Made by a program: the position numbers and the translations under genes. From contig NZ_JACJHY010000022.1 in assembly GCF_014138625.1 (NCBI RefSeq), positions 1 to 64,000 on the forward strand: a stretch of DNA of 64,000 nt, given 5' to 3'. Under the pieces are notes generated by a model. It worked only from the letters and a program-made list of their open reading frames with translations. It was not told where the DNA came from and did not search any database. Position 1 is the first letter of the stretch. Each line of letters starts with the position of its first letter. The stretch is from Aminobacter ciceronei. Lineage in GTDB: Bacteria; Pseudomonadota; Alphaproteobacteria; Rhizobiales; Rhizobiaceae. This document shows, piece by piece, positions 1 through 64,000 of the stretch.

Positions 1-50
1 CAAGTGCGGTTTGTTCAGGGCCGGCTCGCTTCAACATCACCCACTGAATC

Positions 51-120
51 ACAAACCCCCAACTCTCGCCAGGGGTTTGTCAGCAGTCTGAGCCCTCCCC
101 AGGAAGGGGGAGGGCTTTTG
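51..120 (+). terminator. Two consecutive hairpins, probable terminator of a gene upstream of the window
   Basis: Two perfect hairpins stand back to back. The first has 9-bp arms at 51-59 and 72-80. The second has 10-bp arms at 91-100 and 107-116 and is followed by a short T run at 116-119, so the polarity fits a plus-strand transcript entering from outside the window. In the minus direction the second hairpin has no T run, so it is a poorer terminator for clpB. Which gene lies upstream cannot be told from the first 50 bases. Confidence 0.5.
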
Positions 121-127
121 TCGCTGC

Positions 128-2734
<2,607 letters not shown>

Positions 2735-2826
2735 TCGGTGTCTCCATTCCGTACCGGCCCGCTTTGCGGCACCGGCCAGGTTCAAGGTGACGGACCCGCC
2801 CGACCGGGCCGGATCCAACTGAGGCT

Positions 2827-2856
2827 GATATGGTGCGTAGGACGATATACCTCAAG
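2827..2856 (-). promoter_or_regulatory. Candidate RpoH (sigma-32) promoter of clpB
   Basis: Reading the minus strand, CTTGAG at 2856-2851 is followed after 17 bases by CCATATC at 2833-2827. This resembles the alphaproteobacterial heat-shock promoter (CTTGA-type -35, C-rich ATAT -10). It would start transcription roughly 85-90 bases upstream of the clpB ATG. clpB is a classic heat-shock gene, which supports the reading. A 9-bp perfect hairpin with a five-T loop (2872-2894) sits just upstream and has no assigned role. There is no CIRCE element. Confidence 0.5.
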
Positions 2857-2984
2857 GCACACCTGGAGTGCTGGGCGTCATTTTTTGACGCCCAAATGAT
2901 ACGGGGTTTTCCGGAGTCTGCGCGTCGTGCGTTGCGAAAGCAAACCCGATTTGCGGGCCGGCACGCCTGGCCGACGTCAAAGCA

Positions 2985-3014
2985 AAAACGGCGGGATTTT
3001 CATCCCGCCGTTTT
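2985..3014 (-). terminator. Rho-independent terminator of the DUF4167 gene
   Basis: A 13-bp perfect stem (2985-2997 with 3002-3014) with a four-base loop; on the minus strand it ends in five Ts. It lies 34 bases beyond the stop codon of the DUF4167 gene and separates that gene from clpB. The stem starts with A and ends with T, so it could work in both directions. Confidence 0.8.
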
Positions 3015-3047
3015 CAAATGGCTTGAAGCCCGTGGTTGCGAAGGCGA

Positions 3048-3848
3048 TCAGCCTTCGACGGCGGCAGGCTCGGCTGCCGGCGTATCGCCGGCTTCGCCCT
3101 GCACCTCGGTTGCGGCGCGCTCGCCACGGCGCGGACGACGGCCACGACGCGGTGCCGCGACAACTTCGCCCTCGGCAGCCTCAGTGGCAGGGGCAACTTC
3201 AGCAACGACGGCCTCGGTGACCACGACGTCAGGCTGCGGCTGTTCGACCACGGCGACGACGTCCGTCGGTGCAGTTTCGGCCTGCTGCTCCTGATGGCGC
3301 GGGCGGCGTTCGTTGCGGTTGGGACGACGTTCGCGGCGGCCTTCGCGCGGCTGGCCTTCGGCGGCTTCCGGATTGAGAGCGACCTCGGCCGGCGTGCCTT
3401 CGATGTCGGGCTGCGGGCCAGTGCCGTTGACGACCGGCTGAGGCTGAGGCTGCTGGACCTGGACCTCGGCAACGTTGTTACCGATGCTGTCCTCGTCGCG
3501 CTCGTCGTCCATGTCGGCGTCGAAGTCGTCGCGGCTCTGCTGCTGCTGCTGGATCGGCATCTGCGCCATGGCGGCGGCAATGATGCGATTATAGTGCTCT
3601 GCGTGCTGTAGGTAGTTCTCGGCCATCACGCGGTCGCCTGAGCTTTGCGCATCGCGCGCCAGCGTGGCGTATTTTTCGGCGATCTGCTGCGCGGAGCCGC
3701 GGATCTTAACGTCCGGACCGTTGCTCTCGTAGTTACGCGTAAGCGGGTTTGGACCCTTGCGGTTGTTATTGCCGTTGTTGTTATTATTGTTGTTATTATT
3801 GTTGTTATTCCGACCGCGCATGCGCCTATTCTGCTGTTGTGGCCTCAT
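3048..3848 (-). CDS. DUF4167 domain-containing protein with poly-asparagine N-terminus
   Basis: 266-residue alphaproteobacterial protein of unknown function. The conserved DUF4167 part is the first ~90 residues: an Arg/Asn-rich start, a run of 12 consecutive Asn and a few more, the segment KGPNPLTRNYESNGPDVKIR, then a helical stretch AEKYATLARDAQSSGDRVMAENYLQHAEHYNRII that looks like a small helical repeat. The rest (about 95-266) is low complexity: Gln-rich, then acidic, then Arg-rich patches (RRGRRPRRG), probably disordered. The start at 3848 (MRPQQQNRRMRGR) is preceded by a modest AAAGAGAA. It sits between prmC and clpB, a placement common in Rhizobiales. The mix of basic and disordered segments next to prfA-prmC suggests, without proof, a role near RNA or the ribosome. 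Confidence 0.9.
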   Translation of the reverse strand: MRPQQQNRRMRGRNNNNNNNNNNNNGNNNRKGPNPLTRNYESNGPDVKIRGSAQQIAEKYATLARDAQSSGDRVMAENYLQHAEHYNRIIAAAMAQMPIQQQQQSRDDFDADMDDERDEDSIGNNVAEVQVQQPQPQPVVNGTGPQPDIEGTPAEVALNPEAAEGQPREGRRERRPNRNERRPRHQEQQAETAPTDVVAVVEQPQPDVVVTEAVVAEVAPATEAAEGEVVAAPRRGRRPRRGERAATEVQGEAGDTPAAEPAAVEG

Positions 3849-4155
3849 CAGATTCTCTTTGTGTTGAAGTATCCGAACGGGGGCACTTAGGCGGCCTGCC
3901 GTTTCGTATCTTTCCGCCGGTGATCGCCCGCAGTCTTGCTGCGTCGGCGCCACATGCCATCCTGTTTCGGTTCATGTCACTTGCCGGACGATCCCCGCAC
4001 GAAGCTAGAGCGTCGTCTACGCAAGAAGGCAGCTAGTTTCGATGGAAACCGAATCTTGTAACAGCACTGCCTGCTTCGTCTCATCCGGTTGCCGGGAACC
4101 TAGCGGCATTCACTTTCCTTGCCAAGCGGTTTTTTGCAGTGCCCAAAAGCCTTGC
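3849..4155. other. Gene-free stretch between prmC and the DUF4167 gene
   Basis: 307 bases without a convincing reading frame on either strand. It should hold the promoter of the DUF4167 gene (minus strand). A weak TTGGCA-17-TAGGTT pair occurs on the minus strand near 4090-4125, and a small GTTTC/GAAAC hairpin is at 4036-4049. I see no strong terminator behind prmC. Confidence 0.4.
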
Positions 4156-5010
4156 TCAGCAGCTGAATACGAGCACCCGGTCATTGCCACCCAAGTCCTT
4201 GTAATGGGCGGATAAATGGTAGCCGACTTGCTCGAATATCACGGTCACGTCGTGGCGCTGGTCGTGCCCGATTTCGAGCCCGATAAGGCCACCTTCTTCA
4301 AGGTGGCGCCCGGCACCCGACGCGATCATCCTGTATGGCTCAAGACCGTCCGGGCCACCGTCGAGCGCGCGGCGCGGATCAAAATTGCGAACCTCGTTCT
4401 GCAAATCGTCGATCTCTGAAGTGGATATATAGGGAGGATTTGAGACGATTAAATGGTGGCGGCCCTGAATCTCGGCAAACCAGTTGGATTTTTTTGCCGA
4501 AAAGCGTGATGACACGCCAAGAGCTTCGGCGTTGGCCGCGGCGGTCGCCAGTGCATCCTCCGAGACGTCGACGCCGATGGCCTCGGCCTTTGGCTCCTGG
4601 GTGACCAGCGCCAGTGCAATCGCGCCTGTGCCGGTGCCGAGATCGAGGATGCGGCAGACACTCTCACGCACAGCGGTCGCATGGACGAAAGGCAACACGG
4701 CGTCGACGAGTGTTTCAGTATCGGGGCGCGGTTCGAGCGTCTCGGTGGAGAGACTGAGCCGCATGCCATAGAAATCGCGGTAGCCGAGGATGCGATGCAC
4801 GGGCTCGCCGGCGATACGGCGATCGAGCGCCGCCTCGATCTCGGCCACCTGCGCCACAGGCCTGTCGGGCGAAGCAATTGCGTCGCTGCGCGTGGTGCCT
4901 GAAAAGTGCTCGACGAGCAGCCGCGCGTCGAACGCCGCGTCGGCGATGCCCGCACCGGCAAGGCGCTGGCGCGCGTGGCGCAGAAGTTCGCCGAGCGGAC
5001 GCTCAGCCAT
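4156..5010 (-). CDS. prmC: Peptide chain release factor N(5)-glutamine methyltransferase PrmC
   Basis: 284-residue SAM-dependent methyltransferase that methylates the glutamine of the GGQ motif in release factors RF1 and RF2, raising termination efficiency. The SAM-binding loop DLGTGTGA is at 123-130 and the catalytic NPPY motif that binds the glutamine amide is at 191-194; the N-terminal helical domain (1-80) is the substrate-recognition part. Its start overlaps the end of prfA by 8 bases, so the enzyme is translationally coupled to its own substrate RF1. Confidence 0.96.
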
Positions 5011-6082
5011 CCGAGCCCATGTCGGCCAGCAGCTTCGACTGGTGATCGGAGATCAGCGCGTCGACGACCTCGTCGAGTTCGCCCATCATCACCCGGTCGA
5101 GCTTGTAGAGTGTCAGGTTGATGCGGTGGTCGGTCAGGCGCCCCTGCGGAAAATTATAGGTGCGGATGCGCTCGGAGCGATCGCCGGAACCCACCTGTGA
5201 CTTGCGCGACGACGAGCGTTCCTCATCGGCACGGCTGCGCTCCAGGTCATAGAGCCGGGCACGCAGGATCTGCATCGCACGCGCACGGTTCTGGTGCTGC
5301 GATTTTTCCGCCTGCACCACCATGATGCCGGTGGGCAGATGGGTGATGCGCACCGCCGAGTCGGTGGTGTTGACGTGCTGGCCGCCGGAGCCCGAGGCAC
5401 GCATGGTGTCGATGCGGATGTCTTCGGCGCGGATATCGATGTCGACCTCCTCCGCCTCCGGCAGCACCGCGACTGTGGCGGCGGAGGTGTGGATGCGGCC
5501 GCTGGCCTCGGTCGCCGGCACGCGCTGGACGCGGTGCACGCCCGACTCGAACTTCAGATGCGCGAACACGCCCTTGCCCGAGACACCCGCAATGACTTCC
5601 TTGAAGCCGCCGGCATCGCCGTCGCTTGCCGACACGACCTCGAACCGCCAGCCCTTGGAGGCAGCATAGCGTTCGTACATGCGGTAGAGGTCGCCGGCAA
5701 AAAGCGCTGCCTCGTCGCCGCCGGTACCGGCGCGGATCTCGAGGATGGCGTTCTTGTCGTCCGCAGCATCCTTGGGCAACAGCAGGATCTGGATTTCGCG
5801 CTGCAGCGCCTCGATACGCTCCTCGACCTCGGGCTTGTCCATCTCGGCCAGCGCCCGCATCTCGGCGTCGGTACCCTTGTCGGATAGCATCGCATCGAGA
5901 TCGACGAGCTCCTGCTCGGCGGAGCGCAATTCGCGGATCCTGGCCACGAGGTCCTGGATGTCGGAATATTCGGAGGCGAGCTTGACGTAGACGTCGGGCG
6001 CCGGACCGGCGGCCATCTGCGCTTCGAGCATGTCGAAGCGTTTGACGACTTGGTTCATTCTGTCGTGGGGCAGGCTGATCAT
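5003..6082 (-). CDS. prfA: Peptide chain release factor 1
   Basis: 359-residue class I release factor that reads UAA and UAG stop codons and triggers peptidyl-tRNA hydrolysis. The tripeptide anticodon PAT is at 189-191, which marks RF1 rather than RF2, and the catalytic GGQ is at 233-235 ([15 protein letters not shown]). The start ATG overlaps the ptsP stop by four bases (ATGA). An internal ATG eight codons later (MNQVVKRFD) is an alternative start. It is third in the run lysC-ptsP-prfA-prmC. Confidence 0.97.
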
Positions 6083-8355
6083 AATGGTATGGAACGGTCG
6101 TCCGCAAAGGCCTGGAGCAGCGCGCGCATCGGCAGGCGGGCGGCAGGACCGGCAAGGTTATCGTCGAGGAAGGCGGTAAGTTCGCCAAGCGGCAGTTCGG
6201 TCAGCATCGCCTTGACCGGACCGATGGAAGCAGGCGACATCGAGATAGAGCGGTAGCCGAGGCCAAGCAGCGCCATCGCGGAGATCGGCTTCCCGGCGAG
6301 CTCGCCGCACAGGGTCACCGGCGTGTGGTTGCGCAGGCCGGCATCGGCGATCTGCTTCAGCACGCGCAGGAACGGCACCGACAGCGTGTCGAAGCGGTCG
6401 GCAAGCTGAGTGTTGCCGCGGTCGGCGGCCATGACGAACTGAAACAGATCGTTTGAGCCGACCGAGACGAAATCGACGGCCTGCATCAGCTCGTCGAGCT
6501 GCCACAACAGCGACGGCACCTCGATCATCGCGCCGAGTTTCAGGCTCGTCGGCAAATGGTGCGCGAAGCGGGAGAGGTGGCGGACCTCGCGGTCGATAAT
6601 CTCGCGCGCCTGGGCGATCTCGCCAAGCTCGGTGACCATCGGCAGCATGACCTTGAGCTCGCGTCCGCCAGCGGCTTTGAGCAGCGCCCGGATCTGGGTA
6701 CGCAACAAGCCGGGACGGTCGAGCGTGAGGCGGATGGCGCGCCAGCCAAGTGCGGGGTTTTCTTCTTCCTGCGCCGAGCCCTTGAAATAGGGCAGCACCT
6801 TGTCGCCGCCAATGTCGATGGTGCGGAAGGTGACGGGACGGCCACGCGCAGTGTCGAGCACGTCGCGGTAGAGCTTCTCCTGCGCTTCGGCGCGCGGGAA
6901 CGTCGAGGCCACCATGAACTGCAGCTCGGTGCGGAACAGGCCGATGCCGGCAGCCCCCGCCTCGGCGAGCTGCGGCAGGTCGACGGCGAGGCCGGCATTC
7001 ATCAACAGGTCGACCTTGACGCCGTCCTTTGTTTCGGACGGCTTCTTGCGCAGTTCGCGGTAGAGTTCCTGGCGGCGGGCGCGAAAGCGCACCTTTTCAG
7101 CATAGGCTGCTTCGAGATCGGGCTGCGGCCGAAGGTGGACAGCGCCTTCGACACCGTCGACGATGATCGGATCGCCGTTCTCCGACATGGAAACGACGCC
7201 CTTCATCTGTCCGGCGACGGGGATGCCCATGGCGCGCGCGACGATGACGACGTGGGACGTCGGCGCACCGTCTTCCAGCACCAGGCCGCGCAAGCGATCC
7301 CGCGGATAGTCGAGCAGCTCGGCCGCCCCCATCGAACGCGCAACGATGATGGCGTCCTTGGGCAGGCTCTCGGCGATGGTCTCGGGGCCGCGACCCAGCA
7401 GCTGGCGCAAAAGGCGGTTGGCTAGGTCGTCGAAATCGCTCATCCGCTCGCGCAGATAAGGATCGGTCATGTGCATCATGCGCGCGCGCATGTCGCTCTG
7501 CACCTTTTCGACCGCAGCTTCCGCCGTCAGGCCGTTGCGGATCGCCTCTTCGAGACGGCGCACCCAGCCACGGTCGTTGGCAAACATCCGGTAGGCTTCG
7601 AGAACCTCGCGGTGCTCGCCCTCGAAGGCGACGTCGCGGCGTTCGAGCATGTCGTCGATCGACAAGCGCAGGGAACCGAGCGAATCCTCGAGTCGGCGCA
7701 GCTCCTCGTCGCTGTCTTCGTTGAACAGGTTGGTGACGACGATGCGCGGCTCGTGCAGCACGACATGGCCGAGGCCGACACCTTCGTTGAAGGCAATGCC
7801 GGTGAAGCTCGCCGGGCGCGACAGATCGAGTTCGAGGCCGGGACGGCTGAGGCGACCAATGTCGCCCGAGGCGATCATCTCGGCAATCACCATGGCGGTG
7901 GTTTCGAGCGCCTCGATCTCATCGTCGCGGTAGTGCCGCATGGTCTTGTTCTGGACGACCAGAACGCCGAGCGTGCGCCCTGCCCTGAGCACCGGCACGC
8001 CGAGGAACGAATGGTAGATCTCCTCGCCTGTCTCCGGCAGGTAGGCGAAGGCGGGATGTTCCTGGGCGTTGGACAGGTTGAGCGCGCGGGCGCTGGCAGC
8101 AATCGTGCCGACCAGACCCTGGCCGAGACGCAACTGCGCCAGGTGGACGGCGTTGGGATTGAGACCGACGGTCGCATAGAGCTCGAGCACCGAGTCGGCG
8201 CGGAGCACATAGAGCGAGCAGACTTCGGCCACCATGTTGGCGGCGATATCGCGCACGATCCTGTCGAGCCGTTCCTGTGGCTCGAGGGGCTCCGCCATCA
8301 ATTCGCGGAGCCGTTTCAGAAGTACGCGCGGCCCGGCGGCCATGTCACGTATCAT
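6079..8355 (-). CDS. ptsP: Phosphoenolpyruvate-protein phosphotransferase PtsP (EI-Ntr)
   Basis: 758-residue enzyme I of the nitrogen-related phosphotransferase system. It autophosphorylates from PEP and passes phosphate to NPr and then EIIA-Ntr, a regulatory chain affecting nitrogen, potassium and carbon storage responses. An N-terminal GAF domain (about 20-165) is followed by the EI N-terminal region, the swivelling phosphohistidine domain with the active His at about 368 (GAPTSH), and a C-terminal PEP-binding TIM barrel with [12 protein letters not shown] and LCGELAG. The GAF domain separates it from the sugar-PTS PtsI. It lies 76 bases after lysC and overlaps prfA by four bases. Confidence 0.96.
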
Positions 8356-8431
8356 TCACCGTCTCCATGGTTGGACCCGGCGCGGCACGTGCTTGCCACG
8401 CCGGCAACGCGGTGACGCTCGACTCCTAATA

Positions 8432-9706
8432 CTACTGCTTATCCAGACCGTAGACGGAATGCAAAGTCCGAACCGCAAGTTCAGTATAAGGCCCGTCGAT
8501 AAGGATCGAAATCTTGATCTCGGAGGTGGTGATGGCGCGGATGTTGATGCCCTTCGATGCCAGTGCCTGGAAGGCCGTGGCGGCGACGCCGGCATGGCTG
8601 CGCATACCGATGCCGATGACCGACACCTTGGACATGCCCTCGTCGTGCTGGACGGCATCATAGCCGATGTCGGGGCGGATCTTCTCGAGCACGGCAAGCG
8701 CCTTGTTGACGTCGCCCGACGGCACGGTGAAGGTCATGTCGGTGAACTTGCCGTCCTCGGAAATGTTCTGGACGATCATGTCGACATTGATGTTGGCCTC
8801 GGCCAATGGGCCGAAGATGCCGCCGGCAACGCCCGGCCGGTCCGCGACACGGCGCAGCGAGACCTGGGCTTCGTCCTTGGCATAGGCAATTCCGGTGACG
8901 ACCTGCTGTTCCACGATTTCATCCTCGTCACAAATGAGAGTACCAGGCGGGTTGAGGAAATCGCCCATGCCGGGCGCATCGGGATCCTCGAAGGAAGAAC
9001 GCACAAAGGTACGGACCTTGTGCACCATGGCCAGTTCGACCGAGCGGACCTGCAGCACCTTCGCGCCGAGCGAAGCCATTTCGAGCATTTCTTCAAACGA
9101 AATGCGCGACAGGCGACGCGCCTTGGGCTCGATGCGCGGGTCGGTCGTATAGACTCCGTCGACATCGGTGTAGATATCGCAGCGATCGGCCTTGACCGCT
9201 GCCGCGATTGCGACAGCCGACGTATCGGACCCGCCACGGCCCAGCGTGGCGATGCGGTTGTCCGGGCCGATGCCCTGGAAACCGGCGACGACAGCAACCT
9301 GGCCTTCCTGGAAACGCTTGATCAGGAACGAGCCGTCGATGTCGAGGATGCGGGCGGCACCATGGGCGTTGTCGGTCTTGATCGGAATCTGCCAGCCCTG
9401 CCAGGAGCGTGCATTTATCCCCATCGCCTGCAGCGCAAGTGCCAGCAATCCCGACGTCACCTGCTCGCCCGAGGCGACCACAGCGTCATATTCGCGGGCG
9501 TCGTAAATGTTGAAATTGGCGCCTTCGGCCTTCGAAGCCTCCTGCACCCAGCCGACCAGCTCGTTGGTCTTGCCCGACATCGCCGAGACGACGACAGCGA
9601 CTTCGTGGCCGGCGTCGACCTCGCGTTTGACATGACGCGCCACGTTGCGGATTCGGGCGATGTCGGCGACGGATGTCCCGCCGAATTTCATCACGATGCG
9701 CGCCAT
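8432..9706 (-). CDS. lysC: Aspartate kinase
   Basis: 424-residue aspartokinase, the first step of the aspartate pathway to lysine, threonine and methionine. The nucleotide-binding KFGGTSV is at residues 7-13, with the kinase domain to about 250 and two ACT domains (about 265-424) that normally bind the feedback inhibitor. The start at 9706 (MARIVMKFGG) follows family alignment; the reading frame stays open 136 codons further upstream, but that part has no similarity and its ribosome site is no better. It is the first gene of the lysC-ptsP-prfA-prmC run and divergent from ubiG. Confidence 0.96.
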   Translation of the reverse strand: MARIVMKFGGTSVADIARIRNVARHVKREVDAGHEVAVVVSAMSGKTNELVGWVQEASKAEGANFNIYDAREYDAVVASGEQVTSGLLALALQAMGINARSWQGWQIPIKTDNAHGAARILDIDGSFLIKRFQEGQVAVVAGFQGIGPDNRIATLGRGGSDTSAVAIAAAVKADRCDIYTDVDGVYTTDPRIEPKARRLSRISFEEMLEMASLGAKVLQVRSVELAMVHKVRTFVRSSFEDPDAPGMGDFLNPPGTLICDEDEIVEQQVVTGIAYAKDEAQVSLRRVADRPGVAGGIFGPLAEANINVDMIVQNISEDGKFTDMTFTVPSGDVNKALAVLEKIRPDIGYDAVQHDEGMSKVSVIGIGMRSHAGVAATAFQALASKGINIRAITTSEIKISILIDGPYTELAVRTLHSVYGLDKQ

Positions 9707-10001
9707 AGAAGCGAAATGCCCTTGCCAAATACGCCGGCCCCGACGGGGCCGGAAAATGAATGAAAACACCGATGAATTGCACGGTGTCGAATGCGCGGCC
9801 TGCATAGCCAAAACCCACGCATTCCGCAAGGACGCCCGGCCAGACAAATCATCGCGACTTTTTTTGCCGGCACAGCGCCATGGGTACGGCTCGCGGGGCA
9901 GTGCATGGGTGCTCGCGGAAATGTCACCTTGACAATCGGGACGCCAGACACGACTTCCTTGCGCTCGCCCAACTTCCTTGCGCCCGACGGAGACCACAGC
10001 A
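9707..10001. other. Divergent promoter region lysC / ubiG
   Basis: 295 bases between two divergent starts. Open frames here are extensions of lysC or shadows of it. I could not pick out a promoter pair with confidence and see no riboswitch-like structure. Confidence 0.4.
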
Positions 10002-10748
10002 ATGCCAGATCCCCGCCCATCGACGATCGATGCCGGAGAAGTCGAGCGGTTCTCGGCGCTCGCAGCCGAATGGTGGAACCCCAACGGCAAGTTCCGTCCG
10101 CTGCACAAATTCAACCCCGTCCGCCTCGGCTACATCCGCGACCAGGTCGCCCAGCGTTTTGGCCGCGACACTCACGCCGCAAGGCCCTTCGAGGGCCTGC
10201 GCATCCTCGACATCGGCTGTGGCGGCGGCCTGCTGTGCGAGCCGATGGCACGCCTGGGCGCCGAAGTGGTCGGCGCCGACGCCTCCGCCACCAATATCGA
10301 GGTAGCCAAGATCCATGCCGCCGAAAGCGGCGTAAAGGTGGATTACCGCGCCACCACGGCCGAGGATCTCGCTGACGCCGGCGAGAAGTTCGACATCATC
10401 CTCAACATGGAAGTTGTCGAGCACGTCGCCGACGTGGAGCTGTTCGTCAGCAAGTGCGGCGAGATGGTCAAGCCCGGCGGCATCATGTTCGTCGCCACCA
10501 TCAACCGCACCTTAAAGGCGCTCGGTCTCGCCATCGTCGGCGCCGAATACGTGCTTCGCTGGCTGCCGCGCGGCACTCACCAGTACGGCAAGCTGGTGCG
10601 CCCCGACGAGCTGGACAAGGCGCTGACGGGCGCCGGCCTTGCCACCATCGACCGCACCGGCGTGATCTACAATCCGCTGGCCGACCGCTGGCAGAAATCC
10701 CGCGACATGGACGTCAACTACATGGTGCTGGCGGAAAAGGCGGCCTGA
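10002..10748 (+). CDS. ubiG: Bifunctional 2-polyprenyl-6-hydroxyphenol methylase / 3-demethylubiquinol 3-O-methyltransferase UbiG
   Basis: 248-residue class I SAM methyltransferase that performs both O-methylations in ubiquinone synthesis. The SAM motif DIGCGGGLL lies at about 70-78, the post-I acidic residue is in VVGADAS, and NMEVVEHV is typical of UbiG; the N-terminal [20 protein letters not shown] is diagnostic. I choose ATG 10002 because GGAG precedes it by nine bases; an in-frame TTG at 9978 is less likely. It is transcribed away from lysC. Confidence 0.95.
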
Positions 10749-10756
10749 GGCCGCCT
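10738..10756 (-). terminator. Terminator hairpin shared by ubiG end and flavin reductase end
   Basis: 8-bp perfect stem (10738-10745 with 10749-10756). Its three-base loop is exactly the ubiG stop codon TGA. On the minus strand the stem runs straight into four Ts, so it best serves the flavin-reductase transcript, whose stop is at 10774. On the plus strand there is no T run. Confidence 0.55.
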
Positions 10757-10773
10757 CTCCCGTCGGTCCGACA

Positions 10774-11290
10774 TCAGGCGTCGAGCGGCCGGTAACCGCC
10801 GCGCCAGTAGAGCAGCGCCTGACCGGCATCCTGCGTCCTGACCGCCTCGACCGAGCCGATGATGATCGAATGCGTGCCGCGATCAATCATCTCGTCGAGG
10901 CTGCAATCGAAAGCGGCGACCGCATCCGACAGCACCGACGCCCCGGTCTTCAGCGTGAGCCAGTCAGCACCTTCGTAGCGTTCATTGCCCTTGATGCCGC
11001 CGAAGCCGGAAAAACGCTCGGCGACCTGCTGATGCTGCGGCCCAAGCGAATTGACGGCGAAATGGCCATGCCGCTCGATGACCGACCAGGTCGACGACGA
11101 CCGGTTGACGCAGGCGATGACCTTGGGTGGCTCGGCCGACAGTGAAACGACCGAAATCACCACCAGTCCTGAGCGGTCATCGCCGACGCCGGCGGTGATG
11201 ACGCTGACATTGCCGACGATGAGCCGCATGGCGGCGCGGAAATCAGCGCCCCCCCACGGGAACGAGAGGAACAGAAATGGGGATCGTCAT
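10774..11290 (-). pseudogene. Flavin reductase family protein, interrupted by a +1 frameshift
   Basis: An FMN-binding split-barrel flavin reductase, the kind that supplies reduced flavin to a two-component monooxygenase. The natural start is ATG 11290 (MTIPISVPLVPVG) with an AGG upstream, 14 bases after the monooxygenase stop. That frame stops after 15 codons. The family consensus GADFRAAM(R)xLVGxVSV continues in another frame, and removing one base from the seven-C tract at 11249-11255 joins them into one protein of about 171 residues. Downstream of the tract the frame is intact (RLIVGNVSVITAG, VNRSSS, HFAVN, RGTHSIIIGSV). A shortened product could start at the internal ATG 11229 (151 residues) but would lack the first strand. 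This is either a sequencing error, a real null mutation or a slippage site. Confidence 0.8.
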
Positions 11291-11304
11291 GACCTCGTCG
11301 CCCT

Positions 11305-12429
11305 TCACGCCGCCGAACGCTTCGCCAGAGGCGGGATGCGTATGCCTCGCGCCTCCAGGATCGGCAGGACGTTGTCACGGAAATAGGGGAATTCCTCGGC
11401 GTAATCGACGAACGACAAGGTGGTTCCGCGGAAGCCTGTTTCATGAAGCGCGGTGATGTTATCCGCCACCTGCTCAGGCGTGCCGACAAGCGGGAAGCCG
11501 CCATGACCCGCCGCCATGCGGTCGCGGATGAGTGCGAGCAGATCGTGCGGGAAGGACTGTGCATGGGCGAACTGTAGCCGGACGAGATTGTCGACGGCCT
11601 CCCAATCGGCGTTCTCCCGGGCCGAATAGTTGAGGAAGTCGAGTGCCTCCCTTTCAGTCGGACGGCAGACGACATGCGAGAAGGTCAGCACATCGACTGC
11701 GCGGCTGGCCTGCTTCGACTGCGCCTTCAGCGCGGCGATCTCGTCCTTCGAGCGGGCCAGGTCGATCGCCGGGGTGAACAGGAAGTCGGCGTTCTGGATC
11801 GCGAACTTGCGGCCATGATCGGAGCCGGCAGCGTTGAGGATCGGCAGGCGCGCCGAAGGCCTTGGATCGCCAAGAACCTGCTTGAGCTTGAAATAGGTGC
11901 CGTCCCAGTCGAAGGCCTCGGCGCGGCTCCACAATGCCCTGACCACGTCGAACCATTCCTGGGCATAGCCATAGCGGGTGACGTGATCGTCGGGCAGCGT
12001 CAGGCCAAGCGCTTCATATTCGGGCTTGTTCCAGCCCGCAACGATGTTGAGGCCGACGCGTCCACCGCTGATCTGGTCGATCGTTGCCAGTTGCTTGGCA
12101 ACGACAACAGGATGGTTGGCGACAGTGTGGATGGTGGCGAAGACCGTGATGTTGCGGGTGTGGGCTAGAAGCGCCGTCGCCCAGGTCATCGTCTCCAGCA
12201 CGTTGCCGTGGAAATTGGTCTCGCCGCCATAACCGATCCAGCGGGCGATCGGCAGCATGAAGTCGATGCCGGCGTCGTCGAGAAGCTTGCCGAGGCGCAG
12301 ATTGTTGCCCCAGGAATTGTCCCAGCGATCCGGTATCTTGGTGACGGTCATGCCGCTGGAACAGTTGGACGCAAAGGTGCCGAGAAAGAAGGGTTGCACT
12401 GCGGATGCAGTGGCGCCGAGCATGCTCAT
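11305..12429 (-). CDS. LLM-class flavin-dependent monooxygenase
   Basis: 374-residue TIM-barrel oxidoreductase of the bacterial luciferase family that uses reduced FMN and oxygen. Recognisable blocks are FARWIGYGGETNF-like text near residue 65 (ARWIGYGGETNFHG), NITVFATIHT, AKQLATIDQISGGRVGLNIVAGW and GWNKPEYEALG, and a C-terminal GTPEQVADNI. The pattern is closest to the RutA / alkanesulfonate / dimethylsulfone monooxygenase group; the substrate cannot be named. ATG 12429 has GGAG upstream in a G-rich run. A flavin-reductase gene follows directly and a MarR-like regulator is divergent, so this looks like a regulated two-component monooxygenase. Confidence 0.88.
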   Translation of the reverse strand: MSMLGATASAVQPFFLGTFASNCSSGMTVTKIPDRWDNSWGNNLRLGKLLDDAGIDFMLPIARWIGYGGETNFHGNVLETMTWATALLAHTRNITVFATIHTVANHPVVVAKQLATIDQISGGRVGLNIVAGWNKPEYEALGLTLPDDHVTRYGYAQEWFDVVRALWSRAEAFDWDGTYFKLKQVLGDPRPSARLPILNAAGSDHGRKFAIQNADFLFTPAIDLARSKDEIAALKAQSKQASRAVDVLTFSHVVCRPTEREALDFLNYSARENADWEAVDNLVRLQFAHAQSFPHDLLALIRDRMAAGHGGFPLVGTPEQVADNITALHETGFRGTTLSFVDYAEEFPYFRDNVLPILEARGIRIPPLAKRSAA

Positions 12430-12458
12430 GTTTGGGTCTCCCCCCCCATAAAATGAAC

Positions 12459-12483
12459 TTTATAATAGAAAGTCTATCATAAA
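12459..12483. promoter_or_regulatory. Inverted-repeat operator between monooxygenase and regulator
   Basis: Imperfect palindrome of two 11-base arms (12459-12469 and 12473-12483) separated by three bases, with one mismatch. It is AT-rich against a GC-rich background and includes a TATAAT at 12461-12466 on the plus strand, so a bound protein would block the promoters. It is centred about 42 bases upstream of the monooxygenase start and about 72 before the regulator start. Binding by the adjacent regulator is an inference. Confidence 0.55.
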
Positions 12484-12542
12484 TTCATGTAGACGCAATG
12501 TGCCACGGCAAGGCATGGTCCGAAGGTTCAGGAGGGCGAAGA

Positions 12543-13121
12543 ATGAGCAAGGAAAACAAACCTGTACCGGGCTCCGAACTGCTTGATCGCGGCTGGCATC
12601 TCGCCCGGACGCCGCTCGAAATCGACGTCACCGAAGTCGAATATGCGTTGATGCGCTCCTACGAAGCGTTCGGACGCTGGCAGGCGGAATGCCTCGCCAC
12701 GGTGATCGAATTTTCGGCGACGGGTGCAGAGAACGCCTTGCTGCACGTCATCCGAATGAACGATCGGCCCAAGACCATCCATGACCTCGCCCACATGACC
12801 AATCGCGAGGATATTCCCAACATCCAGTACAGCCTGCGCAAGCTGATCAAGGGCGGTTTCGTCAAGCGCACCGGCAGCGGCAGGACCGGCGTGACCTATG
12901 AGGTGACGCCGCTCGGCCATCGCGTCACAGAGCGCTACGCTGATATCCGCTCGGTGCTGCTCATCGATGCGGTGACCCGCGTGCCCGACCTGGCCGCCAA
13001 GCTGGCCGACGCAGCACACACGCTGGAATTGGTGACAGGTATCTACGAACAGGCCGCCCGCGTCGCCGCCACCCACCGCCGCCGCCATCCGCAGCTCGAT
13101 CCCGAGGCCGAAGGTGACTGA
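12543..13121 (+). CDS. MarR-like winged-helix transcriptional regulator
   Basis: 192-residue DNA-binding protein with a central winged helix: NDRPKTIHDLAHMTNREDIPNIQYSL covers the recognition helix and KLIKGGFVKRTGSGRTGVTYEVTPLG the wing; helices at both ends would make the dimer interface. ATG 12543 is preceded by GGAGGG at 12531. It is divergent from the flavin monooxygenase and shares a palindromic operator with it, so it probably controls that operon in response to the substrate. Confidence 0.85.
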   Translation: MSKENKPVPGSELLDRGWHLARTPLEIDVTEVEYALMRSYEAFGRWQAECLATVIEFSATGAENALLHVIRMNDRPKTIHDLAHMTNREDIPNIQYSLRKLIKGGFVKRTGSGRTGVTYEVTPLGHRVTERYADIRSVLLIDAVTRVPDLAAKLADAAHTLELVTGIYEQAARVAATHRRRHPQLDPEAEGD

Positions 13122-13224
13122 GGACGTCCTCGGCAGCGATTTGGTCGTGAAGCGCCCCTGCGCAACTTGCGCTGTCCGCGGCAACTCTCGATATTAAGGG
13201 CAGACAATTACGGGTTCGAATACC

Positions 13225-13566
13225 ATGACACCTGAAGATGTCAGACGCATCGCCCTGGAACTGCCAGGGGCGACCGAGAAATCGCATTTCGGCAAGCCCG
13301 ACTTCCGTGTCCGCGACCGTGTCTTCGCCACCCTGCCCGAGGACGGCAATGCCGTGATCAAGCTGACGCGCGACCAGCAGGAAGTGATGTGCGGAGCGGA
13401 GACCACGGTGTTCCGGCCGGTCGAAGGCGGCTGGGGCAAGCAGGGCTGGACGCGGGTGATGCTGGCGGCAGCGGACGAGCCGACGCTGCGCAGCGCGCTG
13501 GTCGCCGCCTGGCGCAACACCGCACCAGTCACCTTGCGCAAGGCCTTCGACCTGGCGGGTGGCTGA
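13225..13566 (+). CDS. MmcQ/YjbR family DNA-binding protein
   Basis: 113 residues with the family's alpha/beta double-wing fold signature: MTPEDVRRIALELPGATEK at the start, KPDFRVRDRVFATL, and a C-terminal helix ALVAAWRNTAPVTLRKAF. The molecular role of the family is not established. It stands alone between the regulator and a VOC protein; the upstream 100 bases hold no clear ribosome site. Confidence 0.88.
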   Translation: MTPEDVRRIALELPGATEKSHFGKPDFRVRDRVFATLPEDGNAVIKLTRDQQEVMCGAETTVFRPVEGGWGKQGWTRVMLAAADEPTLRSALVAAWRNTAPVTLRKAFDLAGG

Positions 13567-13695
13567 GGACGATCGCACCTGAGGTGCGATGGGTCTTCCC
13601 TCATGTCCGTTTCCATGCGAGCTTGCCCGCAGGACACCGCTCCTCACCTGGTATGCGCATCGCCGCCCCTGCCTTTTCGCCATCAGGAGCACATT

Positions 13696-14073
13696 ATGAG
13701 TCCATCCCCCATTCATTCGATCACCTTCGGCCGGGCGGCCCCAGGCCTTGCCGTCCGTGACATCCAGGCGGCATTCCGCTTCTATTCCGAAATCCTCGGC
13801 ATGCAGAAAGTGTTCGAGAACGGTAGTCCCGTGGGTTTCATGGTGCTGAAGAAGGACGCCGCCGAGATCCATCTGAGCCAGAGCCGCGACCACGCGCCTT
13901 CAACCGTCAACGCGTTCCACATGTTCGTCGACGACATCGACGCGCTCTACGCCATCTGCGAGGCCGCCGGCGTTCGGATCATCAAATCGCTGAAAGACAA
14001 GGACTACGGCCAGCGGGCCTTCGTGTTTGCCGACCCCGACGGCAACAGGATCGACGTGGGACAGCGTATCTAG
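13696..14073 (+). CDS. VOC family (glyoxalase/bleomycin-resistance fold) protein
   Basis: 125-residue single-domain vicinal-oxygen-chelate protein. Typical features are LAVRDIQAAFRFYSEILGM near the start, FMVLKKDAAEIHLSQS and FVFADPDGNRIDVGQ at the end (metal-ligand region with the terminal D/E strand). ATG 13696 has CAGGAG six bases upstream, and the longer upstream frame has no similarity. The substrate is unknown; it resembles bleomycin-binding or lactoylglutathione-lyase-like proteins. Confidence 0.87.
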   Translation: MSPSPIHSITFGRAAPGLAVRDIQAAFRFYSEILGMQKVFENGSPVGFMVLKKDAAEIHLSQSRDHAPSTVNAFHMFVDDIDALYAICEAAGVRIIKSLKDKDYGQRAFVFADPDGNRIDVGQRI

Positions 14074-14126
14074 CTTGGCGCCGAGGACGCGGCAGACCTT
14101 TTCGGGGAGAAGAGGAACGTCCCGGC

Positions 14127-14552
14127 TCAGTTCCGGTCTTCGGGGAACACCGGAAGCGGCATGAATTCGATGCCGTCTTCGGCAAGGCCCTTGGCCTCGT
14201 CGAGCGTGGCGGCGCCGTAGATGCCGCGGGCTTCGGTCTCGCCAAAATGGATCTTGCGCGCCTCCTCGGCGAACTTGTCGCCGACATTCTCGGCATTCTC
14301 GCGAACCTTCTCGGACAGGTCCTTGAGGGCGGCCATCATCTTGCGCTGCTGCTCTCCCATGGCGAGCGCCACCTTTTCCTGCTTGCGCGAGGTCGAGACG
14401 GCCGGCGCCATCAGCGCCTTTTCGACCTTTTGCGAGCCGCATTCCGGGCAGGAGACGAAACCGCGCTTGCGCTGGGTCTCGAAGTCGTCGTTGCTGCGGA
14501 ACCAGCCCTCGAAGTCATGCGCGTGGTCGCAATGCAGCGAAAAGCGGATCAA
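14127..14552 (-). CDS. DUF1178 family protein
   Basis: 141 residues, function unknown. The N-terminus MIRFSLHCDHAHDFEGWF followed by VSCPECGSQKVEKALMAPAV looks like a small zinc ribbon (Cys/His pairs near 8-12 and 35-38). A lysine-rich helix follows and then a conserved C-terminus IYGAATLDEAKGLAEDGIEF. The start codon is TTG at 14552, overlapping the stop of the upstream amidase gene by four bases (TTGA); GGAG sits about eight bases ahead. It belongs to the comF-grxC-amidase run. Confidence 0.9.
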   Translation of the reverse strand: MIRFSLHCDHAHDFEGWFRSNDDFETQRKRGFVSCPECGSQKVEKALMAPAVSTSRKQEKVALAMGEQQRKMMAALKDLSEKVRENAENVGDKFAEEARKIHFGETEARGIYGAATLDEAKGLAEDGIEFMPLPVFPEDRN

Positions 14553-15412
14553 GATGCGGCTCCCCGGAGCGCTCCCTGGCCCGCGCGAAGCGCGACGCCG
14601 AATTCGCGAGCGTTCTTGAGATTGGGGATCTTCTTGCGTGCGTCGGCCGAATGCTGGGTGTCGATCTCGGCGATGATGACGCCCGGCTCGTCATGGTCGG
14701 CTTCGGCCAGGATGCGGCCCCACGGATCGATGATCAGCGAATGGCCGAAGGTCTCCCGGCCGTCCTCATGCTTGCCGCCCTGGGCGGAGGCGATGACGAA
14801 GGCGCCGTTTTCGATGGCGCGCGCCCGCAGCAGCGGATGCCAATGGGCAAGGCCGGTCTGGCGCGTGAAGGCGGCGGGAACGGTGAGCAGCTCGGCACCA
14901 GCCAGCGCCTCGGCGCGGAAAAGTTGCGGGAACCGCAGGTCGTAGCAGATGGCAAAGCCGATCTTTGCCAGCGACGTGTCGGCAACGATGGCTTCGGTGC
15001 CCGGCTCATAGGCCGAAGATTCGCGCCAGCTTTCGCCATTGTCGAGGTCGACGTCAAACATGTGGATCTTGTCGTAGGTGGCAAGCGCGCCGCCGTCGGG
15101 GCCGAACAGGAAGGCGCGGTTGGCGAGCTTGCCATCGGCGCGCACGATCGCGGTCGAGCCGACATGCAGATGGATGCCAAGCTCGGCTGCAAGTTTGCGG
15201 CCCAAGGCGACGATCAGGTCGCGATCCTCGGAGGTGAAGGCCGCGGCGCGCGCATCCTTGTCGCCGACGATGGCGCCGGTCATTTCGGGCGTCTGCACAT
15301 AAGTGGCGCCGAGACCGGCAGCCTCGCGCACCAGTGCCTCGAAATCGAGTGCATTGCGCTCCGGCTCCTTGCCCGAACGCATCTGCACCGCTGCCGCCTT
15401 GAAAATCGCCAT
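14549..15412 (-). CDS. Carbon-nitrogen hydrolase (Nit/omega-amidase type)
   Basis: 287-residue nitrilase-superfamily amidase. The catalytic triad is visible: Glu43 (TPEMTG), Lys115 (YDKIHMFDVD) and Cys156 (GFAICYDLRFP). These sequence blocks match the Nit1/Nit2 branch, whose members hydrolyse deaminated glutathione or omega-amides. In rhizobia this gene commonly sits between grxC and DUF1178, as here, which fits a glutathione-repair job. Spacing to grxC is 15 bases. Confidence 0.92.
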   Translation of the reverse strand: MAIFKAAAVQMRSGKEPERNALDFEALVREAAGLGATYVQTPEMTGAIVGDKDARAAAFTSEDRDLIVALGRKLAAELGIHLHVGSTAIVRADGKLANRAFLFGPDGGALATYDKIHMFDVDLDNGESWRESSAYEPGTEAIVADTSLAKIGFAICYDLRFPQLFRAEALAGAELLTVPAAFTRQTGLAHWHPLLRARAIENGAFVIASAQGGKHEDGRETFGHSLIIDPWGRILAEADHDEPGVIIAEIDTQHSADARKKIPNLKNAREFGVALRAGQGALRGAAS

Positions 15413-15427
15413 TGTCCGTCCTCGGGT

Positions 15428-15691
15428 CTATGCGCCGGCGGCAAGAAGCTGGTCGAGCCTGCCTTGCGCGTCTAGGTCATGCAGGTCGTCGCAACCGCCG
15501 ACATGGGTGTTGCCAATGAAAATCTGCGGGAAGGTCGCACGGCCATTGGCGCGGGTGATCATTTCCTGCCGAAGCTCGGGCGAGAAGCTAGCGTCATGCT
15601 CGGTGAATGCAACGCCCTTGCGCTCGAGAAGGCGCTTGGCCGCAGTACAGTAGCCACACATCATGCGCGTATAGATAGTCACATCGACCAT
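15428..15691 (-). CDS. grxC: Glutaredoxin 3
   Basis: 87-residue cytosolic dithiol glutaredoxin. Active-site CGYC is at residues 12-15, with the cis-Pro region ATFPQIFI and the glutathione-binding GGCDDL near 65. It reduces protein disulfides and glutathione mixed disulfides. It is cotranscribed between comF (26 bases) and the amidase (15 bases). Confidence 0.95.
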   Translation of the reverse strand: MVDVTIYTRMMCGYCTAAKRLLERKGVAFTEHDASFSPELRQEMITRANGRATFPQIFIGNTHVGGCDDLHDLDAQGRLDQLLAAGA

Positions 15692-15717
15692 GACGAAAAT
15701 CCGTTGTCCTTGGTCGA

Positions 15718-16527
15718 CTATATAGTGTCCGTATCGTCGGGCCGGAAGTCCCCCGGCAAAACCCTGGCGAAAGTCAGCACGTCGACGGCGCCGGCGCCGC
15801 CTTTCCTGAGCGCACGTGTCACCGCCGCGACAGTGGCGCCTGTCGTGTAGACGTCGTCGACCACCAGCACCCGTCTGCCTCTGACGTCGATCTCGGCTTC
15901 GGGCGGGACCAGGAAGGCCGCACGCACATTGTCCTCTCGCTCGCGCTGGCCAAGGCCGATCTGCTGGCGCGTGCGCTTGGTGCGGCGCACCGCCATCGGC
16001 GCAAACGGCAGGCCGGAGAGCGACGCTATGGCACGGGCGAGTTCCGCCGACTGGTTGTACTGGCGCCAGAAGAAACGCCGCCAGTGCAAGGGCACGGGCA
16101 CGACGACCTCAGCATCGGCAATGAGCTCGGCGCCCGCTCGCAGCATCCAGCGCGCCATCCACGGCGCGAGGTCGGTGCGGTCGTGGAACTTGAGGCCCTG
16201 GACCATGCGCCGGGCGATGCCGGTATAGGCGACGGCGGCGCGGGCCCTGCTAAAGGGCGGCGGGTTGGCGATCGCCTCGGCGGACAGGAAGCCGGTGCCG
16301 AAATCATGGCTGAACGGCGTGCCCATCACCTCGCACCAGGGCTTTTCGAGGAAGCGCAATTGCGGCCAGCAGGCACCGCACAAGGCACCGGGTTGCGTGA
16401 CCTGGCGGCGGCAACCGGCGCAGACAGGCGGGAACAGCATCCGCGCCGGCCAAGCGGCAACTGACAATGCGAGGCTCTTGATCTCAGCCATAGGATCGGC
16501 CACGACAGGTTCGGGTCGGGCGACCAT
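15718..16527 (-). CDS. comF: ComF family protein (phosphoribosyltransferase-like)
   Basis: 269 residues. An N-terminal zinc-finger-like cluster (CAGCRRQVTQPGALCGACW) is followed by a type I phosphoribosyltransferase domain with the PRPP loop VLVVDDVYTTGATV near the C-terminus. ComF proteins are linked to DNA uptake in some bacteria, but their reaction is uncertain. An in-frame ATG at about residue 13 is an alternative start. It is divergent from the methyltransferase gene with 32 bases between starts. Confidence 0.9.
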   Translation of the reverse strand: MVARPEPVVADPMAEIKSLALSVAAWPARMLFPPVCAGCRRQVTQPGALCGACWPQLRFLEKPWCEVMGTPFSHDFGTGFLSAEAIANPPPFSRARAAVAYTGIARRMVQGLKFHDRTDLAPWMARWMLRAGAELIADAEVVVPVPLHWRRFFWRQYNQSAELARAIASLSGLPFAPMAVRRTKRTRQQIGLGQREREDNVRAAFLVPPEAEIDVRGRRVLVVDDVYTTGATVAAVTRALRKGGAGAVDVLTFARVLPGDFRPDDTDTI

Positions 16528-16559
16528 AGCAGAAACCCGGCAAAAAAGGACATCTCGAC

Positions 16560-17432
16560 GTGCAAGCCATTTTCGACGCCAGCCTCGTGATCGCGCACCG
16601 GCGCCGAGCCCTGGCGCAAGCTACACCAGGCGCCGACTTCCTGATGGCTCGCGCGGCTGAAGACCTCGGCGAACGTCTCTCGACGGTCGAGCGCAAGTTC
16701 ACGCGCGGCGCAGCGATCTTCTCGGTCAGCCCGGCGGCAACCGCGGTTCTGGCTGCCAGCGGCAAGGTCGACGAATTGCTTCGCGTCGAAGCCGACAGGG
16801 CCTTTCTCGGCGGCGGACCGGGCGTCGTGTCGGATCCCGAGACGATCGCGCTGGATCCGGCGAGCATCGACATCGCCGTATCGCTTCTGGCGCTGCAGGA
16901 AGCCAACGACATCCCCGGCCAGCTGATCCAGATCCGCCGCGCACTGAAGCCGGACGGGCTGTTCCTCGGCGTGCTTGCTGGTGCCGGCACGCTCGTCGAA
17001 CTGCGCGAAAGCCTGCTCGCCGCCGAGACGGAGCTTTCGGGCGGCGCCAGCCCGCGCGTTATCCCCTTCACCGACGTACGCGATGCCGGCGGGCTGCTGC
17101 AGCGGGCAGGCTTTGCCTTGCCGGTCGCCGATGTCGAGACGGTGACGGTGCGCTACGACACGATGTTCGGGCTGATGCAGGACCTGCGCGCGATGGGGGC
17201 GACCAGCGCGCTTGCCGACCGGTCACGGAGACCTGCGACACGCCGGCTGTTCCAGCGCGCGGCCGAGATCTACGCCGAGCGCTTCTCCGATCCTGATGGA
17301 AGGGTGCGGGCGAGCTTTTCGTTCGTCTGGTTGTCAGGCTGGGCGCCTGATGCCTCGCAGCAGAAGCCGCTCAAGCCGGGTTCGGCGCAGGTGTCGCTGA
17401 CAAAGGTGCTTGGCGAGGACGGCAAGCAATAG
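16560..17432 (+). CDS. SAM-dependent methyltransferase-like protein, NDUFAF5/BioC type
   Basis: 290 residues resembling the mitochondrial complex I assembly factor NDUFAF5 and its alphaproteobacterial homologues. The opening IFDASLVIAHRRRALAQ and the central DPASIDIAVSLLALQEANDIPGQLIQIRRALKPDGLFLGVLAG are characteristic. The glycine-rich motif I is degenerate, as in NDUFAF5, which hydroxylates an arginine of NDUFS7 rather than methylating. The start is GTG at 16560, with AAGGA eight bases upstream. Whether it acts on complex I here is inference. Confidence 0.85.
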   Translation: MQAIFDASLVIAHRRRALAQATPGADFLMARAAEDLGERLSTVERKFTRGAAIFSVSPAATAVLAASGKVDELLRVEADRAFLGGGPGVVSDPETIALDPASIDIAVSLLALQEANDIPGQLIQIRRALKPDGLFLGVLAGAGTLVELRESLLAAETELSGGASPRVIPFTDVRDAGGLLQRAGFALPVADVETVTVRYDTMFGLMQDLRAMGATSALADRSRRPATRRLFQRAAEIYAERFSDPDGRVRASFSFVWLSGWAPDASQQKPLKPGSAQVSLTKVLGEDGKQ

Positions 17433-17533
17433 CGGTTACAATTCCATGAAAAATGTACGGCGGCTTTCCGTCCGAAATTGAGTAAAAACAAAGAGATAGA
17501 GGGATCTCGCAAATCGAAGAAAAGCGGAAACCT

Positions 17534-17695
17534 CTAGTGCACGGCGACCTTGGTGCCGATGTTTTCCCAGTAGAGCTGAAGGGCTGTGCCGAACTGGCCC
17601 AGGCCGCCGATGATCCCCAGGGCGATGAGCGTCGCGATCAGGCTGTATTCGATCGCCGTAGCGCCTCTTTCGTTCCTGAGAAATCGCCTGATCAT
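17534..17695 (-). CDS. Flp/Fap-type IVb pilin
   Basis: A 53-residue gene easily missed for its size. It reads MIRRFLRNERGATAIEYSLI, then a hydrophobic stretch ATLIALGIIGGLGQFGTAL and a short polar tail ending VAVH. The G-A-T-A-I-E-Y core is the prepilin peptidase site of Flp pilins: cleavage after Gly, Glu at +5 and Tyr at +6. Such pilins are assembled by tad/cpa machinery, which is not in this window, so this is an orphan copy. Confidence 0.85.
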   Translation of the reverse strand: MIRRFLRNERGATAIEYSLIATLIALGIIGGLGQFGTALQLYWENIGTKVAVH

Positions 17696-17797
17696 CGGTC
17701 GCGTCCACCCGTCATTGTTGACCGACCATAACGCCGACGTCTTAAGAAAGGTTAACGGCGCACGCTTAACAGGCGGTGAAGCGATAAGCGGGTATCG

Positions 17798-18112
17798 TCA
17801 GCAGTCGCCGGTATGCTCGCCGTGCGGATGAATGACACACACCGACTGCGGCGTTTCCTGCAGCACCGAACGGCGTAGCGTGTAGGTGTTGGTGCGGCTG
17901 ACCGATCCTGTGGCGGTGTAGTCGAGCCCGTCAAGGCGCAACTGGCCGAGGATTGGACGCGCCCTGTCTTCCAGGAACGGCGTGGCGAACAGGGTCAGGG
18001 CTATCGCGATAAGGCCGAACAGCAGCGAGACGCGCAGGATGCCGGCCCGCGCCCTCGCAGTCGGGGACGATCGCTCTGGGCGGATGAGGTCCCACTCGTT
18101 GTCAGCTTGCAT
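17798..18112 (-). CDS. Conserved single-pass membrane protein of unknown function
   Basis: 104 residues. A polar N-terminus (MQADNEWDLIRPERSS) is followed by one membrane helix (ILRVSLLFGLIAIALTLFATPF) and a periplasmic part with two cysteines near the end (SVCVIHPHGEHTGDC). I take ATG 18112, which has GAGGGA upstream; a TTG two codons earlier is possible. Position beside the Flp pilin suggests, weakly, a shared envelope role. No family recognised. Confidence 0.65.
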   Translation of the reverse strand: MQADNEWDLIRPERSSPTARARAGILRVSLLFGLIAIALTLFATPFLEDRARPILGQLRLDGLDYTATGSVSRTNTYTLRRSVLQETPQSVCVIHPHGEHTGDC

Positions 18113-18222
18113 TGGCAACGTCCCTCGCGAAAAGCCGTGTCGATGCGCAGCCGAGGCGGGCGGCGGCCATTCAATTTTTCACGATTGGATAAACTTTGGC
18201 TTAACGCTGGCAGACATGCCCA

Positions 18223-18636
18223 TCAAAGCAGGTCGATGAGGAACGGAATTAGCGGCTCGTCGGCAGGCGGCATGGGGTAGTCGCGCATCTGCTTGGGCCG
18301 CACCCATTTAAGGGTCTGGCCTTCCTTCGGCTCCGGAATGCCCCAGAAGCGGCGGCAGACATAGAGCGGCATCAGCAGATGAAAGTCGTCATAGGTGTGG
18401 CTGGCGAAGGTCAGCGGTGCCAAGCACGCCGTCTTGGTCTCGATGCCGATCTCCTCGCGCAGCTCGCGAATGAGGGTTTCTTCCGGCGTTTCGCCCGGCT
18501 CGACCTTGCCGCCGGGGAATTCCCACAGGCCGGCAAGCGACTTGCCTTCGGGACGCTGGGCCAGAAGCACGCGACCATCGGCGTCGACGAGCGCGCAGGC
18601 GGCCACCAGAAGCAGGCGTTTTCCCTGATGGGTCAA
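18223..18636 (-). CDS. mutT: MutT-type (d)NTP pyrophosphohydrolase
   Basis: 137-residue Nudix hydrolase that removes oxidised dGTP (8-oxo-dGTP). The Nudix box is GGKVEPGETPEETLIRELREEIGIE. The start is TTG at 18636 (LTHQGKRLLLVAACALVD), two bases after the stop of the GNAT gene, with a strong GGAGG six bases ahead; no ATG fits the family start. It is the last gene of the argJ-GNAT-mutT run. Confidence 0.93.
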   Translation of the reverse strand: MTHQGKRLLLVAACALVDADGRVLLAQRPEGKSLAGLWEFPGGKVEPGETPEETLIRELREEIGIETKTACLAPLTFASHTYDDFHLLMPLYVCRRFWGIPEPKEGQTLKWVRPKQMRDYPMPPADEPLIPFLIDLL

Positions 18637-18637
18637 G

Positions 18638-19411
18638 TCAGGCCTCCGGCGGGCGGCGGTAGTGGTAGCGATAGACTTCCTTGAAGCCCATTTTCTCGTA
18701 CAGGCGGATGGCGCCCGCATTGTCAGCCTCGACCTGCAGCCACGCCTGGCGCGCGCCACGCAGGCGTGCCCATTTCAGCGCCGACAGGATCAGCCTGCGG
18801 CCAAAACCCTTGCCGCGTTCGGCCTCGGTGGTGGCGATCTCGAACAGGCCGGCAAGGTCGGTGTCGTGGACGCAGATCGCCGCCGTCACCGGCTGCTCGT
18901 CCTGCTCGAGCACGAACATGCCGGCTTCCGGCTGAATGGCGCCGATGATCTCGGACAGGCCGGGCCTGAGCGATGCGTCTAGCCCGTGCACCACCATGGA
19001 AGCGCTGACGAAGCGGCCGATGTCCTTGAGCGGGATCTGGTCCATCGCATGCTCGACGACGCCGTCGTCGAGCGACAGCCGCATCACCATCGATTCCGAA
19101 AACGTGCTCCAGCCCTCGCGGTCGAGATGGGCGGCGATCGCCGGCCCCGACAAGGGCGACATGCGAAAGGTGAGCGGCCGGCCATAGGCCTCGAAGCGGC
19201 GGCTGGCGCGGGCGATGCGGTCAGGAATGTTGCGGATGTCGGCCGGATCAAGCGGATTGACCGAATTGAGCCGCTTGGCCGGATGGCCCGCCGTCAACCG
19301 GACAAGCCAAGTGCCGTCGTAATGAACGGCCGCCGCCGGCCATGCGCGAAAACCCGCCGCCTCGTAGCGGCGGACGATCGCAAGTTCGTGCGACGGGCGG
19401 TTCTGGTTCAC
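18638..19411 (-). CDS. GNAT family N-acetyltransferase
   Basis: 257 residues. The C-terminal half has the acetyl-CoA-binding motif A (ATTEAERGKGFGRRLI) and motif B (ADNAGAIRLYEKMGFKEVYRYHYR), while the N-terminal half is a degenerate GNAT-like domain. The start is most likely GTG 19411 (VNQNRPSHE), one base after the argJ stop with GGAG upstream; an ATG at 19444 inside argJ is the alternative. Gene order argJ-GNAT-mutT is common in Rhizobiales. The substrate is unknown. Confidence 0.9.
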   Translation of the reverse strand: MNQNRPSHELAIVRRYEAAGFRAWPAAAVHYDGTWLVRLTAGHPAKRLNSVNPLDPADIRNIPDRIARASRRFEAYGRPLTFRMSPLSGPAIAAHLDREGWSTFSESMVMRLSLDDGVVEHAMDQIPLKDIGRFVSASMVVHGLDASLRPGLSEIIGAIQPEAGMFVLEQDEQPVTAAICVHDTDLAGLFEIATTEAERGKGFGRRLILSALKWARLRGARQAWLQVEADNAGAIRLYEKMGFKEVYRYHYRRPPEA

Positions 19412-19412
19412 G

Positions 19413-20654
19413 TCAGCTCCGGTAGTCGCCGTTGATGGCGACATATTCCTTGGTCAGGTCGCAGGTCCACACCGTTGCCTTGCCACGGCCAAGGCCGATG
19501 TCGGCGCGGATGACGATGTTGTCGCCCTTCATATAGGCCGAGGTCGCCGCTTCCGAATAGCCCGGATCGCGCTCGCCATTGTGGGCGAGGCGATTGTCGC
19601 CAAACCAGATCGACAGGAGATCGCGGTCGGCGGGCTCGCCGGCCTTGCCGACGGCCATGACGACGCGGCCCCAGTTGGCGTCCTCACCGGCAACCGCGGT
19701 CTTGACCAGCGGCGAGTTGGCGATCGACAGCGCGATGCGCTTGGCCGAGCGCGCCGACTTGGCACCGGTGACAGTAACTTCGACCTGCTTGCGCGCGCCT
19801 TCACCGTCACGCACGACCTGCAGCGCCAGCGTCTTCAGCATCTTGTTGAGCGCGCGGCGGAAGGCGCCGAGGCGCGCATCCTTGGGGTCGGTGATCTTGG
19901 GCGCGCCGCGCTTGGCAGCGGCCCCGGTGGCAAACAGCATCAGCGTGTCGGAGGTCGAGGTGTCGCTGTCGACGGTGACGGCATTGAAGGTCTTGGCGGT
20001 GCCGCGCGAAAGCATGTCCTGCAGCACGTCGGCCGCAATGGGTGCATCGGTGGCAACGAAGGACAGCATTGTCGCCATGTCGGGTGCAATCATGCCGGCG
20101 CCCTTGGCGATACCATTGATGGTGACGTCGGTGTCGCCGAGCTTGACGGTCGCGGTAACCACCTTGGGATAGGTGTCGGTGGTCATGATCGCCTTGGCGG
20201 CTTCGGTCCACTGGTCGGGCCGGGCATCCTTGACCATACCTGACAGCAAGTGGCTAAATTTGCCGGCGTCGAGCGGCTCGCCGATGACGCCGGTGGATGC
20301 CAGGAACACTTCGCTCGACTTGCAGTCGGCGGCCTTGGACGCCGCCTCGCCGGTCAACGTCGTGGTCTCGCGGCCCTTCTTGCCGGTGAAGGCATTGGCG
20401 TTACCGGAGTTGACGATCAGGACGCGTGCCTTGCCACCGGTGAGGTTCTGGCGACAGAAATCGACCGGGGCCGAGGGGCACTTGGACCGTGTGAACACGC
20501 CGGCGGCCGCCGTGCCCTCATCGAACACCATGGCCAGCACGTCGGTGCGACCCTTGTACTTGATCCCGGCTTCGGCTGTGGCGATGCGCACGCCCTCGAT
20601 GGCAGGCATCTTGGGGTACTTCTTGGGGGCGAGCGGGGAAACGGCAGTCGACAT
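19413..20654 (-). CDS. argJ: Bifunctional glutamate N-acetyltransferase / amino-acid acetyltransferase ArgJ
   Basis: 413-residue ornithine acetyltransferase that recycles acetyl groups in arginine synthesis, moving acetate from N-acetylornithine to glutamate. The precursor cleaves itself at the conserved Ala194-Thr195 in [14 protein letters not shown], leaving Thr as nucleophile of the beta subunit; both halves and the C-terminal region are complete. The start at 20654 ([14 protein letters not shown]) has AGAGG upstream; a 14-codon longer frame lacks similarity. Confidence 0.96.
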
Positions 20655-20758
20655 GAAGGAACCTCTGCGGGCTCGGGAAACGGTTGAAGCTGGCACCGTT
20701 TGCCCGATAGCGCGAGGCTTCGCAAGGCGTTTTCACCTCACGAAGATGTGGGCCAGCC

Positions 20759-20992
20759 TCAGCCGACGACCGGATTGAGGAAACCGCGGAAGACGCGCTG
20801 AACCGCGGGGATCAAGCCCCAGATCATCACTGATACCATCAGCGGCGCAATCAGCAGCGTGCGCTGCCAGATCGTCCAGCCGTCGGTCAGAGGCATGATG
20901 ATGTAGAGCAGTGCGGTGATCAGCGGATAGACCCCGAGCAGGACCATCAGGGCGAAACGCGGGCGGGAAAAGCGGGTTTGGGAGGCAGTCAT
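20759..20992 (-). CDS. Small two-helix membrane protein of unknown function
   Basis: 77 residues with two hydrophobic helices (FALMVLLGVYPLITALLYIIMP and LLIAPLMVSVMIWGLIPAV) joined by TDGWTIWQR, and a basic C-terminus. The start at 20992 (MTASQTRF) is chosen over an ATG four codons upstream because GGAG stands six bases ahead of it. It is divergent from the TetR gene across a palindromic operator, so it is probably the TetR target. Function unknown. Confidence 0.78.
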   Translation of the reverse strand: MTASQTRFSRPRFALMVLLGVYPLITALLYIIMPLTDGWTIWQRTLLIAPLMVSVMIWGLIPAVQRVFRGFLNPVVG

Positions 20993-21007
20993 CTTCAACT
21001 CCATCGG

Positions 21008-21041
21008 AACGAAACGTTTCGTTATATAAAACGGGCCGTTT
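21008..21041. promoter_or_regulatory. TetR-type operator region with two inverted repeats
   Basis: A perfect 16-bp palindrome AACGAAACGTTTCGTT at 21008-21023 is followed by a second inverted repeat AAACGG-G-CCGTTT at 21029-21041, with an AT stretch between. It is immediately upstream of the small membrane protein gene and 50-80 bases upstream of the TetR gene. Perfect palindromes of this size in a divergent TetR intergene are typical operators. Confidence 0.7.
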
Positions 21042-21089
21042 CGTTTCGTCAAGAGGTGGTGTAGAGATAATCCAGCATTGGAGACCGGA

Positions 21090-21689
21090 ATGAGCATTGA
21101 AGCCGAAGCCGCGCGCAAATCGATCGGCGCCAAACGCAGCCTGGAAAGTGCGGAAGCCATCCTCGAGGCGGCCGAGGCGGTGCTGATCGAGAACGGCTAT
21201 TCCGGCTTCTCCATCGAGGCGGTGGCGCGTCGGGCCCGCGCCGGCAAGCCGACGATCTACCGCTGGTGGCCGAGCAAGACCGCGCTTTTGCTCGAGGTCT
21301 ATCAGCGCCAGAAGCGCGACATCACTTACCCGGACACCGGCGGCATCGAGGAAGACCTGTTCATCTTCGCCAGAAGCCTGTTTGCGCAGTGGCGCGACAC
21401 GCCGGCCGGCGACATCTTCCGCTCGCTGGTCGCCGAGGCGCAGCAGGACCCAGCCGCCGCCGAGGCGCTGGCCGAATACTCTGCCGGGCGCCGCGCCCAT
21501 ACCGGCAAGCTGATCGAGCGGGCCAAGGCCCGTGGCGAGGTGGCCGCCGATGTCGACCCCAGCCAGGTCGCCGACATGGTTTCGTCCTACGCCTGGGTGC
21601 ATCTCCTGACCGGACGGCTCGACGAGGACGAGGCTATGCTAAGGCGGGCTATCAGGCATATCGTGCATGGCATCGCCGTCAGGAGGTAA
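21090..21689 (+). CDS. TetR/AcrR family transcriptional regulator
   Basis: 199 residues. The N-terminal helix-turn-helix is complete (AILEAAEAVLIENGYSGFSIEAVARRARAGKPTIYRWWPSKTALL); the C-terminal ligand domain is helical with WRDTPAGDIFRSLVAEAQQDP. ATG 21090 has GGAG six bases ahead; an upstream TTG is less likely. It is divergent from a small membrane protein and six bases ahead of a glycosyltransferase, probably cotranscribed. The inducer is unknown. Confidence 0.92.
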   Translation: MSIEAEAARKSIGAKRSLESAEAILEAAEAVLIENGYSGFSIEAVARRARAGKPTIYRWWPSKTALLLEVYQRQKRDITYPDTGGIEEDLFIFARSLFAQWRDTPAGDIFRSLVAEAQQDPAAAEALAEYSAGRRAHTGKLIERAKARGEVAADVDPSQVADMVSSYAWVHLLTGRLDEDEAMLRRAIRHIVHGIAVRR

Positions 21690-21695
21690 GCGACC

Positions 21696-22622
21696 ATGGA
21701 CGACATGAAGCCGGCGGTATTGCCGATAAGCCTGATCGTGGTTTCCGACTATCTGTCGGCCGACGGCGATGGCGAGCTGCGCCAGTCGCTCCAGGCCTAT
21801 CTGTACGACCGAGCGGGGGTGCCGGCTGAAATCATCGTCATGCTGCCTGCGGAAAGCACTTTTTCGTACAGCTCTGGTCCGGGCGAACCATCGGTCGTCC
21901 TCGTCACCCACGACAGTGACGAATCCTCCCAGCTCAAGGATGCGGCCCTGCCCTACTGCCACCAGCCGCTGATCGCGGTCGTCGAGGCCGATTGCCTGCC
22001 GCAGCCAGGATGGATGGCCACGCTGCACAAGACCCTCGACGACAACCCCACCGTCGCAGCGGTGTCGGGGCGAACCTCCTATGGCGACGGCAGCATGATG
22101 AAGCGGGTGATGTCACTGCTCGACCGCGGCTTCATCGAGTGCCGCGACCGCCGTGGCAAGGTGATCCACGTCTCCAGCAACGGTGCGATCTACCGGCACG
22201 CACTGCTCGAGCGTTATCGTTTTCGGCCTGGACAAGGACCGTTCGTCAGCGCCCACATCAGGCAAGACGCGATGAACGAGGACAACGTGGAATTTGCGGT
22301 CGACCCGCGCGCCGTCTCCATCCACGCCTATGACGGCCTCGGCTTCATCTGGGACGTCCGGCGTAACAAAGGATACCAGTTTGCGTTGATGAAACTGCGC
22401 AAACGCCGCGATCGCTCGCGGCTGGGGCTGGCGGTCAGCGCAGTGATGGCATCGTTTCGGGAAAATCACCGGACCATCGATGCGGTGGGCGACCAGTTCT
22501 GCCGGCCATCCGACCGGCCGCTGCTGTGGCTGATGATGCTGGCGGTCCGCGTGCCTGAGTTCGTCGGCGCGCTGGCGGCCGCCGACCCGGTCGCATTCAA
22601 GGCTTCGACCCGCTATCGCTGA
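21696..22622 (+). CDS. Family 2 glycosyltransferase-like protein
   Basis: 308-residue GT-A fold protein. The N-terminal strand PISLIVVSDYLS, the acidic motif VVEADCLPQPGW (variant of the DxD nucleotide-sugar site), and the acceptor-side EDNVEF are visible. The first ~10 and last ~80 residues have no clear family. It starts six bases after the TetR gene with AGGAGGT. No other glycan gene is adjacent, so the product is unknown; its regulator may govern a surface sugar modification. Confidence 0.75.
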   Translation: MDDMKPAVLPISLIVVSDYLSADGDGELRQSLQAYLYDRAGVPAEIIVMLPAESTFSYSSGPGEPSVVLVTHDSDESSQLKDAALPYCHQPLIAVVEADCLPQPGWMATLHKTLDDNPTVAAVSGRTSYGDGSMMKRVMSLLDRGFIECRDRRGKVIHVSSNGAIYRHALLERYRFRPGQGPFVSAHIRQDAMNEDNVEFAVDPRAVSIHAYDGLGFIWDVRRNKGYQFALMKLRKRRDRSRLGLAVSAVMASFRENHRTIDAVGDQFCRPSDRPLLWLMMLAVRVPEFVGALAAADPVAFKASTRYR

Positions 22623-22650
22623 CCGCTTCACGGCGGCGAAATGGCGCACG

Positions 22651-22695
22651 CAAACAAAGAGGGCGGCACCGTAGGTACCGCCCCCCTTTGTTGTC
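22651..22695. terminator. Bidirectional terminator between glycosyltransferase and ppiC
   Basis: A long near-perfect hairpin: ACAAAG plus a GGGCGGC-type arm pairs with GGTACCGCCC and CTTTGT around the central CGTA. The A-rich and T-rich flanks match on both strands. It lies between converging genes. Confidence 0.75.
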
Positions 22696-22708
22696 TCTGG
22701 TGAGAAAA

Positions 22709-23623
22709 TTACTTCGACGCGTCGATGGCGTCGATGGCCTTCTTAAGCGCCGGATCGGTGATCTCGACCTTGCCGGCGCCGCGAACCTGCTTGACCAACT
22801 CGATGTATTTCTCGCGGATCAGCAGCGAGCGGACCTGGTCCTTGACGGTCTCGAATGCCGGCGGCTGCTGGGTGCGCTTGTCCTCGACCTTGATGATGTG
22901 CCAGCCGAACTGCGTCTGCACCGGCTCCTTGGAATAGGCGCCAACTTCAAGGGCGAGTGCCGCCTTCTCGAATTCCGGCACCATCTGGCCAGGGCCGAAG
23001 AAGCCGAGGTCGCCGCCCGAGGTCTTGCCGGACGGGTCGGTGGTGTTTTCGTTGGCGAGCTTCTGGAAGTCTTCGCCGCCTTCGAGCTTCTTGATGATCG
23101 CGTCGGCCTCTTCCTTGGTCTTGACCAGGATATGGCGGGCATGGACCTCGTTGACCGGCTTCTGGGCCGCGATTTCCTTGTCGTAGCGGGCGCGGATCTC
23201 GTCGTCGGTGATCTTGCCGGCGACTTCCTTCTCCACCAGTTCGCCATGCAGGGCGCGCTGGTCGAGGAAGGCGACGCGGCGCTGGAAGTCGGCGTCCTTG
23301 TCGAGACCCTTTTCGACGGCCTGGGCGGCCATCAGGCGGATTTCGATGATCGACGACAAGGCAGCAGCACGGCGCTGCTCCGGCGGCAGGTTGCCGAACT
23401 GCTGGCCAAGGTCCTGCTCGGCCAAGGTGATGTCGGCTTCAGTGACGTTCTCGCCATTGATCGTCGCCACGATCGCGTTCGGATCGACGGCAGCGGCTGC
23501 AGGGGCAGCGACCTGGGGTGCAGGCGCTGTTTCCTGTGCAACCAGCGGCAGCGACGACAGCGCCACAAGCCCGGCGGCAAGCCCGACGCGGGCAAGCGAG
23601 GCGCTACGGAACGAAAAAGACAT
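22709..23623 (-). CDS. Parvulin-type peptidyl-prolyl cis-trans isomerase (PpiC/SurA-like)
   Basis: 304 residues, exported. A signal peptide (MSFSFRSASLARVGLAAGLVALSSLPLVAQ) precedes an N-terminal helical chaperone region and a PpiC rotamase domain with VHARHILVKTKEEADAI, GGDLGFFGPGQMVPEFEKAAL and TQFGWHIIKVEDKR. It folds envelope proteins. The gene is divergent from secA, an arrangement common in Rhizobiales. Confidence 0.92.
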   Translation of the reverse strand: MSFSFRSASLARVGLAAGLVALSSLPLVAQETAPAPQVAAPAAAAVDPNAIVATINGENVTEADITLAEQDLGQQFGNLPPEQRRAAALSSIIEIRLMAAQAVEKGLDKDADFQRRVAFLDQRALHGELVEKEVAGKITDDEIRARYDKEIAAQKPVNEVHARHILVKTKEEADAIIKKLEGGEDFQKLANENTTDPSGKTSGGDLGFFGPGQMVPEFEKAALALEVGAYSKEPVQTQFGWHIIKVEDKRTQQPPAFETVKDQVRSLLIREKYIELVKQVRGAGKVEITDPALKKAIDAIDASK

Positions 23624-23710
23624 CTAAACTCTCCGGTGGGGTGATGACCGCACTTCCAAATCAACCTGAATGTGGCGGAATTTGGCGTCTCCGGCAGGCT
23701 CTCTGCAACG

Positions 23711-23739
23711 TTGACATAAGTTGTGCCCCCTCTTATCTG
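23711..23739 (+). promoter_or_regulatory. Possible sigma-70 promoter of secA
   Basis: A perfect TTGACA at 23711-23716 is followed after 16-17 bases by TTATCT/TATCTG. The -35 is ideal, the -10 weak. It lies about 125 bases upstream of the secA ATG. Confidence 0.4.
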
Positions 23740-23863
23740 TCCATCGTCTTCGCGTCCAGAAGGGTTTTTCCGGGCGCTTTTCGTGTTGAGTCTGCCAGCC
23801 TATGTTCCTCGGCAGGCTTGGCCGGCGGACAGTCGGCTTCATTCGAATTGAAAGGACCACTTG

Positions 23864-26587
<2,724 letters not shown>

Positions 26588-26597
26588 GTTGATCGGA

Positions 26598-26636
26598 AAA
26601 CGAAAACGGCGGCCCAGCGGGCCGCCGTTTTCGTTT
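26598..26636. terminator. Bidirectional terminator between secA and mgtE
   Basis: An 18-bp perfect stem (26598-26615 with 26619-26636) around a three-base loop. The arms start with AAAC and end with GTTT, so it works in both directions for two converging genes. Confidence 0.85.
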
Positions 26637-26646
26637 GTGCTTTGGC

Positions 26647-28035
26647 TTACAGCAGCGTGCCGTGGAGGATCACCAGCGCGATGCTGAAATAGATCACCAA
26701 TCCGGTGACATCGACCAGCGTCGCGACGAACGGCGCCGAGGCAGTCGCCGGGTCGAAACCAAGTCGCTTCAGCACAAACGGCAGCATCGAGCCGGTCATC
26801 GAGCCGAAGGTCACGATGCCGACAAGCGTGGCGCCGATGGTCAGGGAGACCAGCTGCCAGTGCGGACCGTAGTCGTAGAAGCCGAGCATCTGCCAGGTGA
26901 CGATGCGCACCATGCCGATGACGCCAAGGATCGAGCCCAGCGTGAGGCCGGCCGGCAACTCGCGCAACGCCACCTTCCACCAATCGCCCAGGCGCACTTC
27001 GTGCAGCGCCAGTGCCCGGATCAGCAGCGAGCTTGCCTGGCTGCCGGAATTGCCGCCCGAGCTCATGATCAGCGGAATGAACAGCGTGAGCACGATGGCC
27101 TTTTCGAGCTCGCCCTCGAAACTCTGCATGGCAGAAGCCGTCAGCATTTCGGACAGGAACAGCACGCTCAGCCAGCCGGCCCGCTTTCGGATCATCCTGA
27201 GGAAGCCGATGTCCATATAGTGCTCGTCCAGCGCCTCCATGCCGCCCATGCGATGAACCTGCTCAGTGTCGCGCTTGACCATGGTGTCGATGACGTCGTC
27301 GACGGTGACGATGCCGATGAGGTGGTTCCTGCTGTCGACAACCGGTACCGCCAGCAGGTCGTATTTGGCAATAAGGCGCACGGCCTCCTCACGCGGCGCC
27401 AGCGCGGACGTCTTGATCAGCCGGCGCTTCGGAACGGCTGACAGGATAGAAGCTCTCGGATCAGCCGAAATGACGCGCCGCAGCGGCATCGCATGGACAA
27501 GGGTTTGCCGCAACGGATCGACAACGAACACGGAATAGACGGTTTCGCGCGTGCTCTCGACCGCCCGCACGTGGCGAAGTACCTCGGCCACCGTCCAATT
27601 GGACGGCACCGAGACGAACTCCGTGGTCATCATGGCGCCGACGCAGCCTTCCGGATAGGCCAAAAGCCGTTCCAGCGCCGCGCGCGTTTCGCCGTCGAGG
27701 CCGGTCAGCAATTCGGCCCGTACGCCGGGATCGAACGCGCGTAGCGCATCGGCGGCACGGTCGGCCGACATGCCCGCAAGCAGGCGCGCGGCCGTATGCC
27801 CCGGCAGAATCGAAAGCAGTTCGGCCGCGTGGTCGAATGCCGGCTGGTCGAGCACTTCGACAGCCCGCTCCACCGGCATCAACTCAAGCAGTTGGGCGGT
27901 TTGCCCAATATCGCAGGTGTTGAGCACCTCGACGACGTCGGGTGCGGTTTCCTCCGCAAGACGCGAAGCGATGGCCGCGTTGTCGCGGATGACTGCGTCG
28001 TCGTGCAGCTCTTCGATGATGGTGGTGTAGCTCAT
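26647..28035 (-). CDS. mgtE: Magnesium transporter MgtE
   Basis: 462-residue inner-membrane Mg2+ channel. The N-terminal superhelical domain (about 1-135) and paired CBS domains (DLLAVPVVDSRNHLIGIVTVDD) form the Mg2+-sensing gate, followed by an amphipathic connector and five membrane helices (from about 290) containing the conserved MSSGGNSGSQASSLLIRALAL, part of the pore. A short upstream reading frame (28089-28157) may be a leader peptide. It converges on secA. Confidence 0.95.
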   Translation of the reverse strand: MSYTTIIEELHDDAVIRDNAAIASRLAEETAPDVVEVLNTCDIGQTAQLLELMPVERAVEVLDQPAFDHAAELLSILPGHTAARLLAGMSADRAADALRAFDPGVRAELLTGLDGETRAALERLLAYPEGCVGAMMTTEFVSVPSNWTVAEVLRHVRAVESTRETVYSVFVVDPLRQTLVHAMPLRRVISADPRASILSAVPKRRLIKTSALAPREEAVRLIAKYDLLAVPVVDSRNHLIGIVTVDDVIDTMVKRDTEQVHRMGGMEALDEHYMDIGFLRMIRKRAGWLSVLFLSEMLTASAMQSFEGELEKAIVLTLFIPLIMSSGGNSGSQASSLLIRALALHEVRLGDWWKVALRELPAGLTLGSILGVIGMVRIVTWQMLGFYDYGPHWQLVSLTIGATLVGIVTFGSMTGSMLPFVLKRLGFDPATASAPFVATLVDVTGLVIYFSIALVILHGTLL

Positions 28036-28088
28036 TTCTCACCCCTTCAGTCGCGCCGAAAGCCATCGGCGGCGACCCGGGGGAGCGA

Positions 28089-28157
28089 TCAACCGCGATC
28101 AGTCCCTTCGGTCGGCGTCGACGGCTTGGTCGATCGACTATGACTGTCGCTGTTCAT
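28089..28157 (-). CDS. Possible 22-residue leader peptide of mgtE
   Basis: A short frame MNSDSHSRSTKPSTPTEGTD plus two residues, with AAGGA seven bases before its ATG at 28157, ends 53 bases ahead of mgtE. Proline- and acid-containing leader peptides control Mg2+ transporters in enterobacteria by stalling or destabilising the ribosome when Mg2+ is low (MgtL of mgtA). This one carries Pro at two sites and several acidic residues. No homologue is known to me, so the call rests on position and ribosome site. Confidence 0.35.
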   Translation of the reverse strand: MNSDSHSRSTKPSTPTEGTDRG

Positions 28158-28264
28158 GGTTGTTTCCTTGGGTTCATGCGGCGCAGTCCGTTGGGTAAAC
28201 TGCCCACGCGGCCTAGATGGCTCCGACAAGCGAGCCAGTCAACCCCACGCGCCCGGCTTCCCGA

Positions 28265-28492
28265 TCAAGCCTTGGTGTTCGCCAGTTCGATGAGGTTGCG
28301 CAGCGCCGCCACGCCCAGGCTGTTCATGTGCTTGCGCCCGACTGATATGTCGATGCGCATCACGATCTCAAGCGGATCGGCGCCCTTGAGATCATCGAGA
28401 CGCGTGATGCCGATGTCCTGGAGATAGCTGATCATCTTCGGGCCGATCGAATGCGCCCGCAGCATCGATTTGCGTTCGTCGTCTGAGATCAT
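28265..28492 (-). CDS. Small helix-hairpin-helix protein (Cdd1/pathogenicity-locus-like)
   Basis: 75 residues, one helix-hairpin-helix domain: IGPKMISYLQDIGITRLDDLKGADPLEIVMRI, then GRKHMNSLGVAALRNLIELAN. Such proteins may bind DNA but have no defined role. The gene ends 107 bases upstream of the possible mgtE leader frame and is divergent from the flippase gene. Confidence 0.8.
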   Translation of the reverse strand: MISDDERKSMLRAHSIGPKMISYLQDIGITRLDDLKGADPLEIVMRIDISVGRKHMNSLGVAALRNLIELANTKA

Positions 28493-28576
28493 GCCGCCCC
28501 TCTCCCCCGGTTGTCTGGTCCACCCAACCGTTTCTTAATCGCTATCGGCTACATGCTGTGAGCGAAATCGCGGAAG

Positions 28577-30001
28577 ATGGAGTGTATCGAGTTGCGTTTT
28601 TCCGCAGCGATGACGGCCGAACGGTGGCTGCCGGGGCAGATCGCCTCGCGCATCATGCCGCTGTTGCGCCGCGTCGACGCAGTCCTGTTCAGCAGCGACG
28701 AGCGCGGCGAGGCCGGCCGCATGTCGCTGTTTGCGTTCGCCGTGCGCATCGTCAGTGCTGCCATCGCCTTCGTCAGCCAGGTGCTGCTGGCGCGCTGGAT
28801 GGGCAGCTTCGAATACGGCATCTTCGTCCTGGTGTGGGTGACGATGATCATCGTCGGCTCGCTGTCCTGCTTCGGCTTCCACACCTCGATCATCCGCTTC
28901 ATGTCCGAATACCGTGAGAAGGGCCTGCTGGACGATCTGCGCGGCGTGCTGGTGGCGAGCCGCCTGTTGGTGATCATCGCCTCGACAATCATCGCAGCAC
29001 TTGGCATGGCCGGCGTCTGGGCATTTTCCGGCCGGATCGAGAGCTACTATATCGTGCCGTTCTTCCTCGGGATGATCTGCCTGCCAATGCTGGCCTTGTC
29101 AGACGTGCTGCAAGGCGTCGCCCGGGCCAATTCCTGGGCCTTCGCCGCGCTTGTGCCGACCTACATCACACGGCCGGTGCTGATCCTGGTGTTCATGGCC
29201 GGAGCCGTCGCCACAGGCTTTGCGCCGACGGCCGAGACCGCGGTCATGGCCTCCATCCTCGCCACCTATGTGACGACGCTCAGCCAGCTCGTCCGCATCA
29301 CCTCACGCGCCGACAGGCGCATCCCCGCTGGCCCGCGCAACTACCGGCTCGGCTACTGGCTGAAGATCTCGCTGCCGATCTTCCTGGTCGAGAGCTTCTT
29401 CTTCCTGCTCACCAACGCCGACGTGCTGATGGTCGGCGCCTACATGGAGCCGGACAAGGTGGCGGTCTATTTCGCCACCGTGAAGACGTTGGCGCTGGTG
29501 CATTTCGTCTATTTCGCGGTCAAGGCGGGCGTCGCCCAGCGCTATGCGCGGATCGCCCATGGCGACACCGAAAAGCTCGACGGCTTTGCCCGCGAGACGG
29601 TGTCGTGGACGTTCTGGCCGTCACTGGCGATGGGCATCGTGGTGCTGCTGCTCGGCGAGCCGCTGCTCGCCATGTTCGGCCCCGGCTTCAGCGATGGTTA
29701 CCCGCTGCTGTTCCTGCTGGTTTCAGCCGTCGTCGCGCGTTCGGCGGTAGGCCCGTGCGAGAGCCTTTTGACGATGAGTGGTCACCAGAATGTCTGTGCC
29801 ATGGTTTATGCCGCGACGCTCGCACTCAACATCGGCCTCAACGTGCTGCTGATCCCGACGCTCGGACTGTGGGGCGCGGCGATCGCCACCTCGGCGGCGA
29901 TGATCTTCGAGGCCACCGCCCTGTCTTTCACCGTCTGGCGCAAACTCGGTATCGTCATGGTCCTGTTCATTCCCACGAAACGCACGGTAGAGAACGCCTG
30001 A
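28577..30001 (+). CDS. Oligosaccharide flippase family membrane protein
   Basis: 474-residue member of the MOP exporter superfamily (Wzx/MATE-like) with about 14 hydrophobic helices. Early features are FAVRIVSAAIAFVSQVLLARWMG and later FLVESFFFLLTNADVLMVGAYM and LNIGLNVLLIPTLGLWGAAIAT, typical of lipid-linked sugar flippases. The start is uncertain: 28577 gives the longest form, ATG 28610 (MTAERWLPG) is as likely. The stop overlaps the start of the GNAT gene (TGATG), so the two are coupled. It probably moves a lipid-linked glycan across the inner membrane. Confidence 0.85.
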   Translation: MECIELRFSAAMTAERWLPGQIASRIMPLLRRVDAVLFSSDERGEAGRMSLFAFAVRIVSAAIAFVSQVLLARWMGSFEYGIFVLVWVTMIIVGSLSCFGFHTSIIRFMSEYREKGLLDDLRGVLVASRLLVIIASTIIAALGMAGVWAFSGRIESYYIVPFFLGMICLPMLALSDVLQGVARANSWAFAALVPTYITRPVLILVFMAGAVATGFAPTAETAVMASILATYVTTLSQLVRITSRADRRIPAGPRNYRLGYWLKISLPIFLVESFFFLLTNADVLMVGAYMEPDKVAVYFATVKTLALVHFVYFAVKAGVAQRYARIAHGDTEKLDGFARETVSWTFWPSLAMGIVVLLLGEPLLAMFGPGFSDGYPLLFLLVSAVVARSAVGPCESLLTMSGHQNVCAMVYAATLALNIGLNVLLIPTLGLWGAAIATSAAMIFEATALSFTVWRKLGIVMVLFIPTKRTVENA

Positions 30002-31284
30002 TGGCAGCCATACCGCTTCTCGAGGAAACAAGTGGCGGCCCGGCGGGCTCGCTGATCGCCGGCATTGCCGGCGTGCCGACCGACGCCGCCGAAGCAGCCC
30101 ATCTCGAACTGACATCGGCCGAAAGACCGCTGCGCAGGCTGGCGATCTATCCGGCCTCGGCCGGCTTCGACCTCGTCGAGGAGCTCGACCATCTCTGCGC
30201 CCGCACAATCGAGCCCAACGTCTTTTTCAACCCGCGTTTCCTGGCGCCCGCCATGCCGCGGCTCGAGGACCGCGAGGTGCGCCTCGCTGTGATCCGCGAC
30301 GGTACCGAGTATCGCAGCCGGCTGCGGCTGCTGGTGCCCTATTCGGTGGAGAGGCCGGCGGTGCCGCTGGGCATACCTGTCATGCGGACATGGTCGAGCC
30401 CGTTTGGCCCGCTTGGCACGCCGCTGCTCGACCGCGACGATCCTGAAGGGGTGATCGCCGACTTCTTCGCCATGCTGGCACGGCCACATCTCAAGCTGCC
30501 GAAAGTGTTCGTCATGCCCGACATGCGCCTCGACGGCGCCGTGGCGCGGATGCTGAGCGCAACGGCCGAATCGCGTAACCTGCCGCTGGTGGTGACCGGT
30601 CAGTTCGAACGGCCCTTCCTCGAAAGCGACGCCGAGGGCGAAGACTATCTAAAGGAGGCGCTCGGCAGCCGCCACTACAAGGAATTCCGCCGGCTGGGCC
30701 GCCGACTCGCTGATCAGGGCGTCGTCGAGCACAAGGTTGCCCGCACCCAGGACGACGTGCGCCACGCCATCGAACAGTTCCTGACGCTGGAAGCTTCCGG
30801 CTGGAAGGGACGCCAGCGCACCGCCATGGCGATCGACCGCTACCGCGCCGCCTTCGCCCGCGAGGCGGTGCACCGCATGTCGGAACAGGACATGTGCCGC
30901 ATCCATTCACTGACGCTCGACGGCCGCACCATCGCCAGCCTTGTCGTCTTCGTCGAGGCCGGCGTCGCCTACACCTGGAAGACCGCCTATGACGAGACGC
31001 TGTCGGCTTGTTCACCGGGCGCGTTGCTGATGATGGCGGTGACCGGACATCACCTCGACGACCCCAACATCATGATGACCGACAGCTGCGCTGTGCCCGA
31101 CCATCCGCTGGTCGGCAAGATGTGGAGCGAGCGCAAACCGATGGGCACCTTCGTCGTCGGGCTGACGCCGGACGCCGACCGCGTTACACGGCAGGCGGCC
31201 TCGCAGTTGCACCTGTACCGCGAGACACGCAAGCTCGCCGTCAGGCTGCGCGACCGCGTGCGCAGCCTGCTCAAGAAGCGCTAG
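30001..31284 (+). CDS. CelD/BcsL-like GNAT acyltransferase
   Basis: 427-residue cytosolic protein of the GNAT group annotated for cellulose synthesis (CelD/BcsL). The C-terminal half holds the acyltransferase fold: HYKEFRRLGRRLADQG, EQFLTLEASGWKGRQRTA and LTLDGRTIASLVVFVEAGVAYTWKTAYDE. It is coupled by a one-base overlap to the flippase. In other species such enzymes add an acyl or aminoacyl group to exopolysaccharide; the actual substrate is unknown. Confidence 0.82.
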   Translation: MAAIPLLEETSGGPAGSLIAGIAGVPTDAAEAAHLELTSAERPLRRLAIYPASAGFDLVEELDHLCARTIEPNVFFNPRFLAPAMPRLEDREVRLAVIRDGTEYRSRLRLLVPYSVERPAVPLGIPVMRTWSSPFGPLGTPLLDRDDPEGVIADFFAMLARPHLKLPKVFVMPDMRLDGAVARMLSATAESRNLPLVVTGQFERPFLESDAEGEDYLKEALGSRHYKEFRRLGRRLADQGVVEHKVARTQDDVRHAIEQFLTLEASGWKGRQRTAMAIDRYRAAFAREAVHRMSEQDMCRIHSLTLDGRTIASLVVFVEAGVAYTWKTAYDETLSACSPGALLMMAVTGHHLDDPNIMMTDSCAVPDHPLVGKMWSERKPMGTFVVGLTPDADRVTRQAASQLHLYRETRKLAVRLRDRVRSLLKKR

Positions 31285-31301
31285 AAGGCTCCGGATCAAG
31301 C

Positions 31302-32933
31302 TCAGCTTGTCTTCGTTTCGCGCTTTGCCCGGTCGCGGAAGATGCGGCGAATGACCTTGCCGGTGGTGGTCAGCGGCATGGAATCGACGAACTCGACCTC
31401 GCGCGGATATTCATGTGCCGACAGGCGCTCGCGCACCCAGAGCTTGATCTCGTCGGCGAGTGCCGCGTCGCCCACAAGCCCATCCTTGAGCACGACATAG
31501 GCTTTGACGATCTCGGTGCGCAGCGCGTCGGGCTTGCCGACGGCGGCTGCAAGCGCCACCGCCGGGTGGCCTGTCAGGCAGTCCTCTATCTCGCCGGGGC
31601 CGATGCGGAAGCCGGCCGAGGTGATGACGTCGTCATCGCGACCGAAGAAGGAGACGTAGCCGTCCTCGTCCTCGATGCCCTGATCGCCCGTCGTCATCCA
31701 CTCGCCGATGAACTTCTTCTGGGTCGCCTCGGGGCTCTGCCAATATTCGAGGAACATGACAGGGTTCGGCCGGGCAATGGCAATCTGGCCCGACACGCCC
31801 GGCGGCACGCGGCGGCCGTCGCCGTCGATGATGGCGACGCGATGGCCTGGTACCGCCTTGCCGATGGCCCCACCCTTGCTGATGCCGAGGCCGGCGCAGG
31901 AGGCGAGCACCGCATTGCATTCGGTCTGGCCGTAGAACTCGTTGACGACAAGCCCGAGCTCGGCTGTGGCCCAATCGTAGGTTTCGCGCCCAAGCGACTC
32001 GCCGGCGGAGCCGACACTGCGCAGGCTGAGCCGGAAGCGCTTGCCGATGTCGGGCACGACCTTGAGCATGCGCAGCGCCGTCGGCGGGATGAAGGCGTTG
32101 CGCACCGCCATCTTTTCCATCAGCAACAGTGCGGCCTCGGGTGCGAACTTGTCGAAGCGGGCAGCGACCACCGGCAGGCCGAAATAGAGCCCGGGCAGCA
32201 GCAGGTTGAGCAGGCCGCCGGCCCAGGCCCAGTCGGCCGGGGTCCACAACAGGTCGCCCGACTGCGGCATGAACTCCTGCGCAATCTGGATACCGGGGAG
32301 ATGGCCGAGCAGGACTCGGTGGCCGTGCAGCGCGCCCTTCGGCGGGCCCGTCGTGCCGGAAGTGAAGATCATCATCGCCGGATCGTCTGGGCCAGTGTCC
32401 TCGGCTGTAAAGTCAGGCGAATGCGCGGCGAGCAGGCGATGGAAATCGTCGACATCGCCGCCGCTGACAACGACGATCGCTTCGAGCTCGGGCAGCCGGC
32501 CGCTGACCTGGCTGACCTTTGCGAAACCTGCCTCGTTGGTGACGATCGCCCTGACGCCAGCTGTCTGCAGCCGGTATTCGAGCGCCTCGACGCCGAACAG
32601 CAAGGCCAGCGGCACGACGATCGCGCCGAGCTTGTAGATCGCGACATGGGCGATCGCCGTCTCGAAGCTTTGCGGCAACAGCAGCGCCACCCGGTCGCCG
32701 CGGCGTACGCCCCTGGCCCGCAAGGAATTGGCGAATGCGTTGGAGCGGCGCGAAAGCTCGCCGAAAGAAAGCTCTTCGGCTGCACCGTCGATGCGGTAGT
32801 CGAGCAGCGCCGTTCGGTCAGGGTCGACGGCTGCCCAGCGGTCTGAAACAGCGGTGCCGATGTTGAACCTTTGCGGAATCTGCCAGCGGAAATCGCGATA
32901 GAGGGCGTCGTAAGTGTCGCGCCGTTCGAGCAT
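31302..32933 (-). CDS. Acyl-CoA synthetase, medium-chain (ACSM) type
   Basis: 543-residue AMP-forming adenylate ligase that activates a carboxylic acid to its CoA thioester. ATP-binding TSGTTGPPKG is near residue 177; NEFYGQTECNAV and TGDQGIEDEDGYVSFFGRDDDVITSAGFRIGPGEIE mark the hinge, and the catalytic lysine lies in TTTGKVIRR near the end. ATG 32933 (MLERRDTYDALY) has GGAG ten bases upstream; an ATG at 32969 lacks one. It faces the CelD-like gene with 17 bases between stops. Likely fatty or aromatic acid; not certain. Confidence 0.88.
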   Translation of the reverse strand: MLERRDTYDALYRDFRWQIPQRFNIGTAVSDRWAAVDPDRTALLDYRIDGAAEELSFGELSRRSNAFANSLRARGVRRGDRVALLLPQSFETAIAHVAIYKLGAIVVPLALLFGVEALEYRLQTAGVRAIVTNEAGFAKVSQVSGRLPELEAIVVVSGGDVDDFHRLLAAHSPDFTAEDTGPDDPAMMIFTSGTTGPPKGALHGHRVLLGHLPGIQIAQEFMPQSGDLLWTPADWAWAGGLLNLLLPGLYFGLPVVAARFDKFAPEAALLLMEKMAVRNAFIPPTALRMLKVVPDIGKRFRLSLRSVGSAGESLGRETYDWATAELGLVVNEFYGQTECNAVLASCAGLGISKGGAIGKAVPGHRVAIIDGDGRRVPPGVSGQIAIARPNPVMFLEYWQSPEATQKKFIGEWMTTGDQGIEDEDGYVSFFGRDDDVITSAGFRIGPGEIEDCLTGHPAVALAAAVGKPDALRTEIVKAYVVLKDGLVGDAALADEIKLWVRERLSAHEYPREVEFVDSMPLTTTGKVIRRIFRDRAKRETKTS

Positions 32934-33128
32934 GGACGGTCGTCTCCGCTCCTCCGCGAGGGATTTCATTGTGGCTGGATCGGAGTTGACCTACCAACCA
33001 ACAGAAAGCCTGCCTAATATCGGAAGCGCTCGGCGTCAAGAAAACGGTCCAGAGCGCCGCGCCTCGGCAGGCATTCCATTGCGTCTGCCGGTGTCCGGCC
33101 GCCAAAGCAACACCAGATCGGGATCGGA

Positions 33129-34214
33129 ATGCCGAAATTGCGACTTCTGCGGTCCCTCAAGAAGCGTGTTGCCAAGATCCGCTACCACGAATTCGAGGTC
33201 ATCAAGTCCAGGTTCAATCGAAGCCTCGGCAGGGACGAGCCATATCAGGTTCATCAGGGCAGGCGGCATCACCCGGGCAGCGTGTACGCCATCTTCCTGG
33301 TCTGGCAGCCCAACAAGACGCCATGGTATGTCGACAATGCACTGGCATCGTTGGACGAGGCCCAGGCGAACGTCGTCCTGGTGGTCAATCACGGCCTGGA
33401 CGCCGAGCGACTGGCCGATCTCAAGCAACGCTGTTCGAAGCTCATCGTTCGCGACAATGCTGGCCTCGACTTTGGCGGTTTTCGGGATGCGACACTTCAC
33501 CTGCTCGAAAATACCGAGGCAACGCGCCTGCTCTACCTGAATGACAGCGTGTACTTCTTCAGCAACGGACTCACTCCGCTGTTCAGGGAGTTGGCAGGCG
33601 CGGAAGCCGACATCGTCGGTTCGTTCGAAAACCGGGAACATGGCTACCACATGCAGTCCTTTTGCTTCTCCGTGGGGCATAGGATCGTTGCAAGTTCCGA
33701 ATTCGCGCGCTTTTGGAAGCAATACCTGCCGGTGAATTCGCGGCTATGGGCGATCCGCAAAGGGGAAATCGGTTTCTCCGCGGCAATCCTGCCGATCGCA
33801 AGATCCGTTACCACCGTCTACACGCCGGACAAGCTCAGGCTGCGGCTGACCGAAATTGACGGCGGGGATGTTGGGGCGATGAATGGCCAGATCTGTCGGG
33901 ATCTCAGGCTTCCGGCGGCGAGCTTGGGCAGCGAAAGCTGGGCCGCAATCATCGCGAAGATATGCGAACGCATCGCCATGCGTTCTCAGATTCACACGGC
34001 CGGGTTCCTTTACAAGAAACATCTCAACTGCCCGCTGATGAAGCGCGACCTTGTCTACCGCCTGCAGTTCGACATCGGCGAGATCGAACAAAACCTTATC
34101 GCGGTCGGACACGAGGGACACCTGGCCGACATCCTTTCGGACATGACGAGGAAAGGTTCGGGGGACCAGTTGCGTTCAACGAGAAGGCAGCTCTTCGACC
34201 AGGGCATCATATAG
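33129..34214 (+). CDS. RgpF-like rhamnan synthesis family protein
   Basis: 361 residues of the RgpF family (rhamnose-rich cell-wall glycan synthesis). Family blocks are visible: SVYAIFLVWQPNKTP-like start of the domain, VRDNAGLDFGGFRDATLHL, and LLYLNDSVYFF near 135-145. RgpF proteins are glycosyltransferases of lipopolysaccharide O-chain or rhamnan type. By eye its codon use is less GC-biased than neighbours, hinting at transfer. It converges with a second RgpF-like gene across a 23-bp inverted repeat. Confidence 0.75.
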   Translation: MPKLRLLRSLKKRVAKIRYHEFEVIKSRFNRSLGRDEPYQVHQGRRHHPGSVYAIFLVWQPNKTPWYVDNALASLDEAQANVVLVVNHGLDAERLADLKQRCSKLIVRDNAGLDFGGFRDATLHLLENTEATRLLYLNDSVYFFSNGLTPLFRELAGAEADIVGSFENREHGYHMQSFCFSVGHRIVASSEFARFWKQYLPVNSRLWAIRKGEIGFSAAILPIARSVTTVYTPDKLRLRLTEIDGGDVGAMNGQICRDLRLPAASLGSESWAAIIAKICERIAMRSQIHTAGFLYKKHLNCPLMKRDLVYRLQFDIGEIEQNLIAVGHEGHLADILSDMTRKGSGDQLRSTRRQLFDQGII

Positions 34215-34221
34215 GGCAACG

Positions 34222-34276
34222 TGCGCTGCGGCGGATGCTCGTTCAACCGGGCCGAACGAGCATCCGCCGCAGCGCA
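34222..34276. repeat. 23-bp perfect inverted repeat between convergent RgpF-like genes
   Basis: Arms 34222-34244 and 34254-34276 are exact inverse complements with a nine-base loop. The right arm encodes ALRRMLV near the C-terminus of the minus-strand protein, and the left arm would encode the same peptide on the plus strand. No long T run follows on either side. It may be a strong terminator hairpin or the trace of an inverted duplication of the gene end. Confidence 0.85.
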
Positions 34277-35097
34277 TTTCCGAATTTGCCTTGGGCGGCC
34301 TTGAAGCCCGATTTCAGGCGTGCCGACGCGGATGGGCGGCGTGGCTGTCTTGTAAAGGCGTAGCTGTCGTTGAAGCCGGCATGTCCAAACGGATCGGCGC
34401 TCGAGGCGATGCGGCGGCCAAGGGCGACGCCCCCCAGACCCAGACAGCGTTCGAACGCATGCGCCATCGTCCCGTCAACCTGGTTGGCCTCCGCCTCGAA
34501 GGCCTTGGCCGTGAAGCCGAGATCGGCCAGTGGCGCGATGACGTCTGTACGCGCCATGAACATCGTTCCAGCGCAATAGCCGGCATCAAGCAGCTGCGCC
34601 CGACCCAGGCCAAGGCGCTGGGCGATGGCAAGGACACGCGCTTCGTTGCCGCCCATGTAGCGGTCGAGCGAGAGGAAATGACCTTCGGGACAGACAATGC
34701 CCAGCGAAGCGTCGGCCTGAAATGCCGAAGTCAATTGCTGCAGCGCCTGGGGCTGCAGCAATGCAGCGACCAACATACGGCGCCAGCCGTCACCATCCTT
34801 CAGATGCGGCGATTTCTTGGTGTGAACCTTGATGACGACGTCAAAGCCCTCGGCGCGAACAGCTGGAAACATGCGAAGGAAAGGCAGGATGTCGCGGCCC
34901 CGATTTTCGAAGACGCCAAAGCTGTAGTCTCGCTCCGCGGCATCGAGCCGCGAGCGCACCAGCGCCTCGTGAACCGGAACGGTCGTTACGAAGAGCTTGT
35001 GTTGTGCCGGGAGAGCTTGGGCGAGGTCGAGGATTTCATCGAATGCATCCATGTAGAATGCATGGATGACAATCGCGACCCGAAGCTCTCCGCGCAT
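34243..35097 (-). CDS. RgpF-like glycan synthesis protein, short form
   Basis: 284 residues matching the rhamnan-synthesis F family in its central segment: VAIVIHAFYMDAFDEILDLAQALP, FENRGRDILPFLRMFPAV and VIKVHTKKSPHLKDGDGWRRML, then DAGYCAGTMFMARTDVI. Full RgpF proteins are longer and carry further domains, so this looks like a single-domain member. ATG 35097 has AGG upstream; a TTG two codons earlier is possible. Its last codons lie in the 23-bp repeat. It ends the surface-glycan region next to tRNA-Leu. Confidence 0.78.
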   Translation of the reverse strand: MRGELRVAIVIHAFYMDAFDEILDLAQALPAQHKLFVTTVPVHEALVRSRLDAAERDYSFGVFENRGRDILPFLRMFPAVRAEGFDVVIKVHTKKSPHLKDGDGWRRMLVAALLQPQALQQLTSAFQADASLGIVCPEGHFLSLDRYMGGNEARVLAIAQRLGLGRAQLLDAGYCAGTMFMARTDVIAPLADLGFTAKAFEAEANQVDGTMAHAFERCLGLGGVALGRRIASSADPFGHAGFNDSYAFTRQPRRPSASARLKSGFKAAQGKFGNALRRMLVRPG

Positions 35098-35315
35098 GTG
35101 CAAAGCCTGTTAATAGACGATAAACGCTTCAATGGCCGATTTTGTACACAGTGACAAACGCGCAAACGATCTATTTTTGGTAGTATTTGAAAGGCGCCTA
35201 CGACCTTGCCTGCCGGATTTTTGCCCGAAGGCTCACCTCACCGCGACGGCACAATGCAAGGCATGATCGAGCAATCAAAGCCGCCTTCCGCGCCGCAGTG
35301 CTGCGTAAAGGTCAA
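35098..35315. other. AT-richer gap between RgpF-like gene and tRNA-Leu
   Basis: 218 bases with no gene. The part at 35100-35210 is AT-richer than the rest of the window and should contain the RgpF-like gene promoter. I see no repeat of the tRNA 3' end here that would mark an attachment site. Confidence 0.4.
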
Positions 35316-35400
35316 TGGTGCCCCTAGCCGGGATCGAACCAGCACTCCTTGCGGAACTCGATTTTGAGTCGAGCGCGTCTACCAATTCCGCCATAGGGGC
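35316..35400 (-). tRNA. tRNA-Leu (CAA anticodon)
   Basis: The minus strand folds into a full cloverleaf with 7-bp acceptor stem starting GCCCCTA, D-loop with GG, a five-base-pair anticodon stem CTCGA/TCGAG around loop CTCAAAA (anticodon CAA), a long variable arm typical of leucine tRNAs, and T-loop GGTTCGATCC. The CCA end is encoded at 35318-35316. Reads UUG codons. Confidence 0.96.
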
Positions 35401-35428
35401 CTGCCCTAAACGGACAGAATGGTCGCGG

Positions 35429-35456
35429 ACTATACGGTCGGGCGGCCCTTCGTCAA
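35429..35456 (-). promoter_or_regulatory. Sigma-70 promoter of tRNA-Leu
   Basis: On the minus strand TTGACG (35456-35451) is followed after 16 bases by TATAGT (35434-35429), a near-consensus vegetative promoter placed about 30 bases ahead of the mature tRNA 5' end. Confidence 0.65.
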
Positions 35457-35530
35457 CTGGGGAGCGTCGCCTTTGCGCAACTTCATGCCGGTACGGCGTT
35501 CGCCGGCGCAGCGAAAGCGGTCGCGCGCAA

Positions 35531-36442
35531 CTACCTGCCTCCGTCAAAATGTGCCAGCAGCCGTTCGCGCAGGTGGCGCGCGGCGGGGCCTGGGGGCTGG
35601 TCGATGCGCCAGAGCACATAGGCGGACAGCGCTGTCTCGGACTGTGAGCCCAGGGCGGTGGCAGTGACGCGCACAAGGGCGCCATGGGCGAGGTCGACGT
35701 CGACCATCCAGCTGGGAAGATTGCCCCAGCCGATGCCGGCCCGGATCAGTGCCAGCTTGGTCGCGAGATCGCTGACACGCCAGGTGCCGGGTGACAGCAC
35801 GCCGAAATCCAGCCCTTCGCTCACCGGCGAGGGATCGCTGACGACGATCTGTAGGTGGTCGGACAGGTCGACCGCCGACCAACCGGCTGCGGGCGGCGCC
35901 GCGAGCGGGTGATGGGCAGAACACACGGCGACGAAGGGCTGCGCCGGGCCAAGGCACTCGGCTTCGACGAGGCTGTCGCGCTGGGTATCGGTGGTGATGG
36001 CGAGCGTGCAGTGCCGGTTGATGAGCGCATGCAATGCCGCGCGCATCGGCAACGTCTTCAGTGCGACGCCGACCGAAGGGTGCTCGGCCCTGAGGTCGCG
36101 AAGCGCGCCGGCCAGGATGCCGGCAGGGATGACCGGATCGACGGCTATTGCGAGCGAAAGCTCCAGCCCCTTCCCCAGCCCGCGCGCCCGGGCGCGCATG
36201 GCGTCGACCTTGATCAGGATCGCCCTGGCATCAGTGAGCAGCGCCTGCCCTTCGGCGGTCAATTCGGGCTTCCGGCCGGTGCGGGTGAACAGCGCCACGT
36301 TGAGCTCGGCTTCAAGGTTGCCGATGGCATGGCTGATCGCCGATTGCACCCGCGACAGCCGCCCAGCACCGGCGCGAAAGCTGCCACCTTCGACGACGGC
36401 AACGAACGTTCGCATCTGGTCCAGCGTCAGATTGTCAAGCAC
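35531..36442 (-). CDS. LysR family transcriptional regulator
   Basis: 303 residues. The N-terminal winged helix is typical (LTLDQMRTFVAVVEGGSFRAGAGRLSRVQSAISHAIGNLEAEL), followed by a periplasmic-binding-protein-like effector domain with GIGWGNLPSWMVDVDL near 245-260. The start is most likely GTG 36442 (VLDNLTLDQM); the frame runs far upstream without similarity. It is divergent from the DUF6506 gene, the likely target, with an inverted CAGAAC/GTTCTG pair in the 99-base intergene. Confidence 0.88.
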   Translation of the reverse strand: MLDNLTLDQMRTFVAVVEGGSFRAGAGRLSRVQSAISHAIGNLEAELNVALFTRTGRKPELTAEGQALLTDARAILIKVDAMRARARGLGKGLELSLAIAVDPVIPAGILAGALRDLRAEHPSVGVALKTLPMRAALHALINRHCTLAITTDTQRDSLVEAECLGPAQPFVAVCSAHHPLAAPPAAGWSAVDLSDHLQIVVSDPSPVSEGLDFGVLSPGTWRVSDLATKLALIRAGIGWGNLPSWMVDVDLAHGALVRVTATALGSQSETALSAYVLWRIDQPPGPAARHLRERLLAHFDGGR

Positions 36443-36541
36443 AGTTCGATTTCTTCGATCAGTGGCTGCAGAACTATGGCAATTACCAAGATCAGTGTTC
36501 TGTCGCAACTTGTCGCTATCGAAGACAAACGAGGACACAAC

Positions 36542-37159
36542 ATGCATATCGACAAGGCCCTGATCTATGAAGCTCCCGGCGCCGACCCGACCATCGACCG
36601 AAGCGTGCTGGAGACGCCGGACGGCAGGATCACCATCATTGCCCTGGGCGATCCGATACAGGCACCGGCGGTGGCGCATGAGCTCGCCGCGCAGGGAGCC
36701 AAGCTGATCGAGCTGTGCGGCGGCATCTCGCCGGCGTGGCGCCCCAAGGTCTCGGCCGTCGTCGGACACGACGTCAAGGTGAGCTCGGTGACCTTTGGCA
36801 TCGAATCCCTGCAGCCGGCGGCTGCCTACAATCAGGCCTTCATCGATGGCAAGCCGCCGCTGGCGGCCTTCATCATCCTGAAGCGGGATGCCGAACCGGA
36901 GCGTGACAGGTTCGTGACCAGTTTTCCGCCGCTCGACACGCATTTCATTGCCGTTCCGGATGGGGCAACGGCCGCCGAGATTGCAGCACGGCTCGCCCGG
37001 GAAGGATTTGGCCTGATCGAGCTCTATGGCGGGTTTTCGACCGAGGACGTGGCCGAGATCATCCAGGCGGTGGGCGGGTTGGCCCCGGTAGGCGTGGGCA
37101 GTTTCGCGCTCGATGCGCTGCAGCCCGGGCAGCATGTGGCGGCCGGGCGCGCCGCATAG
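36542..37159 (+). CDS. Tandem DUF6506-like protein
   Basis: 205 residues made of two ~100-residue copies of the same unit. Copy 1 has ALIYEAPGADPTIDRSVLETP and LIELCGGIS; copy 2 has AFIILKRDAEPERDRFVTS and LIELYGGFS. Each ends in a similar strand (ESLQP, DALQP). The unit matches the small DUF6506 family, function unknown. ATG 36542 has GAGG nine bases upstream. Divergent from a LysR regulator, so expression is probably inducible. Confidence 0.75.
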   Translation: MHIDKALIYEAPGADPTIDRSVLETPDGRITIIALGDPIQAPAVAHELAAQGAKLIELCGGISPAWRPKVSAVVGHDVKVSSVTFGIESLQPAAAYNQAFIDGKPPLAAFIILKRDAEPERDRFVTSFPPLDTHFIAVPDGATAAEIAARLAREGFGLIELYGGFSTEDVAEIIQAVGGLAPVGVGSFALDALQPGQHVAAGRAA

Positions 37160-37171
37160 CACCACACCATG

Positions 37172-37193
37172 ATCGGCGGCCACGGCCGCCGAT
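37172..37193. terminator. Hairpin after the DUF6506 gene
   Basis: 10-bp perfect GC-rich stem (37172-37181 with 37184-37193), 13 bases after the stop codon. There is no T run, so it may be a weak terminator or a 3' stabiliser. Confidence 0.4.
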
Positions 37194-37362
37194 TGCGTGC
37201 CATCACGCTTCATCTGCAGCGATGGCCCGGGCAAGTATGTCTCAAGCGTGATCACGCGACAGAATGTAACGTTGCCCCGGCTTTCACATTCGTGAAGACC
37301 CCAAGCATTGTGCGCCACAGCAATTCTTCCTAAACAGGCAGCGCATATCTCAAGGGGGCCAG

Positions 37363-37950
37363 ATGCTTCGCCGACTCTACGACTGGACCTTGTCGCTCGC
37401 GGCAAGGAAATCCGCCGAATGGTGGCTGGCCTTCATCGCCTTCGTCGAAAGCTCGGTCTTCCTGGTACCGGCCGACGTGCTCTACTTGCCGATGGCGCTG
37501 TCGCGACCGGACAAGGCCTATCGTTACGCAATCATCGCCACCGTGGCCTCAGTGCTCGGCGGCATCGCCGGTTGGTATATCGGCCACTACGCCTTCGAGG
37601 CGGTGGCAAAGCCGGTGCTCGAATTCTACGGCAAGTATGACGAGTTCGAAGCGCTCAAGGTCTCGTCGGGCGCCGGCATCATCCTGTTGATGCTGGTCAC
37701 CTCAGGGCTGTCGCACCTGCCGCCGATCAAGGTGGTGACCATTCTCGCCGGCGTCGTCAGCTTCCCGCTTGGCTGGTTCATCGTCTCGGCGATCGTCGCC
37801 CGCGGCGCCCGCTTCCTGTTCCTGGCTTGGCTGCTGCGCACCTATGGCGAGCCGATCCGCGAATTCATCGAAAAGCGCCTCGGGCTGCTCGCCGGCCTCG
37901 CCGCCGCTGCCCTTATTTTGCTCTATCTTCTCGTCAGATACCTCCACTGA
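37363..37950 (+). CDS. YqaA family membrane protein (DedA-like)
   Basis: 195 residues with about four to five membrane helices and the family pattern FIAFVESSVFLVPADVLYLPMAL, then ASVLGGIAGWYIGHYAF and IKVVTILAGVVSFPLGWF. Related DedA/VTT proteins move lipids or help envelope homeostasis; YqaA itself is undefined. ATG 37363 follows AAGGGGG. dsbB follows after 37 bases, probably in one operon. Confidence 0.87.
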   Translation: MLRRLYDWTLSLAARKSAEWWLAFIAFVESSVFLVPADVLYLPMALSRPDKAYRYAIIATVASVLGGIAGWYIGHYAFEAVAKPVLEFYGKYDEFEALKVSSGAGIILLMLVTSGLSHLPPIKVVTILAGVVSFPLGWFIVSAIVARGARFLFLAWLLRTYGEPIREFIEKRLGLLAGLAAAALILLYLLVRYLH

Positions 37951-37987
37951 ACGGCGAATGCCGGTAACAACAGTTGGGCACCCAAGA

Positions 37988-38503
37988 ATGACCTCCCTCG
38001 CCTCTCCGACCGGCCGCAGCCAGACGCTGACCGCAATCTTCCTCACCGTCGCCATGGCAGCCGTCGTCGGCACAGCGCTCGGCTTCCAGCACATCGGCGG
38101 CTACCTGCCCTGCAAGCTCTGCCTCGAGCAGCGCACGCCCTATTATGTCGGAGTGCCGCTGATGGCGCTGGCGGCGCTGTCGTCGGCGCTGCACTGGCCG
38201 GCATGGATGACCCGCGCGCTCCTGGCCGTCGGTGGATTGCTGATGCTCTACGGGCTCTATCTCGGCGCCTACCATGCCGGCGTCGAATGGCGCTGGTGGG
38301 CCGGCCCGACCGATTGCGCGGCCGTCAGCGGCACGATCGACACCGGCGGCAAGGGCCTGCTCGACGTGCTCAACAACGTCGTGCCGCCACGTTGCGAGGA
38401 TGCCGCCTTGCGCGTGCTCGGCCTGTCCTTCGCCGGCTGGAACGTTCTCGCCAGCGCTTTCCTGGCGGCGGTGGCGTTGCGTGGGGCTTTCAGGAAGGGG
38501 TAG
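37988..38503 (+). CDS. dsbB: Disulfide bond formation protein DsbB-like
   Basis: 171-residue inner-membrane quinone reductase that reoxidises DsbA-type thiol oxidases. Four membrane helices carry the paired cysteines Cys42-Cys45 (PCKLC) and Cys110/Cys136, matching DsbB. ATG 37988 fits the family start; an ATG at 37958 is possible and neither has a strong ribosome site. It follows yqaA. Confidence 0.9.
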   Translation: MTSLASPTGRSQTLTAIFLTVAMAAVVGTALGFQHIGGYLPCKLCLEQRTPYYVGVPLMALAALSSALHWPAWMTRALLAVGGLLMLYGLYLGAYHAGVEWRWWAGPTDCAAVSGTIDTGGKGLLDVLNNVVPPRCEDAALRVLGLSFAGWNVLASAFLAAVALRGAFRKG

Positions 38504-38527
38504 CGCCTCGGGGGTCGCGATCCTTCG

Positions 38528-38573
38528 CCCCCTCTGTCCTGCCGGACATCTCCCCCAAAAAGGGGAGATCGGC
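38528..38573 (+). repeat. Rhizobial palindromic intergenic repeat, copy A
   Basis: Starts CCCTCTGTCCTGCCGGACAT and continues into a CTCCCC...GGGGAG hairpin. The same unit recurs at 60947-60992 and inverted at 61080-61124. Here it lies between the dsbB and HNH gene ends, so it may also serve as a terminator. Confidence 0.75.
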
Positions 38574-38578
38574 CTTCA

Positions 38579-39136
38579 TCAAGGCTCGAGCTCAACATCC
38601 CAGTAGAGATAGTCCATCCAGCTTTCGTGCAGATGGTTGGGCGGAAACAGCCGGCCATTGTTGTGCAGGTCGTGCACCGTCGGCTGGAACGGCTTCTGCA
38701 GCGGCCACATCTTGGCCTGCGACGGCATCATGCCGCCCTTCCTGAGATTGCAGGGCGAGCAGGCCGCGACGACATTTTCCCACGTGGTCGCCCCGCCGCT
38801 GTGGCGCGGGATGACGTGGTCAAAGGTCAGATCCTCCGGGGTGCCGCAATATTGGCACTGGAAGCGGTCGCGCAGGAAGACGTTGAAACGGGTGAAGGCG
38901 GGATAGCGCGACGGCTTCACATAATGCTTCAGGCTGACGACGCTGGGCAGCTTCATCGAGAAGGTCGGCGATGAGACGGCGTGCTCGTATTCGGCGACGA
39001 TGTTGACGCGGTCGAGGAACACCGCCTTGATCGCGTCCTGCCAGGACCACAACGACAAGGGGTAGTAGCTGAGCGGACGATAATCCGCATTCAGCACTAG
39101 TGCTGGGAGCCCATCCGGAGACACGGCAACCGTCAC
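38579..39136 (-). CDS. HNH endonuclease
   Basis: 185 residues. The HNH core is complete: zinc cysteines Cys94-Cys97 (CQYC), DHVIP with catalytic His107, Asn121 and Cys126-Cys129 (CSPC). The start is GTG 39136 (VTVAVSPDGLPALVLNADYRP) because AGGAGGT precedes it by seven bases; a longer frame to 39364 has no similarity. Such stand-alone HNH proteins are widespread in alphaproteobacteria; role unknown. Confidence 0.88.
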   Translation of the reverse strand: MTVAVSPDGLPALVLNADYRPLSYYPLSLWSWQDAIKAVFLDRVNIVAEYEHAVSSPTFSMKLPSVVSLKHYVKPSRYPAFTRFNVFLRDRFQCQYCGTPEDLTFDHVIPRHSGGATTWENVVAACSPCNLRKGGMMPSQAKMWPLQKPFQPTVHDLHNNGRLFPPNHLHESWMDYLYWDVELEP

Positions 39137-39254
39137 TTCCTGCACCTCCTTGGTCCTCGAACCTAACGGCACGAATACTGTAAGCCCGAGGTGACAGGAA
39201 TGTGAAGCGTCTGGCCGGTCACATAACCCGTCAAAAAACCGCGATTTTGCGGAT

Positions 39255-39908
39255 TTACGCAGGATTTCCAGCCGGCGGCGCGCCATCGCGACCACGGGTC
39301 TCGCGATAATACGCCCAGAACAGCCTCGATGCGACCCCTCGCCACGGCGCCCATGATTCGGCAAGCCGAATCAGTGCCTTCTCACCGGGGCGCGGATCGA
39401 TGCCCAGCGCATGGCCTACGGCCGATTGCAAGGCGACATCGCGGGCCGGAAAAATATCGGGATGGCCGGCGGCGAACAGCAGATACACCTCCGCCGTCCA
39501 CGGGCCGATACCGGGAATTGCGATCATCGCCGCCATCGCTTCTTGGGCGTCGAGCCGGCAGAGGCCGTCGAGGTCGAGGCCGTCGGTCGCTGCCTTCGCC
39601 ACCGCCAGAAGCGTGCGCTGCTTTGGCCGTGACAGGCCGGCCTCGCGGAACATGCCCTCACCTGCGGCAAGCAGGCCTTGCGGCGTCAGTGGATCGACCA
39701 GAGCTGTCAGGCGGCCGAAGATCGCCTTGGCACTTGCCGTCGACACCTGCTGCGAAACGATGATCGAGGCGAGGCTGGCAAAGCCCGGTTCGGTCAGCCT
39801 GAGCGGCACCTCGCCGGCCATGCCGCGAACCGCCTGCAGGCGCGGATCGATCGCGCATAACGCGTCGAGGCCGAAATTGACGTCGTCGAGATTGGAGATG
39901 CGGCGCAT
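39255..39908 (-). CDS. DNA-3-methyladenine glycosylase II family protein (AlkA-like)
   Basis: 217-residue base-excision repair glycosylase that removes alkylated bases. The helix-hairpin-helix is PGIGPWTA (132-139), followed by the GPD loop with catalytic Asp157 (FPARD). No iron-sulfur cluster cysteines. It is divergent from gluQ. Confidence 0.9.
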   Translation of the reverse strand: MRRISNLDDVNFGLDALCAIDPRLQAVRGMAGEVPLRLTEPGFASLASIIVSQQVSTASAKAIFGRLTALVDPLTPQGLLAAGEGMFREAGLSRPKQRTLLAVAKAATDGLDLDGLCRLDAQEAMAAMIAIPGIGPWTAEVYLLFAAGHPDIFPARDVALQSAVGHALGIDPRPGEKALIRLAESWAPWRGVASRLFWAYYRETRGRDGAPPAGNPA

Positions 39909-39983
39909 GCGTCACTTGTTAGGTTGCGGCAGGCAACGTAGCAATCGGCAAGGCACACCTTCAATCCGGCACCAGCAACGCTC

Positions 39984-40898
39984 ATGACGGCTCCTGTCTT
40001 TCGCTTCGCGCCCAGTCCCAACGGCGAATTGCACCTCGGCCACGCGCTATCGGCGTTGACCAATAAAAGGATGGCGGCCAGTGCCGCCGGCCGGCTGCTG
40101 CTGCGCATCGAGGACATCGACGTAACTCGCTGCAATCCGGAGTTCGAGGCCGGCATCTTCCGCGACCTCGCCTGGCTGGGTGTCGCCTACGAGCGGCCGG
40201 TACGGCGCCAGTCGGACCATTTCGCCGAATACGAGGCAGCGCTCGAACGGTTGAAGAAGGACGAACTCGTCTATCCTGCCTTCATGAGCCGGGGCGAGAT
40301 ACGCGGCGCGATCATGGACCATGAGGCGTCGGGAGAAAGCTGGCCGCGCGATCCAGACGGCGCGCCGGTCTATCCCGGCGCAGACAAGCAGATGTCGCAG
40401 CGGGAGCGCCGGCGCCGTATCAATGCGGGCGCGCCTTTTGCCTGGCGGCTCGATACCGCCGCAGCACTGGCGCGGCTGGACGGCCATTTGAGCTGGCGCG
40501 AATGGGCCGACGAGGCGATGGATGGCGTGGCGGAAATTGCCGCCGACCCGCTGCAATGGGGCGACGTGATCATCGCCCGACGGGAGATCCCGACGAGCTA
40601 TCACCTGTCGGTGGTGCTCGACGACGCACTGCAGGGCGTGAGCCATGTCGTGCGCGGCAAGGACCTCTATTTCGCGACCTCGGTACAGCGCCTGCTGCAG
40701 CAGGTGCTCGGCCTGCCGCAGCCGGGCTATTTCCACCACCGGCTGATAACAGGTCCTGATGGAAGAAAGCTGTCGAAAAGCCAACGCGACACCGGCCTCG
40801 CCGCATTGCGGGAGGCCGGTGAGACGCCAGAATCGGTCAAGGCGATGCTGGAGCGCCGTGCGTCCGATTGGCCGCACAAAGGACGCTCGAGTCCCTAA
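39984..40898 (+). CDS. gluQ: Glutamyl-Q tRNA(Asp) synthetase
   Basis: 304-residue truncated glutamyl-tRNA synthetase paralogue that attaches glutamate to the queuosine of tRNA-Asp. Class I signatures are HLGH (17-20) and KLSKS (262-266); the anticodon-binding domain is absent, as expected. The zinc-binding cysteine cluster found in many GluQ proteins is replaced by YPAFMSR. Confidence 0.92.
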   Translation: MTAPVFRFAPSPNGELHLGHALSALTNKRMAASAAGRLLLRIEDIDVTRCNPEFEAGIFRDLAWLGVAYERPVRRQSDHFAEYEAALERLKKDELVYPAFMSRGEIRGAIMDHEASGESWPRDPDGAPVYPGADKQMSQRERRRRINAGAPFAWRLDTAAALARLDGHLSWREWADEAMDGVAEIAADPLQWGDVIIARREIPTSYHLSVVLDDALQGVSHVVRGKDLYFATSVQRLLQQVLGLPQPGYFHHRLITGPDGRKLSKSQRDTGLAALREAGETPESVKAMLERRASDWPHKGRSSP

Positions 40899-40964
40899 GA
40901 ATCTGCGCCTCGTGCGTTCCGAAGATCGATGCCGATTTTCGAGCCGATGCACCAGGCCAATGCA

Positions 40965-41261
40965 CTAAGGTTGTAGCATCCGGGCGATCGCCGCCTTGAT
41001 CAGCGCAAGCACGCTGATGAAGATGAAGGCGCCGCCAAGCCCCCAGGCGGTCGCCAGTTGCAGGTCGCGCAGCGTGATGCCGTAGCTGTTGGCGACGAGC
41101 ACCGCGCCGAAGAAGCCAGTGGTGAACAGCAGCATGTTGCCGGTCGGGCCGAAGCCGTCGTCCTTCATGATGGCGTCGAGTGCAGCACCAAAGAAGAAGG
41201 CCATGACGGCGACGAAGGCGACCGCCATCATCAACCAGCCCGGATCGAGATTCCACAGCAT
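40965..41261 (-). CDS. Small membrane protein of unknown function
   Basis: 98 residues with three hydrophobic helices (WLMMAVAFVAVMAFFFGAAL, MLLFTTGFFGAVLVANSYG, AFIFISVLALIKAAIARML). The short polar links contain MKDDGFGPTGN. Not assigned to a known family, but it looks well conserved and intact. Confidence 0.65.
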   Translation of the reverse strand: MLWNLDPGWLMMAVAFVAVMAFFFGAALDAIMKDDGFGPTGNMLLFTTGFFGAVLVANSYGITLRDLQLATAWGLGGAFIFISVLALIKAAIARMLQP

Positions 41262-41386
41262 GCGCGGTCCTTTCAGAGGCCGACTGTGCAGTTCTCCCAG
41301 GCCCCCTCCCGGGCAAGCTTCTCCCAGATCAGGTCGTCAGATCAGGTCCGGTGAATCTATGGATCAATCGTTTCATTTTGATTGTC

Positions 41387-41403
41387 CTAATGTTCGGCAT
41401 TAG
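41387..41403. promoter_or_regulatory. Possible operator upstream of EamA gene
   Basis: CTAATG and CATTAG (41387-41392 and 41398-41403) form a perfect inverted repeat around five bases, 57 bases ahead of the EamA start. An 11-base direct repeat (CAGATCAGGTC) lies just upstream. Binding protein unknown. Confidence 0.35.
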
Positions 41404-41459
41404 AGCGATCCCGGTAAGATTCCTTCCGGAAGCGGCGTCCGGCGGCGCCAGGGGTATCC

Positions 41460-42353
41460 ATGACATCTTCTCCAAAGCGGCTGATTCCGGCCACCTTCGT
41501 GCTGCTCTGGGCGACGGGCTTCATCGGCGCCCGCTACGCCATGCCTTGGGCGGAGCCGTTCACCTTCCTGGCCGTGCGCTTCGTCCTCGCCTTCCTGCTG
41601 CTCGGCGCAGTGATGCTGGCGCTCGGCTCCACTAGGCTCACGCGGCGGGCCGCCCTGCACTCCGTACTCATCGGCATGCTGCTGCATGGGGTCTATCTCG
41701 GCGGCGTGTTCTGGGCGATCCACCAGGGCTTGCCGGCGGGCCTGTCGGCGCTGATCGCCGGGCTGCAGCCGCTGGTCACCGCCGTACTTGCAGGAAAGCT
41801 GCTCGGCGAGGAGATCAAGCCCAAGCACTGGGTCGGGCTTGCCATTGGCTTCGTCGGCGTGGTGATCGTGCTTTCCCCCAAGCTCGGCGCGATCGGCGGC
41901 GGCGTGACCTGGCAGACGCTGACTGCGTCAGTGATCGCCATGGCCGGCATCAGTGCCGGCACCATCTGGCAGAAGCGCATCGGCGCGGCCAGCGACCTGG
42001 TATCAGGTACATTCTGGCAATATGTCGGCGCAGCGATCCTGATGACCATCGCCTCCTTCGCCTTCGAACACCAGCAGGTGACGATCAATGGCGAGCTGAT
42101 CTTCGCCATGGCCTGGCTGGTGTTCGTGCTGTCGATCGGCGCGATCTTCCTGTTGATGGTGATGATCCGCGACGGCGCCATGTCGAAGGTGGCATCGCTT
42201 TTCTACCTCGTGCCGGCGGTGACCGCTGTCCTTGCCTGGCTGCTGTTCGGCGAAGAACTGTCGGCGATCCAACTGGCTGGCATGGCGATCGCCACGCTCG
42301 GCGTCGGCCTGGCGACGGCTCAACCCGGCACGCGGGCGCGGGCTTCGAGATAG
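41460..42353 (+). CDS. EamA/DMT family transporter
   Basis: 297-residue inner-membrane permease with ten hydrophobic helices arranged as two EamA repeats (opening FVLLWATGFIGARYAMPWAEP; second repeat SASVIAM region to SKVASLFYLVPAVTAVLAWLLFGEEL). DMT family members export metabolites; substrate unknown. Its 3' end overlaps the convergent YihY gene by 34 bases. Confidence 0.9.
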   Translation: MTSSPKRLIPATFVLLWATGFIGARYAMPWAEPFTFLAVRFVLAFLLLGAVMLALGSTRLTRRAALHSVLIGMLLHGVYLGGVFWAIHQGLPAGLSALIAGLQPLVTAVLAGKLLGEEIKPKHWVGLAIGFVGVVIVLSPKLGAIGGGVTWQTLTASVIAMAGISAGTIWQKRIGAASDLVSGTFWQYVGAAILMTIASFAFEHQQVTINGELIFAMAWLVFVLSIGAIFLLMVMIRDGAMSKVASLFYLVPAVTAVLAWLLFGEELSAIQLAGMAIATLGVGLATAQPGTRARASR

Positions 42354-43171
42354 CGGCTGATCGCGGCATTGAGCTCGCCGCCGAGGATGAAGATCGCCGA
42401 GACGATGTAGAGGAAGACCACCGCGATCATGATCGAGGCGAGGCCGGCATAGGTGGTGACGTAGGACGAGAAGGTATCGAGATAGGCGGCGAAGATCGTC
42501 GAGCCGACAACCCAGGCGATGAGCGTGAAGACGATGCCGGGGATGATGCTGAGGAAGCGACGGCGGCCGGCCGGCAGCCACATGTGCACGGCAAACAGGC
42601 CGAAGACGATGACCGCCGAAGCGATGGTGAAGCGCCAGACGGTAATGGTGCCCATATAGGGCTGGATCCATTCGAACTTGGCTTCGAGGATGCGCGCGAT
42701 GATCGGCGCGAACACCAGAAGCACCGAGATGGCGACAAAGCTGATCGTGGCGATGAGCACGAAGAAGATGCTCTGGATACGCCGGAACCAGAAGGTGCGG
42801 GTCTCGGTGATGCGGTAGGCACGGTTGAGCGAGGTACGCAGCGCCTCGACGCCGTTTGAGGCAAAGTAGGCGGCAAGCACGACGCCGTAGGTCAGAAGAT
42901 CGGTGCGCGGCACGGTGAGAACATTGACCACCTCGCGGGCGATGGGGGCCGCGATCTGGTCGGGCCAGGTGTCGAAGACGAGATGCACGGCCGTTTCGGC
43001 GAACGCATCGGCGCCCAGAAAGCTGGCGAGCGTGGTGGCGAAGATCAGGAACGGGAACAGCGCCATCAGCGCCGAAATGGCGAGATGACTGGCCATCGCC
43101 CAACCGTCGTCATCATGGAAATGGCCGGCTGCGTCGAAGAGCACGCGCCTCGTGGCGACGATCTTGCGCAT
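42320..43171 (-). CDS. YihY/virulence factor BrkB family membrane protein
   Basis: 283 residues with six membrane helices; family features are DDDGWAMASHLAISALMALFPFLIF and SNGVEALRTSLNRAYRI, ending AVVFLYIVSAIFILGGELNAAI. Role in bacteria is undefined. ATG 43171 has a GGAG three bases away; the frame further upstream lacks similarity. Confidence 0.88.
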   Translation of the reverse strand: MRKIVATRRVLFDAAGHFHDDDGWAMASHLAISALMALFPFLIFATTLASFLGADAFAETAVHLVFDTWPDQIAAPIAREVVNVLTVPRTDLLTYGVVLAAYFASNGVEALRTSLNRAYRITETRTFWFRRIQSIFFVLIATISFVAISVLLVFAPIIARILEAKFEWIQPYMGTITVWRFTIASAVIVFGLFAVHMWLPAGRRRFLSIIPGIVFTLIAWVVGSTIFAAYLDTFSSYVTTYAGLASIMIAVVFLYIVSAIFILGGELNAAISRYLEARARVPG

Positions 43172-43235
43172 CAGCTCCAGTTTTCCGCTCCGTCCGTTGG
43201 GTCCTGGCCAACTACCTAGCGGCCGACAGTGACAC

Positions 43236-43254
43236 GGCCAATCATGAATTGGCC
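43236..43254. promoter_or_regulatory. Inverted repeat upstream of SDR gene
   Basis: GGCCAAT at 43236-43242 and ATTGGCC at 43248-43254 flank a five-base spacer, 66 bases ahead of the SDR start and 65 from the YihY start. Possible operator or shared promoter element. Confidence 0.3.
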
Positions 43255-43319
43255 AATTGTTTCGTGGCGGCGAATATGGGAAGGCTTTGCCCTCATTTGC
43301 AAGGCCGGGCAAAAACGAA

Positions 43320-44162
43320 GTGAACCCGATCAACGAGTTACGCACGATAATCGTGACCGGCGCGTCGTCGGGCATCGGCGCCCATTGCGCCCGCGCACTG
43401 AAGGCCGAGGGCTGGCGCGTGTTCGCCACGGCGCGCAAGACCGAGGATCTGGTGGCACTCGAGACCGACGGTCTCGAGGCGCTGTTCCTCGACTACGCCA
43501 AGCCGGAATCGATCGAGGCGTTGGTCGAAACCGTGCTTGAACGTACCGGCGGCAGGCTCGACGCGCTGTTCAACAATGGTGCGCACGCCCAGCCGGGCGC
43601 GGTCGAGGATCTGCCGATGGCGGCACTGCGGGACCAATTCGAGGCCAACTTCTTCGGCTGGCACGACCTGACACGGCGCGTCGTTCCGGTGATGCGTGCG
43701 CAGAACCACGGCCGCATCGTCAACTGCTCGTCGATCCTCGGCCTGACGCCGGTGCCGTTCCGCGGCGCCTACTCCGCCTCCAAGCATGCGCTGGAGGGGC
43801 TTATGCTTTGCATGCGTCAGGAACTCGCCGGCAGCGGCGTCCATGTCGCGATGATCGAGCCCGGCCCGATACGCTCGAAGATCGCCACCAACGGGCTCGA
43901 CTGGTTCCTGCGCTACATCGACCACGAAAACTCGCCCCACCACGTGGCCTATCGCGCCCAACTCGACAGGCTGTCCAGCGGCGGCTCGAAATCGCGGCTC
44001 AAGCTGGGACCGGAAGCGGTTCATGCGGTATTGCGACACGCCCTGCTGTCGCCCCGGCCGCGCCCGCATTATGTTGTCACGACGCCCGCGAGAATCGGCG
44101 TCGTGCTGAAGCGCCTGCTGCCTGCTTCGCTGCTTTACAGAATTCTGGCCCGCCAAGCCTGA
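43320..44162 (+). CDS. SDR family oxidoreductase
   Basis: 280-residue classical short-chain dehydrogenase. The NAD(P)-binding TGASSGIG lies at about 13-20, NNGAHA in the next strand, and the catalytic Ser-Tyr-Lys set is NCSSILG and YSASKHALEG. The start is probably GTG 43320 (VNPINELRTIIVTG); a TTG frame upstream is weaker. Substrate unknown. Confidence 0.9.
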   Translation: MNPINELRTIIVTGASSGIGAHCARALKAEGWRVFATARKTEDLVALETDGLEALFLDYAKPESIEALVETVLERTGGRLDALFNNGAHAQPGAVEDLPMAALRDQFEANFFGWHDLTRRVVPVMRAQNHGRIVNCSSILGLTPVPFRGAYSASKHALEGLMLCMRQELAGSGVHVAMIEPGPIRSKIATNGLDWFLRYIDHENSPHHVAYRAQLDRLSSGGSKSRLKLGPEAVHAVLRHALLSPRPRPHYVVTTPARIGVVLKRLLPASLLYRILARQA

Positions 44163-44189
44163 CCGGCCTACGACTGAACTGGAACCAAT

Positions 44190-44384
44190 ATGGCTACCGT
44201 CTTCAACATCCTCGCCGTCGTCTTCATGTTCGCCGTGGTGGTGGTCCTGATCCGCGGCCTGATCCACATGCTGCGCGGCGGCTCCGGCAACACCTCGAAC
44301 AAGCTGATGCAGGCACGCGTGCTGCTGCAGGCAGTGGCGCTGGTGTTCATCCTGCTCACCCTTTATTTCACCCGTGGCGGCTGA
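44190..44384 (+). CDS. Twin-transmembrane HIG1-like protein
   Basis: 64 residues with two hydrophobic helices (FNILAVVFMFAVVVVLIRGLIHML and LMQARVLLQAVALVFILLTLYF) and a polar link RGGSGNTSNK; the QARVLLQA pattern is HIG1-type. HIG1 proteins in mitochondria support respiratory supercomplexes. It ends 12 bases before the ATR gene. Confidence 0.85.
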   Translation: MATVFNILAVVFMFAVVVVLIRGLIHMLRGGSGNTSNKLMQARVLLQAVALVFILLTLYFTRGG

Positions 44385-44396
44385 GCGGAGCGCGGA

Positions 44397-44978
44397 ATGG
44401 TCAAGCTCAACAAGATCTACACCCGCACCGGCGACGATGGCACCACCGGCCTGGGCTCGGGCGAAAGGCGGCTGAAATCAGACCTGCGCGTCGAAGCGTA
44501 TGGCGCCGTCGATGAGGCCAATGCCTGCATCGGCATGGCGCGGGTGCATACCGCGACGGAGAACCCCGACATCGACGCCATGCTTTACCGCATCCAGAAC
44601 GACATGTTCGATCTCGGCGCGGACCTGTCGACCCCCGACACCGGCAAGGACCTTGGCTACGAGCCGCTGCGCATCATCGCCAGCCAGACCGCGCGCATCG
44701 AGGCCGACATCGACCTGCTGAACGCCGGTCTCGAGCCGCTGCGCTCGTTTGTGCTGAATGGCGGATCGGCGGCGGCAGCAGCGCTGCATCTGGCCCGCAC
44801 GGTTGCCCGCCGCGCCGAGCGTGTGATGGTGGCCTTGGCGCAGGACCCCGGCGAACACGTCAACCGTGAGGGCATCCGCTACATCAACCGGGTTTCCGAC
44901 CTGCTGTTCGTTGCCGCGCGCGTGGTCAATGACAACGGAAAAGCCGATGTGCTATGGGTTCCCGGCAAGAACCGCTGA
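44397..44978 (+). CDS. Cob(I)yrinic acid a,c-diamide adenosyltransferase, PduO type
   Basis: 193 residues, cytosolic enzyme that adenosylates cob(I)alamin to make coenzyme B12. The ATP-binding N-terminus KIYTRTGDDGTTGLGSGER and LRVEAYGAVDEANA and the C-terminal RYINRVSDLLFVAARV are diagnostic. Follows the HIG1-like gene closely. Confidence 0.94.
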   Translation: MVKLNKIYTRTGDDGTTGLGSGERRLKSDLRVEAYGAVDEANACIGMARVHTATENPDIDAMLYRIQNDMFDLGADLSTPDTGKDLGYEPLRIIASQTARIEADIDLLNAGLEPLRSFVLNGGSAAAAALHLARTVARRAERVMVALAQDPGEHVNREGIRYINRVSDLLFVAARVVNDNGKADVLWVPGKNR

Positions 44979-45017
44979 TTTGCTGATAAGGTTGCCGGGA
45001 GGGCGGAAGCGAGCCGC

Positions 45018-45806
45018 ATGTTCATTCCGCTCTATGATTCCAATCACCTGCGCCACATCAGGCTGCAATATGTCACGCTCAGCCTGATCGCGATCAACGT
45101 CATCGTGTATCTCCTGACCACGGTCGGCGGCGAGGACTTTGCCACCGCTGCCGTGCTCGGGCTCGGCTACATCCCCTCCGTCGTGCACGATCTGGCGGAG
45201 CTGTCGCCGGATCTGATCATCATTCCGGAAAACCTGAGCTACGTCACCTATTCCTTCCTGCATGGCGACATCTTCCATCTCGGCGGCAACATGCTGTTCC
45301 TCTGGGTGTTCGGCGACAATGTCGAAGATGCGCTCGGGCATTTCCGCTTCCTGGTGTTCTACTTGCTCTGCGCGGTCGCCGGCGCTTTCCTGCACGGGCT
45401 GATCCTGCCGGATTCGCAGACGCCACTGATCGGCGCCTCGGGCGCCATCGCCGGCATCGTCGCCGCCTACCTGATCCTCTACCCCCGGGTGAAGGTGTGG
45501 GTGCTGGCCTTCGCCCGTATCCCGCTGCGCATTCCGGCCTGGATCCCACTGATCCTGTGGGTCGCCTTCCAGTTCCTGATGATCGCCATCGGCGGCGACG
45601 ACGAGGTCAGTTGGGCGGCGCATGTCGGCGGCATCGTCGCCGGTGCCGTGATGGTGCTCGTCCTGCGCCGCCGCGAGGTGCCGCTGTTTGCCGATGCCGA
45701 AGAGGCGGTGCCGAGCCCTGACAAGGCCGAGGCGCCGGCCATGCCGGAGCCCGCTACGCCCGAGCCGCCGACAGCCCAGCCGACCACGCGCTGGGGCCGG
45801 CAATAG
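45018..45806 (+). CDS. Rhomboid family intramembrane serine protease
   Basis: 262 residues, six or seven membrane helices. Catalytic Ser141 lies in GASGAIAG and His202 in AAHVGG; HLGGNM (87-92) is the conserved family motif. C-terminal ~45 residues are Pro/Glu-rich. Cleaves membrane proteins within the bilayer; substrate unknown. Confidence 0.92.
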   Translation: MFIPLYDSNHLRHIRLQYVTLSLIAINVIVYLLTTVGGEDFATAAVLGLGYIPSVVHDLAELSPDLIIIPENLSYVTYSFLHGDIFHLGGNMLFLWVFGDNVEDALGHFRFLVFYLLCAVAGAFLHGLILPDSQTPLIGASGAIAGIVAAYLILYPRVKVWVLAFARIPLRIPAWIPLILWVAFQFLMIAIGGDDEVSWAAHVGGIVAGAVMVLVLRRREVPLFADAEEAVPSPDKAEAPAMPEPATPEPPTAQPTTRWGRQ

Positions 45807-46027
45807 CGGTCACTGGCACAGCTTTTTTCAAACGATTTGAGCTTCAAGCAGATATTGACGCTAAGGTTAGCCGCAACTACGGTCCCGCCGCTTGCGGCAG
45901 CCCTCCCGCCACCAAAAGCGCGAGATCAAGTCTGTTTTTCCGCCCAATATGTCGGCAATCGACAATTGCGTGGGGCCAAGCGCTGCTATAGCGCGCACAA
46001 TATCGCTGTTCAGAGAGGTACCAGCCC

Positions 46028-46777
46028 ATGAAAGTTCTCGTCCCGGTCAAGCGGGTTGTCGATGCGAACGTGAAGGTGCGCGTGAAATCGGACGGCTCGG
46101 GCGTTGATCTCGCCAACGTCAAGATGGCGATGAACCCGTTCGATGAGATCGCGGTCGAAGAGGCCATCCGCCTCAAGGAAGCCGGCAAGGTCGAAGAGAT
46201 CGTCGTGGTTTCGATCGGACCTGCGCAGGCCCAGGAAACGCTGCGCACCGCTCTCGCCATGGGCGCCGATCGCGCCATCCTGGTGAAGACCGACGAAGCC
46301 GTCGAGCCGCTCGGCGTCGCCAAGGTGCTGAAGGGCGTGGTCGAGGCTGAGACGCCGGGCCTGGTGCTGCTCGGCAAGCAGGCGATCGACGACGATTCGA
46401 ACCAGACCGGCCAGATGCTGGCGGCCCTGCTGGGCTGGGCCCAGGGCACCTTCGCCTCGAAGATCGAGCTCGCCGGTGATCATGCCAACGTGACGCGCGA
46501 AGTCGACGGCGGCCTGCAGACGGTGTCGCTCAAGATGCCGGCGATCGTCACAGTCGACCTGCGCCTCAACCAGCCGCGCTATGCCTCGCTGCCCAACATC
46601 ATGAAGGCCAAGAAGAAGCCGCTCGACGAGAAGTCAGCCGCCGACTTCGGTGCCGACATCACGCCGCGCCTCAAGGTGCTGAAGACCGAGGAGCCGGGTG
46701 GCCGCAAGGCAGGCATCAAGGTCAAGACCGCGGCTGAGCTCGTCGACAAGCTGCGCAACGAAGCCGGCGTGCTCTAA
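46028..46777 (+). CDS. etfB: Electron transfer flavoprotein subunit beta
   Basis: 249-residue ETF beta subunit that binds AMP and accepts electrons from acyl-CoA and other dehydrogenases. Family blocks are [34 protein letters not shown] and [20 protein letters not shown]. It is followed 24 bases later by etfA. It is the general ETF, not the nitrogen-fixation FixA. Confidence 0.95.
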
Positions 46778-46801
46778 GCGAAGCGGAAAGGGATCAAAAA
46801 C

Positions 46802-47731
46802 ATGGCAATTCTCCTCATCGCCGAACACGACAACGCTTCGCTCTCCGACCAGACCGCCAAGGCGCTGTCGGCGGCCCTGAAGATCGGTTCCGACATCGAC
46901 GTACTGGTCGCCGGCAAGGGCGCCAAGGCAGCGGCCGATGCAGCCGCCAAGCTGAAGGGCGTGCGCAAGGTTCTGCTCGCTGAAAGCGAAGAACTGGCCG
47001 AACGCCTGGCCGAACCGACTGCGGCACTCGTCGTCGGCCTCGCCGGCAACTACGACACCATCGTCGCCGCTGCCACCTCGACCGGCAAGAACGTTGCTCC
47101 GCGCGTCGCTGCCCTGCTCGACGTCGCCCAGGTCTCGGAAATCATCGAGGTCGTCTCGGCCGACACCTTCAAGCGTCCGATCTATGCCGGCAACGCCATC
47201 CAGACGGTGCAGGCACCCGGGGCCAAGAAGGTGATCACCGTGCGCACTGCCTCGTTCCAGGCAGCCCCCGAGGGCGGTTCAGCCGCCGTCGAGGCGGTTG
47301 CTGCAGCCGCAAATCCCGGCCTGTCCTCCTTCGTCGAGAACAAGCTGTCGGAGAGCGATCGTCCGGAGCTGACCTCGGCCAAGATCATCATCTCGGGTGG
47401 CCGCGCGCTCGGTTCGTCGGAGAAGTTCCAGGAAGTCATCCTGCCCGTCGCCGACAAGCTCGGCGCCGCCGTCGGCGCCAGCCGTGCTGCGGTCGACGCC
47501 GGCTACGCTCCCAACGACTGGCAGGTCGGCCAGACCGGCAAGGTGGTCGCCCCCGATCTCTACATCGCCTGCGGCATCTCGGGTGCGATCCAGCACCTCG
47601 CCGGCATGAAGGACTCGAAGGTCATCGTCGCCATCAACAAGGACGAAGAGGCCCCGATCTTCCAGGTGGCCGACTATGGCATCGTCGGCGACCTGTTCAC
47701 TGTCCTGCCCGAGCTCGAAAAGGCGCTTTGA
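46802..47731 (+). CDS. etfA: Electron transfer flavoprotein subunit alpha
   Basis: 309-residue ETF alpha, carrying FAD in its C-terminal domain: [58 protein letters not shown]. Passes electrons to ETF-ubiquinone oxidoreductase. It is 24 bases after etfB; a terminator hairpin follows. Confidence 0.96.
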
Positions 47732-47760
47732 CGCCCGATCAGCTCAGGGATTAAAATGTG

Positions 47761-47799
47761 ATGGCCGGGGTAGACGAGTGCTACCCCGGCCATTTAGTT
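47761..47799 (+). terminator. Terminator of etfBA
   Basis: 13-bp perfect stem (47761-47773 with 47781-47793) and a seven-base loop, followed by a T-rich tail. It lies 30 bases after the etfA stop. Confidence 0.85.
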
Positions 47800-47842
47800 T
47801 GCATTGCACAAAACTAAAAGAGCCTGCGACGGGATAGGTGTG

Positions 47843-48724
47843 ATGACGGGTAAGATCGAGACGATCGGCATTGTCGGCGCTGGCCAGATGGGCGGCGGTA
47901 TCGCACATGTTTCGGCACTCGCCGGCTACAGTGTGCTGCTCTACGACTTGTCGCCGGAGCGCATCGAAAAAGGCATCGCCACCATCAATGGCAATCTGGC
48001 GCGCCAGGTCGCTTCGGGCAAGCTCGAGGACCAGGCCCGCAAGGATGCGATGAACCGCATCTCGTCCGCACCCGCCATGGCCGACCTCGCCAGCGCCGAT
48101 CTCGTCATCGAGGCGGCGACCGAAGACGAGACGATCAAGCGCAAGATCTATGCGCAGCTGTGTCCGCAGCTGAACCCGGAGGCGATCCTCGCCACCAACA
48201 CCTCGTCGATCTCGATCACGCGGCTGGCCGCCCAGACCGATCGTCCCGAGCGCTTCATCGGTATCCACTTCATGAATCCGGTGCCGGTGATGAAGCTGGT
48301 CGAGCTGGTGCGCGGTATCGCCACCGAAGACAAGACTTTCGAATCCGCCAAGGCCTATGTCGCCAACCTCGACAAGACGGTGACGGTCTCGGAGGATTTC
48401 CCGGCTTTCATCGTCAACCGCATCCTTTTGCCGATGATCAACGAGGCGATCTACACGCTATATGAAGGCGTCGGCACCGTCGAAGCCATCGACACGGCAA
48501 TGAAGCTCGGCGCCAATCACCCGATGGGGCCGCTGCAGCTCGCCGACTTCATCGGCCTCGACACCTGCCTGTCGATCATGCAGGTGCTCCACGACGGCTT
48601 GTCGGACTCGAAGTATCGCCCCTGCCCGCTGCTGGTGAAATATGTCGAAGCCGGCTGGCTCGGCCGCAAGACCGGACGCGGCTTCTACGACTATCGCGGC
48701 GAGCACCCGGTCCCGACACGCTGA
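47843..48724 (+). CDS. 3-hydroxybutyryl-CoA dehydrogenase
   Basis: 293-residue NAD-dependent enzyme of the butanoate / polyhydroxybutyrate cycle. Rossmann motif [14 protein letters not shown], catalytic [13 protein letters not shown] and the C-terminal FVNRIL-like region with [23 protein letters not shown] are complete. ATG 47843 has AGG upstream; an earlier TTG is less likely. Its reaction is coupled biologically to ETF-linked fatty acid oxidation. Confidence 0.95.
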
Positions 48725-48767
48725 GCGGCGTTCCGGCGGGCGCCTCGCCTGCCATGAACCTGCTGCC

Positions 48768-49568
48768 TCAGTTCGGACGTCCCTGATAATACCAGCTCGG
48801 CGTCCGTTCCGGCGGCATCGGCGCCAGTTCGACGCGGTTGCGGCCTGCGCCCTTGGCTTCGTAGAGATGCAGGTCGGCGACGCGGAACAGCTCCTCGAAC
48901 AACACCGGCCGGTCGAACAGGGCGCCACCGACGCTGACCGTCAGCGTGTGGCGGTTGCCTCCGGGCCGGAAGGGTGCGTCGGCCACCGAACGGCGGATAC
49001 GCTCGGCGATATCTGCGGCACTGAGCGGCGACGCGCCGGGCAGGAAGACGGCAAACTCCTCGCCGCCGAGACGGCCGAGCATGTCGTCTCCCCTCAGGCA
49101 GGGCTGGATCGCCGCGACGATGACGCGCAGTGCCTCATCGCCTTCGGCATGGCCGAAACGGTCGTTGACCATCTTGAAGTGATCGGCGTCGATGACAAGC
49201 AACGCGCCCATGGCGCGCTGGCGGCGCGCGATCTCGCGGGTAAGCACATTCTCGACGCGGGATGAGAACGCCCCCCTGTTGAGGCAGGCGGTCAGTGCGT
49301 CGGTCGAGGCGGCGACAACGAGCTTGTGGTTGACGACGGCCAGTTCGCGCAGCTTGAGCGTCAGGTAGAAAAACAGCGGTGCTGCCAAAAGTATCGGCAC
49401 GAGCGTCGCTTCGATCAAGGCGAGACCGAGCATTTCCGAGCCGGCATTGCGAAACAGGGCAATCGTGACCACGAGCGAGACGGCGACACAACCGAGCGTT
49501 CCGAACACTGTCCAGCCCGCGAGTTGCAACCATGCCCTTGAAGACAGTTTCGTCAACGATGCCGGCAA
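48768..49568 (-). CDS. Diguanylate cyclase (GGDEF domain) with membrane helices
   Basis: 266 residues: two membrane helices near the start (LQLAGWTVFGTLGCVAVSLVVTIAL and IEATLVPILLAAPLFFYLTL), then a GGDEF domain with RLGGEEFAVFLPG and VIDADHFKMVNDRFGHAEGD. An intact GGEEF implies active c-di-GMP synthesis. No sensor domain besides the membrane part. Start TTG 49568 has AGGAGG six bases upstream; a GTG 21 codons earlier is possible. Confidence 0.88.
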   Translation of the reverse strand: MPASLTKLSSRAWLQLAGWTVFGTLGCVAVSLVVTIALFRNAGSEMLGLALIEATLVPILLAAPLFFYLTLKLRELAVVNHKLVVAASTDALTACLNRGAFSSRVENVLTREIARRQRAMGALLVIDADHFKMVNDRFGHAEGDEALRVIVAAIQPCLRGDDMLGRLGGEEFAVFLPGASPLSAADIAERIRRSVADAPFRPGGNRHTLTVSVGGALFDRPVLFEELFRVADLHLYEAKGAGRNRVELAPMPPERTPSWYYQGRPN

Positions 49569-49734
49569 ATCTGACACCTCCTGGATCGTGAGCCGATTTT
49601 CGATCAGGCTGCATGAACAAGAGGTTAGCACAGGTCGTCAAATTCAAGCGATCGCTCACGATTGCTGTCGGACAGCCATGCGCACGTCGAAAGCTCAGCA
49701 AGACACAACAGCAGCAAGGTTCGTCGCCCTCCCT

Positions 49735-50780
<1,046 letters not shown>

Positions 50781-50781
<1 letters not shown>

Positions 50782-51677
50782 TATTTCTCCGTATCGACGA
50801 GGCCGCGGACGAACCAGCGCTGCATCAGCACAACGACCAGGATGGGCGGCACGATGGCCAGCATGGATGTGACCATCACCAGATGCCATTCGGTATCGGC
50901 ATCGGCAAAGGAGATCATCTTTTTCAGTGCAATGACGATGGTGTTCATGTCGTTACGGTTGGTGACGAGCAGCGGCCAGAGATATTGCGTCCAGCCATAG
51001 ATGAACAGGATGACGAACAACGCCGCGATATTGGTGCGCGACAGGGGCAGCAAGATATCCTTGAAGAAGCGCCAGGGGCCGGCGCCGTCGACGCGCGCGG
51101 CCTCGACCAGCTCACCCGGGATGGTGAGGAAGAACTGGCGGAACAGAAGCGTCGCGGTGGCGGACGCGATCAGTGGCAAAATCAGCCCAGTGTAGGTGTC
51201 GATCAGGCCGAGATCGACCATCACCTTGTAGGTCGGCAGGATCCGCACCTCGACCGGCAGCATAAGCGTGATGAAGATCAGCCAGAAAAACACCATGCGG
51301 AACGGAAAGCGGAAGAAGACGATGGCATAGGCCGACAGGATCGAGATGACGATCTTGCCGATGGCGATGCCGAGCGCAACGATGGTGGTGTTGACCAAAA
51401 GGGTTGCGACGCTGACCCCGCCGATGCGCCCGACGCCGCCGAACAGCGCCTCGTAATAATTCTCGACAAAACGGTCGCCGGGCAAAAGCGGTAGCGGCGG
51501 ACGCAGGATCGTCTGCAGCGAATGGGTCGAGGCAACGAAGGTGTAGTAGATCGGGAACGCGACGATGACGATGCCGAGGATCAGGATGGCATGCGCGACA
51601 TAAATGCCGGCGATCGACTGGCCGATCATCAGCTTGTCGTGACCGCTCGCAGGCACAAGGGCTTTCGGCTCAGCCAT
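50781..51677 (-). CDS. ugpE: sn-glycerol-3-phosphate ABC transporter permease UgpE
   Basis: 298-residue MalG-type permease, six helices and the EAA loop [21 protein letters not shown]. It overlaps ugpA by eight bases and ugpC by one, so the three are translationally coupled. Confidence 0.92.
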
Positions 51678-52554
51678 AATGCACCTTCCTCTCGACATAG
51701 CGGAACTGGATGGCGGTGAGCGCGATCACGATGACCATCAGGATCACCGACTGTGCCGCCGAATCGCCGAGGATCAGATTGACGAAGCCGTCATTGTAGA
51801 CCTTGTAGACCATCGTCTCGGTCGCCTTGCCCGGCCCGCCGCCCGTCACGGCATGGATGATGCCGAAAGTGTCGAAGAAGGCGTAGACGGTGTTCACCAC
51901 CAGCAGGAAGAAGGTCGTCGGCGCCAGCAGCGGAAAGACGATGGTCCAGAAGCGCTTGTTTTCGCCGGCGCCGTCGATGGCCGCCGCCTCGATCAAAGTC
52001 TTGGGGATCGCCTGTAGGCCGGCGACGAAAAACAGGAAATTATAGCTGATCTGCTTCCACGACGCGGCAGCCACCACGAGCACCATCGCCTGCTCGCCAT
52101 CGAGCAGCGGGTCCCAGTTGATGCCGAGCCAGCGCAGGCCATAGGCAAGCGAGCCGATCGAGGGGTTGAACAGGAACAGCCACAGCATGCCGGCAATGGC
52201 GGGTGCGACCGCATATGGCCAGATCATCAGCGTGCGGTAGAGCCCGCGGCTGCGCACCACCTTCTCGGCCATGACGGCGAGCAGCAATGCCGTCGCCATC
52301 GCCACCGCCGCGACCGAGATCGAGAAGATCGCAGTCACCTGGATCGAGTTGAGGTAGTTGGGGTCCGACAGGACCTTCTTGAAATTGTCGAACCAGACGA
52401 ATTTCGACGACAGCCCGAACGGGTCCTCGCGCAGCATCGACTGGCGCAACGCCTGGCTGGCCGGCCAATAGAAGAAGATCAAGGTGATCGCCAGCTGCGG
52501 CGCCACCAGCAGGTAAGGCAGGATCTTGTTGGGAAAGACGACGCGTGGGGACAA
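51670..52554 (-). CDS. ugpA: sn-glycerol-3-phosphate ABC transporter permease UgpA
   Basis: 294-residue MalF-type permease; EAA motif [21 protein letters not shown]. Start is TTG 52554 (LSPRVVFPN) with AGAGG six bases upstream; no ATG fits. It follows ugpB after a 210-base spacer of palindromic repeats. Confidence 0.9.
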
Positions 52555-52624
52555 TGAGGGCCTCTGGTTACGCGTTTGTCAGAAATGGCCTGGCGCCGCA
52601 TTCTTCGGCCCAGCGTTTGCGCTG

Positions 52625-52735
52625 CCCCTCACCCTTACCCTCTCCCCGTGAAGAACGGAAAGAGGGAGCGGGCCACCTTGCCGCTTGTCCCTTCTCCCCG
52701 TCATAAGGGGAGAAGGTGCCGGCGGGCGGATGAGC
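52625..52735 (+). repeat. Two palindromic intergenic elements between ugpB and ugpA
   Basis: The second element has a perfect 10-bp hairpin CCTTCTCCCC (52690-52699) / GGGGAGAAGG (52707-52716), then GTGCCGGCGGGCGGATGAG. The first, at 52625-52669, is a degenerate relative (CCTCTCCCC...AGAGGG). This type is common between rhizobial genes. Here it may lower downstream expression so that binding protein exceeds permease. Confidence 0.75.
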
Positions 52736-52764
52736 GGCAGCGCTACGATGGCATCAAGCGGGCG

Positions 52765-54075
52765 TCAGTTGCCGATCGCTTCCTGGATCGCCTTGTTGCC
52801 GCGCGTGACAGCGTTGTCGAGCGCCTGCTGGGCGGTCTGCTGGCCGGCGAGCATCTTTTCGAACTCTTCGTTCTCGATGTCGCGGACCTGCGGCAAGTTG
52901 ATGAGGCGCACGCCCTTCGAGTTTTCGGTCGGGGCCTTGCCCATCATCTGGGTGATCGGAATCTCTCGGCCCGGGTTCTTGTCATAGAAGCCGGACTTCT
53001 TGGTTTCTTCATAGGCAGCAATGGTGACCGGCAGGTAGCCGGACACCTGGTGCAGGCGGGCCTGAATCGGCGTCTGCGACAGGAAGGTGAAGAAGGCTGC
53101 GACGCCCTTGTACTCTTCGTCCGATTTGTCGCCAAAGACCCAGAGGCTGGCGCCTCCCGGGATGGTGTTCTGCGGTGTGCCTTCGAGATCAGGATAGTAG
53201 GGCAACTGGCCGAGGCCATAGTTCATGCCCGACTTGATGACGTCGCCCAAGCCGCCCGAGGACTCGGTGAAAAGGCCGCATTCGCCGGCGAGGAAAAGCT
53301 GTTTGGCCTCGGAAGTGCGACCGCCATACTTGAAGGTGCCGTCCTTGGCGAGGTCGGCGATTGCCTGGAAGTGCTTGACGAAGGGCTCCGAATTGAACTT
53401 CAGCTCGACGTCTGTCCCGGCAAGGCCGTTTTCGTTGGTGCCGTACTGGAGGTTGTTCCAGGCGGCGAAATTCTCCAGGCCGATCCAGGTCAGCCAGGTC
53501 GAGGTGTAGCCGCAATTCGCAGCGCCGCTGGTCTTGATCTTCTTGGCGGCTTCGAAGACTTCCGGCCAAGTCTTGGGCGGATTGTCGGCATCGAGACCGG
53601 CCTTCTGGAAGATGTCCTTGTTGTAGTAGAGGATCGGCGAGGACGAATTGTAGGGGAACGACAGCATCGTGCCATCCGGCTTCGAATAATAGGCGACAAT
53701 ACCGGGCAGGTACTGGCTCTTGTCGAAGGCCGCGCCACCCATGGAAAGGATATCGGCGACCGGCTTGACCGCGCCTTCGGCTCCCATCATGACGCCGGTG
53801 CCGACGTCGAAAACCTGGATGATGTGCGGCGACTGCTTGGCGCGGAAGGCGGCGATGCCGGCATTCAACGTTTCGGGATAGGTGCCTTTGAAAACCGGAA
53901 CGATCTTGTAGTCGCTCTGGCTCTCGTTGAATTCCTTGGAAAGCTGCTCGACGACCTCGTTGTTCGCGCCGGTCATGGCATGCCACCATGAGATCTCGGT
54001 GACGGCGAAGGCGGAGGTGCTGGACAACAGCGTCATGGTGGCGGCAACTCCGGCCGCGAAGCCTAGGGTCTTCAT
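52765..54075 (-). CDS. ugpB: sn-glycerol-3-phosphate-binding periplasmic protein UgpB
   Basis: 436-residue solute-binding protein. A signal peptide ends at about residue 24 (SSTSAFA|VTEIS). The first strand ISWWHAMTGANNEVVEQL is highly diagnostic of UgpB, and WLTWIGLENFAAWNNLQYGT is also conserved. Binds glycerol-3-phosphate and glycerophosphodiesters in the periplasm. It is the first gene of ugpBAEC and has a Pho box upstream. Confidence 0.94.
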   Translation of the reverse strand: MKTLGFAAGVAATMTLLSSTSAFAVTEISWWHAMTGANNEVVEQLSKEFNESQSDYKIVPVFKGTYPETLNAGIAAFRAKQSPHIIQVFDVGTGVMMGAEGAVKPVADILSMGGAAFDKSQYLPGIVAYYSKPDGTMLSFPYNSSSPILYYNKDIFQKAGLDADNPPKTWPEVFEAAKKIKTSGAANCGYTSTWLTWIGLENFAAWNNLQYGTNENGLAGTDVELKFNSEPFVKHFQAIADLAKDGTFKYGGRTSEAKQLFLAGECGLFTESSGGLGDVIKSGMNYGLGQLPYYPDLEGTPQNTIPGGASLWVFGDKSDEEYKGVAAFFTFLSQTPIQARLHQVSGYLPVTIAAYEETKKSGFYDKNPGREIPITQMMGKAPTENSKGVRLINLPQVRDIENEEFEKMLAGQQTAQQALDNAVTRGNKAIQEAIGN

Positions 54076-54137
54076 TGTCTCGCTCCCGTTCTGGTTGGCG
54101 AAATGTTTAGTTCCGCTGGGACCAGTATTGTCGGATT

Positions 54138-54155
54138 ATGACAGCGCCACAACAG
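54138..54155 (-). promoter_or_regulatory. Pho box upstream of ugpB
   Basis: On the minus strand two seven-base repeats, CTGTTGT and CTGTCAT, are separated by four bases (GGCG), the 11-base period of PhoB sites (consensus CTGTCAT-N4-CTGTCAT). The second is perfect. It ends 63 bases before the ugpB ATG. PhoB control of ugp is established in several bacteria; here it is a prediction. Confidence 0.65.
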
Positions 54156-54227
54156 TTTTGTAGCGATCATATGAAGGTCGCATTTGGCGCGCTTCGATTT
54201 CGCTTTTTCCACAACCACATGACATGC

Positions 54228-54250
54228 TTTCGTTTTTCTAGAAAACGAAA
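54228..54250. promoter_or_regulatory. Inverted repeat in the ugpB upstream region
   Basis: TTTCGTTTT (54228-54236) and AAAACGAAA (54242-54250) are exact inverse complements with spacer TCTAG. It sits 153-175 bases upstream of the ugpB start, in an AT-rich zone. Its form suits a DeoR-type regulator site, but no such gene is here. Confidence 0.4.
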
Positions 54251-54432
54251 ACAAATTGCCGAGAATTGGACACGCCCCACCTGCCGACAACGCCGGCTAA
54301 TGAACGGCTGGAAATGGAATGGACATGCCGCGCGGCTTCCTTCGCGGATGAAAACCGCGAAGATGACGGCCTCGACAGTGCAATCTCAAATTGCAGCGGC
54401 GCAAAAGCAAACGTGTGTGGACACGCAAGGCC

Positions 54433-55125
54433 CTAATTGGCGAGCGCCGCCTCGACCAGCTTTTTGGCGTCGGGGCTGGCCCATTCGGCGGGGCCGTTCA
54501 TGTTGGCAAGCAGGCAGCCTTCGCCGTCGATCAAAAGCGTGACCGGCAGGCCGAGCGCCAGCCCTCGCTTCTTCAGATCGTTGAACACGGCGAGCGTGTT
54601 GTCGCGGTAATGGCCAAGCGAGGAGATGCCGATCTCTTCGAGGAACTTCTTCGGCTTGGTGTCGTCGCCGGTGTCGACATTGATCGCCACGACCTCGAAC
54701 TCCTCGCCGCCCATCTCGCGCTCCAGAGCATCGAGCGCCGGCATCTCGGCGCGGCACGGCGCGCACCAGGTGGCCCAGAGATTGACCAGCAACGTGCGAC
54801 CGGCATGGTCGGCGATGGTCATCGGCTTGCCCTCGGGATCGTTGAAGGCAAGCGTCTTCAGCGACTGCGGCGGGTCGGCCGGCATCATCGCGGCGACATG
54901 GCCGACGGCGACGGCACCCACGGCTTTGGCTCTTTCGGCCTTCGCCGCGCACAGCTTGTCGTCGGGGCTTGCAGAACTGGTGTCGGCGGCGACCGTCGGC
55001 TGCGGCGTCTTGTTGCCAGGAAGGGTCGTGCTGACATATACCGCGACCGCGCCGGCGATCACGCCCGCAACGGCGGCAATCAGTATATGGCGTGGGGCTG
55101 GAAACATTTTTCTGCGGTCCGACAT
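54433..55125 (-). CDS. tlpA: TlpA family thiol:disulfide oxidoreductase
   Basis: 230-residue thioredoxin-like protein anchored by an N-terminal helix ([19 protein letters not shown]). Active site WCAPC with Cys121 and Cys124; the cis-Pro region is [10 protein letters not shown]. In rhizobia TlpA keeps periplasmic cysteines reduced for cytochrome oxidase assembly. It is divergent from argH with 33 bases between starts. Confidence 0.92.
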
Positions 55126-55158
55126 CTAATCAATTTTCTCCGGAGCCCGGGTATCACG

Positions 55159-56559
55159 ATGAGCGACAAGAAGGCCAGCAACCAGATGTGGGGCGGACGT
55201 TTTGCCTCGGGCCCGGCTGCGATCATGGAGGCGATCAACGCCTCGATCGGCTTCGACAAGAAGCTGTATGCCCAGGACATCCGAGGGTCCGTCGCCCACT
55301 CCGAGATGCTGGCGGAAACGGGCATTATTTCCGCTGGCGATCAACAGAAAATCGCTCACGGCCTGAACACGATCCTGCGAGAAATCGAGGACGGCAAGTT
55401 CGCCTTCTCGACCCGGCTCGAAGACATCCACATGAATGTCGAGTCGCGCCTTGCCGAACTGATCGGCGCCTCCGCCGGACGCCTGCACACTGCACGCTCG
55501 CGCAACGACCAGGTGGCCGTCGACTTCCGGCTCTGGGTCAAGGACGAGTTCCATCGCGTCGCCGAGGCACTGAAGGGGCTGATCGCCGCCTTCCTCGAAC
55601 GTGCCGAGCAGCATGCCTCTACCGTGATGCCCGGCTTCACCCATCTTCAGACGGCGCAGCCGGTGACCTTCGGCCATCACTGCATGGCCTATGTCGAGAT
55701 GTTCGCCCGTGACCTCAGCCGCGTGCGCGACGCCATCGAACGCATGAACGAGAGCCCGCTGGGTGCGGCAGCGCTTGCCGGCACCGGCTTCCCCATCGAC
55801 CGCTTCAAGACTGCCAAGGCCCTCGGCTTCCGCGAACCGACGCGCAACTCGCTCGACAGCGTGTCGGACCGCGACTACGCGCTGGAGTTCCTGTCGATCG
55901 CTGCGATCTGCGCCACCCACATGTCGCGCCTCGCCGAAGAGATCGTCATCTGGTCGACGCCGCAATTCGGCTTCGTGCGCCTGTCGGATTCGTTCTCCAC
56001 CGGCTCGTCGATCATGCCGCAGAAGAAGAACCCCGATGCCGCCGAGCTGGTGCGCGCCAAGACCGGCCGCGTCAACGGCCACCTGATCGGCCTCTTGACC
56101 GTCATGAAGGGCCTGCCGCTGACCTATTCCAAGGACATGCAGGAAGACAAGGAAGCGGTGTTCGACGCCGCCGAGACGCTCGACCTGATGCTGGCCGCGA
56201 TGACCGGCATGGTCGGCGACATGACGATCAACGAGCAGGCGATGAAGAAGGCCGCCGGCTCGGGCTACTCGACCGCCACCGACCTAGCCGACTGGCTGGT
56301 GCGGACGCTGGGCATGCCGTTCCGCGAGGCACACCACGTCACCGGCCGTGCCGTGGCGCTGGCCGAAAGCAAGAAGGTCGGGCTCGAAAAGCTGGCACTG
56401 GAAGACCTCAAGTCGATCCATGACGGCATCACCGACGACATCTTCTCCGTGCTGTCGGTGCAGAACTCGGTGAAGAGCCGCACGTCCTTCGGTGGAACAG
56501 CACCTGCAGAGGTCAAGAAGCAGGTTCGCTATTGGAAGAAACGGCTGGCAAAAGCGTGA
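55159..56559 (+). CDS. argH: Argininosuccinate lyase
   Basis: 466-residue last enzyme of arginine synthesis, cleaving argininosuccinate to arginine and fumarate. The fumarase-superfamily signature [12 protein letters not shown] lies near residues 282-293 with the catalytic Ser283. ATG 55159 ([15 protein letters not shown]); a longer frame upstream is antisense to tlpA. Followed by lptM and lysA. Confidence 0.97.
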
Positions 56560-56629
56560 TCTAGCCGGGGTGCAAAGCCCAAGAATCTCCGCTACAAGCA
56601 GCGGGGAAATTTTCGCGGACGGATGGAAC

Positions 56630-56836
56630 ATGACCGCTGGCAGGATTCTGGTGACGCTCGGGCTGATTGCGGCGGTTGGCATGGCTTCCGCCTGCGGCCG
56701 CAAGGGCGACCTCGACACCCCCTATGAGGCTGCCGTGCAGGCGCAGAAGGATGCCCAGAAGGCCGGCCAGCCGGCGGGCCCGGCACCGGTAAAACCGGTC
56801 GAGGACAAGCCTTTCATCCTCGACCCGCTGCTCTGA
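56630..56836 (+). CDS. lptM: LptM-like small lipoprotein
   Basis: 68 residues. A signal peptide MTAGRILVTLGLIAAVGMASA ends at lipobox Cys22 in ASAC, followed by GRKGDLDTP, the conserved core of YifL/LptM. In E. coli LptM helps LptD mature. ATG 56630 has GGATGG upstream. It sits between argH and lysA as in many Proteobacteria. Confidence 0.86.
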   Translation: MTAGRILVTLGLIAAVGMASACGRKGDLDTPYEAAVQAQKDAQKAGQPAGPAPVKPVEDKPFILDPLL

Positions 56837-56866
56837 GCCGCTGTTCATTTTCGAAAGCATGCTGCC

Positions 56867-58135
56867 GTGAACCATTTCGACTATCGTGACGGCGTCCTCC
56901 ACGCCGAAGACGTGGCGCTGACCGATATCGCCGCTGCCGTCGGCACGCCGTTCTACTGCTACTCGACCGCGACGCTGACGCGTCATTTTCAGGTCTTCTC
57001 CAAGGCCTTCGCAGATCTCGATGCGCTGGTCTGCTATGCGCTCAAGGCCAACTCGAACCAGGCCGTGCTGAGGACGCTGGCAAAGCTCGGTGCTGGCGCC
57101 GACACGGTGTCGGAAGGCGAGATGCGGCGCGCGCTGGCCGCCGGCATCCCGGCCGGGAAGATCGTCTTTTCGGGCGTTGGCAAGACGGCGCGCGAAATGG
57201 ACTTCGCGCTGCAGGCCGGCATCCTGTGCTTCAACGTCGAATCCGAGCCGGAGCTCGAGCTTCTGTCGGCACGCGCTGTTGCCAACGGCAAGACCGCACC
57301 AGTGTCGCTGCGCATCAACCCTGATGTCGACGCCAAGACGCACAAGAAGATCTCGACCGGGCTTGCCGAGAACAAGTTCGGCATCCCGCGTCAGCGGGCG
57401 CGCGAAGCCTATGCCCGCGCAGCAGCCCTGCCCGGCATCAAGGTCACCGGCATCGATATGCATATCGGCAGCCAGATCACCGAGCTGCAGCCTTTCGACG
57501 ACGCCTTTGCGCTGATGGCCGAGCTGGTGGAAATGCTGAAGGCGGACGGCCATGAGATCGACCATGTCGACCTCGGCGGCGGCCTGGGCATTCCTTACAA
57601 GACCGACAACAACCCGCCGCCTTTGCCCGACGCCTATGCCCAGATCGTGCACAAGCGCGTCGGCAAGCTCGGCCTCAAGGTGATGTTCGAGCCGGGCCGG
57701 CTGATCGTCGGCAATGCCGGCATCCTGGTTTCGGAAGTCATCTTCGTGAAGGAAGGCGACGCCAAGAATTTCCTCATCGTCGATGCGGCGATGAACGACC
57801 TGATCAGGCCGACGCTTTACGATGCCTATCACGACATCCGCCCGGTGGTGCAGCCGGCAGCAAACGTGCCGCGCATGACCGTCGACATCGTCGGTCCCGT
57901 CTGCGAGACCGGCGACTACCTCGGCCTCGACCGCGACCTGCCCAGGCTGAAGGCCGGCGACCTGATTGCCGTCGGCACGGCCGGCGCTTATGGCGCGGTT
58001 CAGGCAGGCACCTACAACACGCGGCTGCTGGTGCCCGAAGTTCTGGTCGACGGCGACCGTTTCCATGTCGTCCGCCAGCGCCGGACCTATGAAGAGCTGA
58101 TCGGCCTCGATTCCGTGCCCGACTGGCTCGCCTGA
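56867..58135 (+). CDS. lysA: Diaminopimelate decarboxylase
   Basis: 422-residue PLP enzyme making lysine from meso-diaminopimelate. Lys60 (CYALKANSN) binds PLP, HIGSQ binds phosphate, and CETGDYLG holds the catalytic Cys. Start codon is GTG 56867, 30 bases after lptM. Completes the pathway begun by lysC in this window. Confidence 0.97.
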   Translation: MNHFDYRDGVLHAEDVALTDIAAAVGTPFYCYSTATLTRHFQVFSKAFADLDALVCYALKANSNQAVLRTLAKLGAGADTVSEGEMRRALAAGIPAGKIVFSGVGKTAREMDFALQAGILCFNVESEPELELLSARAVANGKTAPVSLRINPDVDAKTHKKISTGLAENKFGIPRQRAREAYARAAALPGIKVTGIDMHIGSQITELQPFDDAFALMAELVEMLKADGHEIDHVDLGGGLGIPYKTDNNPPPLPDAYAQIVHKRVGKLGLKVMFEPGRLIVGNAGILVSEVIFVKEGDAKNFLIVDAAMNDLIRPTLYDAYHDIRPVVQPAANVPRMTVDIVGPVCETGDYLGLDRDLPRLKAGDLIAVGTAGAYGAVQAGTYNTRLLVPEVLVDGDRFHVVRQRRTYEELIGLDSVPDWLA

Positions 58136-58311
58136 CGGCGCACCAGATTGTCAGGGTGAGCAGGGAATTCTACGGCGTTCCTTACGCCTGCCCCGGAAGT
58201 GCTGTGCGTTGAGCTTCACGATTACGTTGGTCGCCTCGCCTTCGCCGCGATTGATGGTATTCTCCCAGAGGCAGGGTGGCTGCATCCCGCGCCGCCCAAG
58301 CGGAAGGGCCG

Positions 58312-60897
58312 ATGACGGAACCGACACGACCAGCGCTGCATCGTAGCATTGCCGCCGGCCTGGGCAGGACGCGCCTGGCCATCGCCACGGCGATGATCGT
58401 CGAGCGCGGCTGGCCGCTGGTGTTGCCGCTGATCGTTATTGCCAGCCTGTTCGTCAGTCTGTCCTGGCTCGGCCTGTTCCGGCTCCTGCCCGACATGGCG
58501 CGACTGGGGCTGGCCGTGACCTTCGTCGCAGCCGCGTTGGCCTCGCTCTATCCGCTGCGCTTTTTCCGCCTGCCGAGCTGGGCTGAGATCGACAGCCGTC
58601 TCGAACGCGCCAACCAGCTGCTGCACACGCCGGTGCAGGTCCAGACCGACAAGCCGTCGGGCAAGCCGGACAGTTTTGCCGACGCCTTGTGGCGCGAGCA
58701 CCAGAAGCGCATGGCCGAACGGCTTGGCACGCTGGGCGGCGACCTGCCCCGGACGCAAGTACCCGAACGCGACCCATGGGCACTTCGCGCCGCCGCTGCC
58801 CTGTTGTTCGTTTGCGCCTTCGCATTTTCCTTCGGCCCGACCGGCGGCCGGCTGGGCGACGCCTTCCGGGCGCATGCGGCGCACGACACTGTGCCGCCGC
58901 GCATCGACGCCTGGGTGACGCCGCCGACATATACCGGCAAGGCACCGATCTTCCTGACCGCCGATGCAAGCAGGGACGTTCCTGTCATCAACGTGCCCGA
59001 GGGCAGCGAACTGTCGCTACGCGTCACCGGCGGCTCGGGCGACGAAACGCTCGCCTTCACCGATGCCGCAGGCACAGTGCGCGACATCGTACCCAATGGC
59101 GTCAACACCGACGCAGCAACGCCTGTCGCGACAGGCCCGGTTGCCACGGTCAGGCAGTTTGCCGAAAAGCTCACCGCCCAGGGTAAGCTCACGCTGAAAT
59201 CCGGCGACGACGAGCTCGACAGCTGGGCCTTCACCGTCATTCCCGACAGCGCGCCGAAAATCAGCTTCGTCGGTGAGCCCAAACGCGCCGTCAACGGCAC
59301 GCTGGAACTGACCTACAATATCGAGGACGACTATGGCGCGGCCTCGGCCAAGGCCGAATTCGCCCTTGCCGACGCGCAGCCGCTGGATGCACGCCCGCTC
59401 TATGGCCCGCCCGAAATGCCGCTTTCCCTGCCCCGCCGTGGTGCGACCAAAAAGCCGGTGAAGGCGACGCGCGACCTGACAGAGCATGTCTGGGCTGGTG
59501 CTTCGGTGAAGCTCACCTTGCATGTTAGCGACGATGCCGGCCAGGAAGCCAAGAGCGAAACCAAGACGATCATCCTGCCGGAAAAACCGTTCACCAACCC
59601 GCTCGCCCGGGCGGTGATCGAACAGCGGCGCCTGCTGGCGCTCGACGCCAACGCCAAGCGGCGCGTGCTTGATCTGATGGACGCGATCACACTGCGGCCC
59701 GAGGACACGATCGACAATCTCTCGCACTACCTGGCGCTGATGAGCGCCCGCTCGCGGCTCAAGATGGCCAGCTCTGACGACCAGCTGCGCGAGGTGGTCA
59801 CCTATCTCTGGCAGGTGGCGCTCGGCATCGAGGACGGCGACCTGTCGGCGGCGGAAAAGCGCCTGCGCCAGGCCCAGCAGGCCTTGCAGGACGCGCTCGA
59901 ACGCGGCGCCAGCGACGAAGAAATCGACAAGCTGATGGCCGAGCTGCGCGAGGCGATGAACGACTTCCTGCGCGAGTTCGCCGAACGCAACCAGCAGAAC
60001 AGGACCGCGCAGGACCAGACGCCGGCCCAGGAGTTGCGCCAGAGCGACCTGCAGCGCATGCTCGACCAGATCGAGAACCTCGCCAAGTCGGGCAACCGCG
60101 ACCAGGCGCGCGAGTTGCTGTCGCAGTTGCAGGACATGATGAACAACCTGCAGGCCGGCAAACGGCAGCAGGGTCAGCAGGGCCAGCAGAATTCCGAGAT
60201 GCGCCAGCAGATGGACAAGCTCGGCGAGATCATGCGGCGCCAGCAGGAGATGATGAACGAGACCTTCCGCATGGACCAGATGCAGCGCGGCCAAGGCGAG
60301 CAGAGCGATCCCTTCGGCGAGAACGGCGAGCCCGGCCAGCAGCAGCAACAGGGCGAGCAAGGCCAGCAAAACAAGGGCCAGCAGGGCCGGCCGATGACGC
60401 CGCAGGAATTTGCCGACGCGATGAAGCAGCTGCAGCAGGGCCAAGGGCAGCTGGAAAAGGACCTCGAAGCGCTGATGAAGGGGCTCGAGGGCCTCGGCAT
60501 CAAGCCGGGCGAAGGTTTTGGCGACGCCGGGGAATCGATGAACCAGGCCGAGGGTTCACTCGGCAAGGGCGAAAGCGAACGCGCCGTCGGCCACCAGGGC
60601 CGCGCGCTGGAAGCGCTGCGCAAGGGCGCCCAGGACATGATGCAGCAGATGCAGGCCATGCAGGGCGACCAGGGCGGCAGCGGCGAAGGCGGCCGCCAGC
60701 AGAATGCCGACCGCGACCCGCTCGGCCGGCCCCGCGCCACCACCGGTCCCGACTTCGGCGACTCGACCAAGGTGCCCGACGAGATCGACGTGCAGCGCGC
60801 CCGCCAGATCCTCGACGCCATCCGCAAGCGCCTGGGCAATGCGCTCAGCCCCGAACTGGAGCGGAGTTATCTCGAACGCTTGCTGGAGCTGCGGTAG
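58312..60897 (+). CDS. TIGR02302 family protein (DUF4175)
   Basis: 861 residues. N-terminal part has two or three membrane helices (LVLPLIVIASLFVSLSWLGLF, LGLAVTFVAAALASLY and AALLFVCAFAFSFGP), a large periplasmic part, then a C-terminal ~250 residues extremely rich in Gln, Glu and Met (GQQGQQ, QQQQQGEQGQQNKGQQGRP) likely coiled or disordered. The function is unknown. ATG 58312 has AAGGG upstream. Downstream of lysA as in other rhizobia. Confidence 0.9.
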   Translation: MTEPTRPALHRSIAAGLGRTRLAIATAMIVERGWPLVLPLIVIASLFVSLSWLGLFRLLPDMARLGLAVTFVAAALASLYPLRFFRLPSWAEIDSRLERANQLLHTPVQVQTDKPSGKPDSFADALWREHQKRMAERLGTLGGDLPRTQVPERDPWALRAAAALLFVCAFAFSFGPTGGRLGDAFRAHAAHDTVPPRIDAWVTPPTYTGKAPIFLTADASRDVPVINVPEGSELSLRVTGGSGDETLAFTDAAGTVRDIVPNGVNTDAATPVATGPVATVRQFAEKLTAQGKLTLKSGDDELDSWAFTVIPDSAPKISFVGEPKRAVNGTLELTYNIEDDYGAASAKAEFALADAQPLDARPLYGPPEMPLSLPRRGATKKPVKATRDLTEHVWAGASVKLTLHVSDDAGQEAKSETKTIILPEKPFTNPLARAVIEQRRLLALDANAKRRVLDLMDAITLRPEDTIDNLSHYLALMSARSRLKMASSDDQLREVVTYLWQVALGIEDGDLSAAEKRLRQAQQALQDALERGASDEEIDKLMAELREAMNDFLREFAERNQQNRTAQDQTPAQELRQSDLQRMLDQIENLAKSGNRDQARELLSQLQDMMNNLQAGKRQQGQQGQQNSEMRQQMDKLGEIMRRQQEMMNETFRMDQMQRGQGEQSDPFGENGEPGQQQQQGEQGQQNKGQQGRPMTPQEFADAMKQLQQGQGQLEKDLEALMKGLEGLGIKPGEGFGDAGESMNQAEGSLGKGESERAVGHQGRALEALRKGAQDMMQQMQAMQGDQGGSGEGGRQQNADRDPLGRPRATTGPDFGDSTKVPDEIDVQRARQILDAIRKRLGNALSPELERSYLERLLELR

Positions 60898-60946
60898 CCG
60901 CGAGCTCACTACGTTTGTTCCTCCTGTACCGACGCACTCCGCCCCA

Positions 60947-60992
60947 CCCCTCTCTGTCCTGCCGGACATCTCCCCCGCAAGGGGGGGAGGTT
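60947..60992 (+). repeat. Rhizobial palindromic repeat, copy B
   Basis: CCCTCTCTGTCCTGCCGGAC followed by ATCTCCCCC and a GGGGGG arm; same unit as copy A (38528). It sits 50 bases after the TIGR02302 gene. Confidence 0.75.
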
Positions 60993-61079
60993 AGTCTCGT
61001 CACCGGCACTGCTCATCCTGTCACGTGGTAGCAACGGGCCGTGTGGCTGGTGGTTGGCGGTGGGGGTCGATGACGGCAT

Positions 61080-61124
61080 GATCTCCCCCCTTGCGGGGGA
61101 GATCCGGCGGGACAGAGAGGGGTG
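61080..61124 (-). repeat. Rhizobial palindromic repeat, copy C (inverted)
   Basis: Inverse complement of the same unit as copies A and B. B and C face each other 87 bases apart between the TIGR02302 and GST gene ends. Could form a large cruciform or bidirectional terminator. Confidence 0.75.
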
Positions 61125-61189
61125 CGAGAGGCGCGAGTTCGAAGGCGTAATGCTCAAATCGCTCACGCCTTGGCGCCGCACACCCAGCC

Positions 61190-61816
61190 TCAGCCGGGAA
61201 CCATGCCCGCCTCCTGCGCCATCGCAAAATCCTTCTGGCTGGCGCGCTGGAAGGCGGGGCGTGCTGCCAAGCGCTCGACATAGTCCAGGAACACCGGCTT
61301 CTCGGGCAGCGTCTTCAGCACACGGATGCCGAAATTGATGCCGCCGCCGATCTGGGTGTCAGCTGCGGTGAAGCGGTCGCCTGCGATGTAGGGGCGCGAG
61401 GACAGCGTCCTTTCGAGATTGTCGACCATCTCGCTGAACGAGCCGTAGGAATAGCCGCTGCCCATGAATTCGTGACCATGCGCCTTGGCCGCCAGCACTG
61501 GGTCGAACACCGAATCGGCATAGACGAGCCAGGTCAGGTAAGGCGCGCGCAGCTTGTCGCCTATGGCAGGTGCAAGGCCGGCTTCGGGGAAGACATCACA
61601 GAGATAAGTGCAGATTGCCGCCCGCTCGGTGACCAGGATGCCATCGTGGATGATCGCCGGTACCTTCTTGTTGGGCTGGATCGAACGATACTCTTCCGGC
61701 ACCCCGCCAGGTGCGCGGATATCGACCTTCTCGACCGTGTAGGGGGTGCCGAGTTCCTCAAGCAGCCAAAGCACGTTGGACGCGCGCGACCAGGGCGCGT
61801 GGTAAAAGGTGATCAT
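61190..61816 (-). CDS. Glutathione S-transferase family protein
   Basis: 208 residues: N-terminal thioredoxin fold (YHAPWSRASNVLWLLEELGTPY, with Pro/Ser at the active-site turn) with the cis-Pro motif NKKVPAIIHDG and TERAAICTYL, and a helical C-terminal domain. ATG 61816 has a strong GAGGAGGAAG. Downstream of LysR, same direction. Substrate unknown. Confidence 0.9.
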   Translation of the reverse strand: MITFYHAPWSRASNVLWLLEELGTPYTVEKVDIRAPGGVPEEYRSIQPNKKVPAIIHDGILVTERAAICTYLCDVFPEAGLAPAIGDKLRAPYLTWLVYADSVFDPVLAAKAHGHEFMGSGYSYGSFSEMVDNLERTLSSRPYIAGDRFTAADTQIGGGINFGIRVLKTLPEKPVFLDYVERLAARPAFQRASQKDFAMAQEAGMVPG

Positions 61817-61859
61817 AACTTCCTCCTCATTTCAGAATGCCGCCTGCATAACATTGGTC

Positions 61860-61881
61860 TCCTGACAGCCTTTTGTCAGGA
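61860..61881. promoter_or_regulatory. Hairpin between LysR and GST genes
   Basis: 8-bp perfect inverted repeat TCCTGACA/TGTCAGGA with a six-base loop in the 96-base gap. May be an operator of GST, or a weak terminator of the LysR gene. Confidence 0.4.
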
Positions 61882-61912
61882 AGCATGGCAGGATACGGCT
61901 TGTTCCCAGCGA

Positions 61913-62791
61913 TCAGCGCCGCTGATGGAAAGCCTCGCGGATGGCGTCGGCCATGGCGTCGACGGCTTCGCTGTTGGCGCGCGGATTGCGATGCATGACG
62001 ACCCTGGTCGTGTCGATCGCCCCGAATCCTTCGGCCTCCGTCAGCTCGCGGCAATCCGGTGGAATGTTGCTGCGGGCCATCGGCGCCAGCGCCAGTCCGG
62101 CGGTGACGGCAAGGGAGAGGCCGTTGGTGGTATCGCTGGTGTAGGCGAAACGGTAATCGATGCCGCGCTGCTCGAGTGAGCGAAGCGCATACTCCCGCGA
62201 CCAGCCGTGGCGGGTGTACATGGCAACCGGCAGCGGCCGCTCCAGATGCAGCTGGTGGTGAATGGAGGTCACCCAGACCGTCGGGTCATTCATCAGGACT
62301 TCGGCGCCCGATGGAAATTGCCACTCGAAGACCACGGCAAGATCAAGTTCGCCGGCCGCGAGCGAAGCCAGTTGGGAGACCGAATAGCCGAACCGCACCG
62401 TCACCTCCACCTTCGAATGGCGCTTGGCAAAGGCACCCAGGGCACGCGACAGAACAGGCTGGCCATATTCCTCTGGGATGCCAATGCGGACCGGTCCGCC
62501 AAGCGGCGCCGCGCGCATCGACGACGCCGTTTCATCGAGCAGGGCAACGATGCGGCGCGCATTTCCGACGAGCTCGGTGCCGCGTTCGGTCAGGGCGACG
62601 CCGCGCGCGCCGCGCGTGAACAGCACCTCGCCGACGACCTCCTCGAGGCGCTTGATCTGCATGCTGACCGCGGACTGGGTGCGCCCGACACCTTCGGCCG
62701 CGCGGGTGAAATTGCCGCTCTCGGCAACCGCGAGGAAGGTGCGCAGCAGGTCGCTGTCGAGGCGTGCGGTCATGAAAACGTTTTCAGCCAT
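61913..62791 (-). CDS. LysR family transcriptional regulator
   Basis: 292 residues; winged helix LDSDLLRTFLAVAESGNFTRAAEGVGRTQSAVSMQIKRLEE and effector domain with GPVRIGIPEEYGQPVL. ATG 62791 or ATG 62773 (MTARLDSD). Upstream of GST in the same orientation, so likely its regulator. Confidence 0.9.
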   Translation of the reverse strand: MAENVFMTARLDSDLLRTFLAVAESGNFTRAAEGVGRTQSAVSMQIKRLEEVVGEVLFTRGARGVALTERGTELVGNARRIVALLDETASSMRAAPLGGPVRIGIPEEYGQPVLSRALGAFAKRHSKVEVTVRFGYSVSQLASLAAGELDLAVVFEWQFPSGAEVLMNDPTVWVTSIHHQLHLERPLPVAMYTRHGWSREYALRSLEQRGIDYRFAYTSDTTNGLSLAVTAGLALAPMARSNIPPDCRELTEAEGFGAIDTTRVVMHRNPRANSEAVDAMADAIREAFHQRR

Positions 62792-62828
62792 AAGAAATTC
62801 TAATGGCTGCCATCATTCCAATTCGTTT

Positions 62829-62955
62829 GCATCGTGTCAAACGGCGGGGAATAGTCCCGCTACCCATTGGAAGGTGGTCGCAAGAGATGCGGCTGCGGAC
62901 TGGTAATACCGTCCTCACTTTCACCCGCCGCAATCTTGCCGGCGGGTATTTTTTT
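62829..62955 (+). ncRNA. Structured RNA candidate with rho-independent terminator
   Basis: On the plus strand, between the LysR promoter and the EamA gene. GCATC (62829-62833) can pair with GATGC (62886-62890), enclosing a GCGGG/CCCGC hairpin (62844-62860). A GGAC-GGT/ACC-GTCC hairpin follows at 62897-62914. Then an 8-bp terminator stem (62923-62930 with 62940-62947) ends in seven Ts. It could be a small RNA or an attenuator of the EamA gene 124 bases further. No known riboswitch class matches. Confidence 0.5.
62923..62955 (+). terminator. Terminator upstream of the EamA gene
   Basis: ACCCGCCG/CGGCGGGT stem with a nine-base loop, then A and seven Ts. It is on the plus strand with no coding gene ahead of it, which implies a non-coding transcript. 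Confidence 0.75.
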
Positions 62956-63079
62956 GGGGCAGCTGTGCGCCAGTCGCTGTCGCCGCTGGCCCAACAGGAG
63001 GCGCCGACAAGCGCTCTCGTTCCGCCCGATCTCAAGGTACAAATATCGGGACGACCTCTTAGCCAGGCACTCCTGCACC

Positions 63080-64000
63080 ATGCACAACAGAACGCTTCTC
63101 GGCATCCTCTGCCTTTGCCTGGGCGTGCTGGTGTTTTCGATCCAGGACGCGCTGATCAAGGCCGTGGCCGGCACCTATCCGGTCAGCGAAGCGCTGCTGA
63201 TCCGCGCCGTGGTGGCGTTGCCGATCCTGCTCCTGCTGGTGCATCGCGATGTCGGGCTTCCGGCACTCGCCTCGCCCAACTGGCGCTTCCTCGCAACGCG
63301 CTCGACGATCCTGTTCGTGTCTTACTGCGCCTACTACCTGGCGATACCGGCGCTGCCGATCGCCGATGCGGCGGCGCTCTTCTTCCTGACGCCATTGCTG
63401 ATCATGACCATGGCCGGTCCCTATCTCGGCGAACCGGTGCCGTGGCAGAGCCTTGCCGCCGGCACGGTCGGGCTTTTCGGTGTGGTCATCATGGTCAATC
63501 CCGGCGCCGGCATCTTCGAATGGGCGGCCTTGCTGTCGCTCGCCTCGGCGTTTCTCTACAGCTTCTCGCAGCTGATGGCGCGCAAGGTCGGCGTGACGGA
63601 AAGTGCGACGACAATGGCCTTCTACCAGAACGCCGCCTATCTCTTCGGCGCCGTGCTGATCACCACGATCTTCTCGGCCGCCGGCTTCCAGCAGACAGGC
63701 CATCCCAGCCTCGATTTTTTGATGCGGCCATGGATCTGGCCGAGCCTGCGCGACTTCCTGATGATGGGCGCCTGCGGCATCATTGCCGCTGTCGGCATGG
63801 TGCTGCTTGGCCAAGCCTATCGGCTGACGCCCGCCAACAAGGCGGCGACTTTCGAATACACCGGGCTGTTGTGGGCACCGCTGTGGGGCTTCCTGTTATT
63901 CGCCGAGGTGCCCGGAACCGGCACGGTGATCGGCGCGCTGCTGATCGTCGGCGCCGGTATATTCGCGCTGAATGTCGGGACGCGGACGCCTCAGGCGGCG
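63080..64000 (+). CDS. EamA/DMT family transporter (runs off window end)
   Basis: 307 codons open to the window end with no stop. About ten hydrophobic helices in two EamA repeats (LGVLVFSIQDALIKAVAGTYPVSEALLIRA; AAVGMVLLGQAYRLTPANKAATFEYT). The start ATG 63080 has no strong ribosome site. The 3' end lies outside the window but cannot be long. Substrate unknown. Confidence 0.88.
   Translation, partial: MHNRTLLGILCLCLGVLVFSIQDALIKAVAGTYPVSEALLIRAVVALPILLLLVHRDVGLPALASPNWRFLATRSTILFVSYCAYYLAIPALPIADAAALFFLTPLLIMTMAGPYLGEPVPWQSLAAGTVGLFGVVIMVNPGAGIFEWAALLSLASAFLYSFSQLMARKVGVTESATTMAFYQNAAYLFGAVLITTIFSAAGFQQTGHPSLDFLMRPWIWPSLRDFLMMGACGIIAAVGMVLLGQAYRLTPANKAATFEYTGLLWAPLWGFLLFAEVPGTGTVIGALLIVGAGIFALNVGTRTPQAA

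Follow-up and report, generated by a model that had tools for sequence, protein, structure and literature searches.

Small RNAs of the CcsR type come from the 3'UTR of a DUF1127 mRNA in Rhodobacter, as described in PMC8625941. Like CcsR1-4 and ccaF1 of Rhodobacter sphaeroides (CcsR1 is Rfam family RF02791), the RNA reported here is probably linked to a DUF1127 mRNA 3'UTR, a source of small RNAs known from Rhodobacter. The Rfam title for CcsR1 names a CCUCCUCCC motif, which is comparable to CCUCACU in our RNA. Unlike CcsR1-4, however, the present locus has the motif in the form CCUCACU, encodes one RNA rather than four, and belongs to a clade in which the DUF1127 ORF is gone. The CcsR covariance model (RF02791) does not match at the RNA, nor does it match in eight Rhodobacterales relatives at E values up to 1; a weak CcsR1 match in locus L030, at 19.2 of 65.3 bits, is not at the RNA but about 370 nucleotides downstream.

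Other parallels concern the regulator and the mode of action. OxyS is controlled by the LysR-type protein OxyR and reportedly derives from a peroxidase mRNA. Similar to OxyS, whose position beside the gene of its regulator is given in PMC11975290, our RNA is a small RNA beside the gene of a LysR-type regulator; the two systems differ in both regulator and RNA, and the ancestor proposed here is a DUF1127 mRNA. AbcR1 and AbcR2, together with LsrB/VtlR, offer alphaproteobacterial small RNAs with anti-Shine-Dalgarno motifs, comparable to the anti-Shine-Dalgarno-like stretch of our RNA. Control of one AbcR by a nearby LysR protein has been reported (PMC8844928) and denied for S. meliloti (PMC7486931). 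The AbcR system differs in that the LysR protein here is not LsrB; its identity with LsrB/VtlR was ruled out, as the likely LsrB-type LysR paralogue adjoins trxB elsewhere in the genome, lsrB-trxB linkage being described in PMC11975290.

No family reaches threshold at the RNA in an Rfam search, and no AbcR-type family is among the Rfam matches up to E 10 at the locus. The best Rfam score at the locus is that of anti-hemB (RF02837), which likewise has hairpins followed by a U-ended terminator; it was rejected because its 26.1 bits fall short of the gathering score of 49.5; in two Aminobacter relatives it reaches 23.6 and 22.9 bits, with nothing up to E 5 at the eight remaining loci. The suhB/mmgR family (RF00519) was also rejected, at 14.3 bits against a gathering cut-off of 41. 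According to the M. huakuii paper (PMC5596092), little is known about small RNAs in the Mesorhizobium group. None of the 40 candidates in its Table 1 fitted this locus when placed through SAM_alpha and tmRNA positions, as reckoned from gene order in 20 other genomes. Within the accessible portions of the open-licence literature on Mesorhizobium, DUF1127, AbcR2/VtlR small RNAs, or CCUCACUC, we found no mention of this RNA.

The RNA was studied in the window, the whole 64,000-nucleotide stretch of Aminobacter ciceronei DNA that was analysed, where it lies between a lysR gene and a gene for an EamA transporter. The features are as follows.

61913-62791, minus strand: lysR gene, 292 amino acids from the first ATG (Pfam PF00126 and PF03466).
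62789-62805 (centre 62797), no strand assigned: LysR-type box CAT-N11-ATG, containing T-N11-A, identified from sequence.
62812-62840, minus strand: lysR promoter, TTGACA, 17 nucleotides, AATGAT (10 of 12 consensus positions).
62827-62855, plus strand: putative RNA promoter, TTGCAT (62827-62832), 17 nucleotides, AATAGT (62850-62855), at fixed offsets from a shared ATTCGTT.
62861-62955, plus strand: RNA gene of about 95 nucleotides, with its start inferred from the -10 box and the onset of conservation and its end set by the T-run.
62866-62904, plus strand: helix 1, ATTGG (62866-62870) with CTGGT (62900-62904), 99.5% of cells paired.
62874-62896, plus strand: helix 2, 62874-62880 with 62890-62896, 98.6% paired, three pairs double-changed.
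62911-62919, plus strand: conserved stretch GTCCTCACT, complementary to Shine-Dalgarno-type AGTGAGGAC.
62923-62955, plus strand: intrinsic terminator with seven Ts (hairpin 62923-62947, T-run 62949-62955).
63080-64000, plus strand: EamA transporter gene, running off the window (PF00892, E 6.8e-19), 124 nucleotides after the T-run.

Judged by sequence evidence, the conserved RNA gene at 62861-62955 is real. A preliminary description of this DNA had pointed to a strong plus-strand terminator with seven Ts that no coding gene precedes, and this holds: lysR is on the minus strand and EamA starts only at 63080, such that no plus-strand gene runs into the terminator. The terminator has an energy of -17.1 kcal/mol (z -3.93), and equal stability was seen in none of 200 shuffles. 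The interval first proposed for the RNA, 62829-62955, folds at z -2.73 (3 of 200 shuffles); its first 30 bases are probably promoter, and the remainder that stands as RNA, 62861-62955, folds at z -3.16 (2 of 200 shuffles), with about 60 bases of structured RNA 5' of the terminator. A consensus scan for terminators and promoters did not list the terminator at 62923-62955, probably because of the scanner's loop limit; the lysR promoter was the sole promoter listed, and the putative plus-strand promoter at 62827-62855 went undetected by it. The suggestion of a small RNA was supported, as the locus combines the elements of an independently transcribed, terminator-ended small RNA, namely a putative promoter recognised by the conservation of its region, a conserved fold with some compensatory changes, and a conserved intrinsic terminator, and its 3' module is also found without EamA.

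The RNA region is present in all ten Aminobacter genomes and also in further Mesorhizobium-like genera. Covariance model R1, which includes the window sequence itself and matches the window at 62858-62954, was drawn with the terminator helix two columns off (36% paired), a fault that its scores carry; the pair counts given below use the corrected helix. R1 matches 36 of 394 genomes of the family, representing 12 of 109 genera, with six of the 36 matching only at E 1.7e-4 to 8.8e-4. Ten of the weaker matches were examined, including L058, which stops at a contig edge and is unreadable. In the genus coded g73, which is probably Mesorhizobium, R1 matches 107 of 119 genomes (one only at E 2.1e-4). 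At the level of the order, nine of 397 genomes match, seven of them being the window's genome or g73 and two being weak (E 2.1e-4 and 4.2e-4). A DNA search in plasmids and phages gave no match to the region. The sequence CCCATTGGA is present in 10 of 10 Aminobacter rows and 32 of 32 g73 rows.

Three minor observations belong to this distribution. Among the 12 g73 genomes in which an R1 match is absent, seven are small (3.3-4.8 Mb). Weak second R1 matches occur at G226:C257:14148-14234 (E 1.6e-8) and G424:C1:4572570-4572658 (E 1.7e-4), and perhaps represent a second copy. In all 20 g73 genomes examined, one of the two SAM_alpha riboswitches is on the strand of the RNA, at a distance of about 13-23 kb.

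Compensatory changes in relatives, whose absence had been named beforehand as the finding that would count against a structured RNA, were found. Across 41 distinct rows, drawn from Aminobacter, g73 and a single g86 locus, 99.4% of the cells of three helices are paired, compared with at most 51.5% in slid versions, and there are 18 double-change cells against a shuffled mean of 5.5 (0 of 500 shuffles), although the alignment, A7, was fitted to R1 and the pair counts therefore lean towards helices 1 and 2. Helix 1 has one-sided changes (G-U) at three pairs and two-sided changes at none, with CCAAT in most g73 rows. The terminator helix is 100% paired in the 41 rows, and one pair at its foot is double-changed. 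Independent compensatory events are few, since one double-changed pair splits Aminobacter wholesale from the rest and the remaining pairs are double-changed in two to five rows each.

The fold proposed earlier, an enclosed three-way-like structure with a very stable GGAC/GTCC hairpin, is the MFE fold of the window, and RNAalifold also returns it as the consensus for the 10 Aminobacter rows. However, 0 of its 28 pairs are double-changed, and in A. carboxidus (L032) a deletion takes out GTCCTCACT and the GGAC/GTCC hairpin, part of the three-way fold, with promoter and terminator kept. In the window, the three-way fold reaches -39.4 versus -31.0 for the cross-genus fold, so that leaving the motif free, as the latter does, costs 8.4 kcal/mol. 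Bases able to form GGAC/GTCC are present in 39 of the 40 rows that have letters at these positions, a pairing that says little because it hardly varies. A ligand-binding riboswitch or three-way-junction aptamer would be in keeping with the compact three-way fold, seen both in the window and in the consensus for Aminobacter; given that this fold shows no double changes within Aminobacter, that A. carboxidus does without part of it, and that no riboswitch family of Rfam is found at the locus, we consider such an element, and with it a ligand-responsive interpretation, very unlikely.

Scarcely credible, in our estimate, is a small peptide encoded from the ATG at 62887-62889. An ATG does occur near the same offset in 10 of 10 Aminobacter rows, with a Shine-Dalgarno-like GGAAGG upstream (by eye). 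However, loop indels shift the frame, the sequence and length of the product vary (27 to 100 or more amino acids in the stretch read), the reading frames run through the terminator, and the bases right after the ATG (62890-62896) are paired in helix 2.

As a rule, the T-N11-A box of a LysR-type regulator is found near -65 of the target promoter, and LysR-type proteins usually activate a divergent target and repress their own gene. At this locus, the box is centred at about -64 from the inferred RNA start at 62861, hence near -65 at the putative promoter, and overlaps the lysR start region (several relatives suggest a lysR start near 62773). This position would suit activation of the RNA together with self-repression of lysR, and the RNA is probably controlled by the neighbouring LysR protein through this putative T-N11-A site. 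In a blastn search that matched 25 of 297 family genomes, the box falls inside the stretch that the majority of the matched genomes share; at the 114 loci described below, its presence was demanded by the search pattern. TTGNNN occurs at the -35 offset in 29 of 34 rows, which the search expression partly demanded. The -10 offset reads A/GATAGT in all ten Aminobacter rows, and xATAxx in 22 of 26 ORF-less rows versus only one of eight DUF1127 rows, in a comparison in which row L007 is misplaced. A hairpin over the -10 at 62844-62860 has all six pairs in only one of the ten Aminobacter rows, that of the window, and four to five of six in three others; it is probably not part of the RNA, because 62827-62855 holds the putative -35 and -10.

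A search of 84,980 species genomes for the promoter pattern CAT-N11-ATG-N5-CAT-N7-ATTCGTT-N7-TGTCAA yielded 114 loci, which by label belong to Rhizobium, Ensifer, Phyllobacterium, Mesorhizobium, Nitratireductor, Aminobacter, Rhodobacterales, Kiloniellaceae and similar groups; one, oddly, is labelled Exiguobacterium. In 76 of the 114, a DUF1127-type small ORF (found with an HMM seeded from the same loci) is divergent from lysR. Compared with Pfam, eight of these ORFs gave DUF1127 as the best family for seven, two of them above cut-off, and no family for one. The 38 loci without such an ORF comprise 11 that, like the locus in the window, have only the RNA, and 27 with neither ORF nor RNA: 18 Rhizobium-type, 6 Ensifer-type (five with a DUF1127-like ORF by eye) and 3 others. 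At the 18 Rhizobium-type loci (for example L067, L075, L093 and L150), the LysR box and promoter region are kept, and neither ORF nor CCTCACT module was found.

CCTCACT stands directly 5' of the 3'UTR terminator at 11 distinct DUF1127 loci (Nitratireductor, Mesorhizobium MAGs, M. sp. L-8-3 and others), where the terminator was detected by the finder in 4 of 11 and otherwise identified in a separate reading or by eye. Nine of these 11 were also retrieved via the promoter alone, independently of the motif. Two Aquibium loci have the DUF1127 ORF and lack the CCTCACT motif. In Aminobacter, g73, g80, g86, g104 and g108, no DUF1127 ORF was found, with the RNA still present; the M. alhagi RNA is shortened to about 45-50 nucleotides, essentially motif plus terminator. 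The ORF-bearing relatives share the promoter region and, at the 11 loci above, also the 3' module, whereas loci that lack the ORF retain the RNA alone. Its most likely origin is therefore a DUF1127 mRNA, probably a LysR-controlled message that lost its reading frame.

Two trees bear on the number of such losses. A quick tree of 70 LysR proteins places all 27 RNA-only rows on one side of a branch (SH-aLRT 83), requiring one change. A careful tree of 49 of the 70 rows does not resolve the base and calls for two changes, with one change sufficing in 2% of bootstrap trees; the rows dropped from it are L167, L120, L146, L090, L091, L016, all Rhodobacterales, and several Rhizobium and Ensifer. In both trees, the label 'motif' includes the variants of L004, L031 and L032, and L016 was added by hand. 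The ORF was thus lost once or twice, and we favour loss over gain because the DUF1127 state is widespread and is shared by two of the quick tree's three outgroup rows. A relic of the DUF1127 start in the 5' half of the RNA is suggested by two of the 11 loci, L024 and L018, when compared with Aminobacter (1 and 3 of 1000 shuffles), in a test in which the motif-less control L097 itself scored 0 of 300. The other nine loci gave no relic against Aminobacter (48-977 of 1000 shuffles), and none appeared in 22 comparisons with other groups.

A promoter and a terminator might simply have outlived the DUF1127 ORF, leaving a plain terminated transcript that is functionless. The 5' halves of the RNA differ strongly between genus groups, no targets are known, and the motif is lost in A. 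carboxidus, all of which would fit such a remnant. On the other side, the compensatory changes in helix 2 and the terminator among the 41 distinct rows, along with the CCCATTGGA and GTCCTCACT stretches, which hardly vary, speak for selection acting on the RNA, and we therefore regard a functionless transcript as improbable.

Seven of the ten Aminobacter rows carry the stretch GTCCTCACT unchanged, as do 32 of 32 g73 rows and L020; the other Aminobacter rows are two with GTCCTTACT and one, A. carboxidus, in which it is lost. In the MFE fold of the window, GTCC and CTTTC are paired, as is most of GTCCTCACT, and within CCTCACT only TCA is free. Elsewhere, L010 leaves CCTC free with ACT mostly paired, L013 and L061 leave CCTCACT partly free, and L064 and L005 free it only in the middle. 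The RNA would most likely act in trans, its anti-Shine-Dalgarno-like GUCCUCACU pairing with the Shine-Dalgarno regions of target mRNAs. The pattern AGTGAGGAC-N0-10-ATG has 29 sites in 10 genomes versus 13 for the reversed control, although an SD-like pattern before ATG is expected anyway. No target was common to more than four of the ten genomes, and the sites are too scattered for a target claim; they include a fumarylacetoacetate-hydrolase-like gene in four genomes, an Hsp20-like gene in three and an ArsR-like gene in three (named from translations).

The preliminary description had also raised an attenuator of the downstream exporter gene. Of the 53 ORF-less loci examined (26 drawn from several genera, and 27 high-scoring g73 matches, not a random draw), 50 have EamA immediately 3' of the RNA in the same orientation, with 14-210 nucleotides between the T-run and the ATG. 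As an attenuator, the RNA would be the 5' leader of EamA, with LysR turning the promoter on and a signal setting read-through into the exporter. The LysR box and plus-strand promoter upstream of both RNA and EamA would agree with this, as would the six loci with a gap of 14 nucleotides, which leaves hardly any space for a separate EamA promoter. In five of 43 rows, moreover, the terminator 5' arm pairs upstream at a mean of more than 0.6 (L007 and L207, 0.88; L203, 0.75; L004, 0.65; L033, 0.62). However, a conserved antiterminator was not found: mean upstream pairing of the 5' arm is 0.29 in the 10 Aminobacter rows and 0.27 in 33 others, and such pairing costs 7.5-23.1 kcal/mol. The module is also present where EamA is absent, at all 11 motif-bearing DUF1127 loci (with at least about 1 kb of downstream sequence covered) and at three of the 53 ORF-less loci, namely both g80 loci and L059. 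We therefore consider attenuation of EamA rather unlikely as the explanation of the RNA, action in trans being more likely. EamA would have entered after the RNA, as g80 branches first, if the quick tree is right. At L007, L020, L183, L188, L190 and L199, where the EamA ATG is 14 nucleotides after the T-run, there is no clear Shine-Dalgarno sequence by eye.

The explanation that we prefer, with confidence somewhat above even, is a LysR-controlled divergent small RNA, descended from a DUF1127 mRNA and acting in trans via GUCCUCACU. An ancestral LysR-controlled DUF1127 mRNA would have lost its frame and kept its promoter region and 3'UTR module (CCTCACT plus terminator), the direction of change being suggested by the distribution of the two states. 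The resulting short terminator-ended RNA would be transcribed divergently from lysR and controlled by the LysR protein through the T-N11-A box, for which box and spacing are observed and binding is presumed. It would pair by GUCCUCACU with the Shine-Dalgarno regions of target mRNAs, probably with Hfq, and terminator read-through may additionally supply EamA mRNA.

More tentatively, and with more doubt than belief, we propose a single conversion of the DUF1127 mRNA into a free regulatory RNA, in the common ancestor of Aminobacter and the Mesorhizobium group, through loss of the frame with the promoter and an active 3'UTR module kept; the RNA would later have come to serve both as trans regulator and as leader of an EamA gene that had moved in behind it. 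If so, living relatives show the steps: the 3'UTR module behind an ORF, the RNA alone, motif and terminator only, and RNA with EamA. To our knowledge, few small RNAs have a traceable birth, and in this case the stages between a protein-coding message carrying a 3'UTR module and an RNA without any protein seem to survive in relatives. The RNA thereby offers a test of whether the DUF1127 3'UTR carried a function that was kept after loss of the protein.

As a separate observation, a suhB/mmgR match of 26.1 of 41 bits (E 0.33) lies in L122 (Cypionkella) at 4694-4774 on the minus strand. It overlies the end and the 3'UTR terminator of a DUF1127 ORF divergent from LysR, and is perhaps due to chance or perhaps a 3'UTR small RNA.
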